Source of the DNA: Mariprofundus ferrinatatus
GTDB lineage: Bacteria; Pseudomonadota; Zetaproteobacteria; Mariprofundales; Mariprofundaceae
Assembly: GCF_002795825.1 (NCBI RefSeq)
Contig: NZ_CP018800.1
Coordinates: forward strand, 1,798,001 to 1,862,000
Direction: 5' to 3'
DNA length: 64,000 bases
This document shows positions 1 through 64,000 of this stretch, piece by piece. Positions within the stretch are counted from its first letter, which is position 1. The number at the start of each line of letters is the position of its first letter. Both the position numbers and the translations under genes were made by a program. The notes under the pieces were generated by a model. The model did not search any database and was not told the origin of the DNA. It saw only the letters and a program-made list of their open reading frames with translations.

Positions 1-271
1 CCGCTTTGAACTGGTTACCAGCTGTGAGCCGTGCGCCATGTGTTTCGGGGCGATCCCGTGGTCAGGCATCCGCCACCTTGCATGCGGCGCACGCGATGAA
101 GATGCGCGAGCCATCGGCTTTGACGAGGGACCGAAGCTGTCCGACTGGAGCGCTGCCCTGAATGAGCGTGGAATTACAGTCGAAACGGACATCTGCCGGG
201 ATGAAGCTATCGGCGTTCTAAACAGATACGCAGAACTTAACAGAGATATCTATAATGCACGGCAATCTTAA
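1..271 (+). CDS. zinc-dependent nucleoside/guanine deaminase family protein (5' end missing)
   Basis: The reading frame enters from the window edge (first full codon at base 2) and ends at 271. It shows the second half of the cytidine-deaminase-fold zinc site, SCEPCAMCFGAI, whose two cysteines bind zinc. The histidine/glutamate motif would lie upstream of the window. The tail (IGFDEG, then RGI and ICR) resembles guanine or nucleoside deaminases more than TadA, although the substrate cannot be fixed from this part. The last bases overlap the next gene's start at 255, which suggests translational coupling. Family assignment is firm and substrate is inference. Confidence 0.8.
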   Translation, partial: RFELVTSCEPCAMCFGAIPWSGIRHLACGARDEDARAIGFDEGPKLSDWSAALNERGITVETDICRDEAIGVLNRYAELNRDIYNARQS

Positions 272-1016
272 GCGCCTGTTCAGAACTGTTTTTCTCTGCG
301 CTTCACTGCTCTGTTATGCCCCGGCGGCATCACTCGCGGACAACTTCTCAACCACCAACCTGCAACTCTTATACGGCACTAATTTCCACGACAACTATTA
401 CGGCAACAATACTTCCGATGGCAATATGACTACCCTCACGCTGGAGCATTTCAGCACCTGGTCTTATGGCGATAACTATCTCTTTGTCGATCTCCTTTCC
501 GGAAACTTCCTCGACTTTGCAGGCTCCCCTACCGGCAGCCACACGCGCATCTACTCCGAGTGGGCTCCCCGTCTAAGCCTTTCCGCCATCTCAGGCCATG
601 ATTTGTCGATCGGAATATTCAAAGACTTTTTTCTCGCAGGTCAGCTCAATCGTGATGGTGATGGGTTTCATGCAGAATTGATCGGCCTGGGCACGGATCT
701 CTCGATTCCCGGCTTCAACCTGCTCAGCATCCACGCCTATCTTCGCAAAGACAATTTTAACCGCCGCACCTGGCAGACCACCACGGTATGGAGCGTCCCC
801 TTCGGCACATGGATGTCATTTGAAGGGTTTATCGATATTTATGGCTCTGACAGTAACGGTACGGAAATTGGCATGCAGCCGCAGCTGCTGCTTGATATCG
901 GCAATCTCTTCGGCCAGGAGTTTGATAACCTGTCCGCCGGGATCGAATGGGATTATCACCATAACCGCTTTCTCAACAGCAGTGTGCTGCAGGGTATGAT
1001 AAAATGGGTATGGTAA
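255..1016 (+). CDS. Tsx-like outer-membrane channel protein
   Basis: This 253-residue protein has an N-terminal signal peptide (hydrophobic residues 11-28, likely cleavage after SLA). The rest is rich in alternating aromatic and polar residues typical of a beta-barrel, and it ends in WVW, an aromatic C-terminus of the kind recognised by the Bam machinery. Length and pattern fit the Tsx nucleoside-channel family, whose members pass nucleosides across the outer membrane. The start at 255 lies inside the deaminase gene, and the stop overlaps the next gene by 13 bases. A nucleoside substrate is inferred from family and neighbour and is not visible in the sequence. Confidence 0.7.
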   Translation: MHGNLKRLFRTVFLCASLLCYAPAASLADNFSTTNLQLLYGTNFHDNYYGNNTSDGNMTTLTLEHFSTWSYGDNYLFVDLLSGNFLDFAGSPTGSHTRIYSEWAPRLSLSAISGHDLSIGIFKDFFLAGQLNRDGDGFHAELIGLGTDLSIPGFNLLSIHAYLRKDNFNRRTWQTTTVWSVPFGTWMSFEGFIDIYGSDSNGTEIGMQPQLLLDIGNLFGQEFDNLSAGIEWDYHHNRFLNSSVLQGMIKWVW

Positions 1017-4000
1017 AAACCCTGCACCCGATTCGATCCCTTTTCGCCCTCTTCTCACTCATTTTTCTGGGGGCTTCCTCCACCGGCGCTGCAGAACAGA
1101 TCGAACTGCAACTGAAATGGAGGCATGCCTTCCAGTTTGCCGGCTTTTACATGGCGATCGAGAAAGGGTACTACAGGGATGAGGGGCTGAACGTTAAACT
1201 GCTGGAGGGCGGCCCGGGCAACAACCCGATCGAGCATGTACTCAAGGGCGAAGGGCGCTACGGCATCACCGATACCGGCGTGCTGATGGCTCGCTCAGCC
1301 GGCAAGCCGGTCAAAACGCTCGCAGCCTTCTTCCAGCACTCGCCGCTGGCACTCGCCGTACTCGCCGACTCCGGCATCCATACCTTTGCCGAGCTTAAGG
1401 GCAGGCGGGCAATGATGCAGTCGGGCCACATGGATGCGGTGATACTGGCGGCGATGAAGAAGGCTGGGCTGGGGCCAGGCGACATTATCCGCCAGGACAC
1501 CAGCTTCAACCTGCAGGATCTGATCAACCACAATACCGACGCCTTCAGCGTCTACACCACCGACCAGCCGCACCAGCTCGACGAGATGGGCATCCCCCAC
1601 CGTCTCCTCGACCCGCGGGATTTAGACATCGACTTCTACGGTGATATTCTTGTCACCTCAGAGGCTGAAGTTGCCAAACACCCCAAACGGGTCGATGCAA
1701 TGATCCGCGCCAGCATGAACGGATGGCGGTACGCCCTGGATCATATGGATGAAGCGATCGAGCTGATCATTCAGAAGTACAACAGCCAGTCGCTGTCACG
1801 CCACCAGCTCTACCACGAAGCGGTAAAAACCAGCGAACTGATCCTCAAGGATGTGGTGGCTCTGGGCTACATGAGCGAGGAGCGCTGGCAGAAGATCGCC
1901 GCAACCTACCGCGGCCTCGGGCTGATCCCCGCCGATTTCCAGCTCGACGGCATGCTCTACGAACCTGAGACCGACCTGAAAACCATCATTCGCCACTACG
2001 CCTGGCAGCTGACTGTATTCGCCCTGCTGGCTCTGCTTGCCATCTTTGCCCTGCAGACCGTCCTGCTAAGGCGTATGGTCAAGGCCCGTACCGAAGCTCT
2101 GAAACGAAGCGAATCCCATTTCAGGACGCTTGTAGAGAACGTGCCCGGTGTCACCTATCGCTGTGCATGTGATGAATGCTGGACCATGGATTACATCAAC
2201 GATTCGATTGCGCTGCTCAGCGGTTATCCCGCTTCCGACTTTTTAGGCAATCGGGTTCGCTCCTTTGCCAGCATTATTCATCCCGATGACACGGAGTCGG
2301 TTTCAGCACAAGTGATACAGGCCGTGAAGGGGGGTAACCACTATAATCTTGAATATCGAATCATCTGTCGAGATGGCGCAGTTCGCTGGGTGCACGAACG
2401 CGGCAAACCGGTTTATTCACAAAATGGAAGCGTAGCCTGGCTGGAAGGGAATATATTCGATATCTCGGAGAAGAAACAGACAGAACAGCTGATGCAATCG
2501 ACCACCAGAATCCTTGAGATGATTGTCGGTGACAAAAAGCTGCTCCACATCCTTGAAGAGATCGTGAATAGCTACGAAGCCATCTATCCGAACATGAAAG
2601 CTTCGATCCTCAGATTGAGAGACGGGAAGCTTTACACCGGGGCCGCACCCAGCCTTCCAGATGCATACACCCAGGCCGTTGAGGGGCTGGAAATCGGGGA
2701 ATCCGTGGGTTCATGCGGAACTGCGGCATTTCTCAAAAAACGCGTCATCGTCGATGATATTGAGCATGATCCGCTCTGGGCACCCTATGTGGAACTTGCC
2801 CTGTCGCACCATCTGCGCGCCTGCTGGTCCGAACCGGTTTTTGACTCCAAGGGTGAGGTGCTGGGCACTTTTGCAATGTACTACGACCATCCCGCGTCAC
2901 CCAGCAAGAGTGAGATCGAGGCCATTACCAATGCAGCAAAGCTCTGTGCCCTTGCCATTGAGCGCAGCATCGACATGGAGCGGCTTCAGAAACTCTCGAG
3001 CGCCATTGAACAGGCCAGCGAAGTGGTCACCATTACCAATCGCGATGGTAAGATCGAATATGTAAACCCGGCATTCACCCGCATCACCGGCTTCAGCAGC
3101 GAGGAGGCACTGGGTAAAACACCCGGGCTGTTCCGGGCAGATGGGTATGTTGATCAGATAGACGAGATTCGTGAGGTCATTCATCAGGGTAATATCTGGC
3201 AGGGGAAAATCATCGAGAAGAAAAAGGATGGCTCTACCTATCCAGCTATGCTGACACTGTCGCCGATCCGTGATGGCGATGGAACAATCACCCACTTTGT
3301 CGGCGTACACGAGGACATTTCCAAGATTCAGGCGCTGGAAGAGCAGTTTTATCAGGCGCAGAAGATGGAGTCCATCGGCACACTCGTTGGTGGCATTGCC
3401 CACGACTTTAACAATATGCTGGCGGGCATTACCGGCAATGTGTACCTGATCGGAAAAGCGACCGAGGGGCAACCGAAGGTTGCCGAGAAACTCGAAAATG
3501 TTCAGAAGCTGATCGGCAGGGCGGCCGAGATGATCAAACAGCTTCTCACTTTTGCAAAAAAAGATGTGGTACAAAAGAGAACCGTTCTACTTACCCCCTT
3601 CCTCAATGAGACCTACAAACTACACAAGGTCTCGATCCCGGAGGATGTCGATCTCACGCTGGAGATCAGTGAGAACATGAAGGTCTCAGCTGATATCACG
3701 CAGTTGCAACAGGTACTTCTCAACCTGATGAACAACGCACGTGATGCCGTTGAGGATGTAAAACAGCCGGTCATCCATATTCGCCTGAACAGGTTTCTTC
3801 CCGACTCCGCTTTTCTGGCTCAGCATGAATCCGCCAAAAACATCCCTTACGCCCATCTCACCATTAAGGACAATGGCTACGGTATAGCCGAGGAGCACCT
3901 GTCATCCATATTTGACCCCTTCTTCACCACCAAAGGGGTTGGCAAAGGCACAGGACTTGGCCTCTCAATGGTATTCGGGGCCATTCACTCCCACGGCGGC

Positions 4001-4495
4001 ATCATTGAGGTTAAAAGCAAGGTTGGCAGGGGCACCACCTTCCACATCTACCTGCCAATTATTAAAGCAGACCCGGAGGAGCACTCCGCTACGGAAACCC
4101 TTTCAAGGAGCAGCGCCGGAGAAACCATCCTGCTTGTCGATGATGAACCATCGGTGCTTGAAGTGATTGGGGAGGTACTGGAGCAACTGGGCTACAGGGT
4201 AGAGAAAGCCGAGAACGGCATTGAAGCGCTGGATCTCTTCAACAGCAAACAGGGCGGGATCGACCTGATCCTTACCGATGTGGTGATGCCGAAAATGGGC
4301 GGGCTTGAACTGGCCGGCAGGTTGCGAAAACAGGATGCCTTCATTCCCATCATATTTGCAACAGGCTACGACAAGCGCCAGGAGATTGAACGGGATAACC
4401 GTCTGCAGGGAACAGTCATCCTCAACAAGCCCTACTCTGTTGAGCTGCTCGATCATACCCTGGCAACAATGCTGGACAGAAAAGGCCCCTTATGA
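1004..4495 (+). CDS. hybrid sensor histidine kinase with periplasmic NMT1/THI5-like domain
   Basis: A 1163-residue membrane kinase. In order: a signal/TM segment (about 10-28); an NMT1/THI5-like substrate-binding domain (about 30-320, [20 protein letters not shown]); a second TM helix (about 333-355); PAS (about 370-495); GAF (about 500-650); PAS (about 660-780); a HisKA domain with phospho-acceptor His800 in GGIAHDFNN; an HATPase domain with N box ([12 protein letters not shown]) and GTGLGLS; and a receiver domain with VDDEP and phospho-acceptor Asp1092 in [11 protein letters not shown]. The periplasmic domain should bind a small pyrimidine-like or related ligand and drive phosphorelay. Start codon 1004 overlaps the channel gene, and a second ATG lies two codons on. 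No separate response regulator is adjacent. Confidence 0.88.
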
Positions 4496-4532
4496 CGAAG
4501 CGAAACCCGATTTCATCAGCCATGGCCACAGC

Positions 4533-5573
4533 ATGAAACAGAACAGGCTCGGTAATACAGAGATAGAGGTCAGTGAAATCTGCCTGGGCACCATGACCTG
4601 GGGCGAGCAGAACAGCAGGGATGATGCCTTCGCCCAGATGGATTATGCCGTTGGGCACGGCATCAACTTTTTCGATACGGCCGAGCTCTATGCCATTCCT
4701 CCCAGGCCGGAAACCTACGGCGCTACAGAATCGATTATCGGCGAGTGGTTCAGCAGAAGGGGCAATCGCAGCAACATCATCCTCGCCTCCAAGGTGTGCG
4801 GCCCGACTGCCTGGTGCCCGCATATCCGAAATGGCGAAGCAAAGCTTGATCGCTCCAATATCGTGACAGCATGCGATGCTTCTCTGAAGCGTCTCAAGAC
4901 CGACTATATTGACATCTACCAGACCCACTGGCCGGAGCGCAGCACCAACTATTTTGGCAAACTGAATTATGCTCACCATGAACAAGAGTCGTTCACCCCG
5001 ATCCCTGAAACGCTGGAAGCGCTCTCAGGGCTTGTATCAGCAGGCAAGGTGCGCCATATCGGCATCTCCAACGAAACTGCATGGGGAGCCATGCAGTTTC
5101 TTCAATGTGCAAAAACGATGGGGCTTGAACGTATCGTCTCAATACAGAACCCCTATAGCCTGCTGAACAGAAGCTTCGAGATTGGCCTTGCTGAGATTGC
5201 CTGCCGCGAAAAGGTGGGGCTTCTCGCCTATTCGCCACTCGCCTTCGGTGCGCTATCCGGAAAATACCTGAACGGTAAGCGGCCCCAGGGATGCAGACTA
5301 ACACTGTTTGAGCACTACACCCGTTACTCCGGCCCCATTGCCGAAAAGGCGGTTGCAGCCTATGTGGAGGTGGCGATAAAACACGGGCTTGACCCTGCAC
5401 AGATGGCCCTGGCATTTATTCGGCAACAGCCGTTTGTTTCTGCTACAATCATAGGAGCAACCTGCATGCAGCAGTTGTCTGACAATATTGCAAGCAGCGA
5501 GGTCACCCTGACAGATGAGTGTATTGCCGACATTGAAGCGGTTTTTCAGCGCTATTCCAATCCGTGTCCGTAA
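4533..5573 (+). CDS. tas: Tas-type aldo/keto reductase
   Basis: NADP(H)-dependent aldo/keto reductase of the Tas subgroup, cytoplasmic. The open frame runs further upstream, but it overlaps the kinase gene there. The ATG at 4533 gives 346 residues, the length of E. coli Tas, and begins with the family pattern RLGNTEIEVSEICLGTMTWGEQN. Visible motifs are FFDTAELY (Asp and Tyr of the catalytic tetrad), the PPRPETYGATE stretch typical of Tas, ASKVCGP (catalytic Lys), YQTHWP (catalytic His), SIQNPYSLLNRSFE and GLLAYSPLAFGALSGKYL. The physiological substrate is unknown. It starts 37 bases after the kinase stop and may be co-transcribed. Confidence 0.88.
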   Translation: MKQNRLGNTEIEVSEICLGTMTWGEQNSRDDAFAQMDYAVGHGINFFDTAELYAIPPRPETYGATESIIGEWFSRRGNRSNIILASKVCGPTAWCPHIRNGEAKLDRSNIVTACDASLKRLKTDYIDIYQTHWPERSTNYFGKLNYAHHEQESFTPIPETLEALSGLVSAGKVRHIGISNETAWGAMQFLQCAKTMGLERIVSIQNPYSLLNRSFEIGLAEIACREKVGLLAYSPLAFGALSGKYLNGKRPQGCRLTLFEHYTRYSGPIAEKAVAAYVEVAIKHGLDPAQMALAFIRQQPFVSATIIGATCMQQLSDNIASSEVTLTDECIADIEAVFQRYSNPCP

Positions 5574-5645
5574 TTGCTGGCTGATGCTTCACTACCGCCT
5601 TCAATTTCGTGCAATCGTCCACCCAGATGGCATAATTGGGCTGTG

Positions 5646-6803
5646 ATGAACCGGCACCCATTCAACCTGATACTTGCCCTGCTTCTGGCAGCCTTGCTCT
5701 CTGCATGCGCAACCCCCCAGAACAATTACGACCCCATCGAGCCGGTCAACCGCGTCACCGACAAGGTCAATGACGGCATCGACCGGGTTACGCTGAAACC
5801 GCTGGCGCGCGGTTACACTGCCGCAGTTCCCAAACCAATGCGAACCGCCGTATCCAATTTCTTTGAGAATGCGACATATCTCAACACCGTGCTCAACGAC
5901 TTCCTGCAGGGCAAAGGGGAACAGGGATTCAGTGACCTGTTCCGCTTTCTGGTCAACACCACACTCGGGGCTGGTGGCCTCGTGGATGTTGCATCCTCAA
6001 TGGGTCTTGAACGGCACGATGAGGATCTCGGCCAGACACTGGCCGTGTGGGGCGTCGGCGAGAGCGCCTATATCGTCTATCCGCTGCTGGGACCGAATTC
6101 GCTGCGTAACACGCCCGATTTCATCACTGCAACAGCGACCGACCCACTGTTCTGGCTCTCATTCACCATGGTTCCGGCCGTTACCATTCCTATCGCGGTG
6201 GTTAAATATGTCGACCAGCGTGCCCAGCTGCTTGAGGCCTCCGATATGCGCGACGAACTGGCACTCGATCCCTATATCTTCACGCGAGAGGCGTGGCGGC
6301 AGAATCGTCTCTATCTGATTCATGATGGCAACCCGCCCAAAGCGGAACCACTCGGTGATGATGGCTGGGAGGAGGAGGACTGGGGCTCCAAGGATGATGG
6401 CTGGCAGGAGGATGAGTTTGATCGCCCCGCTGAATCCGGAACAGAAAGCATCGAAAGCGCACCTGCAGCTGATGAAAATTCAGCTGAGCCTGAAAATGCC
6501 ACACACCCTTCAGATAAAAACATTGATGCCCCGGCTGAAAAAGAAGCCGAACCACTCTCCGGCAACATGTTTCGTATCAACCTTGCATCATTCAGGTCGG
6601 AAACCGCTGCTACCAATGCACTGCATATGTTGAGAAGCAGGATGGTTGATTCTGAGCTGGAAACGGTGACTATTGATAATCAGCGCTGGTATCGCCTACA
6701 CAGCAGTGAGCTTGTCAGTGGAATGGATGCAAAGATAAAGCTGCAGGATCTCAGGAGCCGAACAGGCATACAGACGGCCTGGCTGGAGCCCGTTAGCCCT
6801 TAA
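5646..6803 (+). CDS. mlaA: MlaA (VacJ) lipoprotein with C-terminal SPOR domain
   Basis: The start at 5646 gives a 385-residue lipoprotein: signal peptide, then lipobox LLSAC with Cys about 20. Residues about 25-230 are the MlaA/VacJ fold (DPIEPVNRVTDKVND, ENATYLNTVLNDFLQGK, GLERHDEDLGQTLAVWGVGE, YIVYPLLGPNSLRN). MlaA removes mislocalised phospholipid from the outer leaflet of the outer membrane and hands it to MlaC. A long acidic, low-complexity linker (about 230-305) follows, and then a SPOR-like domain of about 75 residues (FRINLASFRSETAATNALHM to the end). SPOR domains bind denuded septal peptidoglycan. This fusion is not the usual MlaA layout, and no other mla gene is in the window. Confidence 0.88.
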   Translation: MNRHPFNLILALLLAALLSACATPQNNYDPIEPVNRVTDKVNDGIDRVTLKPLARGYTAAVPKPMRTAVSNFFENATYLNTVLNDFLQGKGEQGFSDLFRFLVNTTLGAGGLVDVASSMGLERHDEDLGQTLAVWGVGESAYIVYPLLGPNSLRNTPDFITATATDPLFWLSFTMVPAVTIPIAVVKYVDQRAQLLEASDMRDELALDPYIFTREAWRQNRLYLIHDGNPPKAEPLGDDGWEEEDWGSKDDGWQEDEFDRPAESGTESIESAPAADENSAEPENATHPSDKNIDAPAEKEAEPLSGNMFRINLASFRSETAATNALHMLRSRMVDSELETVTIDNQRWYRLHSSELVSGMDAKIKLQDLRSRTGIQTAWLEPVSP

Positions 6804-6814
6804 AACAGCTGCCC

Positions 6815-7876
6815 TTAAAGCCTGCTGGCGCGATGGCGTAGCAGGTGATCGGCAATCACCAGTGCAAGCATCGCTTCAGCAATCGGTACGGCACGGATGC
6901 CGACACAAGGGTCATGGCGTCCTTTGGTGACAATCTCGGTCTCGTTGCCGTGAATATCGATGGTCGGCCGGCTCTTCAGGATCGATGAGGTTGGCTTCAG
7001 CGCCATGCGTGCTCGCACCGTATCACCGTTGGAGATGCCACCGAGAATACCGCCGGCATGATTACTCTGGAAACCGTCCATGCGTATCGCATCACCAAAC
7101 TCAGAACCTTTCGCTTCGATACAGCGCATACCATCACCGATCTCTACCGCCTTAACGGCAGGAATATTCATCAACGCCTTGGCAATATCGGCATCAAGCC
7201 TGTCAAACACCGGTTCGCCAAGCCCCGGAATCATACCGTGTGCTTCAACGCTAACGCCTGCGCCAATGGAGTCGCCCTGCTTACGGATACCATCCATCAG
7301 ATCGGCCATCTTTCCTGCCGCCTCGGCATCGGGGCAGAAAAACGGGTTTCTGGTGATTTCATCGCGGTCGAACTTTGCTGCATCCGCTTTGACCGGCCCG
7401 ATCTGATCGACCCATCCGATAACGGAAATACCAGATTCTGCCAGCAGCCGTTTGGCAACTGCCCCGGCCGCCACACGCACCGCGGTTTCACGCGCCGACG
7501 AACGACCACCGCCACGGTAGTCGCGCAGACCATACTTTTCAAAATAGGTAAAATCGGCATGGCCCGGACGGAACTTATCCATGATCTCCGAATAGTCCTT
7601 GCTGCGCTGATCGGTGTTACGGATCAAAAGGGCAATCGGACAACCTGTAGTCTTGCCTTCAAAGACCCCTGAAAGAATCTCCACCTCATCGGCCTCACGC
7701 CGCTGGGTGGTGTACTTGGACTGGCCGGGCTTGCGGCGATCAAGATCGGGCTGGATATCGGCTTCGGAAAGTGTGATACCGGCCGGGCACCCCTCTACAA
7801 TCGCGACCAGAGCCGCGCCGTGAGATTCACCTGCAGTGGTAACCCGGAATATCTGCCCGGTAGAAGATCCTGACAT
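6815..7876 (-). CDS. aroC: chorismate synthase
   Basis: Catalyses the last shikimate-pathway step, EPSP to chorismate, using reduced FMN as catalyst. The 353 residues match the family length. Signatures are [18 protein letters not shown] near the N-terminus, [40 protein letters not shown] and [15 protein letters not shown]. It starts with ATG nine bases downstream of fabI and is probably co-transcribed with it. Chorismate made here feeds UbiC, encoded about 50 kb away in the same window, and aromatic amino-acid synthesis. The stop is 11 bases from the convergent mlaA-SPOR stop. Confidence 0.97.
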
Positions 7877-7885
7877 TCAGATGCT

Positions 7886-8668
7886 CTACTCGACGCCAGT
7901 GTCGCCGGCGCCAATGTGGAATCCGGCATCAACATAGTGCAGTTCGCCGGTCACGCCCGACGAAAGATCGGAGAGCAGGTAAACGGTCGTATTACCCACC
8001 TCGTCCTGCGTAACATTGCGTTTGAGCATGGCACCGCGGGCGCTTTTCTCCATCAGCTTGCGGAAATCGCCAACGGCAGATGCAGCCAGCGTACGGATAG
8101 GACCGGCTGAAACGGAGTTTACACGGATACCATCCACGCCCAGGTCCTGAGCCAGATAACGCGTAGAGGCCTCAAGAGCAGCCTTGGCAACACCCATCAC
8201 GTTGTAACCGGGAACAGCGCGCTCGGCGCCAAGGTAGGACATGGTCACCATGCTGCCACCCTCTTTCATCATTGGGGCAGCGCGCTGCGCACAGGCGATA
8301 AAGGAGTAGGCGGAGGTATCAAGTGCCAGATGGAAATCCTCGCGCGTGGTAGTAGAAAAACGATTCTGCAGGGCATCCTTGTTCGCATAGGCAATGGAGT
8401 GAACAAGAAAATCGATCTCTCCCCAGGTCTCTTTCACCTTGTTAAAAAAGGCATCAATACTTGCTTCTTCAGAGACATTCATCGGCTCGATGATCTCAGC
8501 ATTCAGGCTTTCTGCCAGAGGACGGACACGCTTCTCCATCTGTTCGCCAAGATAGTTAAAACCCAGTGTCGCACCTTCACGTTTGGCTGCCTGTGCAACG
8601 CCCCAGGCAATCGATTTATTGTTTGCAACGCCAAGAATCAGGCCTTTTTTGCCTTCAAGAATACCCAC
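7886..8668 (-). CDS. fabI: enoyl-[acyl-carrier-protein] reductase (NADH), FabI type
   Basis: Reduces trans-2-enoyl-ACP in the last step of each fatty-acid elongation cycle. I chose a GTG start at 8668 (260 residues), because the GGGAG ribosome site sits six bases before it. A TTG two codons upstream would abut that site. The short-chain dehydrogenase fold shows a FabI-type nucleotide-binding start (GLILGVANNKSIAWGVAQ). The catalytic Tyr-Tyr-Lys set is visible in SYLGAERAVPGYNVMGVAK. FabI is the target of triclosan and isoniazid-type inhibitors in other bacteria. It lies 38 bases after the transglutaminase gene and before aroC. Confidence 0.95.
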   Translation of the reverse strand: MGILEGKKGLILGVANNKSIAWGVAQAAKREGATLGFNYLGEQMEKRVRPLAESLNAEIIEPMNVSEEASIDAFFNKVKETWGEIDFLVHSIAYANKDALQNRFSTTTREDFHLALDTSAYSFIACAQRAAPMMKEGGSMVTMSYLGAERAVPGYNVMGVAKAALEASTRYLAQDLGVDGIRVNSVSAGPIRTLAASAVGDFRKLMEKSARGAMLKRNVTQDEVGNTTVYLLSDLSSGVTGELHYVDAGFHIGAGDTGVE

Positions 8669-8706
8669 ATGCAACTCCCTAATTCAGTGATTTGGCGGAA
8701 ATAGTA

Positions 8707-10617
8707 TCAGTAGCTTTTCAAAAGCGCACGTAAATGGCGCTTCAGGTCGGATTTCTTCCATACCGCCTCTTTTCCATACACCTGCGCCTCCCACTGGCGA
8801 ACAAATCTCCGCCACAAATCGTGGTTTACACCCTCTGGCACGGCAGCACTGCGGAGCGGAACGTGCGGCGGCCGCACCACACCACGCCTGGTCAGCCAGT
8901 GATCCAGTTCAGGCCAGAGTGAGCCGACCTGTTTCCGCTTATTCAACAAACGTAACCTTTTCCCGTAACGCCAGAAGATGAGCAGTATGCCTGTGGCCAG
9001 CACTCCTGAAAGCAGCCACTCCCCGTAGACCCTGAGGCTCTGCCAGAGCGCTCTGATGAAATTGACGCGATCAGAATTCTGAAACTCGAGCACATACCTG
9101 TACCAGCCCAGTTTTACCGACTCCCATAGCTGCTCCAGTGTCGGGAAACTTATTTCCAGCAATCCGGAGCGCGCTGCCGGCGTAGCATCCATGCGCTGCC
9201 AGCGACCGTTCAGCCACACCTCAACCCAGCTGTGTGCGTTGAGATGCCTGACCTGCAGAAACTCGCCCACCTCGTTCCAGTCGCCACCCAGATATCCATT
9301 CACTACCCTGGAGGGGATTCCGAGCGTTCGCGCCGCCAGTGCCAGCATAGTGGCATACAGTTCACAGTGGCCGCGTTTCAGGTTCAGAAATGATTCTACC
9401 GGCCTTGCAGCATCGATGGGCGCATTCAGATCATAATCCCAGCTGCGCAATTCAGCCGCCACACGGGAGAGTGCCTCGCCCTGCCCGCTCCCCTCTTTGC
9501 TAAACTGCGCCACCCAACTGCGAACAGCATCCGGAATGTTCGACTGAGAGCGCTCCCACCCCTGCGGCTCCGGCATCACAGCCAGTTCCCGAGATGAAGC
9601 CACATCCATCAACAGGCGCAGACGACGCGATGGTGCTTTGGCAAACTGGACGGCCATAGCCGAATCAAAACGGACAGGCTGTGGCAGGTCGTGGATTCTA
9701 ATCAACCCCTGCGGCAGCTGGATATAAGCGTGGTCACTGGCCTCCCTGTACATCGCCACCCGGATCGACTCCCCGCCGCCCGCCACAAAGTCTTCACCCC
9801 TGCCCAGATGAAACTGCTCTTTCGATACCACTTTCTGCCAACCGTTACCGGTAAAGCGGGAGAGAACAGAGCCACGCCAGTAGCGTCCCATTGCCCACTT
9901 CTGAAAATCAGCAACGCCATCTGCGGTCAGGTCGACCGGCTCTACCCGCATTGCAATCCGCGCATCGAGAGTTCTGGCAAAGTCGCCCAACTGAACCAGA
10001 TCGGAAAAACCACTGGTCTCCATACGTGGCTGTGCGGCCTTGAGCAGCGAGTGGAACTCAAAACGCGGCAGGATAACAAAAAGCAGTCCGGTCACCGCCA
10101 TCATCAGCAACATCCAGCGCATCTCCTGGCGCAGCGGCAGCAGGGCAAGGTCGCCGCCCTGCCAATTCAGACCGTAAAGGCAGGATGCTGCACGCCAAAG
10201 AGACCACATCATGGCAAACAGTGGCAGAACATAGAGCACTGAATCGGTCAGCACGGCTCCTGCCAGAACGAGAAAAACGCCTACCAGCATGCGATGCAGG
10301 TGATTACGCGGCGTGGCCGCTTCAACGACGATGGCAAAGGCGAGGATCAGCAGGAAATCGGTAAATGCGACCACCAGCTCCCTGCCGAGAAACAGTTCAA
10401 GAATAACCCAGACGAAACCGAACCAGCCGACAAGGCTGGCCTGCATTTCACTCAATTTAAATTCAGGTCCACGCCAGAGGCGAAACAGCGCCGCCACGAC
10501 CGAAAGCAGCCAGTAGAAGGGGCTCACGAAATCCGATAATGCGAGCGCTGCCACACCGCAGAGCAGCACCGCCAGCGTCAACCGCTCTGCTCGCAACAGG
10601 CTGCTGGAGCTATTCAT
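8707..10617 (-). CDS. TgpA-like transglutaminase-domain membrane protein (DUF3488)
   Basis: The ATG at 10617 overlaps the end of the DUF58 gene by eight bases and gives 636 residues. The N-terminal part carries several TM helices (ERLTLAVLLCGVAALAL onward, about 1-180). A periplasmic region follows with a transglutaminase-like core holding Cys (RGHCELYATMLALAARTLGI), His (NAHSWVEVWLNGRW) and Asp (MDATPAAR). A further TM helix and a cytoplasmic tail close the protein. TgpA of Pseudomonas aeruginosa is the prototype and is essential there, with substrates poorly defined. It forms the classic trio with DUF58 and MoxR upstream. Confidence 0.9.
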   Translation of the reverse strand: MNSSSSLLRAERLTLAVLLCGVAALALSDFVSPFYWLLSVVAALFRLWRGPEFKLSEMQASLVGWFGFVWVILELFLGRELVVAFTDFLLILAFAIVVEAATPRNHLHRMLVGVFLVLAGAVLTDSVLYVLPLFAMMWSLWRAASCLYGLNWQGGDLALLPLRQEMRWMLLMMAVTGLLFVILPRFEFHSLLKAAQPRMETSGFSDLVQLGDFARTLDARIAMRVEPVDLTADGVADFQKWAMGRYWRGSVLSRFTGNGWQKVVSKEQFHLGRGEDFVAGGGESIRVAMYREASDHAYIQLPQGLIRIHDLPQPVRFDSAMAVQFAKAPSRRLRLLMDVASSRELAVMPEPQGWERSQSNIPDAVRSWVAQFSKEGSGQGEALSRVAAELRSWDYDLNAPIDAARPVESFLNLKRGHCELYATMLALAARTLGIPSRVVNGYLGGDWNEVGEFLQVRHLNAHSWVEVWLNGRWQRMDATPAARSGLLEISFPTLEQLWESVKLGWYRYVLEFQNSDRVNFIRALWQSLRVYGEWLLSGVLATGILLIFWRYGKRLRLLNKRKQVGSLWPELDHWLTRRGVVRPPHVPLRSAAVPEGVNHDLWRRFVRQWEAQVYGKEAVWKKSDLKRHLRALLKSY

Positions 10618-11623
10618 CGGCCACCGCAAGTAATAAGCCGCCCTCGCCGATGGCCGGGGTCGTTTCAGGAGATGCAGAGGCAATCGCACGCTGGAGTGCG
10701 CCTGACTTTAAACCTTCAACCAACTCAAAAGTTTGCTGCCCAAGAAGCAGCGTTGCATCACCACGCTGCTCCAGAACCCAGAACCAGACACGCCCGAGCA
10801 TTCGCTCAAATGCAGATGCATCCATCCCCGCAGGCAATCGCAGATCAACTCGCAGCAGCATCTCATGCGAATGCTCTGTTTCCGATGCAAATCGTTTGAC
10901 CTTCCAGCTGCTGATATCACCGGAGGCCTTGCGCCAGTGCACCCTTGAAAGCGGATCGCCCGGCACATAACTGCGGAGATCAAGCCACTCATCGCCGCCG
11001 GCAGGAGTCTGCCCGGCCTGGGTTCTGCCGTTGCCTCTGTTTGGGTACCAGGGCACAGGTTCAGGCATCACGACCAAATCGCCATCTCCCTTGCGCCGGA
11101 AAACAACCGGAAACAGACCAAGCGGAGCGTCCGTCGAGAGAGTCAGCGAACTGCAGCTGTAGACCCCTCGCCGCTGCGGCCTGAGACGACCCTCCAGTCG
11201 AAGTTCTTCACCTTCACAGCGGGCCATAAGGGAGAAGTTCCCGGTAGAATAAGAGAGATCGACATCAACCATCGCTGCTGCCGGAGAGGTCAGGGCACCG
11301 CTTCTGCGCAGCACCGTCACACTGCCCGCCTGCACTATCGGCAACAGCGATCCGGGATCAGGAAAGCGGCGAAGCATGCGAACAGTATTGCTGACCGAGG
11401 CCACGCTCACCGCTGTAATCATCGCGCCACAGAGGTAGAGCAGGTTGTTGCCGGAATAAAATGCGGCCGCCCAGACGCCTGTGATGGCCGCTGAAAAGAT
11501 GATACCGGGCCTGGTTAGGCCGATCTTCCAGCCAAAACCGAGCGGAATACGGATGGCGACCAGCACATCAAGGAGACGTAACAGCCAGTGTGGCAGCTTG
11601 AGATCAGCCGGATCGTAAGCCAA
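10610..11623 (-). CDS. DUF58 domain-containing membrane protein
   Basis: A 337-residue protein with a hydrophobic pair of segments near residues 32-65 and a C-terminal DUF58 region (DEWLDLRSYVPGDPLSRVHWRKASG, a signature stretch of the family around residues 215-240). DUF58 proteins occur with MoxR ATPases and often with TgpA or VWA proteins. They are thought to act in envelope protein maturation, but the biochemistry is unsettled. The best start found is TTG at 11623, with only a weak ribosome site, so the N-terminus is uncertain. It lies between the MoxR and TgpA genes in one probable operon. Confidence 0.88.
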   Translation of the reverse strand: MAYDPADLKLPHWLLRLLDVLVAIRIPLGFGWKIGLTRPGIIFSAAITGVWAAAFYSGNNLLYLCGAMITAVSVASVSNTVRMLRRFPDPGSLLPIVQAGSVTVLRRSGALTSPAAAMVDVDLSYSTGNFSLMARCEGEELRLEGRLRPQRRGVYSCSSLTLSTDAPLGLFPVVFRRKGDGDLVVMPEPVPWYPNRGNGRTQAGQTPAGGDEWLDLRSYVPGDPLSRVHWRKASGDISSWKVKRFASETEHSHEMLLRVDLRLPAGMDASAFERMLGRVWFWVLEQRGDATLLLGQQTFELVEGLKSGALQRAIASASPETTPAIGEGGLLLAVADE

Positions 11624-11655
11624 TTCAGAGCCTGTTCACACGAATCCGCCCGCTT

Positions 11656-12570
11656 TCAGGCTGGAACCGGGACACTTTCCAATAGCGCAGCAAGTGCCTC
11701 AACACTGTCGCCCGCAGCCAGCACGCGATGTGCCAGGCATGACAGCCAAACCGACTGCAGGTCAGCCGCCGTGACATAGGATTGACCTGCCAGCCATGCT
11801 TCGGCACGGGCGGCTCGCATCAGATCATGTCCTGCTCGCGGACTGATCCCCTGCTTCAGCCACTCGCCACTGCGACTCTCTTCAAGCAGCTTCAGAAGGT
11901 AATCCAGAAGCGCCTCGGAAACATCGAGTTCAGCAATCGACTGACGTGCGGCCAGAATATCATGCCAGTTTGCTACCGGCTGCAGTGTATGAAGCCGCAC
12001 CTGTCCAGCTTCGCCAAGCAATACCTTGCGTTCCGCCTCGCTATCCGGATAACCGATCGAAATACGCATAAAGAAGCGGTCGAGTTGCGATTCCGGCAGC
12101 GGGAATGTGCCCATATGTTCATTGGGGTTCTGCGTCGCGATCACGAAAAATGGTTGCGGAAGTCTCCGTGTCTCCCGCTCGATCGTCACCTGCCCTTCGG
12201 CCATCGCTTCGAGCAGTGCAGACTGGGCCTTGGGCGTGGCACGGTTGATCTCGTCGGCCAGCACGATGTGGTGAAATACCGCCCCCGGATGAAAATCGAA
12301 CTGCTGCTTGGCCGGATCGAATATCTCCACGCCGACGATGTCGGCCGGCAGCAGGTCGGCGGTAAACTGGATGCGGCCGAAATCGCTGTCGAGGCTGTTG
12401 GCAAGCGCATGTGCCAGCGTGGTTTTACCCACACCCGGCACATCCTCGATCAGCAGGTGGCCGCCAGAGAGCAGCGTGATCAGCAGCTGACGGATAACAC
12501 CATCCTTGCCTGCCAGAATAGAAGCAAGCTGCGCCTGCAGCACCGCTATGGTTTCAAAACTGCTATTCAA
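11656..12570 (-). CDS. MoxR family AAA+ ATPase
   Basis: A 304-residue AAA+ protein of the MoxR subgroup, presumably a chaperone for its DUF58/TgpA partners. Visible motifs are Walker A (EDVPGVGKTTLAHALA), Walker B (HIVLADEINRATPKAQSALLEAM), sensor 1 (FFVIATQNPNEHMGTFPLPE) with the arginine-rich QLDRFFMRI stretch, and sensor 2 (GISPRAGHDLMRAARAEA). The predicted start is TTG at 12570, overlapping the stop of the upstream metallopeptidase gene, so translation is probably coupled. The gene order moxR, DUF58, tgpA is conserved in many Proteobacteria. Confidence 0.93.
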   Translation of the reverse strand: MNSSFETIAVLQAQLASILAGKDGVIRQLLITLLSGGHLLIEDVPGVGKTTLAHALANSLDSDFGRIQFTADLLPADIVGVEIFDPAKQQFDFHPGAVFHHIVLADEINRATPKAQSALLEAMAEGQVTIERETRRLPQPFFVIATQNPNEHMGTFPLPESQLDRFFMRISIGYPDSEAERKVLLGEAGQVRLHTLQPVANWHDILAARQSIAELDVSEALLDYLLKLLEESRSGEWLKQGISPRAGHDLMRAARAEAWLAGQSYVTAADLQSVWLSCLAHRVLAAGDSVEALAALLESVPVPA

Positions 12571-12953
12571 TGTATTGCCCCCCTTTCTGCTTCGATCACC
12601 TCCATCTGAGCATCGGAGAAGCCAAAATAGTGGCCGATCTCATGGATAAGCACATCATAGATACAGGACTCGACACTCAACCCTGAATCCCTCTGCATAG
12701 CCAGAATAGGCAAGCGGTAGAGGTGAATCATATCGGGCAGCATGCCGGAATCGACCGCTTCTCTCTCGGTAATCGGATGCCCCTCATAGAGGCCAAGCAG
12801 ATCATAGGGTGAGTCTGCATGCATCTCTTTCAGTACCCTGCTGCTGGCAAAATCGTCCACCACAATCACCACATTCTCCATCGCCTTGCGGAACCTGGCC
12901 GGCAACTGGTTGAGCAACTTTTCGGCAGCGGCCTGAAACTGTTCAGCATCCAT
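12567..12953 (-). CDS. small zincin-like metallopeptidase
   Basis: A 128-residue soluble protein with a zinc-protease active site, HEIGHYFGFSD (HExxH plus a downstream Asp), near residue 105. This is the minimal metallopeptidase family that Pfam calls Zincin_1. Its length and the YDLLGLYEGHPITER stretch also fit. No signal peptide is seen, so it is presumably cytoplasmic. The cellular substrate is unknown. It overlaps the MoxR gene by four bases, which places this peptidase in the same transcript as a AAA+ ATPase. Confidence 0.82.
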   Translation of the reverse strand: MDAEQFQAAAEKLLNQLPARFRKAMENVVIVVDDFASSRVLKEMHADSPYDLLGLYEGHPITEREAVDSGMLPDMIHLYRLPILAMQRDSGLSVESCIYDVLIHEIGHYFGFSDAQMEVIEAERGAIH

Positions 12954-12962
12954 TCTGTAACT

Positions 12963-13853
12963 CTAGCAGAAAAGCAGCCGCTCATGTTGCATGAGCTCGG
13001 AGACGGCATCCCTGAATGAGGGATACTTCAGGTTGGGCAGCAGTTCCCGGTGCAGAAGCCGGTTACTGATGCGCTTGTTATCGCGGAAGAATTCCAGCGC
13101 CATCGGAGTCAACTCCCGCTCCCCCCTCTCCGGACTCAATATCTCGGGAGCCGGCGCCCCGATCAGGCTGGCCAGCTGCGTGACATATTCACTGTGCGGC
13201 AGCGGCTCATCGTCGGCCAGGTTGACGATACGCCCCATCACGGGCGCATGCATCGCAGCCATGAGTGCCGCCACGATATCATCGACATGAATGCGGTTGG
13301 ACCAGTGCGCCGGTTGCCAGGCCACCGCCTTGTAACCGCCCTCTTTGAGCCACCCCAGTATGTTACGCTCAGGCCCGTAGATGCCGGCAAGCCGGAACAC
13401 CTCGGCCGGAAGTCCGGATTCAAGCCAGCACTGCTCCGCCTTTAAGCGTTCACCGCCACGTGCACTGCTGGGATGACATGGATAGGCCTCATCCACCCAG
13501 GCACCTCCTGCATCGCCGTAGACGCCCGTGGTGGAAAGGTATCCCGCCCACTTGGTGTTAGTGAGCCCGGGTGCAAGCTGCGTCAGCCAATTCAACTGAG
13601 ATGCGTACAGCCCGCCCTCGCTGCGGGTTAGCGGTATCGAGTCGACAACCGCATCAACCTCGGCCAGCAGTGTTGCCGCCAGATCGGCAGGAGAAGGTAC
13701 AATGACAGCTTCTATGCCGATTCCTGCCAGCGCATCTGCACGATGCTTGTTTCGGGTCGTGGCGATCACCCGCATGCCTTCAGCGGCAGCTGCTACGGCC
13801 AGCTTTTCGCCGACATATCCGCAGCCAAGAATCAGCAGGGTCTCCATTTTCAA
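12963..13853 (-). CDS. NAD(P)-binding SDR/epimerase family protein (YeeZ-like)
   Basis: A 296-residue protein with an N-terminal Rossmann nucleotide site, LLILGCGYVGEKLAVAAA (GxGYxG, as in YeeZ-like atypical short-chain dehydrogenases). It has STTGVYGDAGGAWVDE in the position of the epimerase catalytic segment and NRIHVDDIVAALMAA in the C-terminal half. The usual YxxxK pair is not obvious, which is common in this atypical group. The substrate is unknown. It lies nine bases upstream of the zincin gene and is probably first in the moxR-type operon. A second ATG two codons in is an alternative start. Confidence 0.8.
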   Translation of the reverse strand: MKMETLLILGCGYVGEKLAVAAAAEGMRVIATTRNKHRADALAGIGIEAVIVPSPADLAATLLAEVDAVVDSIPLTRSEGGLYASQLNWLTQLAPGLTNTKWAGYLSTTGVYGDAGGAWVDEAYPCHPSSARGGERLKAEQCWLESGLPAEVFRLAGIYGPERNILGWLKEGGYKAVAWQPAHWSNRIHVDDIVAALMAAMHAPVMGRIVNLADDEPLPHSEYVTQLASLIGAPAPEILSPERGERELTPMALEFFRDNKRISNRLLHRELLPNLKYPSFRDAVSELMQHERLLFC

Positions 13854-14010
13854 CGGGAGCTCCTGCCACAGCAGCTTTCAAGCATTTTGCATAACCGGTG
13901 AATTGTCTGCTGCATCACAGAATCGCCATCGCCTCCTCATACCATCTCGCAATATTCATACTTGGTAGAACAGATGAAAAATATTCAACGTATGAACAAG
14001 GAGTAAACAT

Positions 14011-14418
14011 ATGAGAAAGTTCCTTAAGAAAACAGCTGTTTCATTCATGGCCCTGACCATGGCGGTGATGAGCATCCAGTTGCCCTCTGCCCATGCTGCC
14101 ATGGTTCCGACTGAAGCGGTCGTGATATCACAGCAGAGCGAGACGGATCGCGAAAAGCTTGTCGCGTTCCTGGATCGCGCTGAGGTACAACAGGAGCTCC
14201 AGAGTCACGGAGTATCGGCGGATGAAGCAAAGATTCGCGTTGCTCAGCTGAACGATGAAGAGGTACAGATGTTAGCCGGCAAGATTGATGAATTGCCCGC
14301 AGGCGGCCTTATCGGCGAAGTGATCGGCGCTGCAGTATTCATCTTTCTGGTACTGCTGATCACCGACGTACTTGGTCTGACCAGCGTCTTCCCGTTCGTG
14401 AACCATCATGGCCGTTAA
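14011..14418 (+). CDS. PA2779-like small secreted/bitopic protein
   Basis: A 135-residue protein with a Sec signal peptide (residues 1-29, ending SAHA). A helical, charged middle of about 60 residues follows, then ELPAGG and a single C-terminal TM helix (LIGEVIGAAVFIFLVLLITD) with a tail ending VFPFVNHHGR. This architecture and the LGLTSVFPFV tail match proteins annotated PA2779 family after the Pseudomonas gene. The function is unknown. A ribosome site (AAGGAG) precedes the ATG. It overlaps the next gene, a PA2778-like peptidase, by 11 bases. The two families commonly occur as a pair. Confidence 0.82.
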   Translation: MRKFLKKTAVSFMALTMAVMSIQLPSAHAAMVPTEAVVISQQSETDREKLVAFLDRAEVQQELQSHGVSADEAKIRVAQLNDEEVQMLAGKIDELPAGGLIGEVIGAAVFIFLVLLITDVLGLTSVFPFVNHHGR

Positions 14419-15370
14419 AAGGCTCCGCTACACCCGCCTTTTTGCAGGTGTAGTGCTGGCTGCGACCCTGCTTGGCGGCTGTGCCGCCAGGCAGAGCGCA
14501 TCGCTGGCCAATGATAAACCGGCGGATATGAAAGTCTCGGCGCAGGTTGCCGGTGTCCCTTTTTATCCGCAGCAGGATTTCCAGTGCGGACCGGCCTCGC
14601 TGGCCATGGCAATGAACCATGCCGGCGTGGCGGTTACGCCTGAATCGTTGCGTTCCAGCCTGTTCATTCCGGGCAGGCAGGGTTCTCTGCAGGTTGAGAT
14701 GAAAGCGCTGCCGCGCAGTTACGGCCTGATGGCCTACCCCCTCAAACCGCAACTGGCTTCGATCCTCAAAGAGATCGAAGCGGGCCACCCGGTAGTGGTA
14801 TTCCAGAACCTCGGCCTCAGTTTTGCACCGCAGTGGCACTATGCGGTGGTTACCGCTTACGACCTTGGCAGCAAGAGCATCAGCCTGCATTCGGGTGATA
14901 TACCCGGCTATACGATTCCTCTCTCCACCTTTGAACGCACCTGGGTAAGGGCCGGCTCATGGGCCATGGTCGTTGCCACTGCAGGATCGCTTCCTGCAGG
15001 CGCTGAAGAGGGTGCCTATCTGCGCGCAGCCGTGGCGCTCGAGCGATCCGGAAAAAACAGTGCGGCGATGAAGGCCTATGAAGCCGCCACGAAACAGTGG
15101 CCGGAGAGCCTTGCGGCGCATATCGGCCTTGGCAATATCCGTTATGCGCAGGGCGATCTGCAGGGTGCCGCCATGGCATTCAGCGCTGCCACAAAGACCC
15201 ATCCTGATGCCGCCCAGCCGCTCAACAACCTTGCCCAGGTATATCTTGAGCAGGGCCACTTTGAAGAGGCGATGCGGGCAATCGAGCAGGCTGTCCGCAT
15301 CGATGACAGCAGCACGCTGTACAGGCAGACGATGGCCGAGATTGAAAACGCCCGCAATGCGGTCAACTAG
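14408..15370 (+). CDS. PA2778-like C39-type cysteine peptidase lipoprotein with TPR repeats
   Basis: A 320-residue lipoprotein with lipobox LLGGC (Cys25). A C39-like papain-fold domain covers about 45-190, with Gln and nucleophile Cys60 in PQQDFQCGPASLAMAMN, His144 in WHYAVVTAYD and a following acidic partner. Residues about 200-310 form three tetratricopeptide repeats (YLRAAVALERSGKNSAAMKA, AAHIGLGNIRYAQGDLQGAA, NNLAQVYLEQGHFEEAMRAI). C39 peptidases classically cut after Gly-Gly. The partner encoded just upstream carries a Gly-Gly next to its TM helix. It is likely periplasmic and membrane-anchored. The substrate is not known. Confidence 0.85.
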   Translation: MAVKRLRYTRLFAGVVLAATLLGGCAARQSASLANDKPADMKVSAQVAGVPFYPQQDFQCGPASLAMAMNHAGVAVTPESLRSSLFIPGRQGSLQVEMKALPRSYGLMAYPLKPQLASILKEIEAGHPVVVFQNLGLSFAPQWHYAVVTAYDLGSKSISLHSGDIPGYTIPLSTFERTWVRAGSWAMVVATAGSLPAGAEEGAYLRAAVALERSGKNSAAMKAYEAATKQWPESLAAHIGLGNIRYAQGDLQGAAMAFSAATKTHPDAAQPLNNLAQVYLEQGHFEEAMRAIEQAVRIDDSSTLYRQTMAEIENARNAVN

Positions 15371-15460
15371 AGGCAGAGTGCATCACCTGTAACCACGCCT
15401 ATCGACAAGCCGCTGCACGATCATGACAATCGGCTGAATTCCACCATCCGGGAGTGATCC

Positions 15461-15628
15461 ATGAATATCGTGAACCTCATTCTTGCCATCTTTCTGCCAC
15501 CTGTCGGCGCATTCCTGCAGGTCGGCGCCAGCAAGCACTTCTTTATCAATATCGTGCTGACCCTGCTCGGCGTGCTGCCCGGTGTGCTGCATGCGGTCTG
15601 GCTGGTCGCTACCGACCAGAAGGGATAA
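15461..15628 (+). CDS. Pmp3/YqaE family two-helix membrane protein
   Basis: A 55-residue protein made almost wholly of two TM helices: NIVNLILAIFLPPVGAFLQV and FFINIVLTLLGVLPGVLHAV. The FLPPVGAFLQ motif and the LLGVLPGVLHAVW stretch are the signature of the Pmp3 (UPF0057, YqaE) family, linked in other organisms to membrane potential and salt or cold stress. A GGAG ribosome site lies about six bases before the ATG. It sits 90 bases after the peptidase gene and 16 before the next gene, so it is probably in the same transcript. Confidence 0.85.
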   Translation: MNIVNLILAIFLPPVGAFLQVGASKHFFINIVLTLLGVLPGVLHAVWLVATDQKG

Positions 15629-15644
15629 CCATCCCGCCAGCGCC

Positions 15645-16514
15645 ATGAATAACCGGCTGAAAGCAGCCCTGCTGCTGCTCATCGCCAGCGCCCTCTTCTA
15701 TGGCGCTTCCTTCATCAAACTGCCTGCCGTCGATGCGGCGGCCGACAGCTACTTCTCCGAATCGATCAAGGCGGCCGGCATCGCCTACGCCACCACGCGC
15801 GGCGTCAATGCGGTGGTTTCAGTGGTACAGGAGTCGCATATCGAGGTGGCTCCCGGCGGCCTCGGCCTTTCGATCGCTGCCGGCCAGGTGCTCGATCCGA
15901 TCAACGATATGACCGAACGGCTCTCCTCGATGCTGGTGACAGCCATCGCCTCGCTCGGCATCCAGAAGCTGGGTTACGAGATCGGTGAAGCGCTATCCTT
16001 CAAGACGATTGCGCTACTGTTGCTGCTGGCCGTGCCGATACTCTGGCTCGGGCAGGCATCCGCCCCGCTGATGCAGCTCATTTTTAAACTGGGACTGATC
16101 CTGCTGCTGCTGAGATTCATGTTGCCGCTCTCTGCCATCGTCAGCGATGCACTCTATAGCGGCTGGCTTGAGCCCGGCATCGAGGAGGCGACTACCAAGC
16201 TCGGCATCGTTTCAGATCGATACGATGAGATGAGCAGCATGGCTCCGGAGCAGAATCAGGGGCTCTTCTCGTCGATGACATCCGGGGCTGCCGACAAGGT
16301 GAAACGGACGAAAGAAGCGCTGGATACCATGGTGGAGAATGCGGATAGCATCATCACCTCGTTGCTCAACCTGATGACCGCCTATCTCGCCATCTTTGTC
16401 GTGCAGGTCTTGCTGTTGCCGCTGGCCATGCTCTGGGTTCTGGTCTCGATCTTCAGAAGCAACCTTCTCGACTCCTTTGCCGGCCAGCTAACATCAAGAG
16501 TCGCCGCTGGCTGA
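15645..16514 (+). CDS. uncharacterised inner-membrane protein
   Basis: I do not recognise this 289-residue protein. The ATG at 15645 was chosen over upstream in-frame starts because those lie inside the Pmp3-like gene. It has an N-terminal hydrophobic segment (AALLLLIASALFYGASFI), a presumably extracytoplasmic helical stretch to about 120, and two close TM helices around 125-170 (FKTIALLLLLAVPILWLG; LGLILLLLRFMLPL). A charged region (RYDEMSSMAPEQNQG to VKRTKEALDTM) comes next, then a C-terminal hydrophobic region (AYLAIFVVQVLLLPLAMLWV). It follows the Pmp3-like gene closely. The last few codons run up to the AT-rich island. Confidence 0.6.
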   Translation: MNNRLKAALLLLIASALFYGASFIKLPAVDAAADSYFSESIKAAGIAYATTRGVNAVVSVVQESHIEVAPGGLGLSIAAGQVLDPINDMTERLSSMLVTAIASLGIQKLGYEIGEALSFKTIALLLLLAVPILWLGQASAPLMQLIFKLGLILLLLRFMLPLSAIVSDALYSGWLEPGIEEATTKLGIVSDRYDEMSSMAPEQNQGLFSSMTSGAADKVKRTKEALDTMVENADSIITSLLNLMTAYLAIFVVQVLLLPLAMLWVLVSIFRSNLLDSFAGQLTSRVAAG

Positions 16515-16547
16515 AAGCGGCCAGAAGCAGACATTTAGCAAAAAGGC

Positions 16548-16553
16548 TATAAT
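16548..16553 (+). promoter_or_regulatory. possible -10 box just upstream of the AT-rich kinase
   Basis: A perfect TATAAT lies six bases before the ATG at 16560, with no recognisable -35 at 17 bases and no ribosome site between it and the start. If used, the transcript would be nearly leaderless. It may equally be chance in AT-rich DNA. Confidence 0.3.
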
Positions 16554-16559
16554 AGTTAT

Positions 16560-18875
16560 ATGATACGTATTGGCATCCTTCATTCTTTAACTGGTACCAT
16601 GGCCATAAGTGAAGCTCCGCTTGTACAAATCATTAAAATGGCCATTGATGAGATAAATGAGACAGGTGGAGTTCTAGGAGAACAGGTAGAAACTGTCATC
16701 GCAGATGGAGCTTCCGATCCGCTCGAATTTTCCAGAAAAGCTCGCGAACTAAGGCAATCTGGGATACCCACCATATTTGGCTGCTGGACCTCTGCTTCTA
16801 GAAAGGCAGTGAAAGATGTTATTGAGGGTTCTTCCACTCAGCTTTGGTACCCCATTCAGTATGAGGGCATCGAACAATCCCCGAACATCTATTACACAGG
16901 AAGCACCCTTAACCAACAGATCGAACCAGCTGTTCAGTGGTGCATTGAGCACTTAGGGAAAAGTTTTTTCTTGGTCGGTTCTGACTATGTGTTTCCACGG
17001 ACAGCTAATCGCCTTATTCGCTCCATTGTTCTGCAAGCAGGTGGTAAAATAGTTGAAGATATTTATCACCCACTTGGGGATAAGAAATTTTCTAGCACCA
17101 TTGATTTGATCAAGCAGCACAAGCCGGATGTTGTATTTAACACTCTCAACGGTGATTCAAACTTATTCTTCTATAAGCAGTTACATCAAAAAGGTATGGA
17201 TGCAGAAGAGTTTCCTGTGATGGCAGTCAGCATAGGAGAGACTGAGGCAGAAAGCATCACAGAAGAAATCAATGGCCACTACACTTGCTGGAGCTATTTC
17301 CAAACAGTTAATACAGCTGAAAATCGAGCCTTTATTGAAAAGGTTCAAAACAACATTAATAGATGTGCCGTAACCTCCGATCCAATGGCTACAGCCTATG
17401 CTCAACTCCACTTATGGGGAAAAGCTGCGAACGCTGCTGGTAGCATCCGACGGGAAGATATTCATCGGGCCTTGAAAAAGCTTTGGATTGATAGCCCACT
17501 TGGTCAATTCCAAATAATAGAGAATAATCACACTCCAAAATTAGCGCTTATTGGAAAGGCTAATGCTAATGGGCAATTCGAGATTGTCTGGTCATCTAAA
17601 GATCAGATTGAACCTTTACCTTGGTTGGGGATGGAAAAATTACAACTGCCAGCATCTAGGCTAATTAAAGAGGTCATGGGCGAACTCCCTCGCTTTATCG
17701 ACTTGAGTTCACAACTAGAGCATGAGGTAGATAAACGAAAAAAAGCTGAACTAGCCATACAAAAGGAACGTGATATTGCTCAGTCATATTTAAACACCGC
17801 CAGCGTTATGATGGTTGCAATCAACAAAGATAAGGAGGTCATTCTAGCTAATAAAAAAACGTGCGAAGTTCTTGGATACCCTGAAGAAAATATTCTAGGC
17901 AAAAACTAGTTTGAAAACTTTCTACCAGCAGAACATAGAAACGGTGCAGGTGTGGTTTTCGAAAAGCTTATTGCCGGAGAAATAGAACCTGTTGAGTTTT
18001 ATGAAAACTCTGTGGTTACCAAGGATGGCAAAGAAAGGATTGTCGCATGGCATAATTCTGTATTTAGAGATGAGAGGGGTAACATTGTTTCAACATTGAG
18101 TTCCGGAGAAGATATTACCGACCAAAAACTTCTAGAGCAGAGACTACATCATACCCAGAAGATGGAGGCACTGGGTACGCTGATAGGCGGCATAGCTCAT
18201 GATTTCAACAACAAGATGGGGGGGATTACCGGCAATCTTTATCTGGCAAAAAAAGAGGCTTTAGCTATTCCATCTATCTTTAATAAGCTGGAAATTGCAG
18301 AGGAGCTATGCTTTCAAATGACGGGGGTAATTAAACAGCTCATTACTTTTACCCAGAAAGAGATGATTGAAGAAGATGAAATAAGCCTTAACGAATGTGT
18401 TAAAGAGGTATTGGGCACACATAAATTCGATGTTTCTGAAAATATTTCCCTCTATATTGACCTCGCTGAAAATGACCTCTACATACGTGGTTCACCCATG
18501 CAGATCAAACAGATCGTTAACAATCTGCTCGAAAATGCGGTTGATGCAATTGCTGATGTTTTACATCCGGCAATTCAGTTTGAGAGTGGCATGTTTGAGG
18601 CAGATGATGACTTCAGAAGCCGTCATCCTGAGCAAAAAAACACCCTATTTGCTCATTTGGAAGTTAAAGACAACGGAACAGGGATTCCACATGAAGATAT
18701 GGAGCATATTTTTGAGCCATTTTTTACCACAAAAAATAAAATAATTGGGCAAGGCCTTGGTTTGTCTGTTGTCTATGGCCTAGTTCAGAATCACAATGGC
18801 ATAATTGATATAAACAGCTCACCTGGCCTTGGTACCTCTGTGCACATTTATCTGCCTCTAATAGAAAAGGAGTAG
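16560..18875 (+). pseudogene. sensor histidine kinase with UrtA/AmiC-like ligand domain, interrupted by an in-frame TAG
   Basis: One continuous frame encodes, in order: a soluble amide/urea-type substrate-binding domain (residues 1-375, IRIGILHSLTGTMAISE; no signal peptide); a short coiled linker (about 380-405); a PAS domain (about 405-525); HisKA with His547 ([17 protein letters not shown]); and HATPase (NNLLENAVDAI, IFEPFFTTKN, GQGLGLS). It ends without a receiver domain. A TAG at 17907-17909 (codon 450) interrupts it within GKN-stop-FENFLP, where PAS domains usually read GKNWF. A single TGG-to-TAG change would explain this. The two halves otherwise look intact. The region is clearly more AT-rich than its neighbours, which suggests acquisition. 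No TM segment is seen, so sensing would be cytoplasmic. It could be dead, split or read through. Confidence 0.8.
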
Positions 18876-19015
18876 CTATTGTTACTCCAGTTGAACCTCC
18901 AATAGAGAGAACATAATGATTCATGTAAACGAATGTCCGCTTGAGACCGCGGCCGGAAACTGCCATTGAAAAAACAGTGGTTATTGATCGCCCGGTCACC
19001 TGATAGCATCCGAGC

Positions 19016-19642
19016 GTGCCTTTCGATTTAGCCGTCATCGACCTCGACAACACGCTTTATGCCGCCGATACCGGCGTCTTCGCCCGTATGGACAAACGCA
19101 TGACCGCCTATGTCGCCAGAGAACTCGGTGTCGATGCAAAAGAGGCGGACCGGCTCAGGGTGAAATACTGGAAGGAGTACGGCACCACGCTCCGCGGCAT
19201 GATGCTGCACCACGGCATGGAGCCGGAGGGCTTCCTGCACGACGTACACGACATCGACGCACATGAAATCCTGAAAAAGGACGAGGAACTCGATGCGGCG
19301 CTGGCCCGGCTGCCGGGGCGTAAGGTGATCCACACCAACGGCATTACCGAGCATGCCGAGAGGATTCTTGCCGCGCTTGGCATCCGCCATCACTTCGAAC
19401 GCATCTACGATATCCGCTTCAACGATTACATCCCCAAGCCGTGCAAGGAGACGCTGGCGCTGCTGATCGAAAATGAGGGGTGCGATCCGGGGCGCACGCT
19501 GGTGGTCGACGACATGGCCGATAACCTGAAGGTGGCGCGGGAGCTCGGCTGCAAAACGGTCTGGATCACCCAGGAGCCGGAAGGCCACTGGGACTTCCAT
19601 ATCCCCCGCTTCCATCATCTTCCGGATGCATTAAGGCAATAA
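19016..19642 (+). CDS. HAD-superfamily pyrimidine-5'-nucleotidase-like hydrolase
   Basis: A 208-residue cytoplasmic phosphatase with a GTG start at 19016. HAD motif I is DLDNTLYAADTG, with the nucleophile Asp and acid Asp. Motif II is HTNGITEHAERILAALGI. The motif III Lys lies in IPKPCKETLALL, and motif IV is LVVDDMADNLKVARELG. The YAADTGVFARMDKRMTAYV cap matches Sdt1/PpsR-like pyrimidine nucleotidases. It probably dephosphorylates a small nucleotide or sugar phosphate. A strong hairpin terminator follows the stop and separates it from the convergent rho gene. Confidence 0.82.
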   Translation: MPFDLAVIDLDNTLYAADTGVFARMDKRMTAYVARELGVDAKEADRLRVKYWKEYGTTLRGMMLHHGMEPEGFLHDVHDIDAHEILKKDEELDAALARLPGRKVIHTNGITEHAERILAALGIRHHFERIYDIRFNDYIPKPCKETLALLIENEGCDPGRTLVVDDMADNLKVARELGCKTVWITQEPEGHWDFHIPRFHHLPDALRQ

Positions 19643-19644
19643 AA

Positions 19645-19668
19645 AAGGCCGGCAAAGCCGGCCTTTTG
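19645..19668. terminator. bidirectional intrinsic terminator between HAD gene and rho
   Basis: The sequence AAGGCCGGC-AAA-GCCGGCCTT is a perfect nine-base-pair stem. Upstream A residues and a downstream T run allow termination in both directions. It lies 3 bases after the HAD gene stop and 19 bases past the rho stop. Confidence 0.9.
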
Positions 19669-19686
19669 TTTTAGCTACATCTTGTT

Positions 19687-21405
19687 CTACTGATTCATGC
19701 GATCAAAGAACTCGGCGTTGTTCTTGGTGGTGCCGAGCTTATCAAGCAGGAACTCCATCGCATCAATGGTGCCCATCGGTGAGAGTATCTTGCGCAGGAT
19801 CCACACCTTCTGCAGATCTTCGCGCGGCGTAAGCAACTCCTCCTTGCGGGTGCCCGACGGTGCGATGTCGATAGAGGGGAATACACGCTTGTCCGCCAGC
19901 TTGCGATCAAGCTTGATCTCCATGTTACCGGTACCCTTGAACTCCTCGAAGATCACCTCATCCATCTTGGAGCCGGTCTCGATCAGCGCGGTGGCGATAA
20001 TGGTCAGGGAGCCGCCACCTTCGATGTTACGGGCAGCGCCGAAGAAGCGTTTCGGGCGGTGCAGCGCATTGGCATCCACACCACCGGTAAGAATCTTGCC
20101 CGAGGATGGCACAACGGTGTTGTAGGCGCGCGCGAGTCGGGTGATCGAATCGAGCAGGATCACCACATCCTTGCCGGTCTCCACCAGTCGCTTGGCCTTC
20201 TCGATCACCATCTCGGAGACCTGTACATGGCGCTGTGCCGGCTCGTCGAAGGTGGATGAGACAACCTCCCCCTTCACCGAACGCTTCATGTCGGTCACCT
20301 CTTCCGGACGCTCGTCGATCAAAAGTACGATCAGCTCCACAGCCGGATGATTGGCCTCGATCGAGTGTGCGATCGACTGCATCATCACCGTTTTACCGGT
20401 ACGTGGCGGTGCCACCAGCAGAGCGCGCTGCCCTTTTCCGATCGGCGATACGATATCGATGATACGGCCGGTGATATCCTTCTTGGTTGGATTCTCGACC
20501 TCCATATGCAGGCGCTCATCCGGATAGAGCGGCGTCAGGTTGTCAAAGAGCACCTTGGTACGCGCCTGCTCGGGTGACTGGCCATTGGTGGTGTCGACTG
20601 TTTTCAGTGCAAAATATTTCTCGCCGCGGCGTGGCGAGCGGATTTCTCCGGCTACGGTATCGCCCTTACGCAGGAAGAAGCGGCGGATCTGGTGCGACGA
20701 GACATAGACATCGTCCGGGCCTGAAAGGTAGTTGGCATCGGGAGAGCGCAGGAAGCCGAATCCGTCCGGCAGAATCTCAAGCACGCCCTCACTGTAGATG
20801 GTGCCGCCACGCAGCCCGTGGGCACGAAGGATGGCGGAAACCTGCTCCTGCTTACGCATGCCGGCGGCATTCTCGATATCGTACTGGTCGGCGAGTTCCA
20901 GCAGTTCGGTAGGTGACTTGGCCGAAACCTCCTTCAGGTTCAGCGTCACCCCTTCCATTTCGTCAGAAATTCTTTCATCGGAATCATCGCGGCGACCGCG
21001 CTTACCGTTACGGTCTGGTTTATTGTTACGGTCACCCTTCTTCCAGCGCGGGCGTTTGCCATGCTCCTGAGACTGATCCCTGGCTGCCTCATCATGGTTT
21101 GTGGATGAAGCATCTGCCTTTGCCTCAACTTCACTTTCCGAAGTTTCGGCCTTGGGCGTTCTGCTGCGCCGACGCGGCTTCTCCTCAGCTGCCACGTCAG
21201 CTGGCGGCGCCTCTTTTTCGCCTGCATCAGCTTCAACCTTCTCCTTGGGAGGCCTGCCTCGGCGACGAGGTTTCTCCGCAGCAACAGCTGCCTCGGGAGC
21301 AGCCTCTACCACTTTGCGAGGCCTGCCACGGCGTGCAGGTTTCTCATCAGCAGGCTTAGCCTCAGAAGCATCCACTTCCTGCGCTACTTCGATTTCGTTA
21401 GACAT
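19687..21405 (-). CDS. rho: transcription termination factor Rho with extended N-terminus
   Basis: The ATG at 21405, with a GGAG ribosome site, gives 572 residues, well above the roughly 420 of E. coli Rho. Residues 1 to about 155 are low-complexity, Ala/Glu/Lys-rich and carry AT-hook-like repeats ([23 protein letters not shown]), then a basic Arg/Asn/Asp segment. The conserved core follows: N-terminal helix bundle ([20 protein letters not shown]), cold-shock RNA-binding fold ([20 protein letters not shown]), Walker A (APPRTGKT), Walker B ([14 protein letters not shown]) and the Q/R loops. The hexameric helicase ends transcription. Rho proteins with long insertions occur in Actinobacteria and others. 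Confidence 0.96.
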
Positions 21406-21527
21406 TGAATACTCCAAGTGAATAGACGGGTCGGATAGATGAAACCTGATACGTCTTTGATGAATTACTGATAGGTGACAGTTACTACGGATAGCCGGAA
21501 CGCCAGAGAAAACCGGCAACGGATGCA

Positions 21528-21556
21528 TTGCTAAATGTGCATCCTGCCCATGTCAA
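21528..21556 (-). promoter_or_regulatory. candidate sigma-70 promoter for rho
   Basis: On the minus strand a perfect -35 TTGACA (21551-21556) is followed at 17 bases by a weak -10, TAGCAA (21528-21533). Transcription from here would give rho a leader of about 115 bases, long enough for the autogenous control known for rho in E. coli. Confidence 0.45.
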
Positions 21557-21786
21557 CCCTGAGAGACTACATCAACGAATCAATCTGTAACAGTAAGATT
21601 TGATACGGGCGGATCAGTAATCTTTGTGCTCGGCCAGCCCCTCCTGCAGCAGTGGATCATTCACATTGTTCCAGCCGCCACCATCAGCGGCAAGCCGGAT
21701 CTCTGCATGATGGCCGCCATACTTCCCCCTCCTCTCTTTGACTATCCCCGCCCTCCGGATTCCCATCTCCCCGGGCAGACGTTTAG

Positions 21787-22386
21787 CTATAGTGTAGCAA
21801 GAATCTTGCGGTGTATGGCATTCACCTCGGCCTCGAGTGCCTGCAGGGAGCCATTGTTTTCTATAAGCCATGTGGCGGCCCGCCTGCGCTGATCATCGCC
21901 GCATTGCCGTGCCGTTATGGTGCGAAACTGTTTCTCATTGCGATCGCCACGCGCCAGTACCCTGTTCAGGCGAACATTCTCATCGGCCAGAACAACGATC
22001 ACACCATCCATACGGCCCACGCCTCCCGACTCCAGCAGAACGGATGCCTCAACAATGACATAGGGGGCCTGCAGCTTCTCAAGCCACTGCTCCTCCGCCC
22101 GCCAGATCAGCGGATGCATAATGGCATTGAGCTTTGCGGTCTCCGCATCACTGCTAAAACAGTGGTTTGCAAGTGCTGCGCGGTTGATTGTGCCGTCCTT
22201 ATTGAGAAAGTTTTCACCAAAGGCCTCGATCAGCTGTGCTGATCCGTTTGTACCGGGCGCAATGACCGCATGCCCCACCCTGTCGAGATCAAGAACCGGA
22301 ACGCCCAGTTTTTCAAACATGACAGCCGTTGCGCTTTTGCCGCTGCCGATACCGCCGGTCAGTCCGATTCGCAGCGGTCTGTTCAC
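21787..22386 (-). CDS. coaE: dephospho-CoA kinase
   Basis: Phosphorylates dephospho-CoA at the ribose 3' hydroxyl, the last step of CoA synthesis. The GTG at 22386 overlaps the stop of the prepilin peptidase gene (GTGA) and gives 199 residues, the family norm. An upstream in-frame ATG would extend it into that gene. Motifs are P-loop LTGGIGSGKSATAVMFEKLG, VLDLDRVGHAVI, the lid-region Arg residues (RVLARGDRNEKQFRTITARQ) and WLIENNGSLQALEAEV. Placement directly after pilD is common in Proteobacteria. Confidence 0.94.
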   Translation of the reverse strand: MNRPLRIGLTGGIGSGKSATAVMFEKLGVPVLDLDRVGHAVIAPGTNGSAQLIEAFGENFLNKDGTINRAALANHCFSSDAETAKLNAIMHPLIWRAEEQWLEKLQAPYVIVEASVLLESGGVGRMDGVIVVLADENVRLNRVLARGDRNEKQFRTITARQCGDDQRRRAATWLIENNGSLQALEAEVNAIHRKILATL

Positions 22387-23153
22387 CCGCTTACCCCGAG
22401 CAGCCCTGTATACCACGCCACAATCTCCCCGCCTGCGACAAACCAGAGCATGCCTGCCACCGCCAGGTAGGGGCCAAATGGAATCTCGGCCCGCATGCCG
22501 CGACGTGAAAGCAGAAGAAAGATTGAACCGACCACAACACCGGCAACCGATGAAGCAAGAATAATAAACGGGAGGGCCTGCCAGCCCATAAATGCGCCCA
22601 GCATTGCCAGCAGTTTAAAGTCACCGTATCCCATCCCCTCACGACCGGTCACCAGCAGGAATATGCGGGCGACCAGCCAGAAGATCCAGTAACCGGCCAC
22701 GGCTCCAATCAGTGCCTCCTGCAGGTAACCAAACCACCATGAAAAGGCGAGCCCGAGTGCAATGCCGGGAAAGGTCAGTGCGTTGGGAAGAAGCCATGTC
22801 TCCAGGTCGATCAGGGTCAGTATCCAGAGCAGAAAAAACAGTGAAAGCGCCATCAGCAGAATCGGCGTCGGCCCATAGAGCCAGGCCAGCCCCGCAAAGC
22901 TCAATCCCATGATCGCCTCAAGCAGGGGGTAACGCCACGATATAGGCTCGTGACAGTGGCGACAGCGCCCCTTTAGCAGGATCCATGAAACGAGCGGGAC
23001 ATTATCCCTGAATGCAATGGGATGCTTACAGGCCGGACAGTGACTGGCCGGAAAGGCGATCGACTCGCGGCGTGGAATCCTGTGCACACACACATTGGCA
23101 AAGCTGCCGAAGATCAGTCCGAGAATACCCACTGCCAACACAAACAGTGTCAC
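22383..23153 (-). CDS. pilD: type IV prepilin peptidase / N-methyltransferase
   Basis: An inner-membrane aspartyl protease that cuts prepilin leader peptides and methylates the new N-terminus. The 256 residues contain the N-terminal zinc-binding cysteine pairs (CPACKHPIAFRDNVPLVSWI, then CRHCHEPI), the aspartate in LIDLETWLLPNALTFPG and the second catalytic motif GMGYGDFKLLAMLGA. About seven TM helices are visible. The GTG start overlaps the pilR stop, and the stop overlaps coaE. With pilB and pilC this completes the core assembly genes. No pilin gene is in the window. Confidence 0.95.
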   Translation of the reverse strand: MTLFVLAVGILGLIFGSFANVCVHRIPRRESIAFPASHCPACKHPIAFRDNVPLVSWILLKGRCRHCHEPISWRYPLLEAIMGLSFAGLAWLYGPTPILLMALSLFFLLWILTLIDLETWLLPNALTFPGIALGLAFSWWFGYLQEALIGAVAGYWIFWLVARIFLLVTGREGMGYGDFKLLAMLGAFMGWQALPFIILASSVAGVVVGSIFLLLSRRGMRAEIPFGPYLAVAGMLWFVAGGEIVAWYTGLLGVSG

Positions 23154-24520
23154 TCATCTCCTCCGGAGAGCCCCAGTTTCTTGAGCCGGTAACGCAACGA
23201 GCGGAAGCTGATACCCAGCTCCTCCGCCGCGCGCGTAATATTCCCCCCGGTTCTGGCCAACGCCTCATCAATCAGCTGCCGCTCCACCAGTTCCATCCAC
23301 TCATCCAGATTCTGCTGTTGCTGCTGAAGATGATAGAGCGAGATCTCAGAAACAGGCTGCGGTGCCAGGTAGAGTTCATTGAGCAGGGCAACATCCAGAT
23401 CGCCACTCTCGCTGAGGGCCAGCATACGCTGCAGAAGGTTCTCAAGTTCGCGAACATTGCCCGTAAACGGAAACTCAGACAGACGCTTCAGGCAGCCCTC
23501 ACTCAGGGTGGAACGTCCCCCACTCCACTGCCGCACAATAGCCCTGGCCAGCACCGGGATATCCTCCCTGCGCTGACGCAGGGGAGGCATGTGCACAGGC
23601 ACAACATTCAGCCGGAAAAAAAGGTCCTCACGGAAGGTGCCTTTACGCACTTCCGCTTCAAGGTCGCGATTTGTGGCGGCGATAATTCGTACATCCACAT
23701 CGTGCTCCCGGTCATCGCCAACACGCCGGACACGCCGCTCCTGCAAGACACGCAGCAACTTGACCTGAACCGATAGCGGCATCTCCCCGACCTCATCCAG
23801 GAACAGGGTGCCACCATTGGCGGACTCGATCAGACCGGGCCGGTCAAGGTCAGCTCCGGTAAATGCCCCCTTGCGATGTCCAAACAGTTCAGATTCAAAC
23901 AGCCCCTCGGGAATCGCCCCGCAATGCACCGGCACGAACGGTCCACCGGCACGACTGGAGGAGGTGTGCACGGTACGTGCCGCAAGCTCCTTTCCTGTCC
24001 CCGATTCGCCACCGATCAAAACTGTAAAATCGGATTGTGCTGCGCGCATGAGCCGCGAACGCACCCGCTTCATCGGCTCTGACTCACCGATCAGCATCTC
24101 ATTTTTCACGGCCAGTTCATCTTCCGCTTCAGCCTCATGCGCACTGTCGGCAGAAGCGATGTCGGCAAGAGCTATCTCCACAGCCACAGCCAGCTCGTCA
24201 GCCGACACCGGTTTGGTCAGATAGTCGAATGCTCCCTCTTTCATCGCTGCCACAGCCGTATCGGCGCTGGCATAGGCGGTAAGCAGGAGAATTCTGGCAT
24301 CGGGCAACAAACGCTTTCCGGCCCTGATGACATCAATGCCTGCATCACGCCCATCCATGCGCAGGTCTGTCAGCACCACATCAAAGTTCTGCGCCTGCAT
24401 CAACTGCTCAGCCTCTTCTGCCGACGCGCACCCACTCACCTGGTGCCCCTGCATATTCAGCCCCAGAGAGAGTATCTGTCTGGCGTTCGCCTCATCCTCA
24501 ACAAGCAGAATATCAGCCAT
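23150..24520 (-). CDS. pilR: sigma-54-dependent response regulator PilR
   Basis: A 456-residue NtrC-type activator. It has a receiver domain (ILLVEDEANARQ; phospho-acceptor Asp in VVLTDLRMDG), an AAA+ domain with Walker A GESGTGKE, the sigma-54 contact loop GAFTGA and Walker B FLDEVGEM, and a Fis-type helix-turn-helix at the C-terminus (NITRAAEELGISFRSLRYRL). The ATG at 24520 overlaps the pilS stop by eight bases. PilR normally activates the major pilin gene pilA with RpoN. That target is not in this window. Confidence 0.92.
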   Translation of the reverse strand: MADILLVEDEANARQILSLGLNMQGHQVSGCASAEEAEQLMQAQNFDVVLTDLRMDGRDAGIDVIRAGKRLLPDARILLLTAYASADTAVAAMKEGAFDYLTKPVSADELAVAVEIALADIASADSAHEAEAEDELAVKNEMLIGESEPMKRVRSRLMRAAQSDFTVLIGGESGTGKELAARTVHTSSSRAGGPFVPVHCGAIPEGLFESELFGHRKGAFTGADLDRPGLIESANGGTLFLDEVGEMPLSVQVKLLRVLQERRVRRVGDDREHDVDVRIIAATNRDLEAEVRKGTFREDLFFRLNVVPVHMPPLRQRREDIPVLARAIVRQWSGGRSTLSEGCLKRLSEFPFTGNVRELENLLQRMLALSESGDLDVALLNELYLAPQPVSEISLYHLQQQQQNLDEWMELVERQLIDEALARTGGNITRAAEELGISFRSLRYRLKKLGLSGGDE

Positions 24521-26051
24521 TATTTTCTCCCGCGGCCGCCAGCTTACCGTCACTGTTTTTTGCTGTCCCGATCTCACCTGTTACCGTAAAGCAGGTGGAC
24601 TCTTTCAGACAGTTGATATCGACTCGCCAACCATTGACTCGACACACCTGCTGAACAGTGGCCAGCCCGAGCCCCACTCCAGAAGACCTGCCGCTTACAA
24701 ACGGCTCAAATATCCGCCCCCTGATATTCTCGGGCACCTTGCCGGGATTGCAAACCTTAAGCTTCCACACACCCGTTTCTGCATGCATGTCGATGCGCAC
24801 AGCGCCCTTACTGCTGTTGGCCAGGGCATTGGAAAGAAGGTTATCAAGCACCACCCGGAAATGGTCCGGATCGAGATTGATCTGGTCAATATCACAGCTC
24901 CATAGAATGCGGCTGGAACCTGTCATCTCATACTGGGCGACTGCAGCTGCTATCAGCTCGGAAATATCGACAGACTCCGGCGCCGGAACCATCGGCTTGG
25001 CATAATCGAGCATTGTTGAGGCCAGGCGATTCAATCGCAACATCTCATCGTGCAGGATATGTTTAATATTTATGCCATCACTTTTTTTCCCTTTATCGAT
25101 AAACTCCAGCCCCTGAGTCATGGTCTGAATCGGGTTGCGGATCTCATGTGCCAGCATCGCCGCCATCTGCCCCAAAGCAGCCATCTTCTCCTGCTGCACC
25201 AGCTCCTGCTCCATTTTGCGCACATCACTGATATCCACCAGAGTTAACAGCCACATCGCATCATGGCCCGCATCCAGCCGGGTCACCCGCACCAGAATGA
25301 TCTTATCATTGTGTTTATAATCAAACTGGCACGTGGGGGCGTGAGGCCGTTCAAAATATCTATTCAGGTCAGGCATGGAGAGTAACTCTTCCAGCTGCAA
25401 TGATCCAAGCAGCCTTCTCGCTGCAGCATTCATATCGGAGAGATGACGATCCTCATCGAGCACCACCATCCCCTCATGCATGGATAGCATGACACGGTCA
25501 TAAAGATCCTTGAGCTGGCGATGCTGCCGCACAGCCTGGACGCTGACCGCGCGCAGTGCCGAGTGCCGTCTGGAGATAAAGGCCATCACGCCACCGACCA
25601 GCAGCAGCGCCGACACCTGCAGCAGTGCATGCGTTGACTGCTGCGCATCAAGCAGTGAGTAATGTATCTTCCACGCCGCCGCATATGCAGCAGCAAGGTA
25701 GCAGATACAGGCAATGATTGACGTCAACTGTGGAAGCAGACGCATGCCATGCAGGCCTGAGGCAATAATGATCAGGCCTGAAAGAAATGCGAACGGACTT
25801 GTCACACCTCCGGTAGAAAACACCAGCAGCCCTGCCAGCAGTGCATCACCGCCATAGCAGAACATCAGCTGGTTGCGGGGTGTGAAATTACTGTAGGAGA
25901 GCAGTGCCTGCATCACCAGCAGAAGCAGAAACAGCAACCCCGCGGCAACCATCACCTGCTGCTGGAGTTCGGCGGCATCCTGATAGAACCAGGTAGCAAT
26001 AATTAGTGCGATGGCACTGCCCGCCAGCACCCGGAGGTATAGCGTTATCAT
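24513..26051 (-). CDS. pilS: sensor histidine kinase PilS
   Basis: A 512-residue inner-membrane kinase. Six TM helices fill about residues 1-165. A cytoplasmic PAS domain follows (about 190-295, MHEGMVVLDEDRHLSDMNAA), then HisKA with MAAMLAHEIRNPIQTMTQGL and an HATPase domain (FRVVLDNLLSNALANSS, IFEPFVSGRSSGVGLGLATV). This matches PilS, the partner of PilR encoded immediately downstream. It starts with ATG 65 bases after pilC, a gap that contains a perfect 14-base palindrome. Confidence 0.92.
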   Translation of the reverse strand: MITLYLRVLAGSAIALIIATWFYQDAAELQQQVMVAAGLLFLLLLVMQALLSYSNFTPRNQLMFCYGGDALLAGLLVFSTGGVTSPFAFLSGLIIIASGLHGMRLLPQLTSIIACICYLAAAYAAAWKIHYSLLDAQQSTHALLQVSALLLVGGVMAFISRRHSALRAVSVQAVRQHRQLKDLYDRVMLSMHEGMVVLDEDRHLSDMNAAARRLLGSLQLEELLSMPDLNRYFERPHAPTCQFDYKHNDKIILVRVTRLDAGHDAMWLLTLVDISDVRKMEQELVQQEKMAALGQMAAMLAHEIRNPIQTMTQGLEFIDKGKKSDGINIKHILHDEMLRLNRLASTMLDYAKPMVPAPESVDISELIAAAVAQYEMTGSSRILWSCDIDQINLDPDHFRVVLDNLLSNALANSSKGAVRIDMHAETGVWKLKVCNPGKVPENIRGRIFEPFVSGRSSGVGLGLATVQQVCRVNGWRVDINCLKESTCFTVTGEIGTAKNSDGKLAAAGENNG

Positions 26052-26085
26052 ATACAGTAGTTTTTCCGGCTCTTGGGTAAGCTGT

Positions 26086-26099
26086 TTGGCTTAAGCCAA
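26086..26099. promoter_or_regulatory. 14-base perfect palindrome in the pilC-pilS gap
   Basis: TTGGCTTAAGCCAA is self-complementary over all 14 bases and lies 35 bases upstream of the pilS start in a 65-base gap. It could be an operator or a short hairpin. No T run follows, so it is not a typical terminator. No known consensus was matched. Confidence 0.35.
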
Positions 26100-26116
26100 T
26101 ACATGATACGCAAAGA

Positions 26117-27310
26117 TCAGACTATCGAGGCCATCTGGAAGATCGGCAGATACATGGAGATTACCAGTCCGCCAATCACCACGCCGAGGAATGCCATAAT
26201 GATCGGCTCCATCAGCTGTTGCATGTTTTCCACTGCAGTATCGACCTCCTCCTCATAGAAGTCGGCGATCTTGCCCAGCATCTCCTCCAGACTACCGGTC
26301 TGCTCACCGATCGAGATCATCTGGGTAACCATGATAGGGAAAACACCACTGGCCTCAAGCGGTGCAGTCAGAGTCTGACCTTGTGCAATGGAGTCCTTCG
26401 ATGAGAGGATAACCTCTTCAATCACCACATTGCCCGAGGTCTCGGCCACAGTGTCCATCGCCTCAAGAATCGGTACGCCGGCCGCAGCCAGAGTAGAAAA
26501 TGTACGGCAGAACCTTGCCACGGCTGCTTTGCGAAGCACATCACCCAATACCGGCAGCGCCAGCAGAAGTTTGTCGATCTGGTAGCGTCCCTTCGGCGTT
26601 TTATAGATTGACTTGACGGCAAAAAACAGTGCAACTGGTGTACCGACCACAATATACCAGTACTCCACAAACAGCTCTGAAATATCCATGGTGATCTGAG
26701 TCGGTGCCGGCAGGTCCGCACCGAAGTCGGCAAACATTTCGCCGAAGACCGGAATCACAAAGATCATCAGGATGCTGGTCACGATAAAAGAGATGACCAG
26801 AATCGATGCCGGATAAACCATGGCGGACTTGATCTTGCGCTTCAGACTCAGCGCCTTCTCCTTATAACTGCAGAGCCTGAGAAGGATCGAGTCAAGAATA
26901 CCTCCCTGTTCGCCTGCCTCGATCAGCGAACAGGTCAGACGATCGAACTCCTTGGGGAACTTCCGCATCGTCTCACCAAGCTGATTACCTCCCTCAAGGC
27001 TCTGTCGCACCTCTCTGAGCAGCTTATTCATCGCCTTCTTGTCCGAGCCCTTCTCTGCCATCTCAAAGCACTGCACCAGCGGCAGACCTGCATTAATCAT
27101 GGTTGAGAGCTGGCGGAAGAAAACCGAGATATCCTTCTCATCCACCTTTTCCGGAAACAGGTGTATCTCTATCGGCTTCTTCTTAACCTTGATTTCGCTA
27201 AGCCCTGCACGCCGAAGTTTTGCCGAGACAATTTCGCGATTATTCGCCTCCATCTCGCCACTCTGGGGAACACCCTGCTTGTTCTTCGCCTGCCAGACAA
27301 ATATCGCCAT
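26117..27310 (-). CDS. pilC: type IV pilus inner-membrane platform protein PilC
   Basis: A 397-residue polytopic inner-membrane protein with two tandem T2SSF domains. The first is about 65-190 (FFRQLSTMINAGLPLVQCFE) and the second about 270-390 (FCRTFSTLAAAGVPILEAMD). Hydrophobic segments (YPASILVISFIVTSILMIFV and the C-terminal IIMAFLGVVIGGLVISMYL) flank them. It forms the platform that couples the PilB motor to pilin addition. The ATG at 27310 overlaps the pilB stop as TGATG, so translation is coupled. An upstream in-frame start would lie inside pilB. Confidence 0.95.
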   Translation of the reverse strand: MAIFVWQAKNKQGVPQSGEMEANNREIVSAKLRRAGLSEIKVKKKPIEIHLFPEKVDEKDISVFFRQLSTMINAGLPLVQCFEMAEKGSDKKAMNKLLREVRQSLEGGNQLGETMRKFPKEFDRLTCSLIEAGEQGGILDSILLRLCSYKEKALSLKRKIKSAMVYPASILVISFIVTSILMIFVIPVFGEMFADFGADLPAPTQITMDISELFVEYWYIVVGTPVALFFAVKSIYKTPKGRYQIDKLLLALPVLGDVLRKAAVARFCRTFSTLAAAGVPILEAMDTVAETSGNVVIEEVILSSKDSIAQGQTLTAPLEASGVFPIMVTQMISIGEQTGSLEEMLGKIADFYEEEVDTAVENMQQLMEPIIMAFLGVVIGGLVISMYLPIFQMASIV

Positions 27311-29007
27311 CAACCAGCCACCGTCACTCTGAGACACTCCTCAAGAGATATTTCACCACGTTTCACCTTCTCCAACGCCTCCATGCGCAATGTCTTCACA
27401 CCCATGGATACCGCAATCGCATTAATCCTGTCGGAATTTTCACCGGCATAGACCGCGTCGCGAATCTGATCAAACACAGGCATCACCTGATATATACCAG
27501 TACGCCCTTTATAGCCTGTACCGCTGCAGGTCGGACACCCCTTACCTCGCATGGGGCGGTACTGATCAAGCTCCGCCTCTGGCACGCCCGCCTCAAGCAG
27601 TGCCGCGTGGGGCACCTTCTCATCCTCTTTGCAGTCCGGACAGATGCGGCGAGCAAGACGCTGGGCTGAAACCAGATTCACAGCAGAGCCTACCAGAAAT
27701 GACTCCACCCCCATATTCACCAGACGGGTCATGGTGGATGGCGCATCATTGGTGTGCAGCGTGGCCAGCACCAGATGTCCGGTCAGTGCGGCCTTGATGC
27801 CGATGGCGGCCGTTTCATAGTCACGGATCTCACCGATCAGAATAATATCGGGATCCTGGCGCAGGAAGGAGCGCAGGGCGGCAGGGAAGTCGAGGCCGAT
27901 ATCGGGTTTCACATTCACCTGATTGATACCCATAAAGTTGAATTCCACGGGATCCTCAGCCGTGGAGATATTAACCCCGGGCTGATTCAGCTCTGCAACT
28001 GCTGAATAGAGGCTCACGGTTTTACCGGAACCGGTCGGCCCCGTCACCAGCACCATGCCGTAGGGACGGTTAATATTCTCCTTCAGCCATCCCAGTGCCT
28101 GCAGAGAATAACCGAGTTTGGTCATATCCAGCTGGAGGCTGGAGGGGTCAAGCAAACGAAGAACAACCTTCTCTCCAAACAGCGTGGGCAGGACTGAAAC
28201 ACGGAAATCAACAGTTTTAGCGCGTGAAAGGCGAAGCTTGATACGTCCATCCTGTGGAATGCGTCGCTCGGAGATGTCGAGCCGTGCCAGAATTTTCAGA
28301 CGTGAGATCATCGCATCGCGCATACTCATGCGCGGACGCATAATTTCATGAAGCACGCCATCGATACGGTAACGAACACGCAACACCTTCTCGTAAGGCT
28401 CGAGATGAATATCCGAGGCCCCGCGCTTGATCGCATCAAGCAGAATCAGATTGATCAGGCGTACGACCGGAGCAGCTTCCGTTTTTGCGGAGAGTGAAAT
28501 CTCATCGACCTCTTCATCGAGTACCTCAACCACCTCGACATCCATTGCGCCAAGATCGGCCATGACATCATGAAGGTGTGATTCGGTCTCGTTAAGGGCA
28601 TCAAGCTTCTTGATCAGTTCACTTTCCGGAGCTATTACCAGACTGATCTGCTTGCCACTGATAAAGGCAATCTCATCCAGTGCATTGATGTCATAGGGGT
28701 CGGCAACAGCAAGCTTGAGTATGTTGCCCTCTGTTCTAAGCGGCAGCACAATATTCTTGCGAAGAATATCAAACGGAACCTTGGAAGCCCCCTCATCAAT
28801 CTCAACCTTATTCAGGTCCACCACCGGACAGCCGAAGGTTCGCGCCACAAAAGCAACCAGTTGCTCTTCAGTAAAGATATCCTGTTTAACCAGCTGTTTG
28901 GTCAGCGACTCGCCATTCAGCTTTGCTTCACGCACAACACGGTCGAGCTGCTCCCGTGTGATACGGTGCTGACGCAGAAGAATGTCGCCCAGACGTGATC
29001 GATTCAT
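27310..29007 (-). CDS. pilB: type IV pilus assembly ATPase PilB
   Basis: A 565-residue hexameric extension motor. An N-terminal MshEN-type domain (about 1-150) precedes the GspE/PilB ATPase, which has Walker A (LVTGPTGSGKTVSLYSAV), the Asp box (ISTAEDPVEFNF), Walker B (DPDIILIGEIRDYETA) and the His box (ATLHTNDAPSTMTRLVNMG). A four-cysteine zinc site (CPDCKED, CPTCSGTGYKGRTGIYQV) near residue 465-500 separates PilB from PilT retraction ATPases. Start and stop overlap aroE and pilC as TGATG junctions. Confidence 0.96.
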   Translation of the reverse strand: MNRSRLGDILLRQHRITREQLDRVVREAKLNGESLTKQLVKQDIFTEEQLVAFVARTFGCPVVDLNKVEIDEGASKVPFDILRKNIVLPLRTEGNILKLAVADPYDINALDEIAFISGKQISLVIAPESELIKKLDALNETESHLHDVMADLGAMDVEVVEVLDEEVDEISLSAKTEAAPVVRLINLILLDAIKRGASDIHLEPYEKVLRVRYRIDGVLHEIMRPRMSMRDAMISRLKILARLDISERRIPQDGRIKLRLSRAKTVDFRVSVLPTLFGEKVVLRLLDPSSLQLDMTKLGYSLQALGWLKENINRPYGMVLVTGPTGSGKTVSLYSAVAELNQPGVNISTAEDPVEFNFMGINQVNVKPDIGLDFPAALRSFLRQDPDIILIGEIRDYETAAIGIKAALTGHLVLATLHTNDAPSTMTRLVNMGVESFLVGSAVNLVSAQRLARRICPDCKEDEKVPHAALLEAGVPEAELDQYRPMRGKGCPTCSGTGYKGRTGIYQVMPVFDQIRDAVYAGENSDRINAIAVSMGVKTLRMEALEKVKRGEISLEECLRVTVAG

Positions 29008-29888
29008 CAGCTTGCCTGCCAGCCGGGCAGGGCCAGAGGGTCTCTACCCAGACTCATCTCAATATTACGTAAGGTTCCGATCAAAGCCGGGCGCGCGCAT
29101 CCGTGCCACCAGGCAAAGGACTCCGCACCCTGGGCAATCAGCATGGGCAGACCGTCAACACTGTTGCGCGCAGGTTGTGCTGCCCTGCAGAAAGCGGTAT
29201 TTCCATCCGGCTTGTAGACGGCATCAATTGCAACACCTTCCCCGCCAAGTTCAAATGGAAAGTGCTGGCCCGGCTCCAGGCCGAGCGAGGTGGTATTGAC
29301 CAGCAGTATCGCCTCCCCACAGGCACGGGTGACAGCCTCCTGCTCCCATGCAACAGCATGAATATCCATGTCAGGATAGTTGCGTCGGCCTGCCTCCACA
29401 AAAGCAGCCAATCGATCCGGGTTTCTGTTGCAGACATAGACGCTGTTCAACTTAAGTACAGCCAGGGCATGCAATACGGCTCGCGCAGTTCCACCGGCGC
29501 CGAACAGCAGCGCACTCTTACCGGCCACAGCCACGGCAAGACCATCTATGACGGCGACAAAGCCGCGCCAGTCGGTATTGGTCGCCTCCCAGCCGCCTGG
29601 CGTACGACGCACCGTATTCACGGCGCCGATAATCCCGGCATCACCGTCAGGTGAAACCATACGAAACACGGACTCCTTGTGCGGAACTGTCACATTAAAT
29701 CCTTCAACACCCAGTGCACGCAGTCCCTCCATGGCCTTTGGCAACATATCCGGCTCCACTGCAAAGGGAAGATAAACAGCATTAATCTGTTGCTGCTCAA
29801 GGAAAGATGCCTGAAAAGTCGGTGAAAGTGAATGTTTCACCGGCCATCCGATAATCCCATAAAGCTTTGTCGATCCGTTAATTTTCAT
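29007..29888 (-). CDS. aroE: shikimate 5-dehydrogenase
   Basis: Reduces 3-dehydroshikimate to shikimate with NADPH. The 293 residues include the substrate-binding start (YGIIGWPVKHSLSPTFQASF), the catalytic Lys in GFNVTVPHKESV, NTDWRGFV and the nucleotide loop SALLFGAGGTARAVLHALA. The ATG at 29888 has no clear ribosome site. A TTGACA sequence upstream would put the transcript start only a few bases from it. The gene heads the pilB-pilC-pilS-pilR-pilD run, and its stop overlaps pilB. Confidence 0.95.
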   Translation of the reverse strand: MKINGSTKLYGIIGWPVKHSLSPTFQASFLEQQQINAVYLPFAVEPDMLPKAMEGLRALGVEGFNVTVPHKESVFRMVSPDGDAGIIGAVNTVRRTPGGWEATNTDWRGFVAVIDGLAVAVAGKSALLFGAGGTARAVLHALAVLKLNSVYVCNRNPDRLAAFVEAGRRNYPDMDIHAVAWEQEAVTRACGEAILLVNTTSLGLEPGQHFPFELGGEGVAIDAVYKPDGNTAFCRAAQPARNSVDGLPMLIAQGAESFAWWHGCARPALIGTLRNIEMSLGRDPLALPGWQAS

Positions 29889-29896
29889 GCTTCGTC

Positions 29897-29925
29897 AGCT
29901 TAGAAACAGTAACAGAAAGTGTCAA
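29897..29925 (-). promoter_or_regulatory. weak candidate promoter upstream of aroE-pil
   Basis: A perfect -35 TTGACA (29920-29925) is followed at 17 bases by TAAGCT (29897-29902), a poor -10. The implied start point is within a few bases of the aroE ATG. Treat as a candidate only. Confidence 0.3.
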
Positions 29926-29976
29926 AGGGAACCTTGACTCTGGCACTCTTGGTAACGGTTCAGCATCATTCGCGAC

Positions 29977-30879
29977 ATGACCTCCGGAGAGCCACAGAGC
30001 ACAGCACCCTCACCATCCTTTGTGACACTACCGAACCTGCCGGCACCTTACCCCTCCCTGCTCGATTTCTTTGACAACCACTTCCCCTATGTCGGTCGTG
30101 ATATCTGGCGCGAACGCCTGAAGCTGGGGAAGATAAGCGACGAGCGAGGCAAAACTGTAAGCGAGGGCACACCTTTTCGAGTCAATGCCCGCCTGCGCTA
30201 CTTTCGCGAAGTAGTTCAGGAGCACCCCATCCCATTTGAAGAGCACATTCTGTTTCAGAATGAGTCGATCCTCATTGCCGACAAGCCGCACTTTCTGCCA
30301 GTCACTCCGAGCGGCTCATATGTCAACGAGTGCCTGCTGCACCGGCTCAAGCGGCGTACCGGCCTGAATCACCTGGTTCCGGTTCACAGGCTGGACCGCG
30401 AGACTGCAGGGCTCGTCCTTTTCACCGTTGATGAGAAAAACCGGCGTCCCTGGTTTGACCTTTTTCGCTACGGCGGCATTGAGAAATCCTATGAGGCAAT
30501 TGCCACGCTTCCGGCCAATCCGGAAGAAAGGGAGTGGTTGATCGAGAGCCGCATTGAACGCGGCGAGCCGTGGGTTCGTTTCCGCAATGTGGAGGGGGAG
30601 CGCAATGCCCGCTCCCGTATTCAACTCGGCGAAGCCCGGGGAGAGTTGGCAAAATTCGAGCTGGAGCCGATCACCGGCAAGACGCACCAGCTACGCCTGC
30701 ATCTGGGATTGATTGGCTCGCATATCATTGGTGACCGCTTCTATCCCGACTACCAGCCACCCGAAGATCCCCCCAACTATGACAACCCGCTGCAACTACT
30801 GGCTAAAAGACTTGCTTTTGAAGACCCCCTGACTGGCAAGCACCTCTCTTTTGAGAGTGGATTCAGCCTTATCTGGTAA
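29977..30879 (+). CDS. RluA-family pseudouridine synthase
   Basis: A 300-residue RNA-modifying enzyme. The catalytic Asp is in VPVHRLDRETAGLVLFT, and the family stretches ILIADKPHFLPVTPSG, IEKSYEAIATLP and GKTHQLRLHLGLIGSHIIGD are all present. The N-terminal 90 residues look like an S4-related region (WRERLKLGKISDERGKTVSEG). The target uridine cannot be told from sequence. It is divergent from aroE and is followed 64 bases on by the YceH-like gene. Confidence 0.9.
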   Translation: MTSGEPQSTAPSPSFVTLPNLPAPYPSLLDFFDNHFPYVGRDIWRERLKLGKISDERGKTVSEGTPFRVNARLRYFREVVQEHPIPFEEHILFQNESILIADKPHFLPVTPSGSYVNECLLHRLKRRTGLNHLVPVHRLDRETAGLVLFTVDEKNRRPWFDLFRYGGIEKSYEAIATLPANPEEREWLIESRIERGEPWVRFRNVEGERNARSRIQLGEARGELAKFELEPITGKTHQLRLHLGLIGSHIIGDRFYPDYQPPEDPPNYDNPLQLLAKRLAFEDPLTGKHLSFESGFSLIW

Positions 30880-30943
30880 CCTTTGGTTTTAGCAGCAACC
30901 TGCCCGGTGTATCCTTCCTCACTGACCCGCAACAGGAGATAAT

Positions 30944-31612
30944 ATGAGTGATATTGTTTTGGATTCAGATGCCATGCTTACCGACCTTCAGGCGCGCGTA
31001 CTCGGCTGCCTGATGGAGAAACAGATGACCACGCCGGACTACTACCCGCTCACACTTAATGCGCTGGTAGCCGCCTGCAATCAAAAATCGAGCCGTAATC
31101 CGGTGTTGAATCTTACCCCGCAGCAGGTTGGCACCATTATCACTGAACTGCGCCATGAGGGTTTAATTGCCGCCAATACGCTCGCCCGTGCCGACCGTTT
31201 CGAGCAGTTCCTGTCGCGCAAACTGCACCTGTCATCCAAAGAACGTGCTATTCTCTGTGTTATGCTGCTTCGGGGTCCACACACGTTGAATGAGCTCAAG
31301 GTGAATACCAGCCGCATGGTCAATTTCACCGATCACGATGAAATTCTGCAAACCCTACAGGGGCTTATGGATCGTGATGAAGCTCTGGTCATCCAGATCC
31401 CCAGGAGCCATGGCCAGCGTGAAGACAGATATGCCCATCTGCTCTGCGGCATGCCTGATCTCGCTGCAATCCCGGCTCAACCGTCCTCCCCGCCTTCAAA
31501 CAGGAGTTCTGATGAAGTGCTCGAACGCATCAGCCGCCTTGAAGAAACTGTCGCGCGTCTGGACAGGGAACTAAAGGAACTCAAAGAGGAGCACACCTCA
31601 AGCTTTCTGTAA
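30944..31612 (+). CDS. YceH (DUF480) family protein
   Basis: A 222-residue cytoplasmic protein of the DUF480/UPF0502 family. The N-terminal signature is ARVLGCLMEKQMTTPDYYPL, followed by NALVAACNQKSSRNPV. The fold of solved members is a tandem winged helix, but no DNA target or function is established. The C-terminal 30 residues form a coiled coil (RISRLEETVARLDRELKELK). CAGGAG precedes the ATG. A nine-base-pair stem-loop follows the stop before the convergent glmS gene. Confidence 0.9.
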   Translation: MSDIVLDSDAMLTDLQARVLGCLMEKQMTTPDYYPLTLNALVAACNQKSSRNPVLNLTPQQVGTIITELRHEGLIAANTLARADRFEQFLSRKLHLSSKERAILCVMLLRGPHTLNELKVNTSRMVNFTDHDEILQTLQGLMDRDEALVIQIPRSHGQREDRYAHLLCGMPDLAAIPAQPSSPPSNRSSDEVLERISRLEETVARLDRELKELKEEHTSSFL

Positions 31613-31628
31613 CTGACGTCCAAGACAT

Positions 31629-31657
31629 TAATGGGCGAACCAGCAGGCCGCCCATTA
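31629..31657. terminator. stem-loop between convergent yceH-like gene and glmS
   Basis: TAATGGGCG and CGCCCATTA form a perfect nine-base-pair stem around an 11-base loop. There is no T run on either side, so intrinsic termination is doubtful. It may mark the transcript ends or protect them. Confidence 0.4.
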
Positions 31658-31679
31658 TCATCGGCCAGTAATCGTCTCG

Positions 31680-33506
31680 CTATTCAACCGTTACTGATTT
31701 AGCAAGGTTGCGCGGCTGGTCGACATCGGTTCCCTTAATCACGGCCACGTGATATGCCAACAACTGCAGTGGAATACTGTAAACAATCGGCGCTGTGCCA
31801 GGAAAGATGTCTGAGAGCGTCAGGCTCTGGTAACGATCCAGTCCGATTTTCACCTTGTGATCAGAGAAGAGGAAGAGTTCACCGCCACGGGCACGCACCT
31901 CCTGCAGGTTTGAAAGAACCTTCTCCAGAAGCGGGTCATCGGGCAGCGCGCAAACCACCGGCATACTCTCATCCACCAGCGCCAGCGGGCCATGTTTAAG
32001 TTCACCTGCAGGATAAGCCTCGGCATGAATATAGGAGATCTCCTTCAGCTTCAAGGCACCCTCCATGGCCACCGGATAGAACGGGCCGCGGCCGAGGAAC
32101 AGGGCATTGTGCTTATCGGAAAAATCACTGGCCATAATCTGGATCTCATCAGCCAGCTCAAGCACCACTTCAATCTGGCGTGGCAGCGAGTGCAATTCAT
32201 TAACCATGGCCTCTTCCTGCTCAGTGGTTAATCCGTATCGGCGGCCCAGCGCGACAGTCAGAAGACGCAGTGCCACCAGCTGGGTGGTAAAGGCCTTGGT
32301 AGAGGCCACCCCGATCTCAGTACCTGCACGGGTCATAAAACAGACATCCGACTCACGCACCAGGGAACTTTCAGGAACATTGCAGACAGTAAGGCTGCCG
32401 ATATATCCCTGTTCACGACTGCCGCGCAGTGCGGCAAGCGTATCGGCTGTCTCTCCCGACTGCGAAATGGTGATCAGAAGGGAACCAGACGGCACCACCA
32501 CCCTGCGATATCGGTACTCGCTGGCCACCTCGACGCTGCAGGGGATACCTACTTCTTCAAGCCAGTATCGTGCGACAAGGCCAGCGTGGTAACTCGTACC
32601 ACAGGCCACGATCTGAACATGTTTTGTGCTATCCAGCAGCGCCTTGGTTTCATGGCCAAAGCTGTCTTCCAGCAGCCGCCCCTTGTGAATGCGCCCTTCA
32701 AGGGTTTCCGAAACCACCGCCGGCTGCTCATAAATCTCCTTAAGCATGTAGTGGGCGTATGGGCCCTTGTCGATACTGGCATTAGAGAGCATCGAGTTCT
32801 TAACAGGTCGCTCAACCATCTCACCATCAGCGTTGTAGATGGATACGCCATCGCGGCGAACCTCAGCCACATCACCCTCTTCCAGGAAGATAAACTTCCG
32901 GGTAACCGACAGCAGTGCTGCAACGTCGGAGGCAATATAGTTCTCCCCTTCTCCGAGTCCGATCACCAGAGGGCTACCTTCACGCGCAACAATAATACGA
33001 TCACTGTCCTCGGGACTGGAGGCAGCAAGTGCATAGGCCCCATCCAGCTCCGCAGTTGCCTCCACAACTGCTTGCAGCAACTCCTTGCCGGACTCCAGCT
33101 TGTCCGCCATCAAGTGCGCAATCACTTCAGTATCCGTTTCAGAGGTAAATACATAGCCCTTGGCAAGCAGGGCATCTCTCAGCGCATTGTGATTCTCGAT
33201 AATTCCATTGTGGACGACCGCAACCCGGACGCCACTCATATGCGGGTGGGCATTACGTTCTGCCGGCGCCCCGTGAGTTGCCCAGCGGGTATGGGCAATA
33301 CCCTGGTTACCTGTAATATCGGATTGCTCAACCATATCCCTCAACACAGCAACCTTGCCAAGAGCCCTGAATCGTTTCATTTCCCCGGCAGCATCCCTGA
33401 CGGCAACGCCGGCAGAGTCATAACCCCGGTACTCCAGGCGCTGCAAACCCTCCAGCAGCAGGGGTAGTACATTACGATCGGCAATTGCCCCAACAATTCC
33501 GCACAT
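31680..33506 (-). CDS. glmS: glucosamine-6-phosphate synthase (isomerizing)
   Basis: Makes glucosamine-6-phosphate from fructose-6-phosphate and glutamine, the entry to peptidoglycan and LPS amino sugars. The 608 residues begin MCGIVGAIADRN, with Cys2 as the class II glutamine amidotransferase nucleophile. Two SIS sugar-isomerase domains follow (ACGTSYHAGLVARYWLEE; FLGRGPFYPVAMEGALKLKE), and the protein ends in the conserved LAKSVTVE tail. The start overlaps the glmU stop as TGATG. No glmS ribozyme is present and none has room, since the two genes overlap. Confidence 0.97.
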   Translation of the reverse strand: MCGIVGAIADRNVLPLLLEGLQRLEYRGYDSAGVAVRDAAGEMKRFRALGKVAVLRDMVEQSDITGNQGIAHTRWATHGAPAERNAHPHMSGVRVAVVHNGIIENHNALRDALLAKGYVFTSETDTEVIAHLMADKLESGKELLQAVVEATAELDGAYALAASSPEDSDRIIVAREGSPLVIGLGEGENYIASDVAALLSVTRKFIFLEEGDVAEVRRDGVSIYNADGEMVERPVKNSMLSNASIDKGPYAHYMLKEIYEQPAVVSETLEGRIHKGRLLEDSFGHETKALLDSTKHVQIVACGTSYHAGLVARYWLEEVGIPCSVEVASEYRYRRVVVPSGSLLITISQSGETADTLAALRGSREQGYIGSLTVCNVPESSLVRESDVCFMTRAGTEIGVASTKAFTTQLVALRLLTVALGRRYGLTTEQEEAMVNELHSLPRQIEVVLELADEIQIMASDFSDKHNALFLGRGPFYPVAMEGALKLKEISYIHAEAYPAGELKHGPLALVDESMPVVCALPDDPLLEKVLSNLQEVRARGGELFLFSDHKVKIGLDRYQSLTLSDIFPGTAPIVYSIPLQLLAYHVAVIKGTDVDQPRNLAKSVTVE

Positions 33507-34903
33507 CAGCGCACCTTCTTCTGAGGTCGCTTCCAGCTTGCGAGATGACGCTGTGCGTTGCGTTGCGAAAGCGTCAGCCCTCCCTCGGCAACATCCTTGA
33601 CGATAGTACTGCCCGCTCCGATCGTGGCATTGTCTCCCACCTTAACTGGCGCTACCAGCTGGGTATCGGAGCCGACAAATACGTTATCTCCGATTTCAGT
33701 CACGAACTTGTTGGCCCCGTCATAGTTACAGGTGATGGTTCCGGCACCAATATTACAGCCTGCCCCCATATTGGTATCCCCGATATATGTCAGGTGGTTG
33801 ACCTTGCTGCCACGTCCGATCACCGATTTCTTCACCTCTACGAAGTTGCCGATATGAACGCCTTCATCAAGCTGAGCCTGCGGACGCAGACGGGCATAGG
33901 GTCCGATCAGCGCATCTGAACCGACGCTCGCCTGATGAATATGACTGAAGGCATAAACATTCACCCGGTCATCAAGCCATGCATCAACCAGCACAGCATT
34001 GGGGCCGATACGGCACTCATCTCCGATCTGCGTAGAGCCAATCAGATAACAGCCAGCCTGAATCACTGTATCGATACCGATATTCACTCCCGCCTCAATT
34101 CTCACGGTATCAGGCTTCTCGATCGTCACACCGCGACGCTGCCAGTCCTCGATAATGCGGCGCTGCATAATATCTTCGACATGAGCAAGGTGGACGCGAT
34201 CATTCACACCCAGCATCTCATCGGCATCATCCATCGTCACGGCCTCGACCGACTGCCCGGCCTTAAGCGCAAGAGGCACGATATCGGGCAGGTAATACTC
34301 ACCCTGGGCATTGGTATTCCCGATCGCATGCAAAAGATCGAACAGCACTTCGTGGCGTACGCAGTAGATGCCGCTGCTTACCTCGTTGATCTGACGCTGC
34401 TCATCTGTTGCGTCCTTCTCTTCAACAATGCACATGACATGCCCGTTATCGTCACGAACTATGCGTCCATAGCCAAATGGATTGGCTGGCCGTGCCGTCA
34501 GAACAGTAACATCAGCATCGGATGTGCGGTGGCTGCCTACGAGCATGGCAAGCGTCTCGACAGACAGCAATGGTGTATCGCCGCATACAATCAGCACATC
34601 ACGAACGTTACGGATCACCTTCTCGCACTGTTTTACGGCATGGCCGGTTCCCAGTTGCTGATCCTGGATCACCCACTCAAGGTTGGCCGGTTGACCTACA
34701 TGCTCACACACCATCTCGGAACCGTGTCCGGTCACCACTGCAATCGCCTTCGGCATCAGCCCCTCAACCGTGTGAAGAACATGATCAATCATTGCCCTGC
34801 CTAATACCTTATGCAGTACTTTTGGCAGGTTAGAGCGCATGCGCTTTCCCTTACCGGCAGCCAGCACGCAGACCTGCAAGTCCGGATGGTGGAGTTTGCT
34901 CAT
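33506..34903 (-). CDS. glmU: bifunctional GlmU: glucosamine-1-P acetyltransferase / UDP-GlcNAc pyrophosphorylase
   Basis: Makes UDP-GlcNAc. The ATG at 34903 has a perfect GGAGG ribosome site seven bases away and gives 465 residues. The N-terminal uridyltransferase has VCVLAAGKGKRMRSNLPKVL, GDTPLLSVETL and GYGRIVRD. The C-terminal part is a left-handed beta-helix of hexapeptide repeats (IGIDTVIQAGCYLIGSTQIG; NMGAGCNIGAGTITCNYDG). It follows the ATP synthase operon, as in many Proteobacteria, but has its own promoter behind the atp terminator. Confidence 0.97.
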   Translation of the reverse strand: MSKLHHPDLQVCVLAAGKGKRMRSNLPKVLHKVLGRAMIDHVLHTVEGLMPKAIAVVTGHGSEMVCEHVGQPANLEWVIQDQQLGTGHAVKQCEKVIRNVRDVLIVCGDTPLLSVETLAMLVGSHRTSDADVTVLTARPANPFGYGRIVRDDNGHVMCIVEEKDATDEQRQINEVSSGIYCVRHEVLFDLLHAIGNTNAQGEYYLPDIVPLALKAGQSVEAVTMDDADEMLGVNDRVHLAHVEDIMQRRIIEDWQRRGVTIEKPDTVRIEAGVNIGIDTVIQAGCYLIGSTQIGDECRIGPNAVLVDAWLDDRVNVYAFSHIHQASVGSDALIGPYARLRPQAQLDEGVHIGNFVEVKKSVIGRGSKVNHLTYIGDTNMGAGCNIGAGTITCNYDGANKFVTEIGDNVFVGSDTQLVAPVKVGDNATIGAGSTIVKDVAEGGLTLSQRNAQRHLASWKRPQKKVR

Positions 34904-34950
34904 AGATATCCTCCAATGAAACGACGGGAACTGAAGATGATTCAGGGCCA

Positions 34951-34978
34951 ATTATAGGCCAAGAAAATAGGATTGCAG
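34951..34978 (-). promoter_or_regulatory. promoter of glmU-glmS
   Basis: On the minus strand a perfect -10 TATAAT (34951-34956) follows a weak -35, CTGCAA (34973-34978), with a 16-base spacer. It lies just past the atp terminator and about 48 bases upstream of the glmU start. This would decouple amino-sugar synthesis from the ATP synthase transcript. Confidence 0.65.
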
Positions 34979-34995
34979 TGACTTAATTGCAAACG

Positions 34996-35026
34996 AAAAA
35001 GGGCCGCACGATGTGCAGCCCTTTTT
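34996..35026 (-). terminator. intrinsic terminator of the atp operon
   Basis: Read on the minus strand, AAAAAGGGCTGCAC-ATC-GTGCGGCCCTTTTT forms a hairpin with one internal mismatch, followed by a T run. It starts 15 bases after the atpC stop. The flanking A/T tracts would allow it to work in both directions. Confidence 0.88.
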
Positions 35027-35041
35027 GATTATTGTATAACG

Positions 35042-35454
35042 TTACTTCTGCTTCTTCTTCCTGAGCCAGATCAGACGTGCGGTCATCATGGCCAGCTCAG
35101 CTTCAGCTGCAGCATAATCGATATCGTCTTTCTGCATATCGAGCAGCTCTTTCGCCTTGCGTTCAGCTTCGATTGCAGATGCCTCATCAATATCATGGGC
35201 ACGCTCGGCCGAATCGGAAAGAACAGTAACCATATCAGGCTGAACTTCCATAAAGCCGCCTGACACGAACACCTCATCAACGGTTTCGCCATTGGTGATG
35301 CGGAGTTCACCGGTGGTCAGAGCACTGAGCAGAGGACTATGTTTTGGCAGAATACCGAGTTCGCCGGCCGCTCCGGGAGCAACCAGAAACTCAGCTTCGC
35401 CACGATAGACCTCGCGCTCGGCTGTAGCGACCAGCACTTGCATGGTAGAAGCCA

Positions 35455-35455
<1 letters not shown>
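35042..35455 (-). CDS. atpC: F1Fo ATP synthase epsilon subunit
   Basis: A 137-residue part of the central stalk and an inhibitor of ATP hydrolysis. The N-terminal beta-sandwich shows VLVATAEREVYRGEAEFLVA, GELGILPKHSPLLSALTTGE and VFVSGGFMEVQPDMVTVLSD. A C-terminal helical pair (about 85-135) follows. The start overlaps the last base of the atpD stop. It is the last gene of the operon, before a strong terminator. Confidence 0.96.
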
Positions 35456-36873
<1,418 letters not shown>

Positions 36874-36877
36874 CTAT

Positions 36878-37735
36878 TTAACCAGCCGCAGCTGCGCCGG
36901 CACAGATCTCTGCCAGCTCCTGCGTAATGGCGGCCTGACGGGCCTTGTTATATGTAATGCTGAGATCCTTAACGATATCTTTCGCATTATCAGTTGCAGC
37001 CTTCATCGCAACCATTCGTGCTGATTGTTCACAGGCCTTGTTCTCGAGAACTGCATGATAAACCAGAGACTCAACGTAACGTCGAAGAACACCTTCCAGA
37101 ACCTCTTTTGCTTCCGGTTCATAAAGGTAATCCCAATATCCTGCTGTTGATTCATTTTCAGGAACCGGGCATGGCATCAGACGCATAACAGTTGGCTGCT
37201 GGGTCATGGTGTTGACGAATTCACTGAATACGAGATGAACTGCATCCAGCTCGCCAGCCTCATACTTCTCAATCGCAAGTGTTACCACACCAAGAATATC
37301 GGAGAGCTCAGGGCTGTCAGATATATTCTCAGCAACACCGCTTATGTGTGCTCCGACCCGACGCATGAACATGCCAGCGCGACGACCGATGGTGAACACT
37401 TCAATATCAGCCGTCTGCTCTTTCATAAGACCAAGCGCTGCTTTGAGTGCGTTAGTATTCAGACCACCACAGAGACCCTTGTCCGTCGTAACAATAATAA
37501 CGCCGACTTTCTTGATCTCTTCACGTTCAACAAGGAATGGATGCTGATATTCAGCATGTGCATTCATCATGTTACCGACAACGCGCTTGACACCTTCGGC
37601 GTAGGAGCGTGCAGCAACCACACGATCCTGAGCCTTGCGCATCTTCGATGCCGCAACCATCTCCATCGCCTTGGTAATTTTACCGGTGTTCTGGATGGCC
37701 TTGATCTGAGTGCGAATTTCCTTGGCTGAAGCCAC
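36878..37735 (-). CDS. atpG: F1Fo ATP synthase gamma subunit
   Basis: A 285-residue rotor shaft. The N-terminal helix MASAKEIRTQIKAIQNTGKI and the C-terminal helix (ARMVAMKAATDNAKDIVKDL, NKARQAAITQELAEI) form the coiled coil inside the alpha3beta3 ring. ITTDKGLCGGLNTN is the family signature in the Rossmann-like part. The start is GTG at 37735 with an AGGAG ribosome site. Confidence 0.96.
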   Translation of the reverse strand: MASAKEIRTQIKAIQNTGKITKAMEMVAASKMRKAQDRVVAARSYAEGVKRVVGNMMNAHAEYQHPFLVEREEIKKVGVIIVTTDKGLCGGLNTNALKAALGLMKEQTADIEVFTIGRRAGMFMRRVGAHISGVAENISDSPELSDILGVVTLAIEKYEAGELDAVHLVFSEFVNTMTQQPTVMRLMPCPVPENESTAGYWDYLYEPEAKEVLEGVLRRYVESLVYHAVLENKACEQSARMVAMKAATDNAKDIVKDLSITYNKARQAAITQELAEICAGAAAAG

Positions 37736-37747
37736 AATAGACTCCTA

Positions 37748-39289
37748 TCAGTAAGTGCCGGTTGACTTGAAGTCAGCGACAGCTTTCTGAAGACCCTCTT
37801 CTACCTGCTCATTCAGTGCCGGGTTGGCATTCAGTCCTTCAACAAGCGAAGAACACTGAGAGTTAAGGTAAGCCAGGTATGCTTTTTCAAATGCTACAAT
37901 CTTGTTTACTTCGATATCATCGAGGTCGCCGTTGTTCAGGGCGTAGAGTGAAGCAGTCATTTCAGCAACGGACTGAGGATTGTTCTCATCCTGTTTGAGA
38001 ATCTGCATACCACGTTTGCCGCGCTCGATCTGCATGCGGGTAGCAGCATCAAGATCGGATGCAAACTGGGCGAATGCAGCCAGCTCACGGTACTGAGCAA
38101 GGTCAAGACGAAGACCGCCACCAACCTTCTTCATCGCCTTGGTCTGTGCAGCTCCACCAACTCGGGATACTGAGAGACCCGCGTTAATGGCTGGGCGCTG
38201 ACCAGAGTTGAACAGGCTGGTCTCAAGGAAGATCTGACCGTCAGTAATGGAAATTACGTTGGTTGGTACGAATGCAGATACGTCGCCTTCCTGAGTCTCA
38301 ATGATTGGCAGTGCGGTCAGGGAACCAGTTTTGCCGGTCACTTCACCATTGGTGAACTTCTCAACATAGGTTTCGTCAACACGTGATGCGCGCTCAAGCA
38401 GGCGGGAGTGCAGGTAGAATACGTCACCAGGGTATGCTTCACGGCCTGGAGGACGACGCAGGATCAGAGATACCTGACGGTATGCCCATGCCTGCTTGGT
38501 AAGGTCATCATATACGATAAGTGCGTCTTCGCCGCGATCACGGAAGTACTCGCCCATGGTGCAGCCGGAGTATGGCGCAATATACTGCAGTGCAGCAGAC
38601 TCGGATGCAGATGCAGCTACGATGATGGTGTTATCCAGTGCACCATGCTCTTTCAGGGTACGTACTACGGATGCAACGGTGGAGGCCTTCTGGCCAACTG
38701 CTACGTAGACACATGTTACGCCAGTCTCTTTCTGGTTGATGATGGTATCAATAGCGATTGCTGTCTTACCTGTCTGGCGGTCACCAATAATAAGCTCACG
38801 CTGGCCACGACCTACAGGAACCATTGAGTCAATTGCCTTGATTCCAGTCTGAAGCGGCTGATCCACAGATTTACGCTCGATCACACCAGGAGCGATCTTC
38901 TCTACAGCGTCGAAACCTGAAGCCTTGATCGGACCCTTGCCGTCAACTGGCTGGCCAAGTGCGTTAACAACGCGGCCTTTCAGCTCTGGTCCAACCGGAA
39001 CCTCAAAGATTTTACCGGTGCATTTTACTTCGTCGCCTTCACCAAGCTCGGTGAACTCACCGAAGATCACAGCACCAACGCTGTCCTCTTCAAGGTTGAG
39101 CACCATGCCCATGATTCCACCCGGGAACTCCAGCATTTCGCCGGCCATTGCCCCGGAGAGACCATGAATCAGCGCAACACCGTCACCAACGGAGATGATG
39201 CGACCGACATTGGCATCTGCAGCAGCAGCTTCAAAGCCTTTGATCTGTTCCTTAATAATCGAACTAATTTCTGCGGTATCGAGCTTCAT
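37748..39289 (-). CDS. atpA: F1Fo ATP synthase alpha subunit
   Basis: A 513-residue non-catalytic nucleotide-binding subunit. Features are Walker [39 protein letters not shown] with the Walker B Asp pair, the [20 protein letters not shown] signature, the arginine finger in [17 protein letters not shown], and an N-terminal helix that contacts delta. Length and motifs are standard. Confidence 0.97.
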
Positions 39290-39321
39290 ATGTATATTCC
39301 TCTAATACTCAATCTGTTTGT

Positions 39322-39843
39322 TTACGCTGCCAAGGTACGGCGCAGGCCGTTAAGTTTTGCACGCAACGAGTAATCAATTTTACGGTCACCAATTCGAATA
39401 ACCATGCCGCCGAGAATAGAGTTATCCTCTGAGACATTAAGCCGAACTTTTTTGCCGGTTGAAGCGGTCAGCGCAGCCGACAGCTTCTCCTGCAGGGCAG
39501 GGTCCATCGCGGTCGCAACAACCACGTCTGCCTCAAGCTCGCTTTCAGCCTGATGCAGCATCTCCTCCACAAAGGAGTGAATCTCAGAAAGCAACGATGC
39601 CTTACCGCGATCGGCCAGCAGCGCGACCAGACGATCTACTTCAGACGACACGCCGCCAGCAGACTTCACTATCACCTGCTTCTTCAGCTCAGCCGGATAC
39701 TCAGGCGAAGCCAGAAAGTCAGCCACCTCATCGGTGGCTACAACTGCCGCGACCTTCTCAAGGTCGCCACGCAGGTCTGCGCCTTCCTGAATCAGATCGA
39801 ACAGCGCGCGGGCGTATCGACGAGAGATCTGTGACGTGCTCAT
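39322..39843 (-). CDS. atpH: F1Fo ATP synthase delta subunit
   Basis: A 173-residue peripheral-stalk subunit that ties F1 to the b dimer. It shows the N-terminal helical bundle (ISRRYARALFDLIQEG, VADFLASPEYPAELK, LVALLADRGKASLLSEIHSF) and the conserved C-terminal GGMVIRIGDRKIDYSLRAKL. It overlaps the atpF stop by four bases. Confidence 0.95.
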   Translation of the reverse strand: MSTSQISRRYARALFDLIQEGADLRGDLEKVAAVVATDEVADFLASPEYPAELKKQVIVKSAGGVSSEVDRLVALLADRGKASLLSEIHSFVEEMLHQAESELEADVVVATAMDPALQEKLSAALTASTGKKVRLNVSEDNSILGGMVIRIGDRKIDYSLRAKLNGLRRTLAA

Positions 39844-40322
39844 GCGTTACCAAACCCTGCACTGACGATACCCTCGACCAGCTTGGCGTGACGCTTGGCA
39901 TCCAGTTCGGATTCCACAACACGCTCAGCTGCCAGCATGGCGATGTCAGCGACTTCAGAACGAAGAGTCTGACGAGCACGATTAAGCTCGGCATTCACCT
40001 CTTCACGTGCAGAGTCAACGATCTGCTGAGCCTCTTCACGCGCCTTGACCACTGCTGCTTCGTTGATTTCAGCTGCACGCTTCTCAGCTGATGCAATCAC
40101 TTCTGAAGCCTTGGTGCGAGCCACCTTAAGCTGCTCGGCAATCTCAGCCTCGGCCTTCGCCTTGGCTTCTTTACCAGCATCCGCTGCGGCAAGTCCGTCT
40201 GCAATCTTCTGCGAGCGAGCTTCCATAAGGTCGGCCATTGGTCCATACAGGTACTTCTTCATCAGGAATACCAGTGTTAGGAACACAACGATCTGACCGA
40301 TAAATGTCAGGTCTATACTCAT
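39840..40322 (-). CDS. atpF: F1Fo ATP synthase b subunit
   Basis: A 160-residue stator. One N-terminal TM helix (LTFIGQIVVFLTLVFLMKKY) is followed by a long alanine- and glutamate-rich coiled coil, which dimerises and reaches delta. Only one b gene is present (no b'), so the stator is probably a homodimer. Confidence 0.95.
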   Translation of the reverse strand: MSIDLTFIGQIVVFLTLVFLMKKYLYGPMADLMEARSQKIADGLAAADAGKEAKAKAEAEIAEQLKVARTKASEVIASAEKRAAEINEAAVVKAREEAQQIVDSAREEVNAELNRARQTLRSEVADIAMLAAERVVESELDAKRHAKLVEGIVSAGFGNA

Positions 40323-40356
40323 ACGACCTCCTCTTTAAATTCCAATGCTCTATCTA

Positions 40357-40611
40357 TTAACCCAGGAATGGGTTTGCGAACAGGAACCACAGAGCGAAAG
40401 CCATGATGATGAATGGGAAAGATTCCATCAAACCTGCAAAGATGAACATGTTAAACATCAACTGTGGGCGCATTTCTGGCTGGCGGGAAATGCCTTCCAG
40501 AGCCTTCGAGCAGATGAGACCCCAGCCAATTGCAGAACCCATGCCTGCAGCAGCCAGGATAACGCCGACCGAAATTGCGGTTGCAGCTGTGATGATTGTT
40601 GTTGCGTCCAT
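40357..40611 (-). CDS. atpE: F1Fo ATP synthase c subunit (proteolipid ring)
   Basis: An 84-residue hairpin of two TM helices joined by the polar loop SRQPEMRPQ. The ion-carrying carboxylate is Glu63 in AGLMESFPF. Helix 1 has the small-residue packing pattern GMGSAIGWG. At the position that is Gln32 in the sodium-type Ilyobacter ring, this protein has Trp30 when aligned on the RQP loop, which argues for protons. Confidence 0.96.
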   Translation of the reverse strand: MDATTIITAATAISVGVILAAAGMGSAIGWGLICSKALEGISRQPEMRPQLMFNMFIFAGLMESFPFIIMAFALWFLFANPFLG

Positions 40612-40639
40612 ATTTATATACTCCTATCGTTATAAATAA

Positions 40640-41464
40640 TCAGTGTTCTACCGGCTGATGTGCAATGGATAAGTACACCACCGTGAGAATCATGAAGATA
40701 AATGCCTGCAGCAGACCAATGAACAGGTGGAATGCAGACCATGCCAAGCCAACAAAGAAACCAGCTGCCATGCCAACCGCACCGCCGCCAAGCAGCAGGA
40801 AGGCAATCAACAGGAAGATAACTTCACCAGCAAACATATTTCCGAACAGTCGGAAGGAGAGGCTCAGAGGCTTGGCCAGCTCTTCAACGATTTTCAGAAT
40901 AAGGTTAATAGGCATCACAATCGGCTTGAGGAATCCGGGCACCAGATTGGTGAACGGCTCCATCAGAAGCTCTTTGCAAAAATGAACAGGTTTGAGCTTA
41001 AACTCGTAGTAAAGCACCAGCGCAAAGACCGAGACAGCCATTGCAGCCGGAAGGTTAAGGTCGTTGGTCGGCACCGGACGGAAGTGGTCAACACCGAACA
41101 GATGTGCAACGTTACCGAGCAGGAAGGCAGGCAGAACGTCCAGTGTATTAATAAGCGCAATAAAGCAGAACACTGTAAATGCAAGCGGTGCAATCAGCGG
41201 GTTATGCACAGGGAAGTTGTCCTTCACGGTCTGATCGACAAACCCGACTACAGACTCCATGAAATTCTGGGCGCCTTTTGGCGCACCCTCAACAAGCCGG
41301 CCTTTCAGCCAGAGTGCAAACCCGAACATGGATGCAGCAACAACGATTGTGATGAGCATCGTATCAACATGGATTTGCATAAATGGATTGGACTCATCCA
41401 ACTTAACAGTCCAATACTGCAGATGGCCGGCAATTCCGCCGTCGCCGTGACTCTGATCAGCCAA
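40640..41464 (-). CDS. atpB: F1Fo ATP synthase a subunit
   Basis: A 274-residue stator channel subunit with five to six TM helices. The essential arginine lies in KPLSLSFRLFGNMFAGE. The start appears to be TTG at 41464, since an AAAGGAG ribosome site lies six to seven bases before it. It overlaps the atpI stop by eight bases. The next in-frame ATG would cut off about 28 residues. Confidence 0.95.
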   Translation of the reverse strand: MADQSHGDGGIAGHLQYWTVKLDESNPFMQIHVDTMLITIVVAASMFGFALWLKGRLVEGAPKGAQNFMESVVGFVDQTVKDNFPVHNPLIAPLAFTVFCFIALINTLDVLPAFLLGNVAHLFGVDHFRPVPTNDLNLPAAMAVSVFALVLYYEFKLKPVHFCKELLMEPFTNLVPGFLKPIVMPINLILKIVEELAKPLSLSFRLFGNMFAGEVIFLLIAFLLLGGGAVGMAAGFFVGLAWSAFHLFIGLLQAFIFMILTVVYLSIAHQPVEH

Positions 41465-41846
41465 GTCCCTCTCCTTTCTGTTCTTTTCTAAAACTCACTA
41501 TCGCAGAGATGAATACCACCGCCTGCGCTGCGAATATTCCTGCTGCAACAAACAGCAGATGCAAACCAGCCAGATATGCAATCGACAGCGCGGCAATCAT
41601 CGCAACAAAACGAAGAACTGCCCCCGTATAGATCGACCGCTTGCCTGAATCAATATCCATGCCTTGCGTTCGATCCAGCCGCCTTGCAAGCCAGATCGCG
41701 TTCACCACCATTACAGCCACGCCGAATGCCAGTGATAACGCACCTTCGATCTGACCAAACAGCGCCAGAACGACAAACCCGAGAAGCCCGACCAACAGCT
41801 GCTGACGTACAATTCGTGATACTGCAGCAACTTTTACTAAAGACAT
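41457..41846 (-). CDS. atpI: ATP synthase subunit I (AtpI-like)
   Basis: A 129-residue protein with four hydrophobic segments (LLVGLLGFVVLALFG, LAFGVAVMVVNAIWLARRL, VLRFVAMIAALSIAYLAG, LFVAAGIFAAQAVVFISAIV). The position ahead of atpB and the VVNAIWLARR stretch fit AtpI, a non-essential helper of c-ring assembly and magnesium uptake. Sequence conservation in this family is low, so the call relies partly on context. It is the first gene of the operon. Confidence 0.85.
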   Translation of the reverse strand: MSLVKVAAVSRIVRQQLLVGLLGFVVLALFGQIEGALSLAFGVAVMVVNAIWLARRLDRTQGMDIDSGKRSIYTGAVLRFVAMIAALSIAYLAGLHLLFVAAGIFAAQAVVFISAIVSFRKEQKGEGLG

Positions 41847-41918
41847 TCAAGCCTCTTCAGGTTGAGCGAAGAGCCACATGTAATGTGATCACCCCTCCCC
41901 TCGAATAGAGCGTGCCGC

Positions 41919-41947
41919 ATTATATCGGCAGCCACCCCGCTTAGCAA
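41919..41947 (-). promoter_or_regulatory. sigma-70 promoter of the atp operon
   Basis: On the minus strand TTGCTA (41942-41947), a 17-base spacer and a perfect TATAAT (41919-41924) make a strong promoter. The expected start is near 41912, which gives a leader of about 65 bases before atpI. Confidence 0.78.
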
Positions 41948-42010
41948 GCTAACTTTCTGCGCTTTTCACCCATCCAACAGTTACAGATGAAGTGCAGAAA
42001 CCAGCCTTGA

Positions 42011-43471
42011 TTATACCAGCCCTCCCAACGCCTGCCTGCACATTTCAAGCAGCGGATCAGGGAATACACCAATAGCCACAATAAGGATTGCAGTAACAAT
42101 TACGGTAGCCTGCATTGGTTTACTTTCGATAAAGTTAAAAGCAACACGCTCCTCATCGAAATAGATATACTTCACTACGCGCAGGTAATAGAACGCACCG
42201 ACCGCAGAGAAGAGAAGTGCAAACAGCACCAGGTAGAGATGCCCTGCTTCGACTGCCGCAATGAACACAACATACTTCGCCCAGAAGCCGCCTAGAAACG
42301 GGATGCCCGCCATTGAAAACATGAACAGTCCCATCGCCAGCGCATAACCGGGCCTGACCCTTGACAGGCCTGCAAAGTCATCCAGCAGTTCGCCCTGGAT
42401 ACCTTCTCGACGCATCAGGATAATGACAGCAAACACACCCATGGTCATAACCAGATAAATAGAGAGATACACAAGAATCCCTGAGAATCCGGCAGCCGTT
42501 CCGGCCAGCAGGCCAAGCATTACAAAACCCACATGACCAACGGTAGAATAGGCAAGCATACGCTTGATGTTGCGCTGGGCAATTGCAGCCAGATTGCCGA
42601 TAGCAATCGTAAGCACAGCCATGCCGGTCAGGATTGCCTCGTACTGGGGCTGAAGTGATGGCAGCAGGTCAACGACGATACGCATGAAGACCACGAAACC
42701 CGCCACCTTCGGAGCAACGGACATGAATGCAGTAATCGGGGATGGTGCCCCCTCATAGGCATCCGGAGTCCACATATGGAAGGGTGCCATCGAGACCTTG
42801 AAGCCAAGGCCGGCAATGAGAAACACAAGACCAAGCATCACTGCGGCAGATGTCGCACCGCCACCCTGCGTAAGCTTCTCACCCATAACGGCAAACTCGA
42901 AACTTCCCGTTACCCCATAGAGGAATGTGACACCGTACAACAGCATACCGGAAGAGAGCGCGCCAAGAATAAAATACTTCAGCGCAGCCTCGTTGGCACG
43001 CAACACCTCGCGCTGGAATGCAACCAGCACGTAGACGGAGAGAGCCATCAACTCAAGACCGAGATACATGGTGACAAAGTTGTTGGAGGAGACCATCAGC
43101 ATCATACCGAGCATGGCAAACAGCATCAGCACATAATATTCTCCGACATGCTTCTCATCCTTCATGAACTCCAGAGAGAGAATCATCGCCATAGCTGTGG
43201 CGATATAGATCAGAACCTTGCTGAAAACCGCGAACGAATCGAATACAAAGAAGCCGTAGAATGCCACCAGCGGCTCGCTGCTCTGCAGGCTGACGGTTGC
43301 AACACCGGCAACGATGGTGGTCAGAATTGCCAGATATGCGGTCACCTTGCTGCCCTTGGTGATAAAGACATCAATCAGCAACAGTGCCATTGCCATGATC
43401 GCAACAATCATCTCGGGCAACAGCGTGATCAGGTGATCAGGAAACGGGAACGGGAAAGTCACATTAGCCAT
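42011..43471 (-). CDS. nuoN: NADH-quinone oxidoreductase subunit N
   Basis: A 486-residue antiporter-like proton-pumping subunit of complex I with about 14 TM helices. Key charged positions sit in NNFVTMYLGLELMALSVYVL (Glu of TM5) and the Lys-containing GLGFKVSMAPFHMWTPDAYE (TM7 region), followed by NIKRMLAYSTVGHVGFVMLG. It is the last gene of the nuo operon. Confidence 0.97.
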   Translation of the reverse strand: MANVTFPFPFPDHLITLLPEMIVAIMAMALLLIDVFITKGSKVTAYLAILTTIVAGVATVSLQSSEPLVAFYGFFVFDSFAVFSKVLIYIATAMAMILSLEFMKDEKHVGEYYVLMLFAMLGMMLMVSSNNFVTMYLGLELMALSVYVLVAFQREVLRANEAALKYFILGALSSGMLLYGVTFLYGVTGSFEFAVMGEKLTQGGGATSAAVMLGLVFLIAGLGFKVSMAPFHMWTPDAYEGAPSPITAFMSVAPKVAGFVVFMRIVVDLLPSLQPQYEAILTGMAVLTIAIGNLAAIAQRNIKRMLAYSTVGHVGFVMLGLLAGTAAGFSGILVYLSIYLVMTMGVFAVIILMRREGIQGELLDDFAGLSRVRPGYALAMGLFMFSMAGIPFLGGFWAKYVVFIAAVEAGHLYLVLFALLFSAVGAFYYLRVVKYIYFDEERVAFNFIESKPMQATVIVTAILIVAIGVFPDPLLEMCRQALGGLV

Positions 43472-43482
43472 GTTTTAATTCC

Positions 43483-45051
43483 TCAATGATGGGCTGCATC
43501 GACTACAGGCATCGCCTGAACCAGTGCGGCAGCTGCATCCAGCTTACTTGTTGTTGCCTGCGCAATCAGGTGTTCAACTGATACATGCAGTAGATCGAGT
43601 ACTGGCACAGGATATAAACCCATCCAGAGAGTCAGCAGCATCAGCGGCACAAAGAAACCGAACTCACGCGCTGTCATATCCTTCATCGATTTAACCGAAT
43701 CTTTAACCAGGTCACCCATCACAACACGCTTGTACATCCAGAGCGTATAACAGGCAGAAAGCACCACGCTTGTCGTGGCAGCAATCGCCACCCACTTGGT
43801 GGAGACATCCATATAGACAGGGTTAGCCTCAAAGGTACCTATCAGAACCATGATTTCGCCGACGAATGCAGATGCACCCGGTAATGCCACATTGGCCATA
43901 CAGAAGAAGAGCATGACAGCAGCAAATACCGGCATCACATTCACCACACCACCGTAATCACCGATCTCACGCGTATGCAGCCGGTCGTACATGACACCGA
44001 CACAGAGGAAGAGTGCAGCAGCCACGAAACCGTGTGAGATCATGCCGATCACCGCACCTTCAACGGCAGCCTGGGTGAACATGAATGTACCCAGTGTTAC
44101 AAAACCCATGTGGGCAATTGATGAGTAAGCAATCAGGCGCTTCATATCCGTCTGCATCATCGCCACGAATGAGATGTAAACGATGGCGACAAGCGAAAGC
44201 GCAACCATAAACGGTACAAAATACTGCGAAGCGTCCGGCAACATCGGCAGAGAGAAACGCAGGAAACCATATGCTCCCATCTTCAGCAGAATGCCTGCCA
44301 GAATCACAGAGCCTGCCGTAGGCGCCTCGGTATGCGCATCAGGCAGCCAGGTATGCACCGGCCACATCGGCACCTTCACTGCAAAAGCGATGAAGAAGGC
44401 GATAAAGATCCAGATCTGCCACTCGAGATTGAACGGGTAATCCATGAAAGCCAGCAGACTGAACGTCTTACCGGCTTCGAAATACATCGCCAGCAGTGCA
44501 ATCAGCATCAGTACGGAGCCGGCCAGTGTATAGAGGAAGAACTTCAATGTTGCATAAACACGGTTCTTGCCGCCCCATATACCGATGATCAGGTACATCG
44601 GGATAAGCAGCGCCTCCCAGAAGAAGTAGAACAGAACTGCATCAAGCGCCGAGAATACGCCGATCAGCGTGGTCTCAAGCACCAGAAATGCGATCATGTA
44701 CTCTTTCACGCGCTTCTCAATGCATCGCCAGGCCGAGATAACGCAGATCACGGTTAACAGGCTGGTCAGCACGATAAACGGCATGGAGATACCATCGACA
44801 CCAAGATGGTAGTTAATGTTAAAACTGCTGATCCATGGCTGGAACTCTTCAAACTGCATATGTGCAGTTGTTGTATCAAACACCAGAGCAAGCGGCAGCG
44901 TGACAACGAAGGTGGCAATGGAAACAGCCAGGCTCGCCCATTTCACGGCATCATCACCCTTCACGAATAGCCAGATCACCAGCGCGCCGGCCAGCGGCAG
45001 GAAGATGCTCAGCGAGAGAATCGGAAAGTCCAGAACGTTATGCAACTCCAT
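43483..45051 (-). CDS. nuoM: NADH-quinone oxidoreductase subunit M
   Basis: A 522-residue antiporter-like subunit. Motifs are FYFFWEALLIPMYLIIGIWG (essential Glu), FAVKVPMWPVHTWLPDAHTE (Lys in TM7) and DMKRLIAYSSIAHMGFVTLG. The C-terminal extension after the last TM (residues about 490-522) is unremarkable. It sits 10 bases after nuoL and 11 before nuoN. Confidence 0.97.
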   Translation of the reverse strand: MELHNVLDFPILSLSIFLPLAGALVIWLFVKGDDAVKWASLAVSIATFVVTLPLALVFDTTTAHMQFEEFQPWISSFNINYHLGVDGISMPFIVLTSLLTVICVISAWRCIEKRVKEYMIAFLVLETTLIGVFSALDAVLFYFFWEALLIPMYLIIGIWGGKNRVYATLKFFLYTLAGSVLMLIALLAMYFEAGKTFSLLAFMDYPFNLEWQIWIFIAFFIAFAVKVPMWPVHTWLPDAHTEAPTAGSVILAGILLKMGAYGFLRFSLPMLPDASQYFVPFMVALSLVAIVYISFVAMMQTDMKRLIAYSSIAHMGFVTLGTFMFTQAAVEGAVIGMISHGFVAAALFLCVGVMYDRLHTREIGDYGGVVNVMPVFAAVMLFFCMANVALPGASAFVGEIMVLIGTFEANPVYMDVSTKWVAIAATTSVVLSACYTLWMYKRVVMGDLVKDSVKSMKDMTAREFGFFVPLMLLTLWMGLYPVPVLDLLHVSVEHLIAQATTSKLDAAAALVQAMPVVDAAHH

Positions 45052-45061
45052 CTCTCTCCCC

Positions 45062-47077
45062 TTAAGCCTTCAGCAGCAGATAGGTCAGGAATCCGAAGAC
45101 ACCTATCACCATTGCAAATGCGTAGTGGTATACCATGCCGGTCTGCATAGCGCGCATGCGAGCAGCCCCGGCCACGATATTGTCGATAATACCCTTGTGA
45201 ATCGCGCCCTTGTCGATTACTCCAAGATCAATGCCCTGCCATAGCATGGTTCCGAGGCAGCGGGCCGGACGCACAAAAATCTTGTCGTAGAGCTCGTCCC
45301 AGTACCACTTGTTGAGCAGGAAGGTGTAAACAGGGCCTGCTGCTGCTGCAATCTTGGCCGGTATCTTGGTCTCCTTGAAATACATGACGTATGCAAGGCC
45401 GATACCACCCAACGCCAACCAGAACGGCAGCGTAAACGGGGCATGCAACATCAGACCGATAGCACCGTGAGCACCACCCTCCTCAGCCATAACCATCAGC
45501 GGGTTATGCTCATCCAGTACAAAAATTGCATCGCGGAAGAAACCCATGGCAACATCGGGATTGGCGATATCGAGCGCCACGACGCCCCACATGCCTGATA
45601 CAACGGCACCTATCGCAAGGATGATCAGCGGAATGGTGATCACCTTCGGCGATTCATGCAGATGATGTTTGGTATGCTCATCGACACGATCCGAGTTGTG
45701 GAAAGTGAGGAAGAACATGCGGAAGGTGTAAAATGCGGTCATGAACACACCGGTAAGCACGGCGAAAGAGGCAAAGGTACCCACCCATCCATACTCGGTG
45801 AACTCGCGGGCCATGGTCGCCTCGATGATCAGATCCTTCGAGAAGAATCCTGCGAACGGCGGCACACCGGCCAGCGCCAGCGCAGCCAAGAACATGGTGA
45901 CATAGGTGATCGGCATATACTTGCGAAGCTGCCCCATCTTGCGGATGTCCTGCTCGGCCATCACCGCGTGAATGACGGAGCCTGCTGCCAGGAAAAGCAG
46001 CGCCTTGAAGTAGGCGTGAGTCATCAGGTGGAAAATACCGGCTGAGTAGGCGGATACGCCACAGGCCACAAACATGTAACCCAGCTGCGAACAGGTGGAG
46101 TATGCAATTACCCGTTTGATGTCATTCTGTACAAGGCCGATGGTTGCGCACATCCATGCGGTAATAGCGCCAACCAGAACCACCGCAGCGAGTGCTGTTT
46201 CGGAGAATTCAAACATCGGAGAAAGACGTGCCACCATGAATACGCCCGCGGTAACCATCGTAGCAGCGTGGATCAGTGCTGAGATCGGAGTCGGACCTTC
46301 CATGGAGTCTGGCAGCCAGACATGCAGGGGAACCTGGCCCGATTTACCCATTGCACCAACGAACAGCGCCAGGCAGATAAAGGTGATCGCCGTAACCTCC
46401 CAGCCCATAAAGCCGAGCGTTACATTCTGTGCCACGAAATCAGGCGTCATGGCAAAAACGGTCTTGTATTCAACCGAACCGAAATAGTACCAGACAGCCA
46501 GAATGCCAACCGCGAAACCGAAGTCACCAACGCGGTTTACAATAAATGCCTTCATGGCCGCCTTGTTGGCGCTTTCACGCTTGAACCAGAAACCAATCAG
46601 AAGGTAGGAGAACAGGCCCACAGCCTCCCAGCCGAAGAATAGGGTGAAAAAGTTGTTACCCATCACCAATACGAGCATCGAGAAGGTAAAGGCGCAGATG
46701 TAGGCGAAGAAGCGTGGATATCCCGGATCCCCATGCATATAACCGATGGTGTAGATATGCACGCATGCTGAAACAATGGTTACCGTCATCATCATGATGG
46801 CGGTCAACGGGTCGATCAGCATACCGACAGGAACAACAAAGTCACCGGCAATCATCCAGGTCCAGAAATTTCCGTGGAAGGAGGCACCACCCAGCACCTG
46901 CACAAATACATGTACGGAAAGGATGGCTGCGAGAATCACCGAGCCGGAGGTGATGGTATGGGAGAGTTTCTCTTTCAAAGCCCAGCCGAACAGTCCAGCA
47001 GCCATGGCGCCGATCAGCGGCAACGCAGGAATTGCAAGCAGTTCGGTTGTACTCAGCGTTAATGCGGTCTCTTGCAC
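45062..47077 (-). CDS. nuoL: NADH-quinone oxidoreductase subunit L
   Basis: A 671-residue distal proton pump whose C-terminal lateral helix runs along the membrane arm. Motifs are FFTLFFGWEAVGLFSYLLIG, GAMGKSGQVPLHVWLPDSME (Lys) and DIKRVIAYSTCSQLGYMFVA. A GTG start at 47077 has GGGGGAG before it. It is separated from nuoK by 12 bases. Confidence 0.97.
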   Translation of the reverse strand: MQETALTLSTTELLAIPALPLIGAMAAGLFGWALKEKLSHTITSGSVILAAILSVHVFVQVLGGASFHGNFWTWMIAGDFVVPVGMLIDPLTAIMMMTVTIVSACVHIYTIGYMHGDPGYPRFFAYICAFTFSMLVLVMGNNFFTLFFGWEAVGLFSYLLIGFWFKRESANKAAMKAFIVNRVGDFGFAVGILAVWYYFGSVEYKTVFAMTPDFVAQNVTLGFMGWEVTAITFICLALFVGAMGKSGQVPLHVWLPDSMEGPTPISALIHAATMVTAGVFMVARLSPMFEFSETALAAVVLVGAITAWMCATIGLVQNDIKRVIAYSTCSQLGYMFVACGVSAYSAGIFHLMTHAYFKALLFLAAGSVIHAVMAEQDIRKMGQLRKYMPITYVTMFLAALALAGVPPFAGFFSKDLIIEATMAREFTEYGWVGTFASFAVLTGVFMTAFYTFRMFFLTFHNSDRVDEHTKHHLHESPKVITIPLIILAIGAVVSGMWGVVALDIANPDVAMGFFRDAIFVLDEHNPLMVMAEEGGAHGAIGLMLHAPFTLPFWLALGGIGLAYVMYFKETKIPAKIAAAAGPVYTFLLNKWYWDELYDKIFVRPARCLGTMLWQGIDLGVIDKGAIHKGIIDNIVAGAARMRAMQTGMVYHYAFAMVIGVFGFLTYLLLKA

Positions 47078-47089
47078 TGGTACTCCCCC

Positions 47090-47395
47090 TTATCCCTGAA
47101 GTGTGTTGATATCTTCAATTTCGATCGAACGACGCAGTCGATAGAACGAAACGAGAATCGCAAGGCCTACCGCCACTTCACAGGCAGCAACCGTCAACAC
47201 GAAAAAGACAAATATCTGACCGGACAGGTCATTCAGATAGTGAGAAAAGGCTACAAGATTGATGTTCACTGCAAGCAGAAGCAGCTCAACGCACATCAAA
47301 ATCGTAATTACATTCTTCCGGTTCAAAAACAGACCGATCACGCCAAGAGAAAACAGCGCCGCGGAAACAATCAGGTATTGAGAGAGTCCAATCAT
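47090..47395 (-). CDS. nuoK: NADH-quinone oxidoreductase subunit K
   Basis: A 101-residue, three-TM subunit. It carries the conserved membrane Glu residues in [20 protein letters not shown] and in the third helix ([20 protein letters not shown]). The start overlaps the nuoJ stop by one base. Confidence 0.96.
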
Positions 47396-47979
47396 TACAT
47401 ACTCACCTTGCGCACACGATCTTCTCTGCGCACCTTCACCTGTGCAGTCATGTTCTGGTACTTGGCGTCCTTACGTTCACGAATCGTCAATACGACCGCG
47501 CCGATCAGCGCCACCAGCAGGATAATCGCTGCAATTTCGAAGCCGAGCAGATACTTGGTATAGAGTATCTGGCCGATCTCTTTGGTATTATTAACTTCCT
47601 GGCCGAAGTGCGCAGCAGTTGCCATAGCACCCTCGGCAAAGACGCCGGAACTGGATGCCGCAATAAACTCGATCATCAGAATCGCTGCGATCATGCCGCC
47701 CAGCGGCAGATACTGCAGAAACCCTTCACGCAGCTTGGCGGCGTTCACTTCAAGCATCATGACGACAAACATGAACAGCACCATCACGGCACCCACATAG
47801 ATCAGAATCAGGATAATGCCCAGGAACTCAGCATCCAGCAGGAAGAAAAGGCCTGATGCATTAAAGAAACAGAACACAAGGAACATTACCGAGTGCATGG
47901 TATTGCGCGCCAGCACCACACCCATGCCGCCCAGCACGGTCAGGCCGGCGAACATGTAAAAAAACGCGGTTTCGAGCAT
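47395..47979 (-). CDS. nuoJ: NADH-quinone oxidoreductase subunit J
   Basis: A 194-residue membrane subunit with five TM helices. The conserved [20 protein letters not shown]-type segment appears as [20 protein letters not shown] (TM3 with the pi-bulge involved in coupling). A basic C-terminal tail ([10 protein letters not shown]...) faces the cytoplasm. Confidence 0.96.
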
Positions 47980-48000
47980 CTCTCCTCCTAATTCCCGCGC

Positions 48001-48483
48001 TTAACTGTAGCGCGCATCGGCAGCGAGATTCGCTGCGATCTGTTTCTCTAAGCGGTCACCGTTGGCGAGAAGCATATCCTTGGTGTAGTAGAGGCCATCG
48101 CGTGTTTCACATGAGTACTCAAACTCCTGCGTCTCAACAATGGCATCAACCGGACAGGCCTCCTGGCAAAAGCCGCAGTAAATACACTTGGAAAAATCGA
48201 TATCGTAACGGGTGGTGCGGCGCGAACCGTCCTCACGCTCTTCCGACTCGATCAGAATAGCCGTTGCAGGGCAGACCACTTCGCAAAGCTTGCAGGCAAT
48301 GCAGCGCTCTTCTCCCGACTCGTAGCGGCGCAGCGCATGCAGACCGCGGAAGCGTGGCGATAACGGTGTGCGCTCTTCCGGGTACTCCACGGTAATCTTT
48401 TTCTTGAACAGATAACGGCCGGTAACAGACAGACCAATCAGTAGTTCCCAGAGAAACCAGGTTTTTAAAGCTCGTTTCAGCAT
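48001..48483 (-). CDS. nuoI: NADH-quinone oxidoreductase subunit I
   Basis: A 160-residue ferredoxin-like subunit carrying clusters N6a and N6b. The two eight-cysteine motifs are [12 protein letters not shown] and [16 protein letters not shown]. The ATG at 48483 lies four bases after the nuoH stop. A longer in-frame start would run into nuoH and is rejected. Confidence 0.97.
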
Positions 48484-48487
48484 ACCG

Positions 48488-49549
48488 TCACCTCCACGCC
48501 AGCCAGAAGTCGATAATGGAGTCCAGTCCCGGGGTGTAGATGAACATTCCGACAACAAAGATCCAGCCCAGGGTCCACGGCAGGAAGATCTTCCATCCCA
48601 GGCGCATCATCTGGTCATAGCGGTAACGTGGGAACGTGGCGCGGAACCAGATGAACACAAAGATAAGGAATGCCGACTTGCCCAGCAGCCACACTGTCCC
48701 GGGGATAAAATCAAGGGCCGGAATCGGCGCATACCAGCCGCCAAGGAACAGAATCGATGTCATCAGGCTGATCAGGATCATCGCGCCATACTCAGCCAGC
48801 GAGAAGGTCGCGAACCACATGCCTGAATACTCGGTGTGATAACCGGCAACCAGCTCTTCTGTTTCGGTCAGATCGAACGGCGTACGCCCTACTTCTGCAC
48901 AGCCTGAGATAAAATAGACCAGCAGCATCGGGAAGAGCGGGATCATATACCAGTGCAGGATTCCACCGGCCTGTGCATGTACGATCTCGGAAAGATTCAG
49001 GGAGCCGGCCAGCATCATCACGGTCACCAGACCAAAGCCCATGGATATCTCATAGGAGATCATCTGGCAGGTAGAACGGATCGAGCCGACGATCGGATAC
49101 TTGGAGTTGGAGGCCCAGCCCGCCATCAACACACCGTAGATGGAGAGTGAAGAGATCGCCATCACATAGAGAAGCCCCATGTTCAGGTTGGCGATTGCCA
49201 TCACACGCGGGGTTTCCCAGATACCGAACAGTGAGGTCTCTCCGAACGGAACCACGGCAAAGGCAATAAGTGCCGGCACCAGTGACAGAATCGGCGCGGC
49301 GACAAACAGCAACTTGTTGGCACGAGCCGGAATAATGGTCTCTTTCAGGAACAGCTTGAGGCCGTCGGCGAGTGGCTGCAGCAGGCCGGCAGGGCCTACG
49401 CGGTTACAGCCCTTACGAATCTGTACCCAACCGATGATTCGACGCTCAAAATAGGTGATATAGGCAACTGAAAGAGCGACCGGCACTGCAATCGCCAGGA
49501 TCTCCAGCGCCCAGATACCTGCCTGAATGGCCATATCAGCAATTGTCAT
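48488..49549 (-). CDS. nuoH: NADH-quinone oxidoreductase subunit H
   Basis: A 353-residue membrane subunit lining the quinone site. Motifs are [20 protein letters not shown], the charged loop [20 protein letters not shown] and [20 protein letters not shown]. The start overlaps the nuoG stop as ATGA. Confidence 0.97.
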
Positions 49550-51900
49550 ACAGCACCCCCAGCAATCGAGGCCGCCGTCACATCAGACAGATCTCCGGCC
49601 ACGCCACGTTTGGCAACAAACAGAACGCCCGGTGCCACATCCTCGCGCACTCCGACATTCAACAGCTGCTCACCAAGGAAGGTTTTAACCTTCAGCGAAC
49701 CGGCAGCAAGCCCTTTGGCCGCCAGTGTCTCCGGGTGCACCAGCACATCGTCCAGAGCATTGATACGACCTGCTTCGGAGAGAAGAGCCGAAGCCCTCGC
49801 CCACATGCCTTCGCGGTACATTGAGTAGCGACTGACCACATCAAGTTCGAAACTATCCCTTCTTTCAGCAGGCGTTGCTGTGGCGTCCTTGTTGCGCGCA
49901 GGCGCTATGAAGACCTCAGACCCGCCTTCACACCATGCATCGGAGAGGCCGGACATGCGGCTGCAAACGGCCTGTCGCAGTTCATCCAGACTAACCACTG
50001 GAACTTCACCACCCATCACCTGAATCAGGCGCATCATCACCTTCCAGAGCGGACGCTCCTGACCGAGTGACTTGAGCGGATTGCTGGCCACTCTAACGCG
50101 CCCTTCCATATTGACGAAGGTACCCTCGATCTCTGAATAGGCCGCAGCCGGAAGCTGTACCGCGGCATACTCACCCATCTCGCCGGAGATCGAACCGATC
50201 TGAACCAGCGGAACCTTCTTCAATGCAGCCTTGGCAGCGGTTGGGAACAGTCCATCGCCGACCGGGTCGTTGCCAATCAGAACCAGCGCATCAAGCTCAC
50301 CGGCAGATGCGGCTGCAAAAATCTCACCTGCACTGCTACGCGCATCGGCAAATACGTTAGAGAGAACCTGGGCGTTAACCCCTTCAGGAATCAGGTTGCG
50401 GCCATCGTTGCCGGCTTCGGCATGACCACAGGCACGCATCAGAAGATCAAGCCCGTGAATCAGCGCTGCCGCATCTTCATGTGAACGAATCTCTTCACCC
50501 ACAAGCAGCGCACAGCTCTCACCCATCAATGCATCGGCTAGCACCTTGCCTGCTTCATGGCGCTCGGAAACAGCACCCACCCAGGCATCAAAACCGGCGG
50601 CGGTTTTACCCAGCTCGGAGACCTGCTCCATGGCACGTGCAATCACAGCAGGCCAGTCGCGTGGACGGATCAATGCATCGCTGCTGATCTTCATATCGGC
50701 ACGGTAGTTCATGGCGCCAATGCGTGACACAGGCTTGCCGGCACGACTACGCTTGCGCAGACGCTGCATCAGCAGAGGCAGACGCTGGCGCAGGTCGGAA
50801 CCGAGGATCACGACCTGATCTGCATCTTCGATCTGAGCGGTGGTCATCGCCAGCCCCTCTTCAAAGGCAAACGGACGCAGGTCACGGCGATGCAGGTCAA
50901 AAGAGACCTTGGCATCCGGGAACAGGGAATCACGCATCAGGCGGATTGCCACCAGCCCCTCAACACTCCACTGCGATGAGAAAACAACACCCACCCTTTT
51001 ATCTTTCAGGAGATCAATAGTCCGGTCAAAAGCGTCGCCCCAGTCGGCCGACTGCAGCTCACCATCAATGCGAACCTTCGGTTCAAGGATACGGTTGTCG
51101 GAGCGGAAGGCATCATAAACGTAGCGGCCACGGTCACAGATCCATGGCTCAGGGCTGCCATCCACCGGACGAATTCGGATCACTTCGTCACCGCGCGACT
51201 CAATGGAGATATCACAGCCATTCGGACACTGGGTACATGTGCTGCCGTGACGGGTCATCTCCCATGGGCGGGAGACATCGTGAGACGGTTTATCAAGCAG
51301 CGCACCAACCGGACAGATATCGGGAAGATTGCCCGAGAGCTCGGATGAGAGCGCCTCTTCGACAATACCATTAATGGTCATGTGGTCGGAGCGATTCAGG
51401 ATTCCGATGTCGCCAGTACCAGCCACCTCGTCAGCAAAACGGACACAACGGGTACAGTGAATGCAACGGGTCATGCAGGTATTCACGAACGGGCCCAGGT
51501 TGTAGTTTACAACCGCACGCTTGGGCTCCACATAACGCCCTTTTGAGGCGCCATGTTCAACTGCATAATCCTGCAGCTTGCAGCTGCCACCCTGGTCACA
51601 GACAGGGCAATCAAGCGGATGATGAATCAGGAGATACTCCATGATCATCTCGCGATCCTTGGCCAGCGTCTCAGTCTGGGTTTTAACCTTCATACCCTCG
51701 GAAACAGGTGTGCAACAGGACGCAGCAGGCTTACCCCAACCCTCAACCTCGACAAGGCACATACGGCAGTTGGCTGCCACGGATAGCTCGGGGTGGTAAC
51801 AGAAATAGGGAACATCAACGCCATTCTGACGGCATGCCTCCAGAATACTGGTTCCCGGTGTTACTTCGACTTCATTCTCATTAATAAATAGCGAGGTCAT
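49546..51900 (-). CDS. nuoG: NADH-quinone oxidoreductase subunit G
   Basis: A 784-residue peripheral-arm subunit. An N-terminal 2Fe-2S ferredoxin domain has CYHPELSVAANCRMC. The N5 region is HHPLDCPVCDQGGSCKLQD, and N4 is CIHCTRCVRFADEVAG. A further cysteine set, CTQCPNGC with a fourth Cys 25 residues later, fits the extra N7 cluster. The C-terminal molybdopterin-oxidoreductase-like domain is structural and lacks a cofactor in this family. Both ends overlap their neighbours. Confidence 0.97.
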   Translation of the reverse strand: MTSLFINENEVEVTPGTSILEACRQNGVDVPYFCYHPELSVAANCRMCLVEVEGWGKPAASCCTPVSEGMKVKTQTETLAKDREMIMEYLLIHHPLDCPVCDQGGSCKLQDYAVEHGASKGRYVEPKRAVVNYNLGPFVNTCMTRCIHCTRCVRFADEVAGTGDIGILNRSDHMTINGIVEEALSSELSGNLPDICPVGALLDKPSHDVSRPWEMTRHGSTCTQCPNGCDISIESRGDEVIRIRPVDGSPEPWICDRGRYVYDAFRSDNRILEPKVRIDGELQSADWGDAFDRTIDLLKDKRVGVVFSSQWSVEGLVAIRLMRDSLFPDAKVSFDLHRRDLRPFAFEEGLAMTTAQIEDADQVVILGSDLRQRLPLLMQRLRKRSRAGKPVSRIGAMNYRADMKISSDALIRPRDWPAVIARAMEQVSELGKTAAGFDAWVGAVSERHEAGKVLADALMGESCALLVGEEIRSHEDAAALIHGLDLLMRACGHAEAGNDGRNLIPEGVNAQVLSNVFADARSSAGEIFAAASAGELDALVLIGNDPVGDGLFPTAAKAALKKVPLVQIGSISGEMGEYAAVQLPAAAYSEIEGTFVNMEGRVRVASNPLKSLGQERPLWKVMMRLIQVMGGEVPVVSLDELRQAVCSRMSGLSDAWCEGGSEVFIAPARNKDATATPAERRDSFELDVVSRYSMYREGMWARASALLSEAGRINALDDVLVHPETLAAKGLAAGSLKVKTFLGEQLLNVGVREDVAPGVLFVAKRGVAGDLSDVTAASIAGGAV

Positions 51901-53177
51901 TCTGCACTCTCCGCCAGTCGGCCTTTGACATCTTCGGGGAAGAACTTAAGCAGGGAGAGCACCGGCGCCGCAGCACCCTCAGCCAGCGCACAGATCGTGC
52001 GGCCCGCCATATGCTCAGAGGCCTCCTTGAGAACCTTCACATCATCTCCCCGACCCTTGCCGTGCTCAACACGCTTCATCACACGCTCGAGCCAGCCGGT
52101 ACCTTCACGGCACGGCGTACACTGTCCGCACGACTCATGGGCGTAGAAGTGAGCAAGTCTGCGTGTCACGGCCACGAGATCAGCCGTCTCATCCATGACA
52201 ATAATAGCGCCAGAACCCAGGAAAGAGCCCGCCTTCATCAGATCATCATAGGTCAACGGGGTATCATAGTGCTCGGCAGTCAGCCAGGGCGTAGATGAGC
52301 CACCTGGAATAATCACCTTAGGTACGGTGCCGTGCTGCAGGCCGCCGCAGTAATCTTCAATCAGTGTTTTCAGGGATGTACCCATCGGCACTTCATAGTT
52401 GCCCGGCTTATTAACATGCCCGGAAACCGAAAAAATCTTGCAGCCGGTATTGTTAGGAATACCGATCGAAGCGTGCCATTCACCGCCGAACTTAAGGATC
52501 GCCGGAACCGTGGCCAGCGTCTCAACATTGTTCACCACGGTGGGACAGCGGTAGAAACCCTCAACAGCGGGAAACGGCGGCTTAAAGCGCGGACGGCCCG
52601 GCTTGCCTTCGAGTGATTCAATAAGCGCAGTCTCTTCACCGCAGACATAGGCGCCCGCACCGCGATGTACGGTAAGATTCATCGAATAATCGGTTCCGAG
52701 AATATTCTCGCCCAGCAGGTTGGCATCATACGCCTCTTTGATCGCTGCATTCAGCACATTCGCCTCATGCAGAAACTCTCCACGGATATAGATGTAGGCA
52801 TCTCGCACACCAAGCGCGAAACCGGCCATGATCATACCCTCGATCAGCAGATGCGGATCAAAGCGCATAATGTCGCGATCCTTGAAGGTGCCGGGCTCGC
52901 CCTCATCCGCATTACAGAGCAGATAGGTTGGCTTGCCGGTGTTGCGCGGCACAAAAGACCACTTCAGCCCAGTCGGGAAACCTGCACCGCCACGACCACG
53001 GATACCGGAGGTTTTTACTTCATTGATAATCTTCGCCGAATCGAACTCTTTGAGCACAGTAGGCAGAAACTCATAAGCGCCATTTTCACGCGCCACTGAA
53101 AGCTTGTGCTGATCAGGAATATTGATGCGGTCAAAACAGATCTGGGTGACCTGCTTAGGATCGGAGGAGATAGTCAT
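51897..53177 (-). CDS. nuoF: NADH-quinone oxidoreductase subunit F
   Basis: A 426-residue NADH-binding subunit with FMN and cluster N3. Features are GRGGAGFPTGLKWSF (NADH site), NADEGEPGTFKDRDIM (FMN site), GAGAYVCGEETALIESLEG and the 4Fe-4S motif ESCGQCTPCREGTGWLERVM with the fourth Cys in GRTICALAEGAA. It starts inside the nuoE stop. Confidence 0.97.
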   Translation of the reverse strand: MTISSDPKQVTQICFDRINIPDQHKLSVARENGAYEFLPTVLKEFDSAKIINEVKTSGIRGRGGAGFPTGLKWSFVPRNTGKPTYLLCNADEGEPGTFKDRDIMRFDPHLLIEGMIMAGFALGVRDAYIYIRGEFLHEANVLNAAIKEAYDANLLGENILGTDYSMNLTVHRGAGAYVCGEETALIESLEGKPGRPRFKPPFPAVEGFYRCPTVVNNVETLATVPAILKFGGEWHASIGIPNNTGCKIFSVSGHVNKPGNYEVPMGTSLKTLIEDYCGGLQHGTVPKVIIPGGSSTPWLTAEHYDTPLTYDDLMKAGSFLGSGAIIVMDETADLVAVTRRLAHFYAHESCGQCTPCREGTGWLERVMKRVEHGKGRGDDVKVLKEASEHMAGRTICALAEGAAAPVLSLLKFFPEDVKGRLAESAE

Positions 53178-53674
53178 GCCTCACCCCCTTCCGCACGGCA
53201 CTTGCTGATCAGCTCATCCATTGTTTCAGGCGTCGCCTTCTCGTGATAGATGTTATTAACCTGCACCACCGGGGCGCCACCGCAGGCACCGGCACACTCC
53301 ACTTCAGCAATGGTAAACATGCCGTCAGGGGTGGTCTCACCCAGTTTGATGCCCAGCGAATCGCACATGTGGTCAACCAGCTCGTAGGCCCCATTGAGCA
53401 TGCAGCCCGCATTGGTACAAACCTCAAGCAGATATTTCCCTGAAGGCTGCTCCTTGAACATGGTGTAGAAAGTCACCACCTCGCGCACACGCATCAGATG
53501 AATACCCAGCAGATCGGCAATCATCTCCTGCGCCGGCATGGAGATATAACCGAAATCTTCCTGTGCCATATAGAGCACGGGCATCAGGGCAGACTGCGGG
53601 CCCGGGTAACGCTTTACCAGCTCTGCAATTTCAGCCAGGCGCTCGTCACTGAAGCGAACCGTATCCGCACTCAT
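53174..53674 (-). CDS. nuoE: NADH-quinone oxidoreductase subunit E
   Basis: A 166-residue thioredoxin-fold subunit holding the 2Fe-2S cluster N1a. The ligands are CTNAGC (C-x4-C) and CAGACG (C-x3-C). ATGA overlaps occur with nuoD upstream and nuoF downstream. Confidence 0.96.
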
Positions 53675-54849
53675 CGGTCGACCTCCCCAAATACAATATC
53701 CTGCGTACCGAGAATCGCCACAACATCAGCAATCATGTGGCCACGGCACATATAATCGAGCGCTTCGATATGGGCAAAGCCCGGCGCACGAACCTTCATC
53801 CGGTATGGCTTATTGGAACCATCAGACACGATATAAACGCCAAACTCACCTTTTGGATGCTCTACCGCCTGATAAACGTCTCCGGCAGGCACATGGAAAC
53901 CTTCCTGGAAATATTTGAAATGGTGAATCAGCGCTTCCATGTCACCCTTCATCTCTGCGCGCTTCGGATTAGTCAGCTTGTAATCTTCAATTTTTACAGG
54001 GCCAGGGTTGTTTTCAAGCCACTCGATGCACTGAACGATGATACGATTGGCCTCGCGCATCTCCTCAACGCGCACCAGATAGCGGTCATAGCAATCGCCG
54101 GTCGCACCGACCGGAATATCGAAATCAACCTTATCATAGGCATCATAAGGCTGCGTCTTGCGCAGGTCCCACTCAATACCCGAACCGCGAATCATCGGGC
54201 CAGAGAAACCCCAATCAAGCGCCGCCTGCTTATCAACAATGGCAATATCCACGTTGCGCTGCTTCCAGATACGGTTCTCGGTCAGCAGCGTCTCATACTC
54301 ATCAACATAGGTCGGAAAACGCTCGGTGAACGCCTTGATCTTGCCCAGCAGACCATCCGGCAACTCCTTGGAAACGCCACCCGGACGGAAATAGGCCGCA
54401 TGCATGCGCGCCCCGCTCACCTCTTCGTAGAAATCGAAGATATCCTCGCGCTCACGGAAGCAGTAGAGGAACACGGTCATCGCACCGATATCGAGAGCCA
54501 CCGCACCAAGCCAGAGGCAGTGGTTGAGAATACGGGTAAGCTCGGCATACATGGTACGGATATACTGGGCACGCTCCGGCGCCTCGACGCCGAGCATCTT
54601 CTCAACAGCCAGCGCATAAGCATGCTCATTGGCCATCATTGAGACATAGTCGAAACGGTCAAAATAGGGGACGTTCTGCAGGTAGGTTTTATATTCAAAA
54701 AGCTTCTCGGTACCACGGTGCAGCAGGCCGATATGCGGATCAGCCTTCTCAACCACCTCACCGTCCAGCTCAAGCACAAGGCGCAATACACCATGCGCGG
54801 CCGGATGCTGGGGACCGAAGTTAAGGGTATAGTTTTTAATCTCAGCCAC
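53671..54849 (-). CDS. nuoD: NADH-quinone oxidoreductase subunit D
   Basis: A 392-residue subunit of the quinone-reduction site, derived from hydrogenase large subunits. Motifs are [20 protein letters not shown] (quinone-contact His), [20 protein letters not shown] and the C-terminal [20 protein letters not shown] region. It starts with GTG at 54849, overlapping nuoC by eight bases. C and D are separate genes here, unlike the nuoCD fusion of E. coli. Confidence 0.97.
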
Positions 54850-55459
54850 GATCCACCCCCGGCCAGGTTCGCTCTACAAGCACGCGCTCAGTCAACTGGT
54901 TCGGACGATAAACACAGCGCCACTGCGCCTCATCGAAGAACATCTCCACACGCCCGGTAAGCGGGAAATCCTTGCGCAGCGGATAGCCCTCGAAACCATA
55001 ATCGGTCAGCAGGCGGCGCAGGTCCGGATGATGGTTGAAGATAATGCCATACATATCGAAGGCTTCGCGCTCAAACCAGTTGGCAGTCGGCCAGACCTCG
55101 GTCACAGAGTCGACCAGATCACGCTCGTTCGCACCAACCTTCAGGCGAAGCCGCCTGTTCTTGGAGACAGAGAGCAGATTGTAGACAACCTCAAAACGCG
55201 GACTGGCATCGCTCCACCCCGGCAGCGCGCTGTTATCAACACCACAGAGATCCATGATCTGCTCAAAGCCGAGCGTGTTTTTCAGATAGTGACAGGCTTC
55301 AGCAATACATTCGCGCGCCAGAACCACGACTTCACAATCCAGACCGGCAGAAACACTCAACACCTGATCGCCAAACTTCTCACGCAGAGACTTCTCTTCT
55401 GGCGAGGCTTCAGTGGCTGCAGCCACTCCTATATCATCCTGCAACTTTTCTTCAGTCAT
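54842..55459 (-). CDS. nuoC: NADH-quinone oxidoreductase subunit C
   Basis: A 205-residue subunit. The signature is [19 protein letters not shown] followed by [20 protein letters not shown]. The N-terminal 30 residues are acidic and variable. It is encoded six bases after nuoB. Confidence 0.96.
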
Positions 55460-55465
55460 CTTAAC

Positions 55466-55942
55466 CTACCGGGCAATCGTGTTGGTACGTTTGATTTTTT
55501 CCTGCAGCTGGATAAAGCCGTATAACAGAGCCTCAGCTGTCGGAGGGCAGCCGGGCACATAAATATCCACCGGCACTATACGGTCACAACCACGCGTCAC
55601 CGAATAGGAGTAGTGATAGTAACCACCACCATTGGCACAACTCCCCATGGAGATCACCCAGCGCGGCTCGGACATCTGGTCGTACACCTTACGCAGCGCA
55701 GGCGCCATCTTGTTGCAGAGCGTACCAGCCACCACCATTACGTCGGACTGACGCGGACTTGGGCGGAAAACGATTCCGAAGCGGTCGAGGTCGTAACGGG
55801 AGGCTCCGGCATGCATCATCTCAACCGCACAGCAGGCCAGACCAAAAGTCATCGGCCAGAGTGAGCCACAACGGGCACCGTTAATGAGTTTATCAGCAGT
55901 CGTGGTGATAAACCCCTTCTCAAGAATGCCTTCTATTCCCAT
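55466..55942 (-). CDS. nuoB: NADH-quinone oxidoreductase subunit B
   Basis: A 158-residue subunit holding the terminal cluster N2. It has the adjacent cysteine pair in [15 protein letters not shown], a third Cys in [17 protein letters not shown] and the fourth in [15 protein letters not shown]. The ATG at 55942 overlaps the nuoA stop by 10 bases. Confidence 0.97.
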
Positions 55943-56304
55943 TGCAAGGCTCCTTTCTTCCACGCATAAATGTATCCGACCAGCAGCACCAGCAGGAACA
56001 GCACCATCTCAACAAATCCGAAAAGACCGATCTGATCAAGCACAACCGCCCAAGGAAACAGGAAGGCGCTTTCAAGGTCGAAGACAACAAACAGGATCGC
56101 CAGAAGGTAGAAGCGGACATCAAACTGAAGACGGGCATCCTCGAAGGCCTCGAAGCCGCACTCATAGGCAGAAAGCTTTTCAGCATCAGGCTTCTGCTCT
56201 GCCAGAAAAAGGGTAAGAACAAGCGGAGCCGCACCCATAGCTATGGCGATAATAATAAAGATAAAGATTGGTGCGTATTCGTTCGCGAGATAAGCCGCGC
56301 CCAT
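55933..56304 (-). CDS. nuoA: NADH-quinone oxidoreductase subunit A
   Basis: A 123-residue, three-TM subunit at the junction with the quinone site. Features are [20 protein letters not shown] (the conserved Cys loop) and [28 protein letters not shown] ribosome site precedes the ATG. It is the first gene of the operon, downstream of a 447-base gap that should hold the promoter. Confidence 0.96.
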
Positions 56305-56751
56305 GGAACCCCCTCCTCTCTAAACTGAAACCCCTGCATTTACCCTCAAAAGCAGGGTGTGCTTGCTACCACCGGAGACCCATCCGGTCAAGTTTATTAA
56401 CGCCTCTTAACCTTATGAAAGCTAAGGGGAAATATGGATACATAAACATTAAATACGGCCGCAACATGCAAAAATATCCAAAGATTTTGAGGGTTTATTT
56501 GCCACGACAGAAACCGGGCTGTATTACAGAAGGGGCCCCTCAATAAGGCATTGCAGAGAAAGTAATAGCTAACCATCTCAGCCATCCTGCCCTCGCCCCT
56601 CATGAGGGCAATAAAACCACATCGGGCCGACTTTACGGTCACGGTGATCGGCGATCCTGTCCTCTCCGCCGGACATCATCCAATTCGGCAGGATAGCCGA
56701 ATGATCGAACCGGACTTGGCACACTCCCCTTCCGGATATCTCCGCCAAAAC
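56305..56751. other. gene-free stretch between nuoA and the ssrA terminator
   Basis: About 450 bases without a convincing gene. Short frames on both strands lack family features and ribosome sites. It must contain the nuo promoter, but I found no close TTGACA/TATAAT match in the part nearest nuoA. Visible structures are a 12-base palindrome CCCTCATGAGGG (56597-56608), a 10-base palindrome AGGGGCCCCT (56531-56540) and a hairpin ATTCGGC/GCCGAAT (56683-56702). None has a T run. Confidence 0.5.
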
Positions 56752-56773
56752 AAAAAAACCGCCTTGCGGCGGT
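56752..56773 (-). terminator. intrinsic terminator of ssrA
   Basis: On the minus strand, ACCGCC-GCAA-GGCGGT is followed by a T run. It lies 11 bases past the CCA end of the tmRNA. Confidence 0.88.
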
Positions 56774-56783
56774 CCTTCTGTTT

Positions 56784-57135
56784 TGGTGGAGGCGGCGGGA
56801 CTCGAACCCGCGTCCGAAAACCATCAGCCAATGGCACTACATGTTTAGTCCGTCCAGACAGCACCCCCAGGAAACCGAACGGACAAAGTGCCCAAGGGGT
56901 CGATTCGTAACTGTTTAACCCTACAGACCACGAGTCTCCAGCCTGTAGTGGCGATCCCATCTAAATGGCCCCGGACTCCCAATGGATGGGCACCTCAGGA
57001 ACGGGGTAACTTACGCAGCGTAAGCTAGTTCTACGTCGTCGTTTGCAATTATAACAAACTGCCAGTTTTTTACGGGACCAACAACCCGACATGCGCCACA
57101 GGGTTCAGCATCTTCGTCGAAGCCAAATCGCCCCC
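56784..57135 (-). ncRNA. ssrA: tmRNA (one-piece), tag peptide ANDDVELAYAA
   Basis: Transfer-messenger RNA that rescues stalled ribosomes. The 5' end GGGGGCG (at 57135) pairs over seven bases with CGCCUCC before the encoded ACCA, including the G3-U pair that marks alanine identity. The 3' half has a T-arm (GGGTTCGAGTCCC). The tag frame is at 57011-57046: GCA AAC GAC GAC GTA GAA CTA GCT TAC GCT GCG TAA. This gives AANDDVELAYAA with the charged Ala. The end is YAA, where most tags end LAA. It is a single continuous RNA, not the permuted two-piece form. Confidence 0.95.
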
Positions 57136-57212
57136 GTGAACGGCACATGCTAATGTATAGGAAGACCAAACCACAAGCCGCCGATTTGATTCACGATGAA
57201 CCGGGAGGTGGG

Positions 57213-58085
57213 CTAGCCGAACAGCCCCTGCTGAATCAGGCCGAATGCAAACAGCGCCCCGACCCAGTGCGAGTTGAGGAAAAACGGGAAGCCCCATGGT
57301 TCCCCTTCGCGCATCAGACGGGCGCAGAGCATCACCTGCAATACCATGGCGGCACCCCAGCCGGCCGCCACCCAGAAGCCATCGACGAGCGATGCTGCCA
57401 TCACCAGCAGTAACATGGTCGCCATCCCCAGCAGAACGACTGCGACTACCGCACGCTCGCCAAACCATATCGCCGTCGATTTTACGCCGATCTTCACATC
57501 GTCAGCACGATCCCCCATGGCATAAGCCGTATCATAGGAGAGCGACCAGCAAACATTGGCGAAAAAGAGTAGCCAGGGAACCGGCGAATCGAAGACGCTA
57601 CCGGTCTCGGACGCCCAGGCCATCACAGCACCCCAGCCGAAAGCCATACCGAGCCACGCCTGCGGAAAATGGGTGTAACGCTTAAGAAAAGGATACAGCC
57701 CGGCCAGGACGGCACCGACCACCGACAACGCGATCACATAGGGAGAGGTCAGAGAGACCAGCAACAGGGCTGTCAGCATCATCAGGATAAAGCCCGCCAG
57801 TGCCGCTCCCGGCGCAATGTTGCCGGCCGCAACCGGTCGCTGTTTAGTGCGTTCGACATGCGGATCAAACTCGCGATCGGCAAAATCGTTGATCACGCAA
57901 CCGGCCGAACGCATCAGGAATACACCGGCCACAAAGATGAAAAGATTCTTAAAGGATGGCAGCTCCTGCGCACCGGCAAACAGCCCCCACATCGTCGGCC
58001 AGAGCAGCAGCCAGTACCCGACAGGACGATCGATACGAAGAAGCCTGTACCAGTCAGAGATGGAGCCAACAGGTAAAAACTGCAA
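57213..58085 (-). CDS. ubiA: 4-hydroxybenzoate polyprenyltransferase
   Basis: A 290-residue membrane prenyltransferase that joins the polyprenyl tail to 4-hydroxybenzoate. The first aspartate-rich motif is NDFADREFDPHVERTKQRP, and the second is in SYDTAYAMGDRADDVKIGVK. Seven or more TM helices follow. The only plausible start found is TTG at 58085, so the N-terminus is less certain. It lies 12 bases after ubiC, which makes its substrate. Confidence 0.94.
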   Translation of the reverse strand: MQFLPVGSISDWYRLLRIDRPVGYWLLLWPTMWGLFAGAQELPSFKNLFIFVAGVFLMRSAGCVINDFADREFDPHVERTKQRPVAAGNIAPGAALAGFILMMLTALLLVSLTSPYVIALSVVGAVLAGLYPFLKRYTHFPQAWLGMAFGWGAVMAWASETGSVFDSPVPWLLFFANVCWSLSYDTAYAMGDRADDVKIGVKSTAIWFGERAVVAVVLLGMATMLLLVMAASLVDGFWVAAGWGAAMVLQVMLCARLMREGEPWGFPFFLNSHWVGALFAFGLIQQGLFG

Positions 58086-58097
58086 CAGCTCAGGGCC

Positions 58098-58661
58098 TCA
58101 AGTGGTGTACCGGCGTGAGGTAGACTCAAGCCTCTTCCACATCTCGGGGTGGAACACCTCAACAACCAGTGCCCGGGTACCCGATGGCGAACGCAGAACC
58201 GAGCGGCGAGCCCAGCGACCATGATTATTTCCCTCGCACTCAATCTGAGTCACACTGAGATCGGAGCGAGAAAGCGACAGTCCGCGATCAAGAAGCAGGT
58301 TGCCAAGCGGTCTCTTCCCCTCCTCCAGATCGCACATCAGATCGGCAGGCAGATATTCAAGCGGCAGCACAGATTCGGCATCAAACAGCACCGAGCCCCG
58401 ATGCATCAGTGACACCTGGCGCCGCAGCGATGTGGCGTTATTGCTGCAACCCAGCAGCTCGGCCTCTTCTGGCTGAGCTATATCCACAAACTGATCATGC
58501 AGGCGCACTTCCAGCCTGATTCCGTAGTGACGCTCAAGAAACCGTGTCAGCGATCCGGCCACTGTCAGTACGGCAGCAACGTCGCGACTCACACCCGCCT
58601 CTTCTGCTTTCCAGTAACGGACCGGCTGCCAGTTTTGTATTTGAAGGGACCCGAAGAACAT
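58098..58661 (-). CDS. ubiC: chorismate lyase
   Basis: Converts chorismate to 4-hydroxybenzoate and pyruvate, the first committed step to ubiquinone. The ATG at 58661 has AGGA seven bases before it and gives 187 residues. A TTG six codons upstream is possible. The C-terminal part carries the family pattern GKRPLGNLLLDRGLSLSRSD and GRWARRSVLRSPSG, with the substrate-contact Arg and Glu (VEVFHPEMW). The first 40 residues are poorly conserved. It forms an operon with ubiA. Confidence 0.85.
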   Translation of the reverse strand: MFFGSLQIQNWQPVRYWKAEEAGVSRDVAAVLTVAGSLTRFLERHYGIRLEVRLHDQFVDIAQPEEAELLGCSNNATSLRRQVSLMHRGSVLFDAESVLPLEYLPADLMCDLEEGKRPLGNLLLDRGLSLSRSDLSVTQIECEGNNHGRWARRSVLRSPSGTRALVVEVFHPEMWKRLESTSRRYTT

Positions 58662-58765
58662 CTCCACATCCTGTTGCAAGCAGCGCCCGGGTCAAGATGA
58701 ATCACACAACATTGCCGCTTGTTTTCGGCTTGCGCTTCAACTCCAAATCGGGCCCAATTCCAGCC

Positions 58766-59497
58766 ATGACATGCCGCCTTTATATCGACTGCGATCTTGC
58801 TCCCGGCAGCAGCGTTGAGCTGCCTGCCGATCAGAGCCACTACCTGCACACTGTGATGCGCCTGGGCGCCGGTGATTGCGTGATTCTTTTCAACGGCCGA
58901 GCAGGCGAATATTCAGGCACGATCAAAACCCTCTCCAAACAGAGGGCGACCATTCACCTGCAATCATTTTCCGATATCGATCGCGAAATGCCCTGTCGCG
59001 TGCATATCGTGCAGGCCGCCTGTCGCAGTGAAAAAATTGACTCGATCCTTCAAAAAGGGACAGAACTGGGGGCGGCGAGCTTTCATATTGTGCGAAGCGA
59101 GCGCTCGTCCCTGAAACTGGAAGGAGGACGGCTGAACAAGCGCCTGGAGCGCTGGCAGAAAATTATTTCAGAAGCCGCAGAGCAGAGCGAACGTACCGCC
59201 ATGCCGGAGATCAACTGGCTCGACAAACTCACCGACAGTCCCGCAACAGGCCTCTGTTACGCCCTACATCCGGAAACCGACACCCACTGGTCTGCCGAAA
59301 AAGAGAACATCATCGCTGCAAAAGATATCACACTGGCGATTGGCCCCGAAGGAGGCTGGAGCCCGCGTGACATAGAGCTCCTTGCTTCCCTTGGCTTTAA
59401 AAGCCTGACCTTCGGCCCTCGCATTATGCGCACCGAAACAGCAGCCCCTGCCCTGCTGGCTGCGATTCAGTCGCTTATCGACAGCCAAGCCATTTAA
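58766..59497 (+). CDS. rsmE: 16S rRNA (uracil-1498-N3)-methyltransferase
   Basis: A SPOUT-class enzyme that methylates U1498 in the decoding centre. I chose the ATG at 58766, which begins MTCRLYID as family members do, over one 23 codons upstream. It gives 243 residues. Features are the PUA-like N-terminus (HYLHTVMRLGAGDCVILFNG), QKGTELGAASFHIVRSERS, EAAEQSERTAMPEI, and the knot that binds SAM (LAIGPEGGWSPRDIELL; GPRIMRTETAAPALLAAI). Confidence 0.93.
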   Translation: MTCRLYIDCDLAPGSSVELPADQSHYLHTVMRLGAGDCVILFNGRAGEYSGTIKTLSKQRATIHLQSFSDIDREMPCRVHIVQAACRSEKIDSILQKGTELGAASFHIVRSERSSLKLEGGRLNKRLERWQKIISEAAEQSERTAMPEINWLDKLTDSPATGLCYALHPETDTHWSAEKENIIAAKDITLAIGPEGGWSPRDIELLASLGFKSLTFGPRIMRTETAAPALLAAIQSLIDSQAI

Positions 59498-59528
59498 CGG
59501 GTAAAATAGGCAGCCGCAAATCAGGCCG

Positions 59529-59604
59529 GCCGATGTAGCTCAGTTGGTAGAGCAGCTCACTCGTAATGAGCAGGTCAGCGGTTCAAATCCGCTCATCGGC
59601 TCCA
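59529..59604 (+). tRNA. tRNA-Thr (anticodon CGT)
   Basis: A complete 76-base cloverleaf. The acceptor stem GCCGATG/CATCGGC is perfect, the D-arm is GCTCAGTTGGTAGAGC, and the anticodon stem GCTCA/TGAGC closes the loop CTCGTAA with CGT at positions 34-36. The T-arm is GCGGTTCAAATCCGC. The CCA end is encoded (59602-59604). CGT reads the threonine codon ACG. Confidence 0.96.
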
Positions 59605-59619
59605 TCTTGCAATAGTACG

Positions 59620-60198
59620 TTATCGGACAGTAACACCCTTGATCACGACGGGAACGACGGGCACATCATCGTATTGCCTTACGGATGTGGTCTGTACCAT
59701 GGAGATTTCGTCAACCACATCCATGCCTTTGGTCACCTTGCCGAACACGGCATACCCCCAACCATTCATGTTGCGGGATCTAAAATCGAGAAAGCCGTTA
59801 TCCTTCAGGTTGATGAAGAACTGCGAGGTGGCCGAATGCGGGTCGCCGGTGCGCGCCATAGCCAGGGTGCCGCGAAGGTTTTTCAGGCCGTTATCGGCTT
59901 CGTTCCTGATCGGGGAAGCAGTTGGCCGCTCTCTGAAGTCCGCCTCAAAACCACCGCCCTGAATCATGAAGCCCGGAATTACCCTGTGGAAAACGGTACC
60001 GTCATATGCGGCGGCAAGCGCATACCTGAGAAAATTATTCACGGTTTCAGGCGCCCTGTCGGCGTACAGCTCAATTTCAATACTGCCCTTCGTTGTCTGA
60101 ATCTCGACATGGCGACGGGCATCCTCGGCACTGGCCATACCTACAGCAGATGCAAATATCATTGCGAATACAAGACTCTTCATTAACAGCTTCATCAT
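59620..60198 (-). CDS. periplasmic cyclophilin-type peptidyl-prolyl isomerase
   Basis: A 192-residue cyclophilin with an N-terminal signal peptide (about 1-24, ending GMASA), so probably periplasmic like PpiA. Catalytic-site motifs are FHRVIPGFMIQGGGFEADF (Arg and Phe), LAMARTGDPHSATSQFFINL and YAVFGKVTKGMDVVDEI. It catalyses cis-trans isomerisation at proline during folding of exported proteins. There are three possible ATG starts within six codons. It is convergent with the tRNA. Confidence 0.92.
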   Translation of the reverse strand: MMKLLMKSLVFAMIFASAVGMASAEDARRHVEIQTTKGSIEIELYADRAPETVNNFLRYALAAAYDGTVFHRVIPGFMIQGGGFEADFRERPTASPIRNEADNGLKNLRGTLAMARTGDPHSATSQFFINLKDNGFLDFRSRNMNGWGYAVFGKVTKGMDVVDEISMVQTTSVRQYDDVPVVPVVIKGVTVR

Positions 60199-60313
60199 CA
60201 GATACCCCCAAACAACTGCAGCAGCAAAAAAGCGCTACCACTTCCAGACAATACAGGAGCACAACCCTGATTCATCCATGCGATACTCTGCAACCCTAAA
60301 CTCTTTCCATAGT

Positions 60314-60329
60314 AGTGATCCGGATCACA
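60314..60329. promoter_or_regulatory. CRP/FNR-like operator upstream of the first micropeptide gene
   Basis: AGTGA-N6-TCACA matches nine of ten bases of the E. coli CRP consensus TGTGA-N6-TCACA. The inner 14 bases, GTGATCCGGATCAC, are a perfect palindrome. Its centre is 63.5 bases from the micropeptide start at 60385. FNR-type consensus (TTGAT-N4-ATCAA) matches eight of ten. Confidence 0.6.
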
Positions 60330-60384
60330 TCCCCACCGGCTTTTCCGCAGAGGGTGCCGCCCCCACTGTTTAAAGGAGTAGAAT

Positions 60385-60453
60385 ATGATCAAGTTCGATA
60401 TCGCATACACTGCGCTGACTCTGGCCTGTTTTTTCGTAGCCGCTTCCATCTAG
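60385..60453 (+). CDS. 22-residue single-helix membrane peptide (micropeptide 1)
   Basis: I do not recognise a family. The short frame has an excellent ribosome site, AAAGGAG, nine to ten bases before the ATG. The peptide begins MIKFDIAYTAL and is then almost wholly hydrophobic (LACFFVAASI), long enough for one membrane span. Its neighbour at 60551 encodes a related peptide (identical at 8 of 22 aligned positions, shared FDI, TL, F and V). Both have a CRP-like box at nearly the same distance upstream. That argues for real genes. The function is unknown. Confidence 0.55.
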   Translation: MIKFDIAYTALTLACFFVAASI

Positions 60454-60477
60454 GGCTGCCCTGGCAGACACCTTTTG

Positions 60478-60493
60478 TGTGACATAAAACACA
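60478..60493. promoter_or_regulatory. CRP-like operator upstream of the second micropeptide gene
   Basis: TGTGA-N6-ACACA matches nine of ten bases of the CRP consensus. Its centre is 65.5 bases from the start at 60551, close to the spacing of the first copy. A possible -10, GATACT (60514-60519), lies where a class II activator at -41.5 would require it. Confidence 0.5.
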
Positions 60494-60550
60494 GTCACAG
60501 CTTCGAATCGACAGATACTTCTCCGCATCAACACTCTGGGAGGGGTTAGC

Positions 60551-60622
60551 ATGTTAGAATTCGATATTACCATTTCACTGATTACACTGACCGGCTTTTA
60601 TGTCGGCACTGTCCTGATCTAA
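60551..60622 (+). CDS. 23-residue single-helix membrane peptide (micropeptide 2)
   Basis: A paralogue of the peptide at 60385. It begins MLEFDITISLI and continues TLTGFYVGTVLI, which is one hydrophobic segment with a single acidic pair near the N-terminus. The ribosome site is GGGAGGGG, about five bases before the ATG. The frame ends TAA 21 bases before the convergent glycosylase stop. The family is unknown. Small respiratory-oxidase or stress peptides of this size exist (CydX, CcoM), but no sequence match to those is visible. Confidence 0.55.
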   Translation: MLEFDITISLITLTGFYVGTVLI

Positions 60623-60643
60623 AGCCGCAAACCTGTAACTGAT

Positions 60644-61423
60644 TCAGCCTCTTATTTCACGGTGGCGGGAGAGAAGGGCCTGCAGGTCCTGCCAGCTCTT
60701 CTGTTTCTGCTGCGGAGAACGCAGCAGGTAAGCGGGATGGTAGGTCACCCAGGCCGGGATACCCTGATAGTCGTGCCAGCGGCCACGCAGCGAACCGAGC
60801 GGCGAATCGGTCTCCAGCACCGTCTGTGCAGCTACGCGACCGAGAAGGCAGATCAGTTTCGGCTGCAGCAGCTCAAGCTGCTGCTCGAACCAGAGGTTGC
60901 AGGCCTGCACCTCATCGACACGGGGATCGCGATTATTCGGCGGCCTGCATTTGATCGTATTCATGATATAGACCTGTTCACGATCCATGCCGATCGCAGT
61001 CAGCATACGATCAAGCAACTGTCCGGCACGACCTACAAACGGCTCGCCTTTGATATCCTCATCACGACCGGGCGCCTCGCCGATAAACACGATATCAGCC
61101 TGCGGATTACCCACCCCGAACACCACATTCGTTCGCGTATCGGCCAAACTGCAGAGGCGGCATGTTGAGGCCTGCCTTGCCAGATCTTCGAGCGATCCGG
61201 AAGCAGCTTCTACCACGGGAATATCGACAGAGGCGATTGCAGGAGCCGCGACAGAAACTTCCCCTTCCGCAACAGGGACGGTTCCCTTCTCTGCAGCAGC
61301 GGCAGGTTCAGCCACAATCCTCTCTTCTGAAGTAAAAAGGGAAACCGGTGTCTGCACACCGATTTCCCTTAAATACGTTTTTAGAAACAGCTCATTATCG
61401 GCCAAGGCCGGAAAGCCTTCCAA
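60644..61423 (-). CDS. family 4 uracil-DNA glycosylase (iron-sulfur)
   Basis: Excises uracil from DNA to start base-excision repair. The 259 residues have an N-terminal helix (ELFLKTYLREIGVQTPV), an Ala/Glu/Val-rich linker of about 50 residues and the catalytic domain. Motif 1 is FIGEAPGRDEDIKGEPFVGR, and motif 2 is TYHPAYLLRSP. Four cysteines for a 4Fe-4S cluster lie in CRLC, NTIKCRPP and VQACNLWFEQQL. The start is TTG at 61423, directly after the fbp stop. Confidence 0.92.
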   Translation of the reverse strand: MEGFPALADNELFLKTYLREIGVQTPVSLFTSEERIVAEPAAAAEKGTVPVAEGEVSVAAPAIASVDIPVVEAASGSLEDLARQASTCRLCSLADTRTNVVFGVGNPQADIVFIGEAPGRDEDIKGEPFVGRAGQLLDRMLTAIGMDREQVYIMNTIKCRPPNNRDPRVDEVQACNLWFEQQLELLQPKLICLLGRVAAQTVLETDSPLGSLRGRWHDYQGIPAWVTYHPAYLLRSPQQKQKSWQDLQALLSRHREIRG

Positions 61424-62371
61424 TCAGCCGAGCAGCGCGTCGACGTTGGTTTTTGAGCCCAGATAAACTGGCACACGCTGATGCAGCGCTTCAGGCTCGA
61501 TATCGAGCACATTGATACCGCTGCTCATCGCCTTGCCGCCGGCCTGTTCCATCACAAAGCCCATTGGAATTGCCTCGTAAAGCAGACGCAGCTTGCCGGT
61601 CGCATTCTTGTCATCAGCCGGATAGAGGAATACGCCCCCCTTGAGAAGGGTACGGTGCATATCCGCAACCATCGCACCGACATAACGCATACCGAGTCCT
61701 GTTTCAGCCTTCATACGGTCAAGGTTGTCACCCATGCCATCAAGCCACTTATCCTTGTTGGACTCGTTGACCGAGTAGTAACCGCCGGTCTCAGGAATCC
61801 GGATATCTCCATGGCTCAGCTCGAAACGCGCATCGGCAGGGTTGAATGTGTAGCCATGCACGCCATCACCAACCGAGCAGACCAACATCAGCGAAGGGCC
61901 GTAAAGCACATAGCCTGCGGCGATCACTCCCTGACCTGACTGCAGCGTATCGGATACGTGCGGACGCTCACTATTGGGGGTTTTGCGCTTCACGATGGAG
62001 AAGATCGTGCCGACAGGCCCGTCAACATCGAGGTTGGAGGAGCCGTCGAGCGGATCAACCAACACCAGATAATCGGCATGCGCATACTCGTCGATCACCA
62101 GCAGCTCCTCCTGCTCTTCGGAGCCTACTGCACAGACAAAGCCGGTGGAGCGCATCTCATCCAGGAATATCTCGTCGGAGAGAACATCCAGCATCTGCTG
62201 CTGCTCGCCCTGCACATTTTCACTGCCAGCCACGCCCAGCGCGCCCCTGAAAACAGCTCCGCGCAGAACCGCTGCAATCTCAATCGCAGCACGTCCGACG
62301 CCCTGGATGATCGGCATCATCGCAGCGCCATTGGCACCCTGTTTGGCAATATTATTCATTGTCGTCGGCAT
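61424..62371 (-). CDS. fbp: class I fructose-1,6-bisphosphatase
   Basis: Hydrolyses fructose-1,6-bisphosphate to fructose-6-phosphate, for gluconeogenesis or the Calvin cycle. The 315 residues contain the metal site VLVDPLDGSSNLDVDGPVGT (DPLDGSSN), the Glu-rich GSEEQEELLVIDEY before it, YVGAMVADMHRTLLKGGVFL and LLYEAIPMGFVMEQAGGKAM. A GGGAGGGG ribosome site precedes the ATG. It is followed without a gap by the glycosylase gene. Nothing here shows whether the cell is autotrophic. Confidence 0.96.
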   Translation of the reverse strand: MPTTMNNIAKQGANGAAMMPIIQGVGRAAIEIAAVLRGAVFRGALGVAGSENVQGEQQQMLDVLSDEIFLDEMRSTGFVCAVGSEEQEELLVIDEYAHADYLVLVDPLDGSSNLDVDGPVGTIFSIVKRKTPNSERPHVSDTLQSGQGVIAAGYVLYGPSLMLVCSVGDGVHGYTFNPADARFELSHGDIRIPETGGYYSVNESNKDKWLDGMGDNLDRMKAETGLGMRYVGAMVADMHRTLLKGGVFLYPADDKNATGKLRLLYEAIPMGFVMEQAGGKAMSSGINVLDIEPEALHQRVPVYLGSKTNVDALLG

Positions 62372-62456
62372 ATCCCCTCCCGTGTGGCTTCAAACTGAAG
62401 CGCGCTCATACTATCCAAAGCATGGCATAAATACAAAACCCTGCGCCCTGTTACTT

Positions 62457-63854
62457 TCAGGCAAGCGCCTTGAGCAATTTCCCGTGAATTCCATCAAAGC
62501 CGCCGTTGGACAGCACCAGCAGATGATCTCCGGCTTTTGCTCGTTCTCTGACTTGGGCGACAATCGTATCGGCGTCAGGCAACAGCCACGCATGAGAACC
62601 GATCGCAGCGCAAACTGCCCCGGCATCAAGCACCTCGTGATCTTGCAGGTTTCGCCGCGAAGGCTCGGCAAGGAGCACATGGTCGGCTGCCGCAAAACAG
62701 AGCGGCAATCGCTCCTGATGTATTCTGGTGCGCATGGTGTTGGAGCGCGGCTCAACGATCACCCATAGCTCGCCCTTGCTGCCTCCCCTGCGCATCGAGG
62801 CCTTGGCTGCAGCAACCATATTGGTGATGGCCGTGGGGTGATGTGCGAAATCATCGAACACCTTGATGCCTCCCGCCTCGCCGACCAGCGTCATGCGGCG
62901 ACGGATGCCGGCAAAGCTCTCATAGGCAGCAGCAATATCTTCGCGGCTGACTCCCATCGACGATGCTGCCACGGCCACTGCGCAGGCATTGGCCGCATTA
63001 TGAATACCGATCATCTCCCACTCCGCCTCAAGCCAGATTTTATTGTCGCGGTAGATACGGAATGCCGCCCCATCCTCGCTTAGAGCCTCCCACTGCCAGC
63101 GGGTATGCGCATTCGGATAACGGCCGAAGAGCACCACCGGCGTCCAGCAGCCACGGCTAAGGACATCAGTGACATGCTCCTCATCGGCATTGGCGATGAT
63201 TGTACCGTTTGCAGGCACGGTGCGGATCAGGTGATGGAACTGTGTTTTGATCGCTTCGAGGTTCGGAAAGATATCGGCATGGTCATACTCAAGATTGTTG
63301 AGAATCAGCGTGCGGGCATGATAGTGGAGAAACTTGCTGCGCTTATCGAAGAAGGCGGTGTCGTACTCATCCCCTTCCAGCACAAAGGGCTCACCCTCAC
63401 CTCGCCTAGCCCCGCCACCGAAATTCTCCGGTACGCCACCGATCAGGAAGCCGGGCTTTCTGTTCGCCACCTCCAGCATATGCGCCATAAGTGATGCGCA
63501 GGTGGTTTTGCCATGCGTCCCCGCCACCACCACGGCGTGGCGACCCGGCAGGATATGGTTGCCGACAAACTCAGGACCGGAGCAGTAGGCAAGCCCGCGT
63601 TCGAGAATCGCCTCCACCTCGACATTGCCACGCCCCATGGCATTTCCAACCACGCAGAGGTCCGGTGCAGGCTCGAGATTGGCGATATCGAAGGGGGCAA
63701 TTGCCACACCAAGCTCGGCCAGGTAATCGGACATCGGAGGATAGACCCCGGCATCGGAACCGGTGACGCGATAGCCGCAGGATTTGGCCAGTGATGCGAT
63801 CGCCGCCATGGCCGTACCGCAGACACCGAGAATATGGATATGTTTGCCGTTCAT
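62457..63854 (-). CDS. mpl: UDP-N-acetylmuramate:L-Ala-gamma-D-Glu-meso-DAP ligase
   Basis: Recycles the cell-wall tripeptide by joining it to UDP-MurNAc. The 465 residues match Mpl: Rossmann start HIHILGVCGTAMAAIASLAK, ATP loop VVVAGTHGKTTCASLMAHML, EGDEYDTAFFDKRSKFLHY, LEYDHADIFPNLEAIKTQFH and FDDFAHHPTAITNMVAAAKA. These features separate Mpl from MurC. Its presence implies meso-DAP peptidoglycan and muropeptide recycling. Confidence 0.95.
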   Translation of the reverse strand: MNGKHIHILGVCGTAMAAIASLAKSCGYRVTGSDAGVYPPMSDYLAELGVAIAPFDIANLEPAPDLCVVGNAMGRGNVEVEAILERGLAYCSGPEFVGNHILPGRHAVVVAGTHGKTTCASLMAHMLEVANRKPGFLIGGVPENFGGGARRGEGEPFVLEGDEYDTAFFDKRSKFLHYHARTLILNNLEYDHADIFPNLEAIKTQFHHLIRTVPANGTIIANADEEHVTDVLSRGCWTPVVLFGRYPNAHTRWQWEALSEDGAAFRIYRDNKIWLEAEWEMIGIHNAANACAVAVAASSMGVSREDIAAAYESFAGIRRRMTLVGEAGGIKVFDDFAHHPTAITNMVAAAKASMRRGGSKGELWVIVEPRSNTMRTRIHQERLPLCFAAADHVLLAEPSRRNLQDHEVLDAGAVCAAIGSHAWLLPDADTIVAQVRERAKAGDHLLVLSNGGFDGIHGKLLKALA

Positions 63855-63925
63855 GGGGTATGCATCATAGGGACAACGCGTAAAAATTAAATCAAAAAGA
63901 CAAGCGAAAAGAAATCGTACATGAT

Positions 63926-64000
63926 ATGCCCATGGTCCTGCACACCCTTCCCCATATCAAGGTCGAGACCGGCCCCAGTCCGGATGCCGCCGTCATCTGG
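63926..64000 (+). CDS. start of a carboxylesterase/phospholipase-type alpha/beta hydrolase (3' end missing)
   Basis: About 25 codons before the window ends. The stretch HIKVETGPSPDAAVIW is typical of the first strand of the carboxylesterase 2 family (YpfH/EstB-like), in which a LHGLG loop would follow. ATGs at 63926 and 63932 are both possible. The call rests on a short segment only. Confidence 0.5.
   Translation, partial: MPMVLHTLPHIKVETGPSPDAAVIW

Follow-up and report, generated by a model that had tools for sequence, protein, structure and literature searches.

Duplicated micropeptide genes with CRP-type operators and predicted single membrane helices in Mariprofundus ferrinatatus

The DNA analysed here, referred to as the window, is a 64-kb stretch (G000:C1:1798001-1862000) of the 2.30 Mb, single-contig genome of the marine iron oxidiser Mariprofundus ferrinatatus (G000). 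Two very short open reading frames lie in this window between a prolyl isomerase gene and a uracil-DNA glycosylase gene, and each is preceded by a Shine-Dalgarno (SD) sequence and a box resembling the binding site of CRP. The features of the locus, numbered from the first nucleotide of the window, are as follows.

59620-60198, minus strand: prolyl isomerase gene, divergent neighbour (named by eye from the sequence)
60314-60329, plus strand: CRP-type box 1, AGTGATCCGGATCACA, matching TGTGA-N6-TCACA at 9/10 positions, centred 63.5 nt before ATG 1
60372-60378, plus strand: SD 1, AAAGGAG, kept in relatives
60385-60453, plus strand: micropeptide gene 1 (K-type), MIKFDIAYTALTLACFFVAASI, 22 aa; orthologues in G011, G001, G015, G019 and G020
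60478-60493, plus strand: CRP-type box 2, TGTGACATAAAACACA, matching TGTGA-N6-TCACA at 9/10 positions, centred 65.5 nt before ATG 2
60514-60519, plus strand: candidate -10 element GATACT, at a spacing from box 2 that would suit a class II CRP promoter with the box near -41.5
60538-60545, plus strand: SD 2, GGGAGGGG, of which GGAGG is kept in relatives
60551-60622, plus strand: micropeptide gene 2 (E-type), MLEFDITISLITLTGFYVGTVLI, 23 aa; orthologues in G011, G001, G015, G019, G016, G017 and G020
60644-61423, minus strand: uracil-DNA glycosylase gene, convergent neighbour (named by eye from the sequence)

A preliminary description of this locus had reported both frames, their peptide sequences, their degree of identity and the two box-to-ATG distances, and all of these values proved exact when checked again. 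The two peptides share 8 identities over 22 ungapped positions, and when the second peptide was shuffled 20,000 times, no shuffle reached the alignment score of the real pair. Scans of the peptides against Pfam and NCBIfam returned no family above its cut-off. The genes have no operon partner; their neighbours are housekeeping genes that differ between lineages. The micropeptides are therefore orphans, and the attempt to assign a function by guilt by association failed. A contig scan that used the neighbouring prolyl isomerase as a probe returned distant loci only and was not useful.

Conservation and copy number

Of the 78 genomes of the class that were searched, 13 contain homologues whose frames are intact. 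Ten of these belong to the host genus (G011, G001, G015, G019, G016, G017, G020, G003 and G009 in addition to G000) and three to one other genus (G031, G089 and G091). A search of approximately 400 genomes across the phylum revealed no convincing member outside the class. Two extra phylum-wide matches (E ~0.009) were partial only, and one of them was read and dismissed; weak matches within the class (G071, G025, G087 and others) were likewise dismissed as chance on reading. In eight genomes of the genus, G000 included, the peptide gene adjoins and converges with the uracil-DNA glycosylase gene, and in G003 it lies 1.6 kb from this gene on the same side. The glycosylase gene was searched for in G009 and was not found. 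At the loci of the other genus (G031:C9:24465, G089:C33:5088 and G091:C121:4853), the peptide is followed by a gene that by eye resembles a hypoxanthine-DNA or mismatch-specific DNA glycosylase, which differs from the glycosylase beside the Mariprofundus genes and is read in the same direction as the peptide in G089 and G091.

Substitution counts between G000 or G011 and the remaining two of the four closest genomes (one near-identical pair set aside) give dN/dS values of 0.04-0.08 for gene 1, and the values for gene 2 are mostly 0.05-0.3. Synonymous sites are near saturation in several pairs, and in most pairs amino-acid change lags far behind synonymous change. Thus the frame is kept and the amino acids are more constrained than the synonymous sites, as expected of a coding family. 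Stops or frameshifts in close relatives had been named beforehand as the outcome that would overturn the coding assignment; the frames are instead intact in all 13 genomes and under strong purifying selection. Together with the shuffle test, these data bear out the earlier proposal that the two frames encode related micropeptides. We are highly confident, on the strength of these sequence comparisons, that these apparently un-annotated genes form a micropeptide family restricted to this lineage and equipped with an operator of its own, as regards both its existence and its type of regulation.

The number of copies varies by species. One copy is present in G016, G017, G003, G009 and the three genomes of the other genus, two are present in G000, G011, G019 and G020, and three in G001 and G015. 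In the two-copy genomes the K-type gene (MIKFD) precedes the E-type gene (MxEFD), and every unit of the single, double and triple arrays carries its own CRP-type box. This distribution supports a tandem duplication of the whole regulated micropeptide gene, as had been suggested from the window. Duplication of the entire unit (box, SD and ORF) inside the genus would be the simplest history. G016 groups with the two-copy genomes in the glycosylase tree, and may therefore have lost its K-type copy.

Two explanations that give the frames a different role must be weighed against this record. Short ORFs with a strong SD and near other genes might specify leader peptides or lie in a regulatory RNA instead of encoding functional peptides. 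However, the downstream gene is convergent in the window as well as at the orthologous loci parsed, and amino acids are conserved while synonymous sites vary freely. Moreover, there is no Rfam match (tmRNA and tRNA are the only Rfam hits in the window) and no excess of RNA structure (z 0.74 and 0.44), making this explanation extremely improbable. The peptides might otherwise be toxins of a type I toxin-antitoxin system, silenced by an antisense RNA. Their size, hydrophobicity and tandem arrangement resemble those of Ibs/Ldr-type toxins, which are very short hydrophobic peptides encoded in tandem copies. The likeness ends there, because a scan of either strand detected no sigma-70-like promoter for an antisense RNA, the predicted leader is short rather than long and structured (the same z scores reveal no unusual fold), nothing beyond box, SD and ORF is conserved, and the activator site is strictly conserved. 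A toxin is thus very unlikely. Both explanations are disfavoured, and fit worse than a role as accessory membrane helices (see below).

The CRP-type promoter and its candidate regulators

No site in the 64-kb window other than boxes 1 and 2 matches TGTGA-N6-TCACA at 9/10 or more positions. Among 197 SD-preceded ATGs in the window, those of the two micropeptide genes alone have such a box 52-82 nt upstream, and only 21 of 20,000 random positions have one at this distance. Across the 21 copies of the family promoter, the core GTGA-N7-CAC is invariant (21/21), the box centre lies 59-78 nt before the ATG, and the match to the CRP consensus is 8-10/10 throughout. The copies therefore present a two-fold symmetric site at a conserved distance, the right half-site varying at its first base. 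In the alignment of orthologous promoters, conservation is confined to the box, the SD and the ORF.

In class II CRP-dependent promoters, the CRP site is centred at -41.5. Several of the aligned promoters carry a [CG]ATACT-like -10 element approximately 29 nt past the box centre, a spacing compatible with a class II site near -41.5, which would place the start of the mRNA approximately 20-25 nt before the ATG. The boxes resemble those of class II promoters in both sequence and spacing; they differ in that the right half-site often reads ACACA, CCACA or GCACA. A generic promoter scan found no independent sigma-70 promoter, as expected of a promoter that depends on an activator.

The preliminary description had placed the peptides under CRP/FNR control. 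That a protein of the Crp/Fnr family controls these genes is very likely from the conservation of the box. Within this family the evidence points to CRP rather than FNR: the half-sites are of the CRP type and the consensus counts favour CRP. Matches to the FNR consensus (TTGAT-N4-ATCAA) are 5-6/10 in E-type boxes and 6-8/10 in K-type boxes. The K-type counts, and the microaerophilic habit of the host organisms, would be compatible with an oxygen-sensing, FNR-like activator, but the low E-type counts stand against matches to CRP of at least 8/10 in every copy.

The regulators encoded in the genome point the same way. A search with PF13545 identified two Crp/Fnr-family proteins in G000, with genes at about 2,019,800 and 249,900 of the genome. 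The closest PDB match of the 220-aa protein is 3dv8, and the best bacterial match of the 233-aa protein is the mycobacterial CRP 3d0s. The recognition helix of FNR reads VETISR, and CRP has residues of the R-E-x-x-x-R type. The helices of the two proteins read REVISR and RETISR, so both have the CRP-like pattern, and by eye neither protein has the N-terminal Cys cluster or the recognition helix typical of FNR. We consider an FNR-like activator improbable on these grounds, although the signal sensed by the two Crp-like regulators could be redox. Elsewhere in the genome (G000:C1:1341668), a GTGA-N7-CAC box also precedes the gene for a 135-aa protein that resembles a cyclic-nucleotide-binding domain standing alone.

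Predicted membrane role of the peptides

The 19 distinct peptides of the family have several features in common. Asp5 is invariant (19/19), and small residues occupy position 14 in 19/19, position 15 in 18/19 and position 19 in 18/19. Residue 3 (E-type numbering) is always charged, being Lys in the K-type and Glu in all others. At residues 14/15 and 19, most E-type peptides carry GxxxG and most K-type peptides C/AxxxA/G. Mean Kyte-Doolittle values over 16 residues are 1.7-2.2, which corresponds to one continuous hydrophobic helix. Peptides of this size have room for one membrane helix alone, and we predict that they are single-pass.

Asp5, the charged residue 3 and the small-residue packing face lead us to favour a role as an accessory helix in some larger membrane complex. 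We propose that the two tandem genes are separately transcribed under a Crp/Fnr-family activator of CRP-type DNA specificity bound near -41.5, so that the peptides would be made when this regulator senses a certain energy or redox condition. Residues 6-22 of each peptide would form a short helix inserted in the inner membrane, its N-terminal edge marked by charged residue 3 and Asp5. The small residues at 14/15 and 19 would pack against a partner, most likely a larger membrane complex that the peptide accompanies or stabilises. The K-type and E-type copies (Lys3 versus Glu3) are possibly alternative or paired versions. The steps that lead from the packing face to the complex are inferred, and the chain as a whole, from CRP-type-controlled duplicated micropeptides up to the accessory helix, is put forward tentatively, at slightly under an even chance.

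The main rival retains the same genes and regulation but has the peptides act alone, self-assembling under stress to tune the properties of the membrane or its proton-motive force. The precedent is YohP, a 27-aa membrane peptide of E. coli whose glycine motif mediates dimerisation and which reduces the proton-motive force (PMC12719787). YohP, too, is an orphan with a single helix and a glycine packing motif; in our case the peptides are tandem paralogues with their own operators, CRP is absent from the YohP paper, and no sequence relation between the two is apparent. The absence of anything but a single helix in these peptides, the conserved small-xxx-small face that would favour helix-helix dimers, and the occurrence of several other micropeptides under the same promoter type all suit independent action. 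The invariant Asp5 and the narrow sequence constraint are more reminiscent of a specific partner contact, and we regard action without a partner as rather unlikely.

If the peptides are accessory helices, a respiratory oxidase is one partner to consider, and the aa3-type cytochrome c oxidase was tempting. Strains CP-8 and CP-5 reportedly possess aa3 oxidase alone, without cbb3 (PMC5513912), and the peptide is present at the glycosylase locus in each of the seven genomes of the genus that are positive for aa3. However, these seven genomes cluster in the glycosylase tree (with weak support for the grouping), so the co-occurrence may reflect one event. Profile and tree tests confined the association to this one clade and produced counter-examples in both directions: the peptide is present without aa3 in G017, G003, G009, G031, G089 and G091, and aa3-type matches occur without a detected peptide in G034, G094, G023, G036, G027 and G029. 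In addition, the oxidase genes examined have no strong box nearby. It is quite improbable, therefore, that the micropeptides are a small subunit of this enzyme. The aa3 co-occurrence is the one respiratory link found, and our comparisons revealed no complex that tracks the family. The suggestion in the preliminary description that the peptides are subunits or modulators of a respiratory or transport complex thus gains support neither for nor against it.

A small subunit of cbb3 oxidase (CcoM or CcoQ) was also rejected as a candidate. No CcoN-type gene was recognised among the PF00115 matches of G000 or G011, consistent with the reported lack of cbb3 in CP-8 and CP-5. CcoM is reported as a 36-aa subunit of the Pseudomonas stutzeri cbb3 oxidase that is linked to oxygen-limited growth (PMC10433244). 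It is a tiny membrane peptide as well, whereas ours are two tandem paralogues of 22-23 aa, for which we claim no sequence similarity to CcoM. CydX, a 37-aa respiratory accessory peptide of cytochrome bd oxidase (PMC4325964), belongs to the same size class; the micropeptides studied here differ in that they adjoin no oxidase gene and match no Pfam or NCBIfam model.

Further micropeptides behind CRP-type boxes

Genes this short usually escape annotation, and it is rare for a membrane micropeptide to have paralogues or a clear regulator. In the present case the regulator type and the paralogues are both visible from sequence, which yields a short list of conserved, promoter-tagged micropeptides that are testable in cultured marine iron oxidisers, organisms whose respiratory control is poorly understood. 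The signature of box, SD and short hydrophobic ORF also offers a practical route to more such genes. A pattern of box, 30-58 nt, GGAG and ATG gave approximately 85 matches in the 78 genomes of the class, versus 1 for the reversed pattern. At 27 of the 78 distinct sites that were read, a hydrophobic ORF of at most 60 aa begins, a tally that applies to matches selected for strong SD and spacing and that includes members of the MIKFDIAYTALTLACFFVAASI/MLEFDITISLITLTGFYVGTVLI family. Other matches begin ordinary genes (by eye, those for outer-membrane, PstS-like and RNase J-like proteins), which suggests that the regulator is global.

The analysis also newly identified further orphan micropeptides of a single helix that appear to be driven by the same promoter arrangement, and two of these lie elsewhere in G000; the preliminary description missed them because it was confined to the window. 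The first (G000:C1:1085536-1085637) is the 34-aa MQKSFNPVSQTEDRAVIIAIVVLVAFYGVVSSLI, preceded by a perfect 10/10 CRP-type box. Relatives occur in G011, G020, G019, G004 and G017, and four of the six family members have a 9-10/10 box 65-75 nt upstream. The second is the 31-aa MTAQQIKKDQIFTIVMVTAVIGTLGVITSYL (G000:C1, about 1701715-1701890, near 1701790), whose GTGA-N7-CAC box was found by a looser pattern and whose relative in G011 is MIKQQAADKHEQLLTIAMVTALIGALGFITAYL at 588161. Where the context was read, these families are also orphans amid housekeeping genes. The family at the window locus thus appears to be confined to its lineage, to have been duplicated together with its operator and to belong to a larger group of micropeptides under similar control. 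A more far-reaching possibility, which we hold to be somewhat doubtful, is that orphan micropeptides of a single helix make up a large part of the regulon of one Crp-type regulator. They would belong to at least three sequence families, some of them duplicated more than once along with the operator, and would act as a transcriptionally coordinated set of helices that retunes membrane complexes or energetics.

Several individual loci were recorded during this survey. An MQKSF-type member in G020 (G020:C16:15396-15497) lies directly upstream of, and divergent from, the complex I (nuoA) operon, whereas this family has other locations in G000 and G011. The 23-aa MNRLLFIEIVVLVIIYGIISSLI, which is like a shortened MQKSF-type peptide, occurs without a recognisable box at G019:C31:75456 and G020:C15:11117. 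Micropeptides of 48-52 aa with the core IALLVPxGLAxLTxFxxL follow the same box at G001:C5:163631, G015:C2:66634, G007:C203:12226 and G022:C52:17929. Finally, a genome of a different genus carries tandem CRP-box micropeptides of 36 and 35 aa with a different sequence (G026:C9:10113-10702; ...SISPLGYVVLSVALFGLAWVVGG and ...EISPRVYAVISVVLFAFAWLMAG), and this pair appears to have arisen by a separate duplication of a similar unit.
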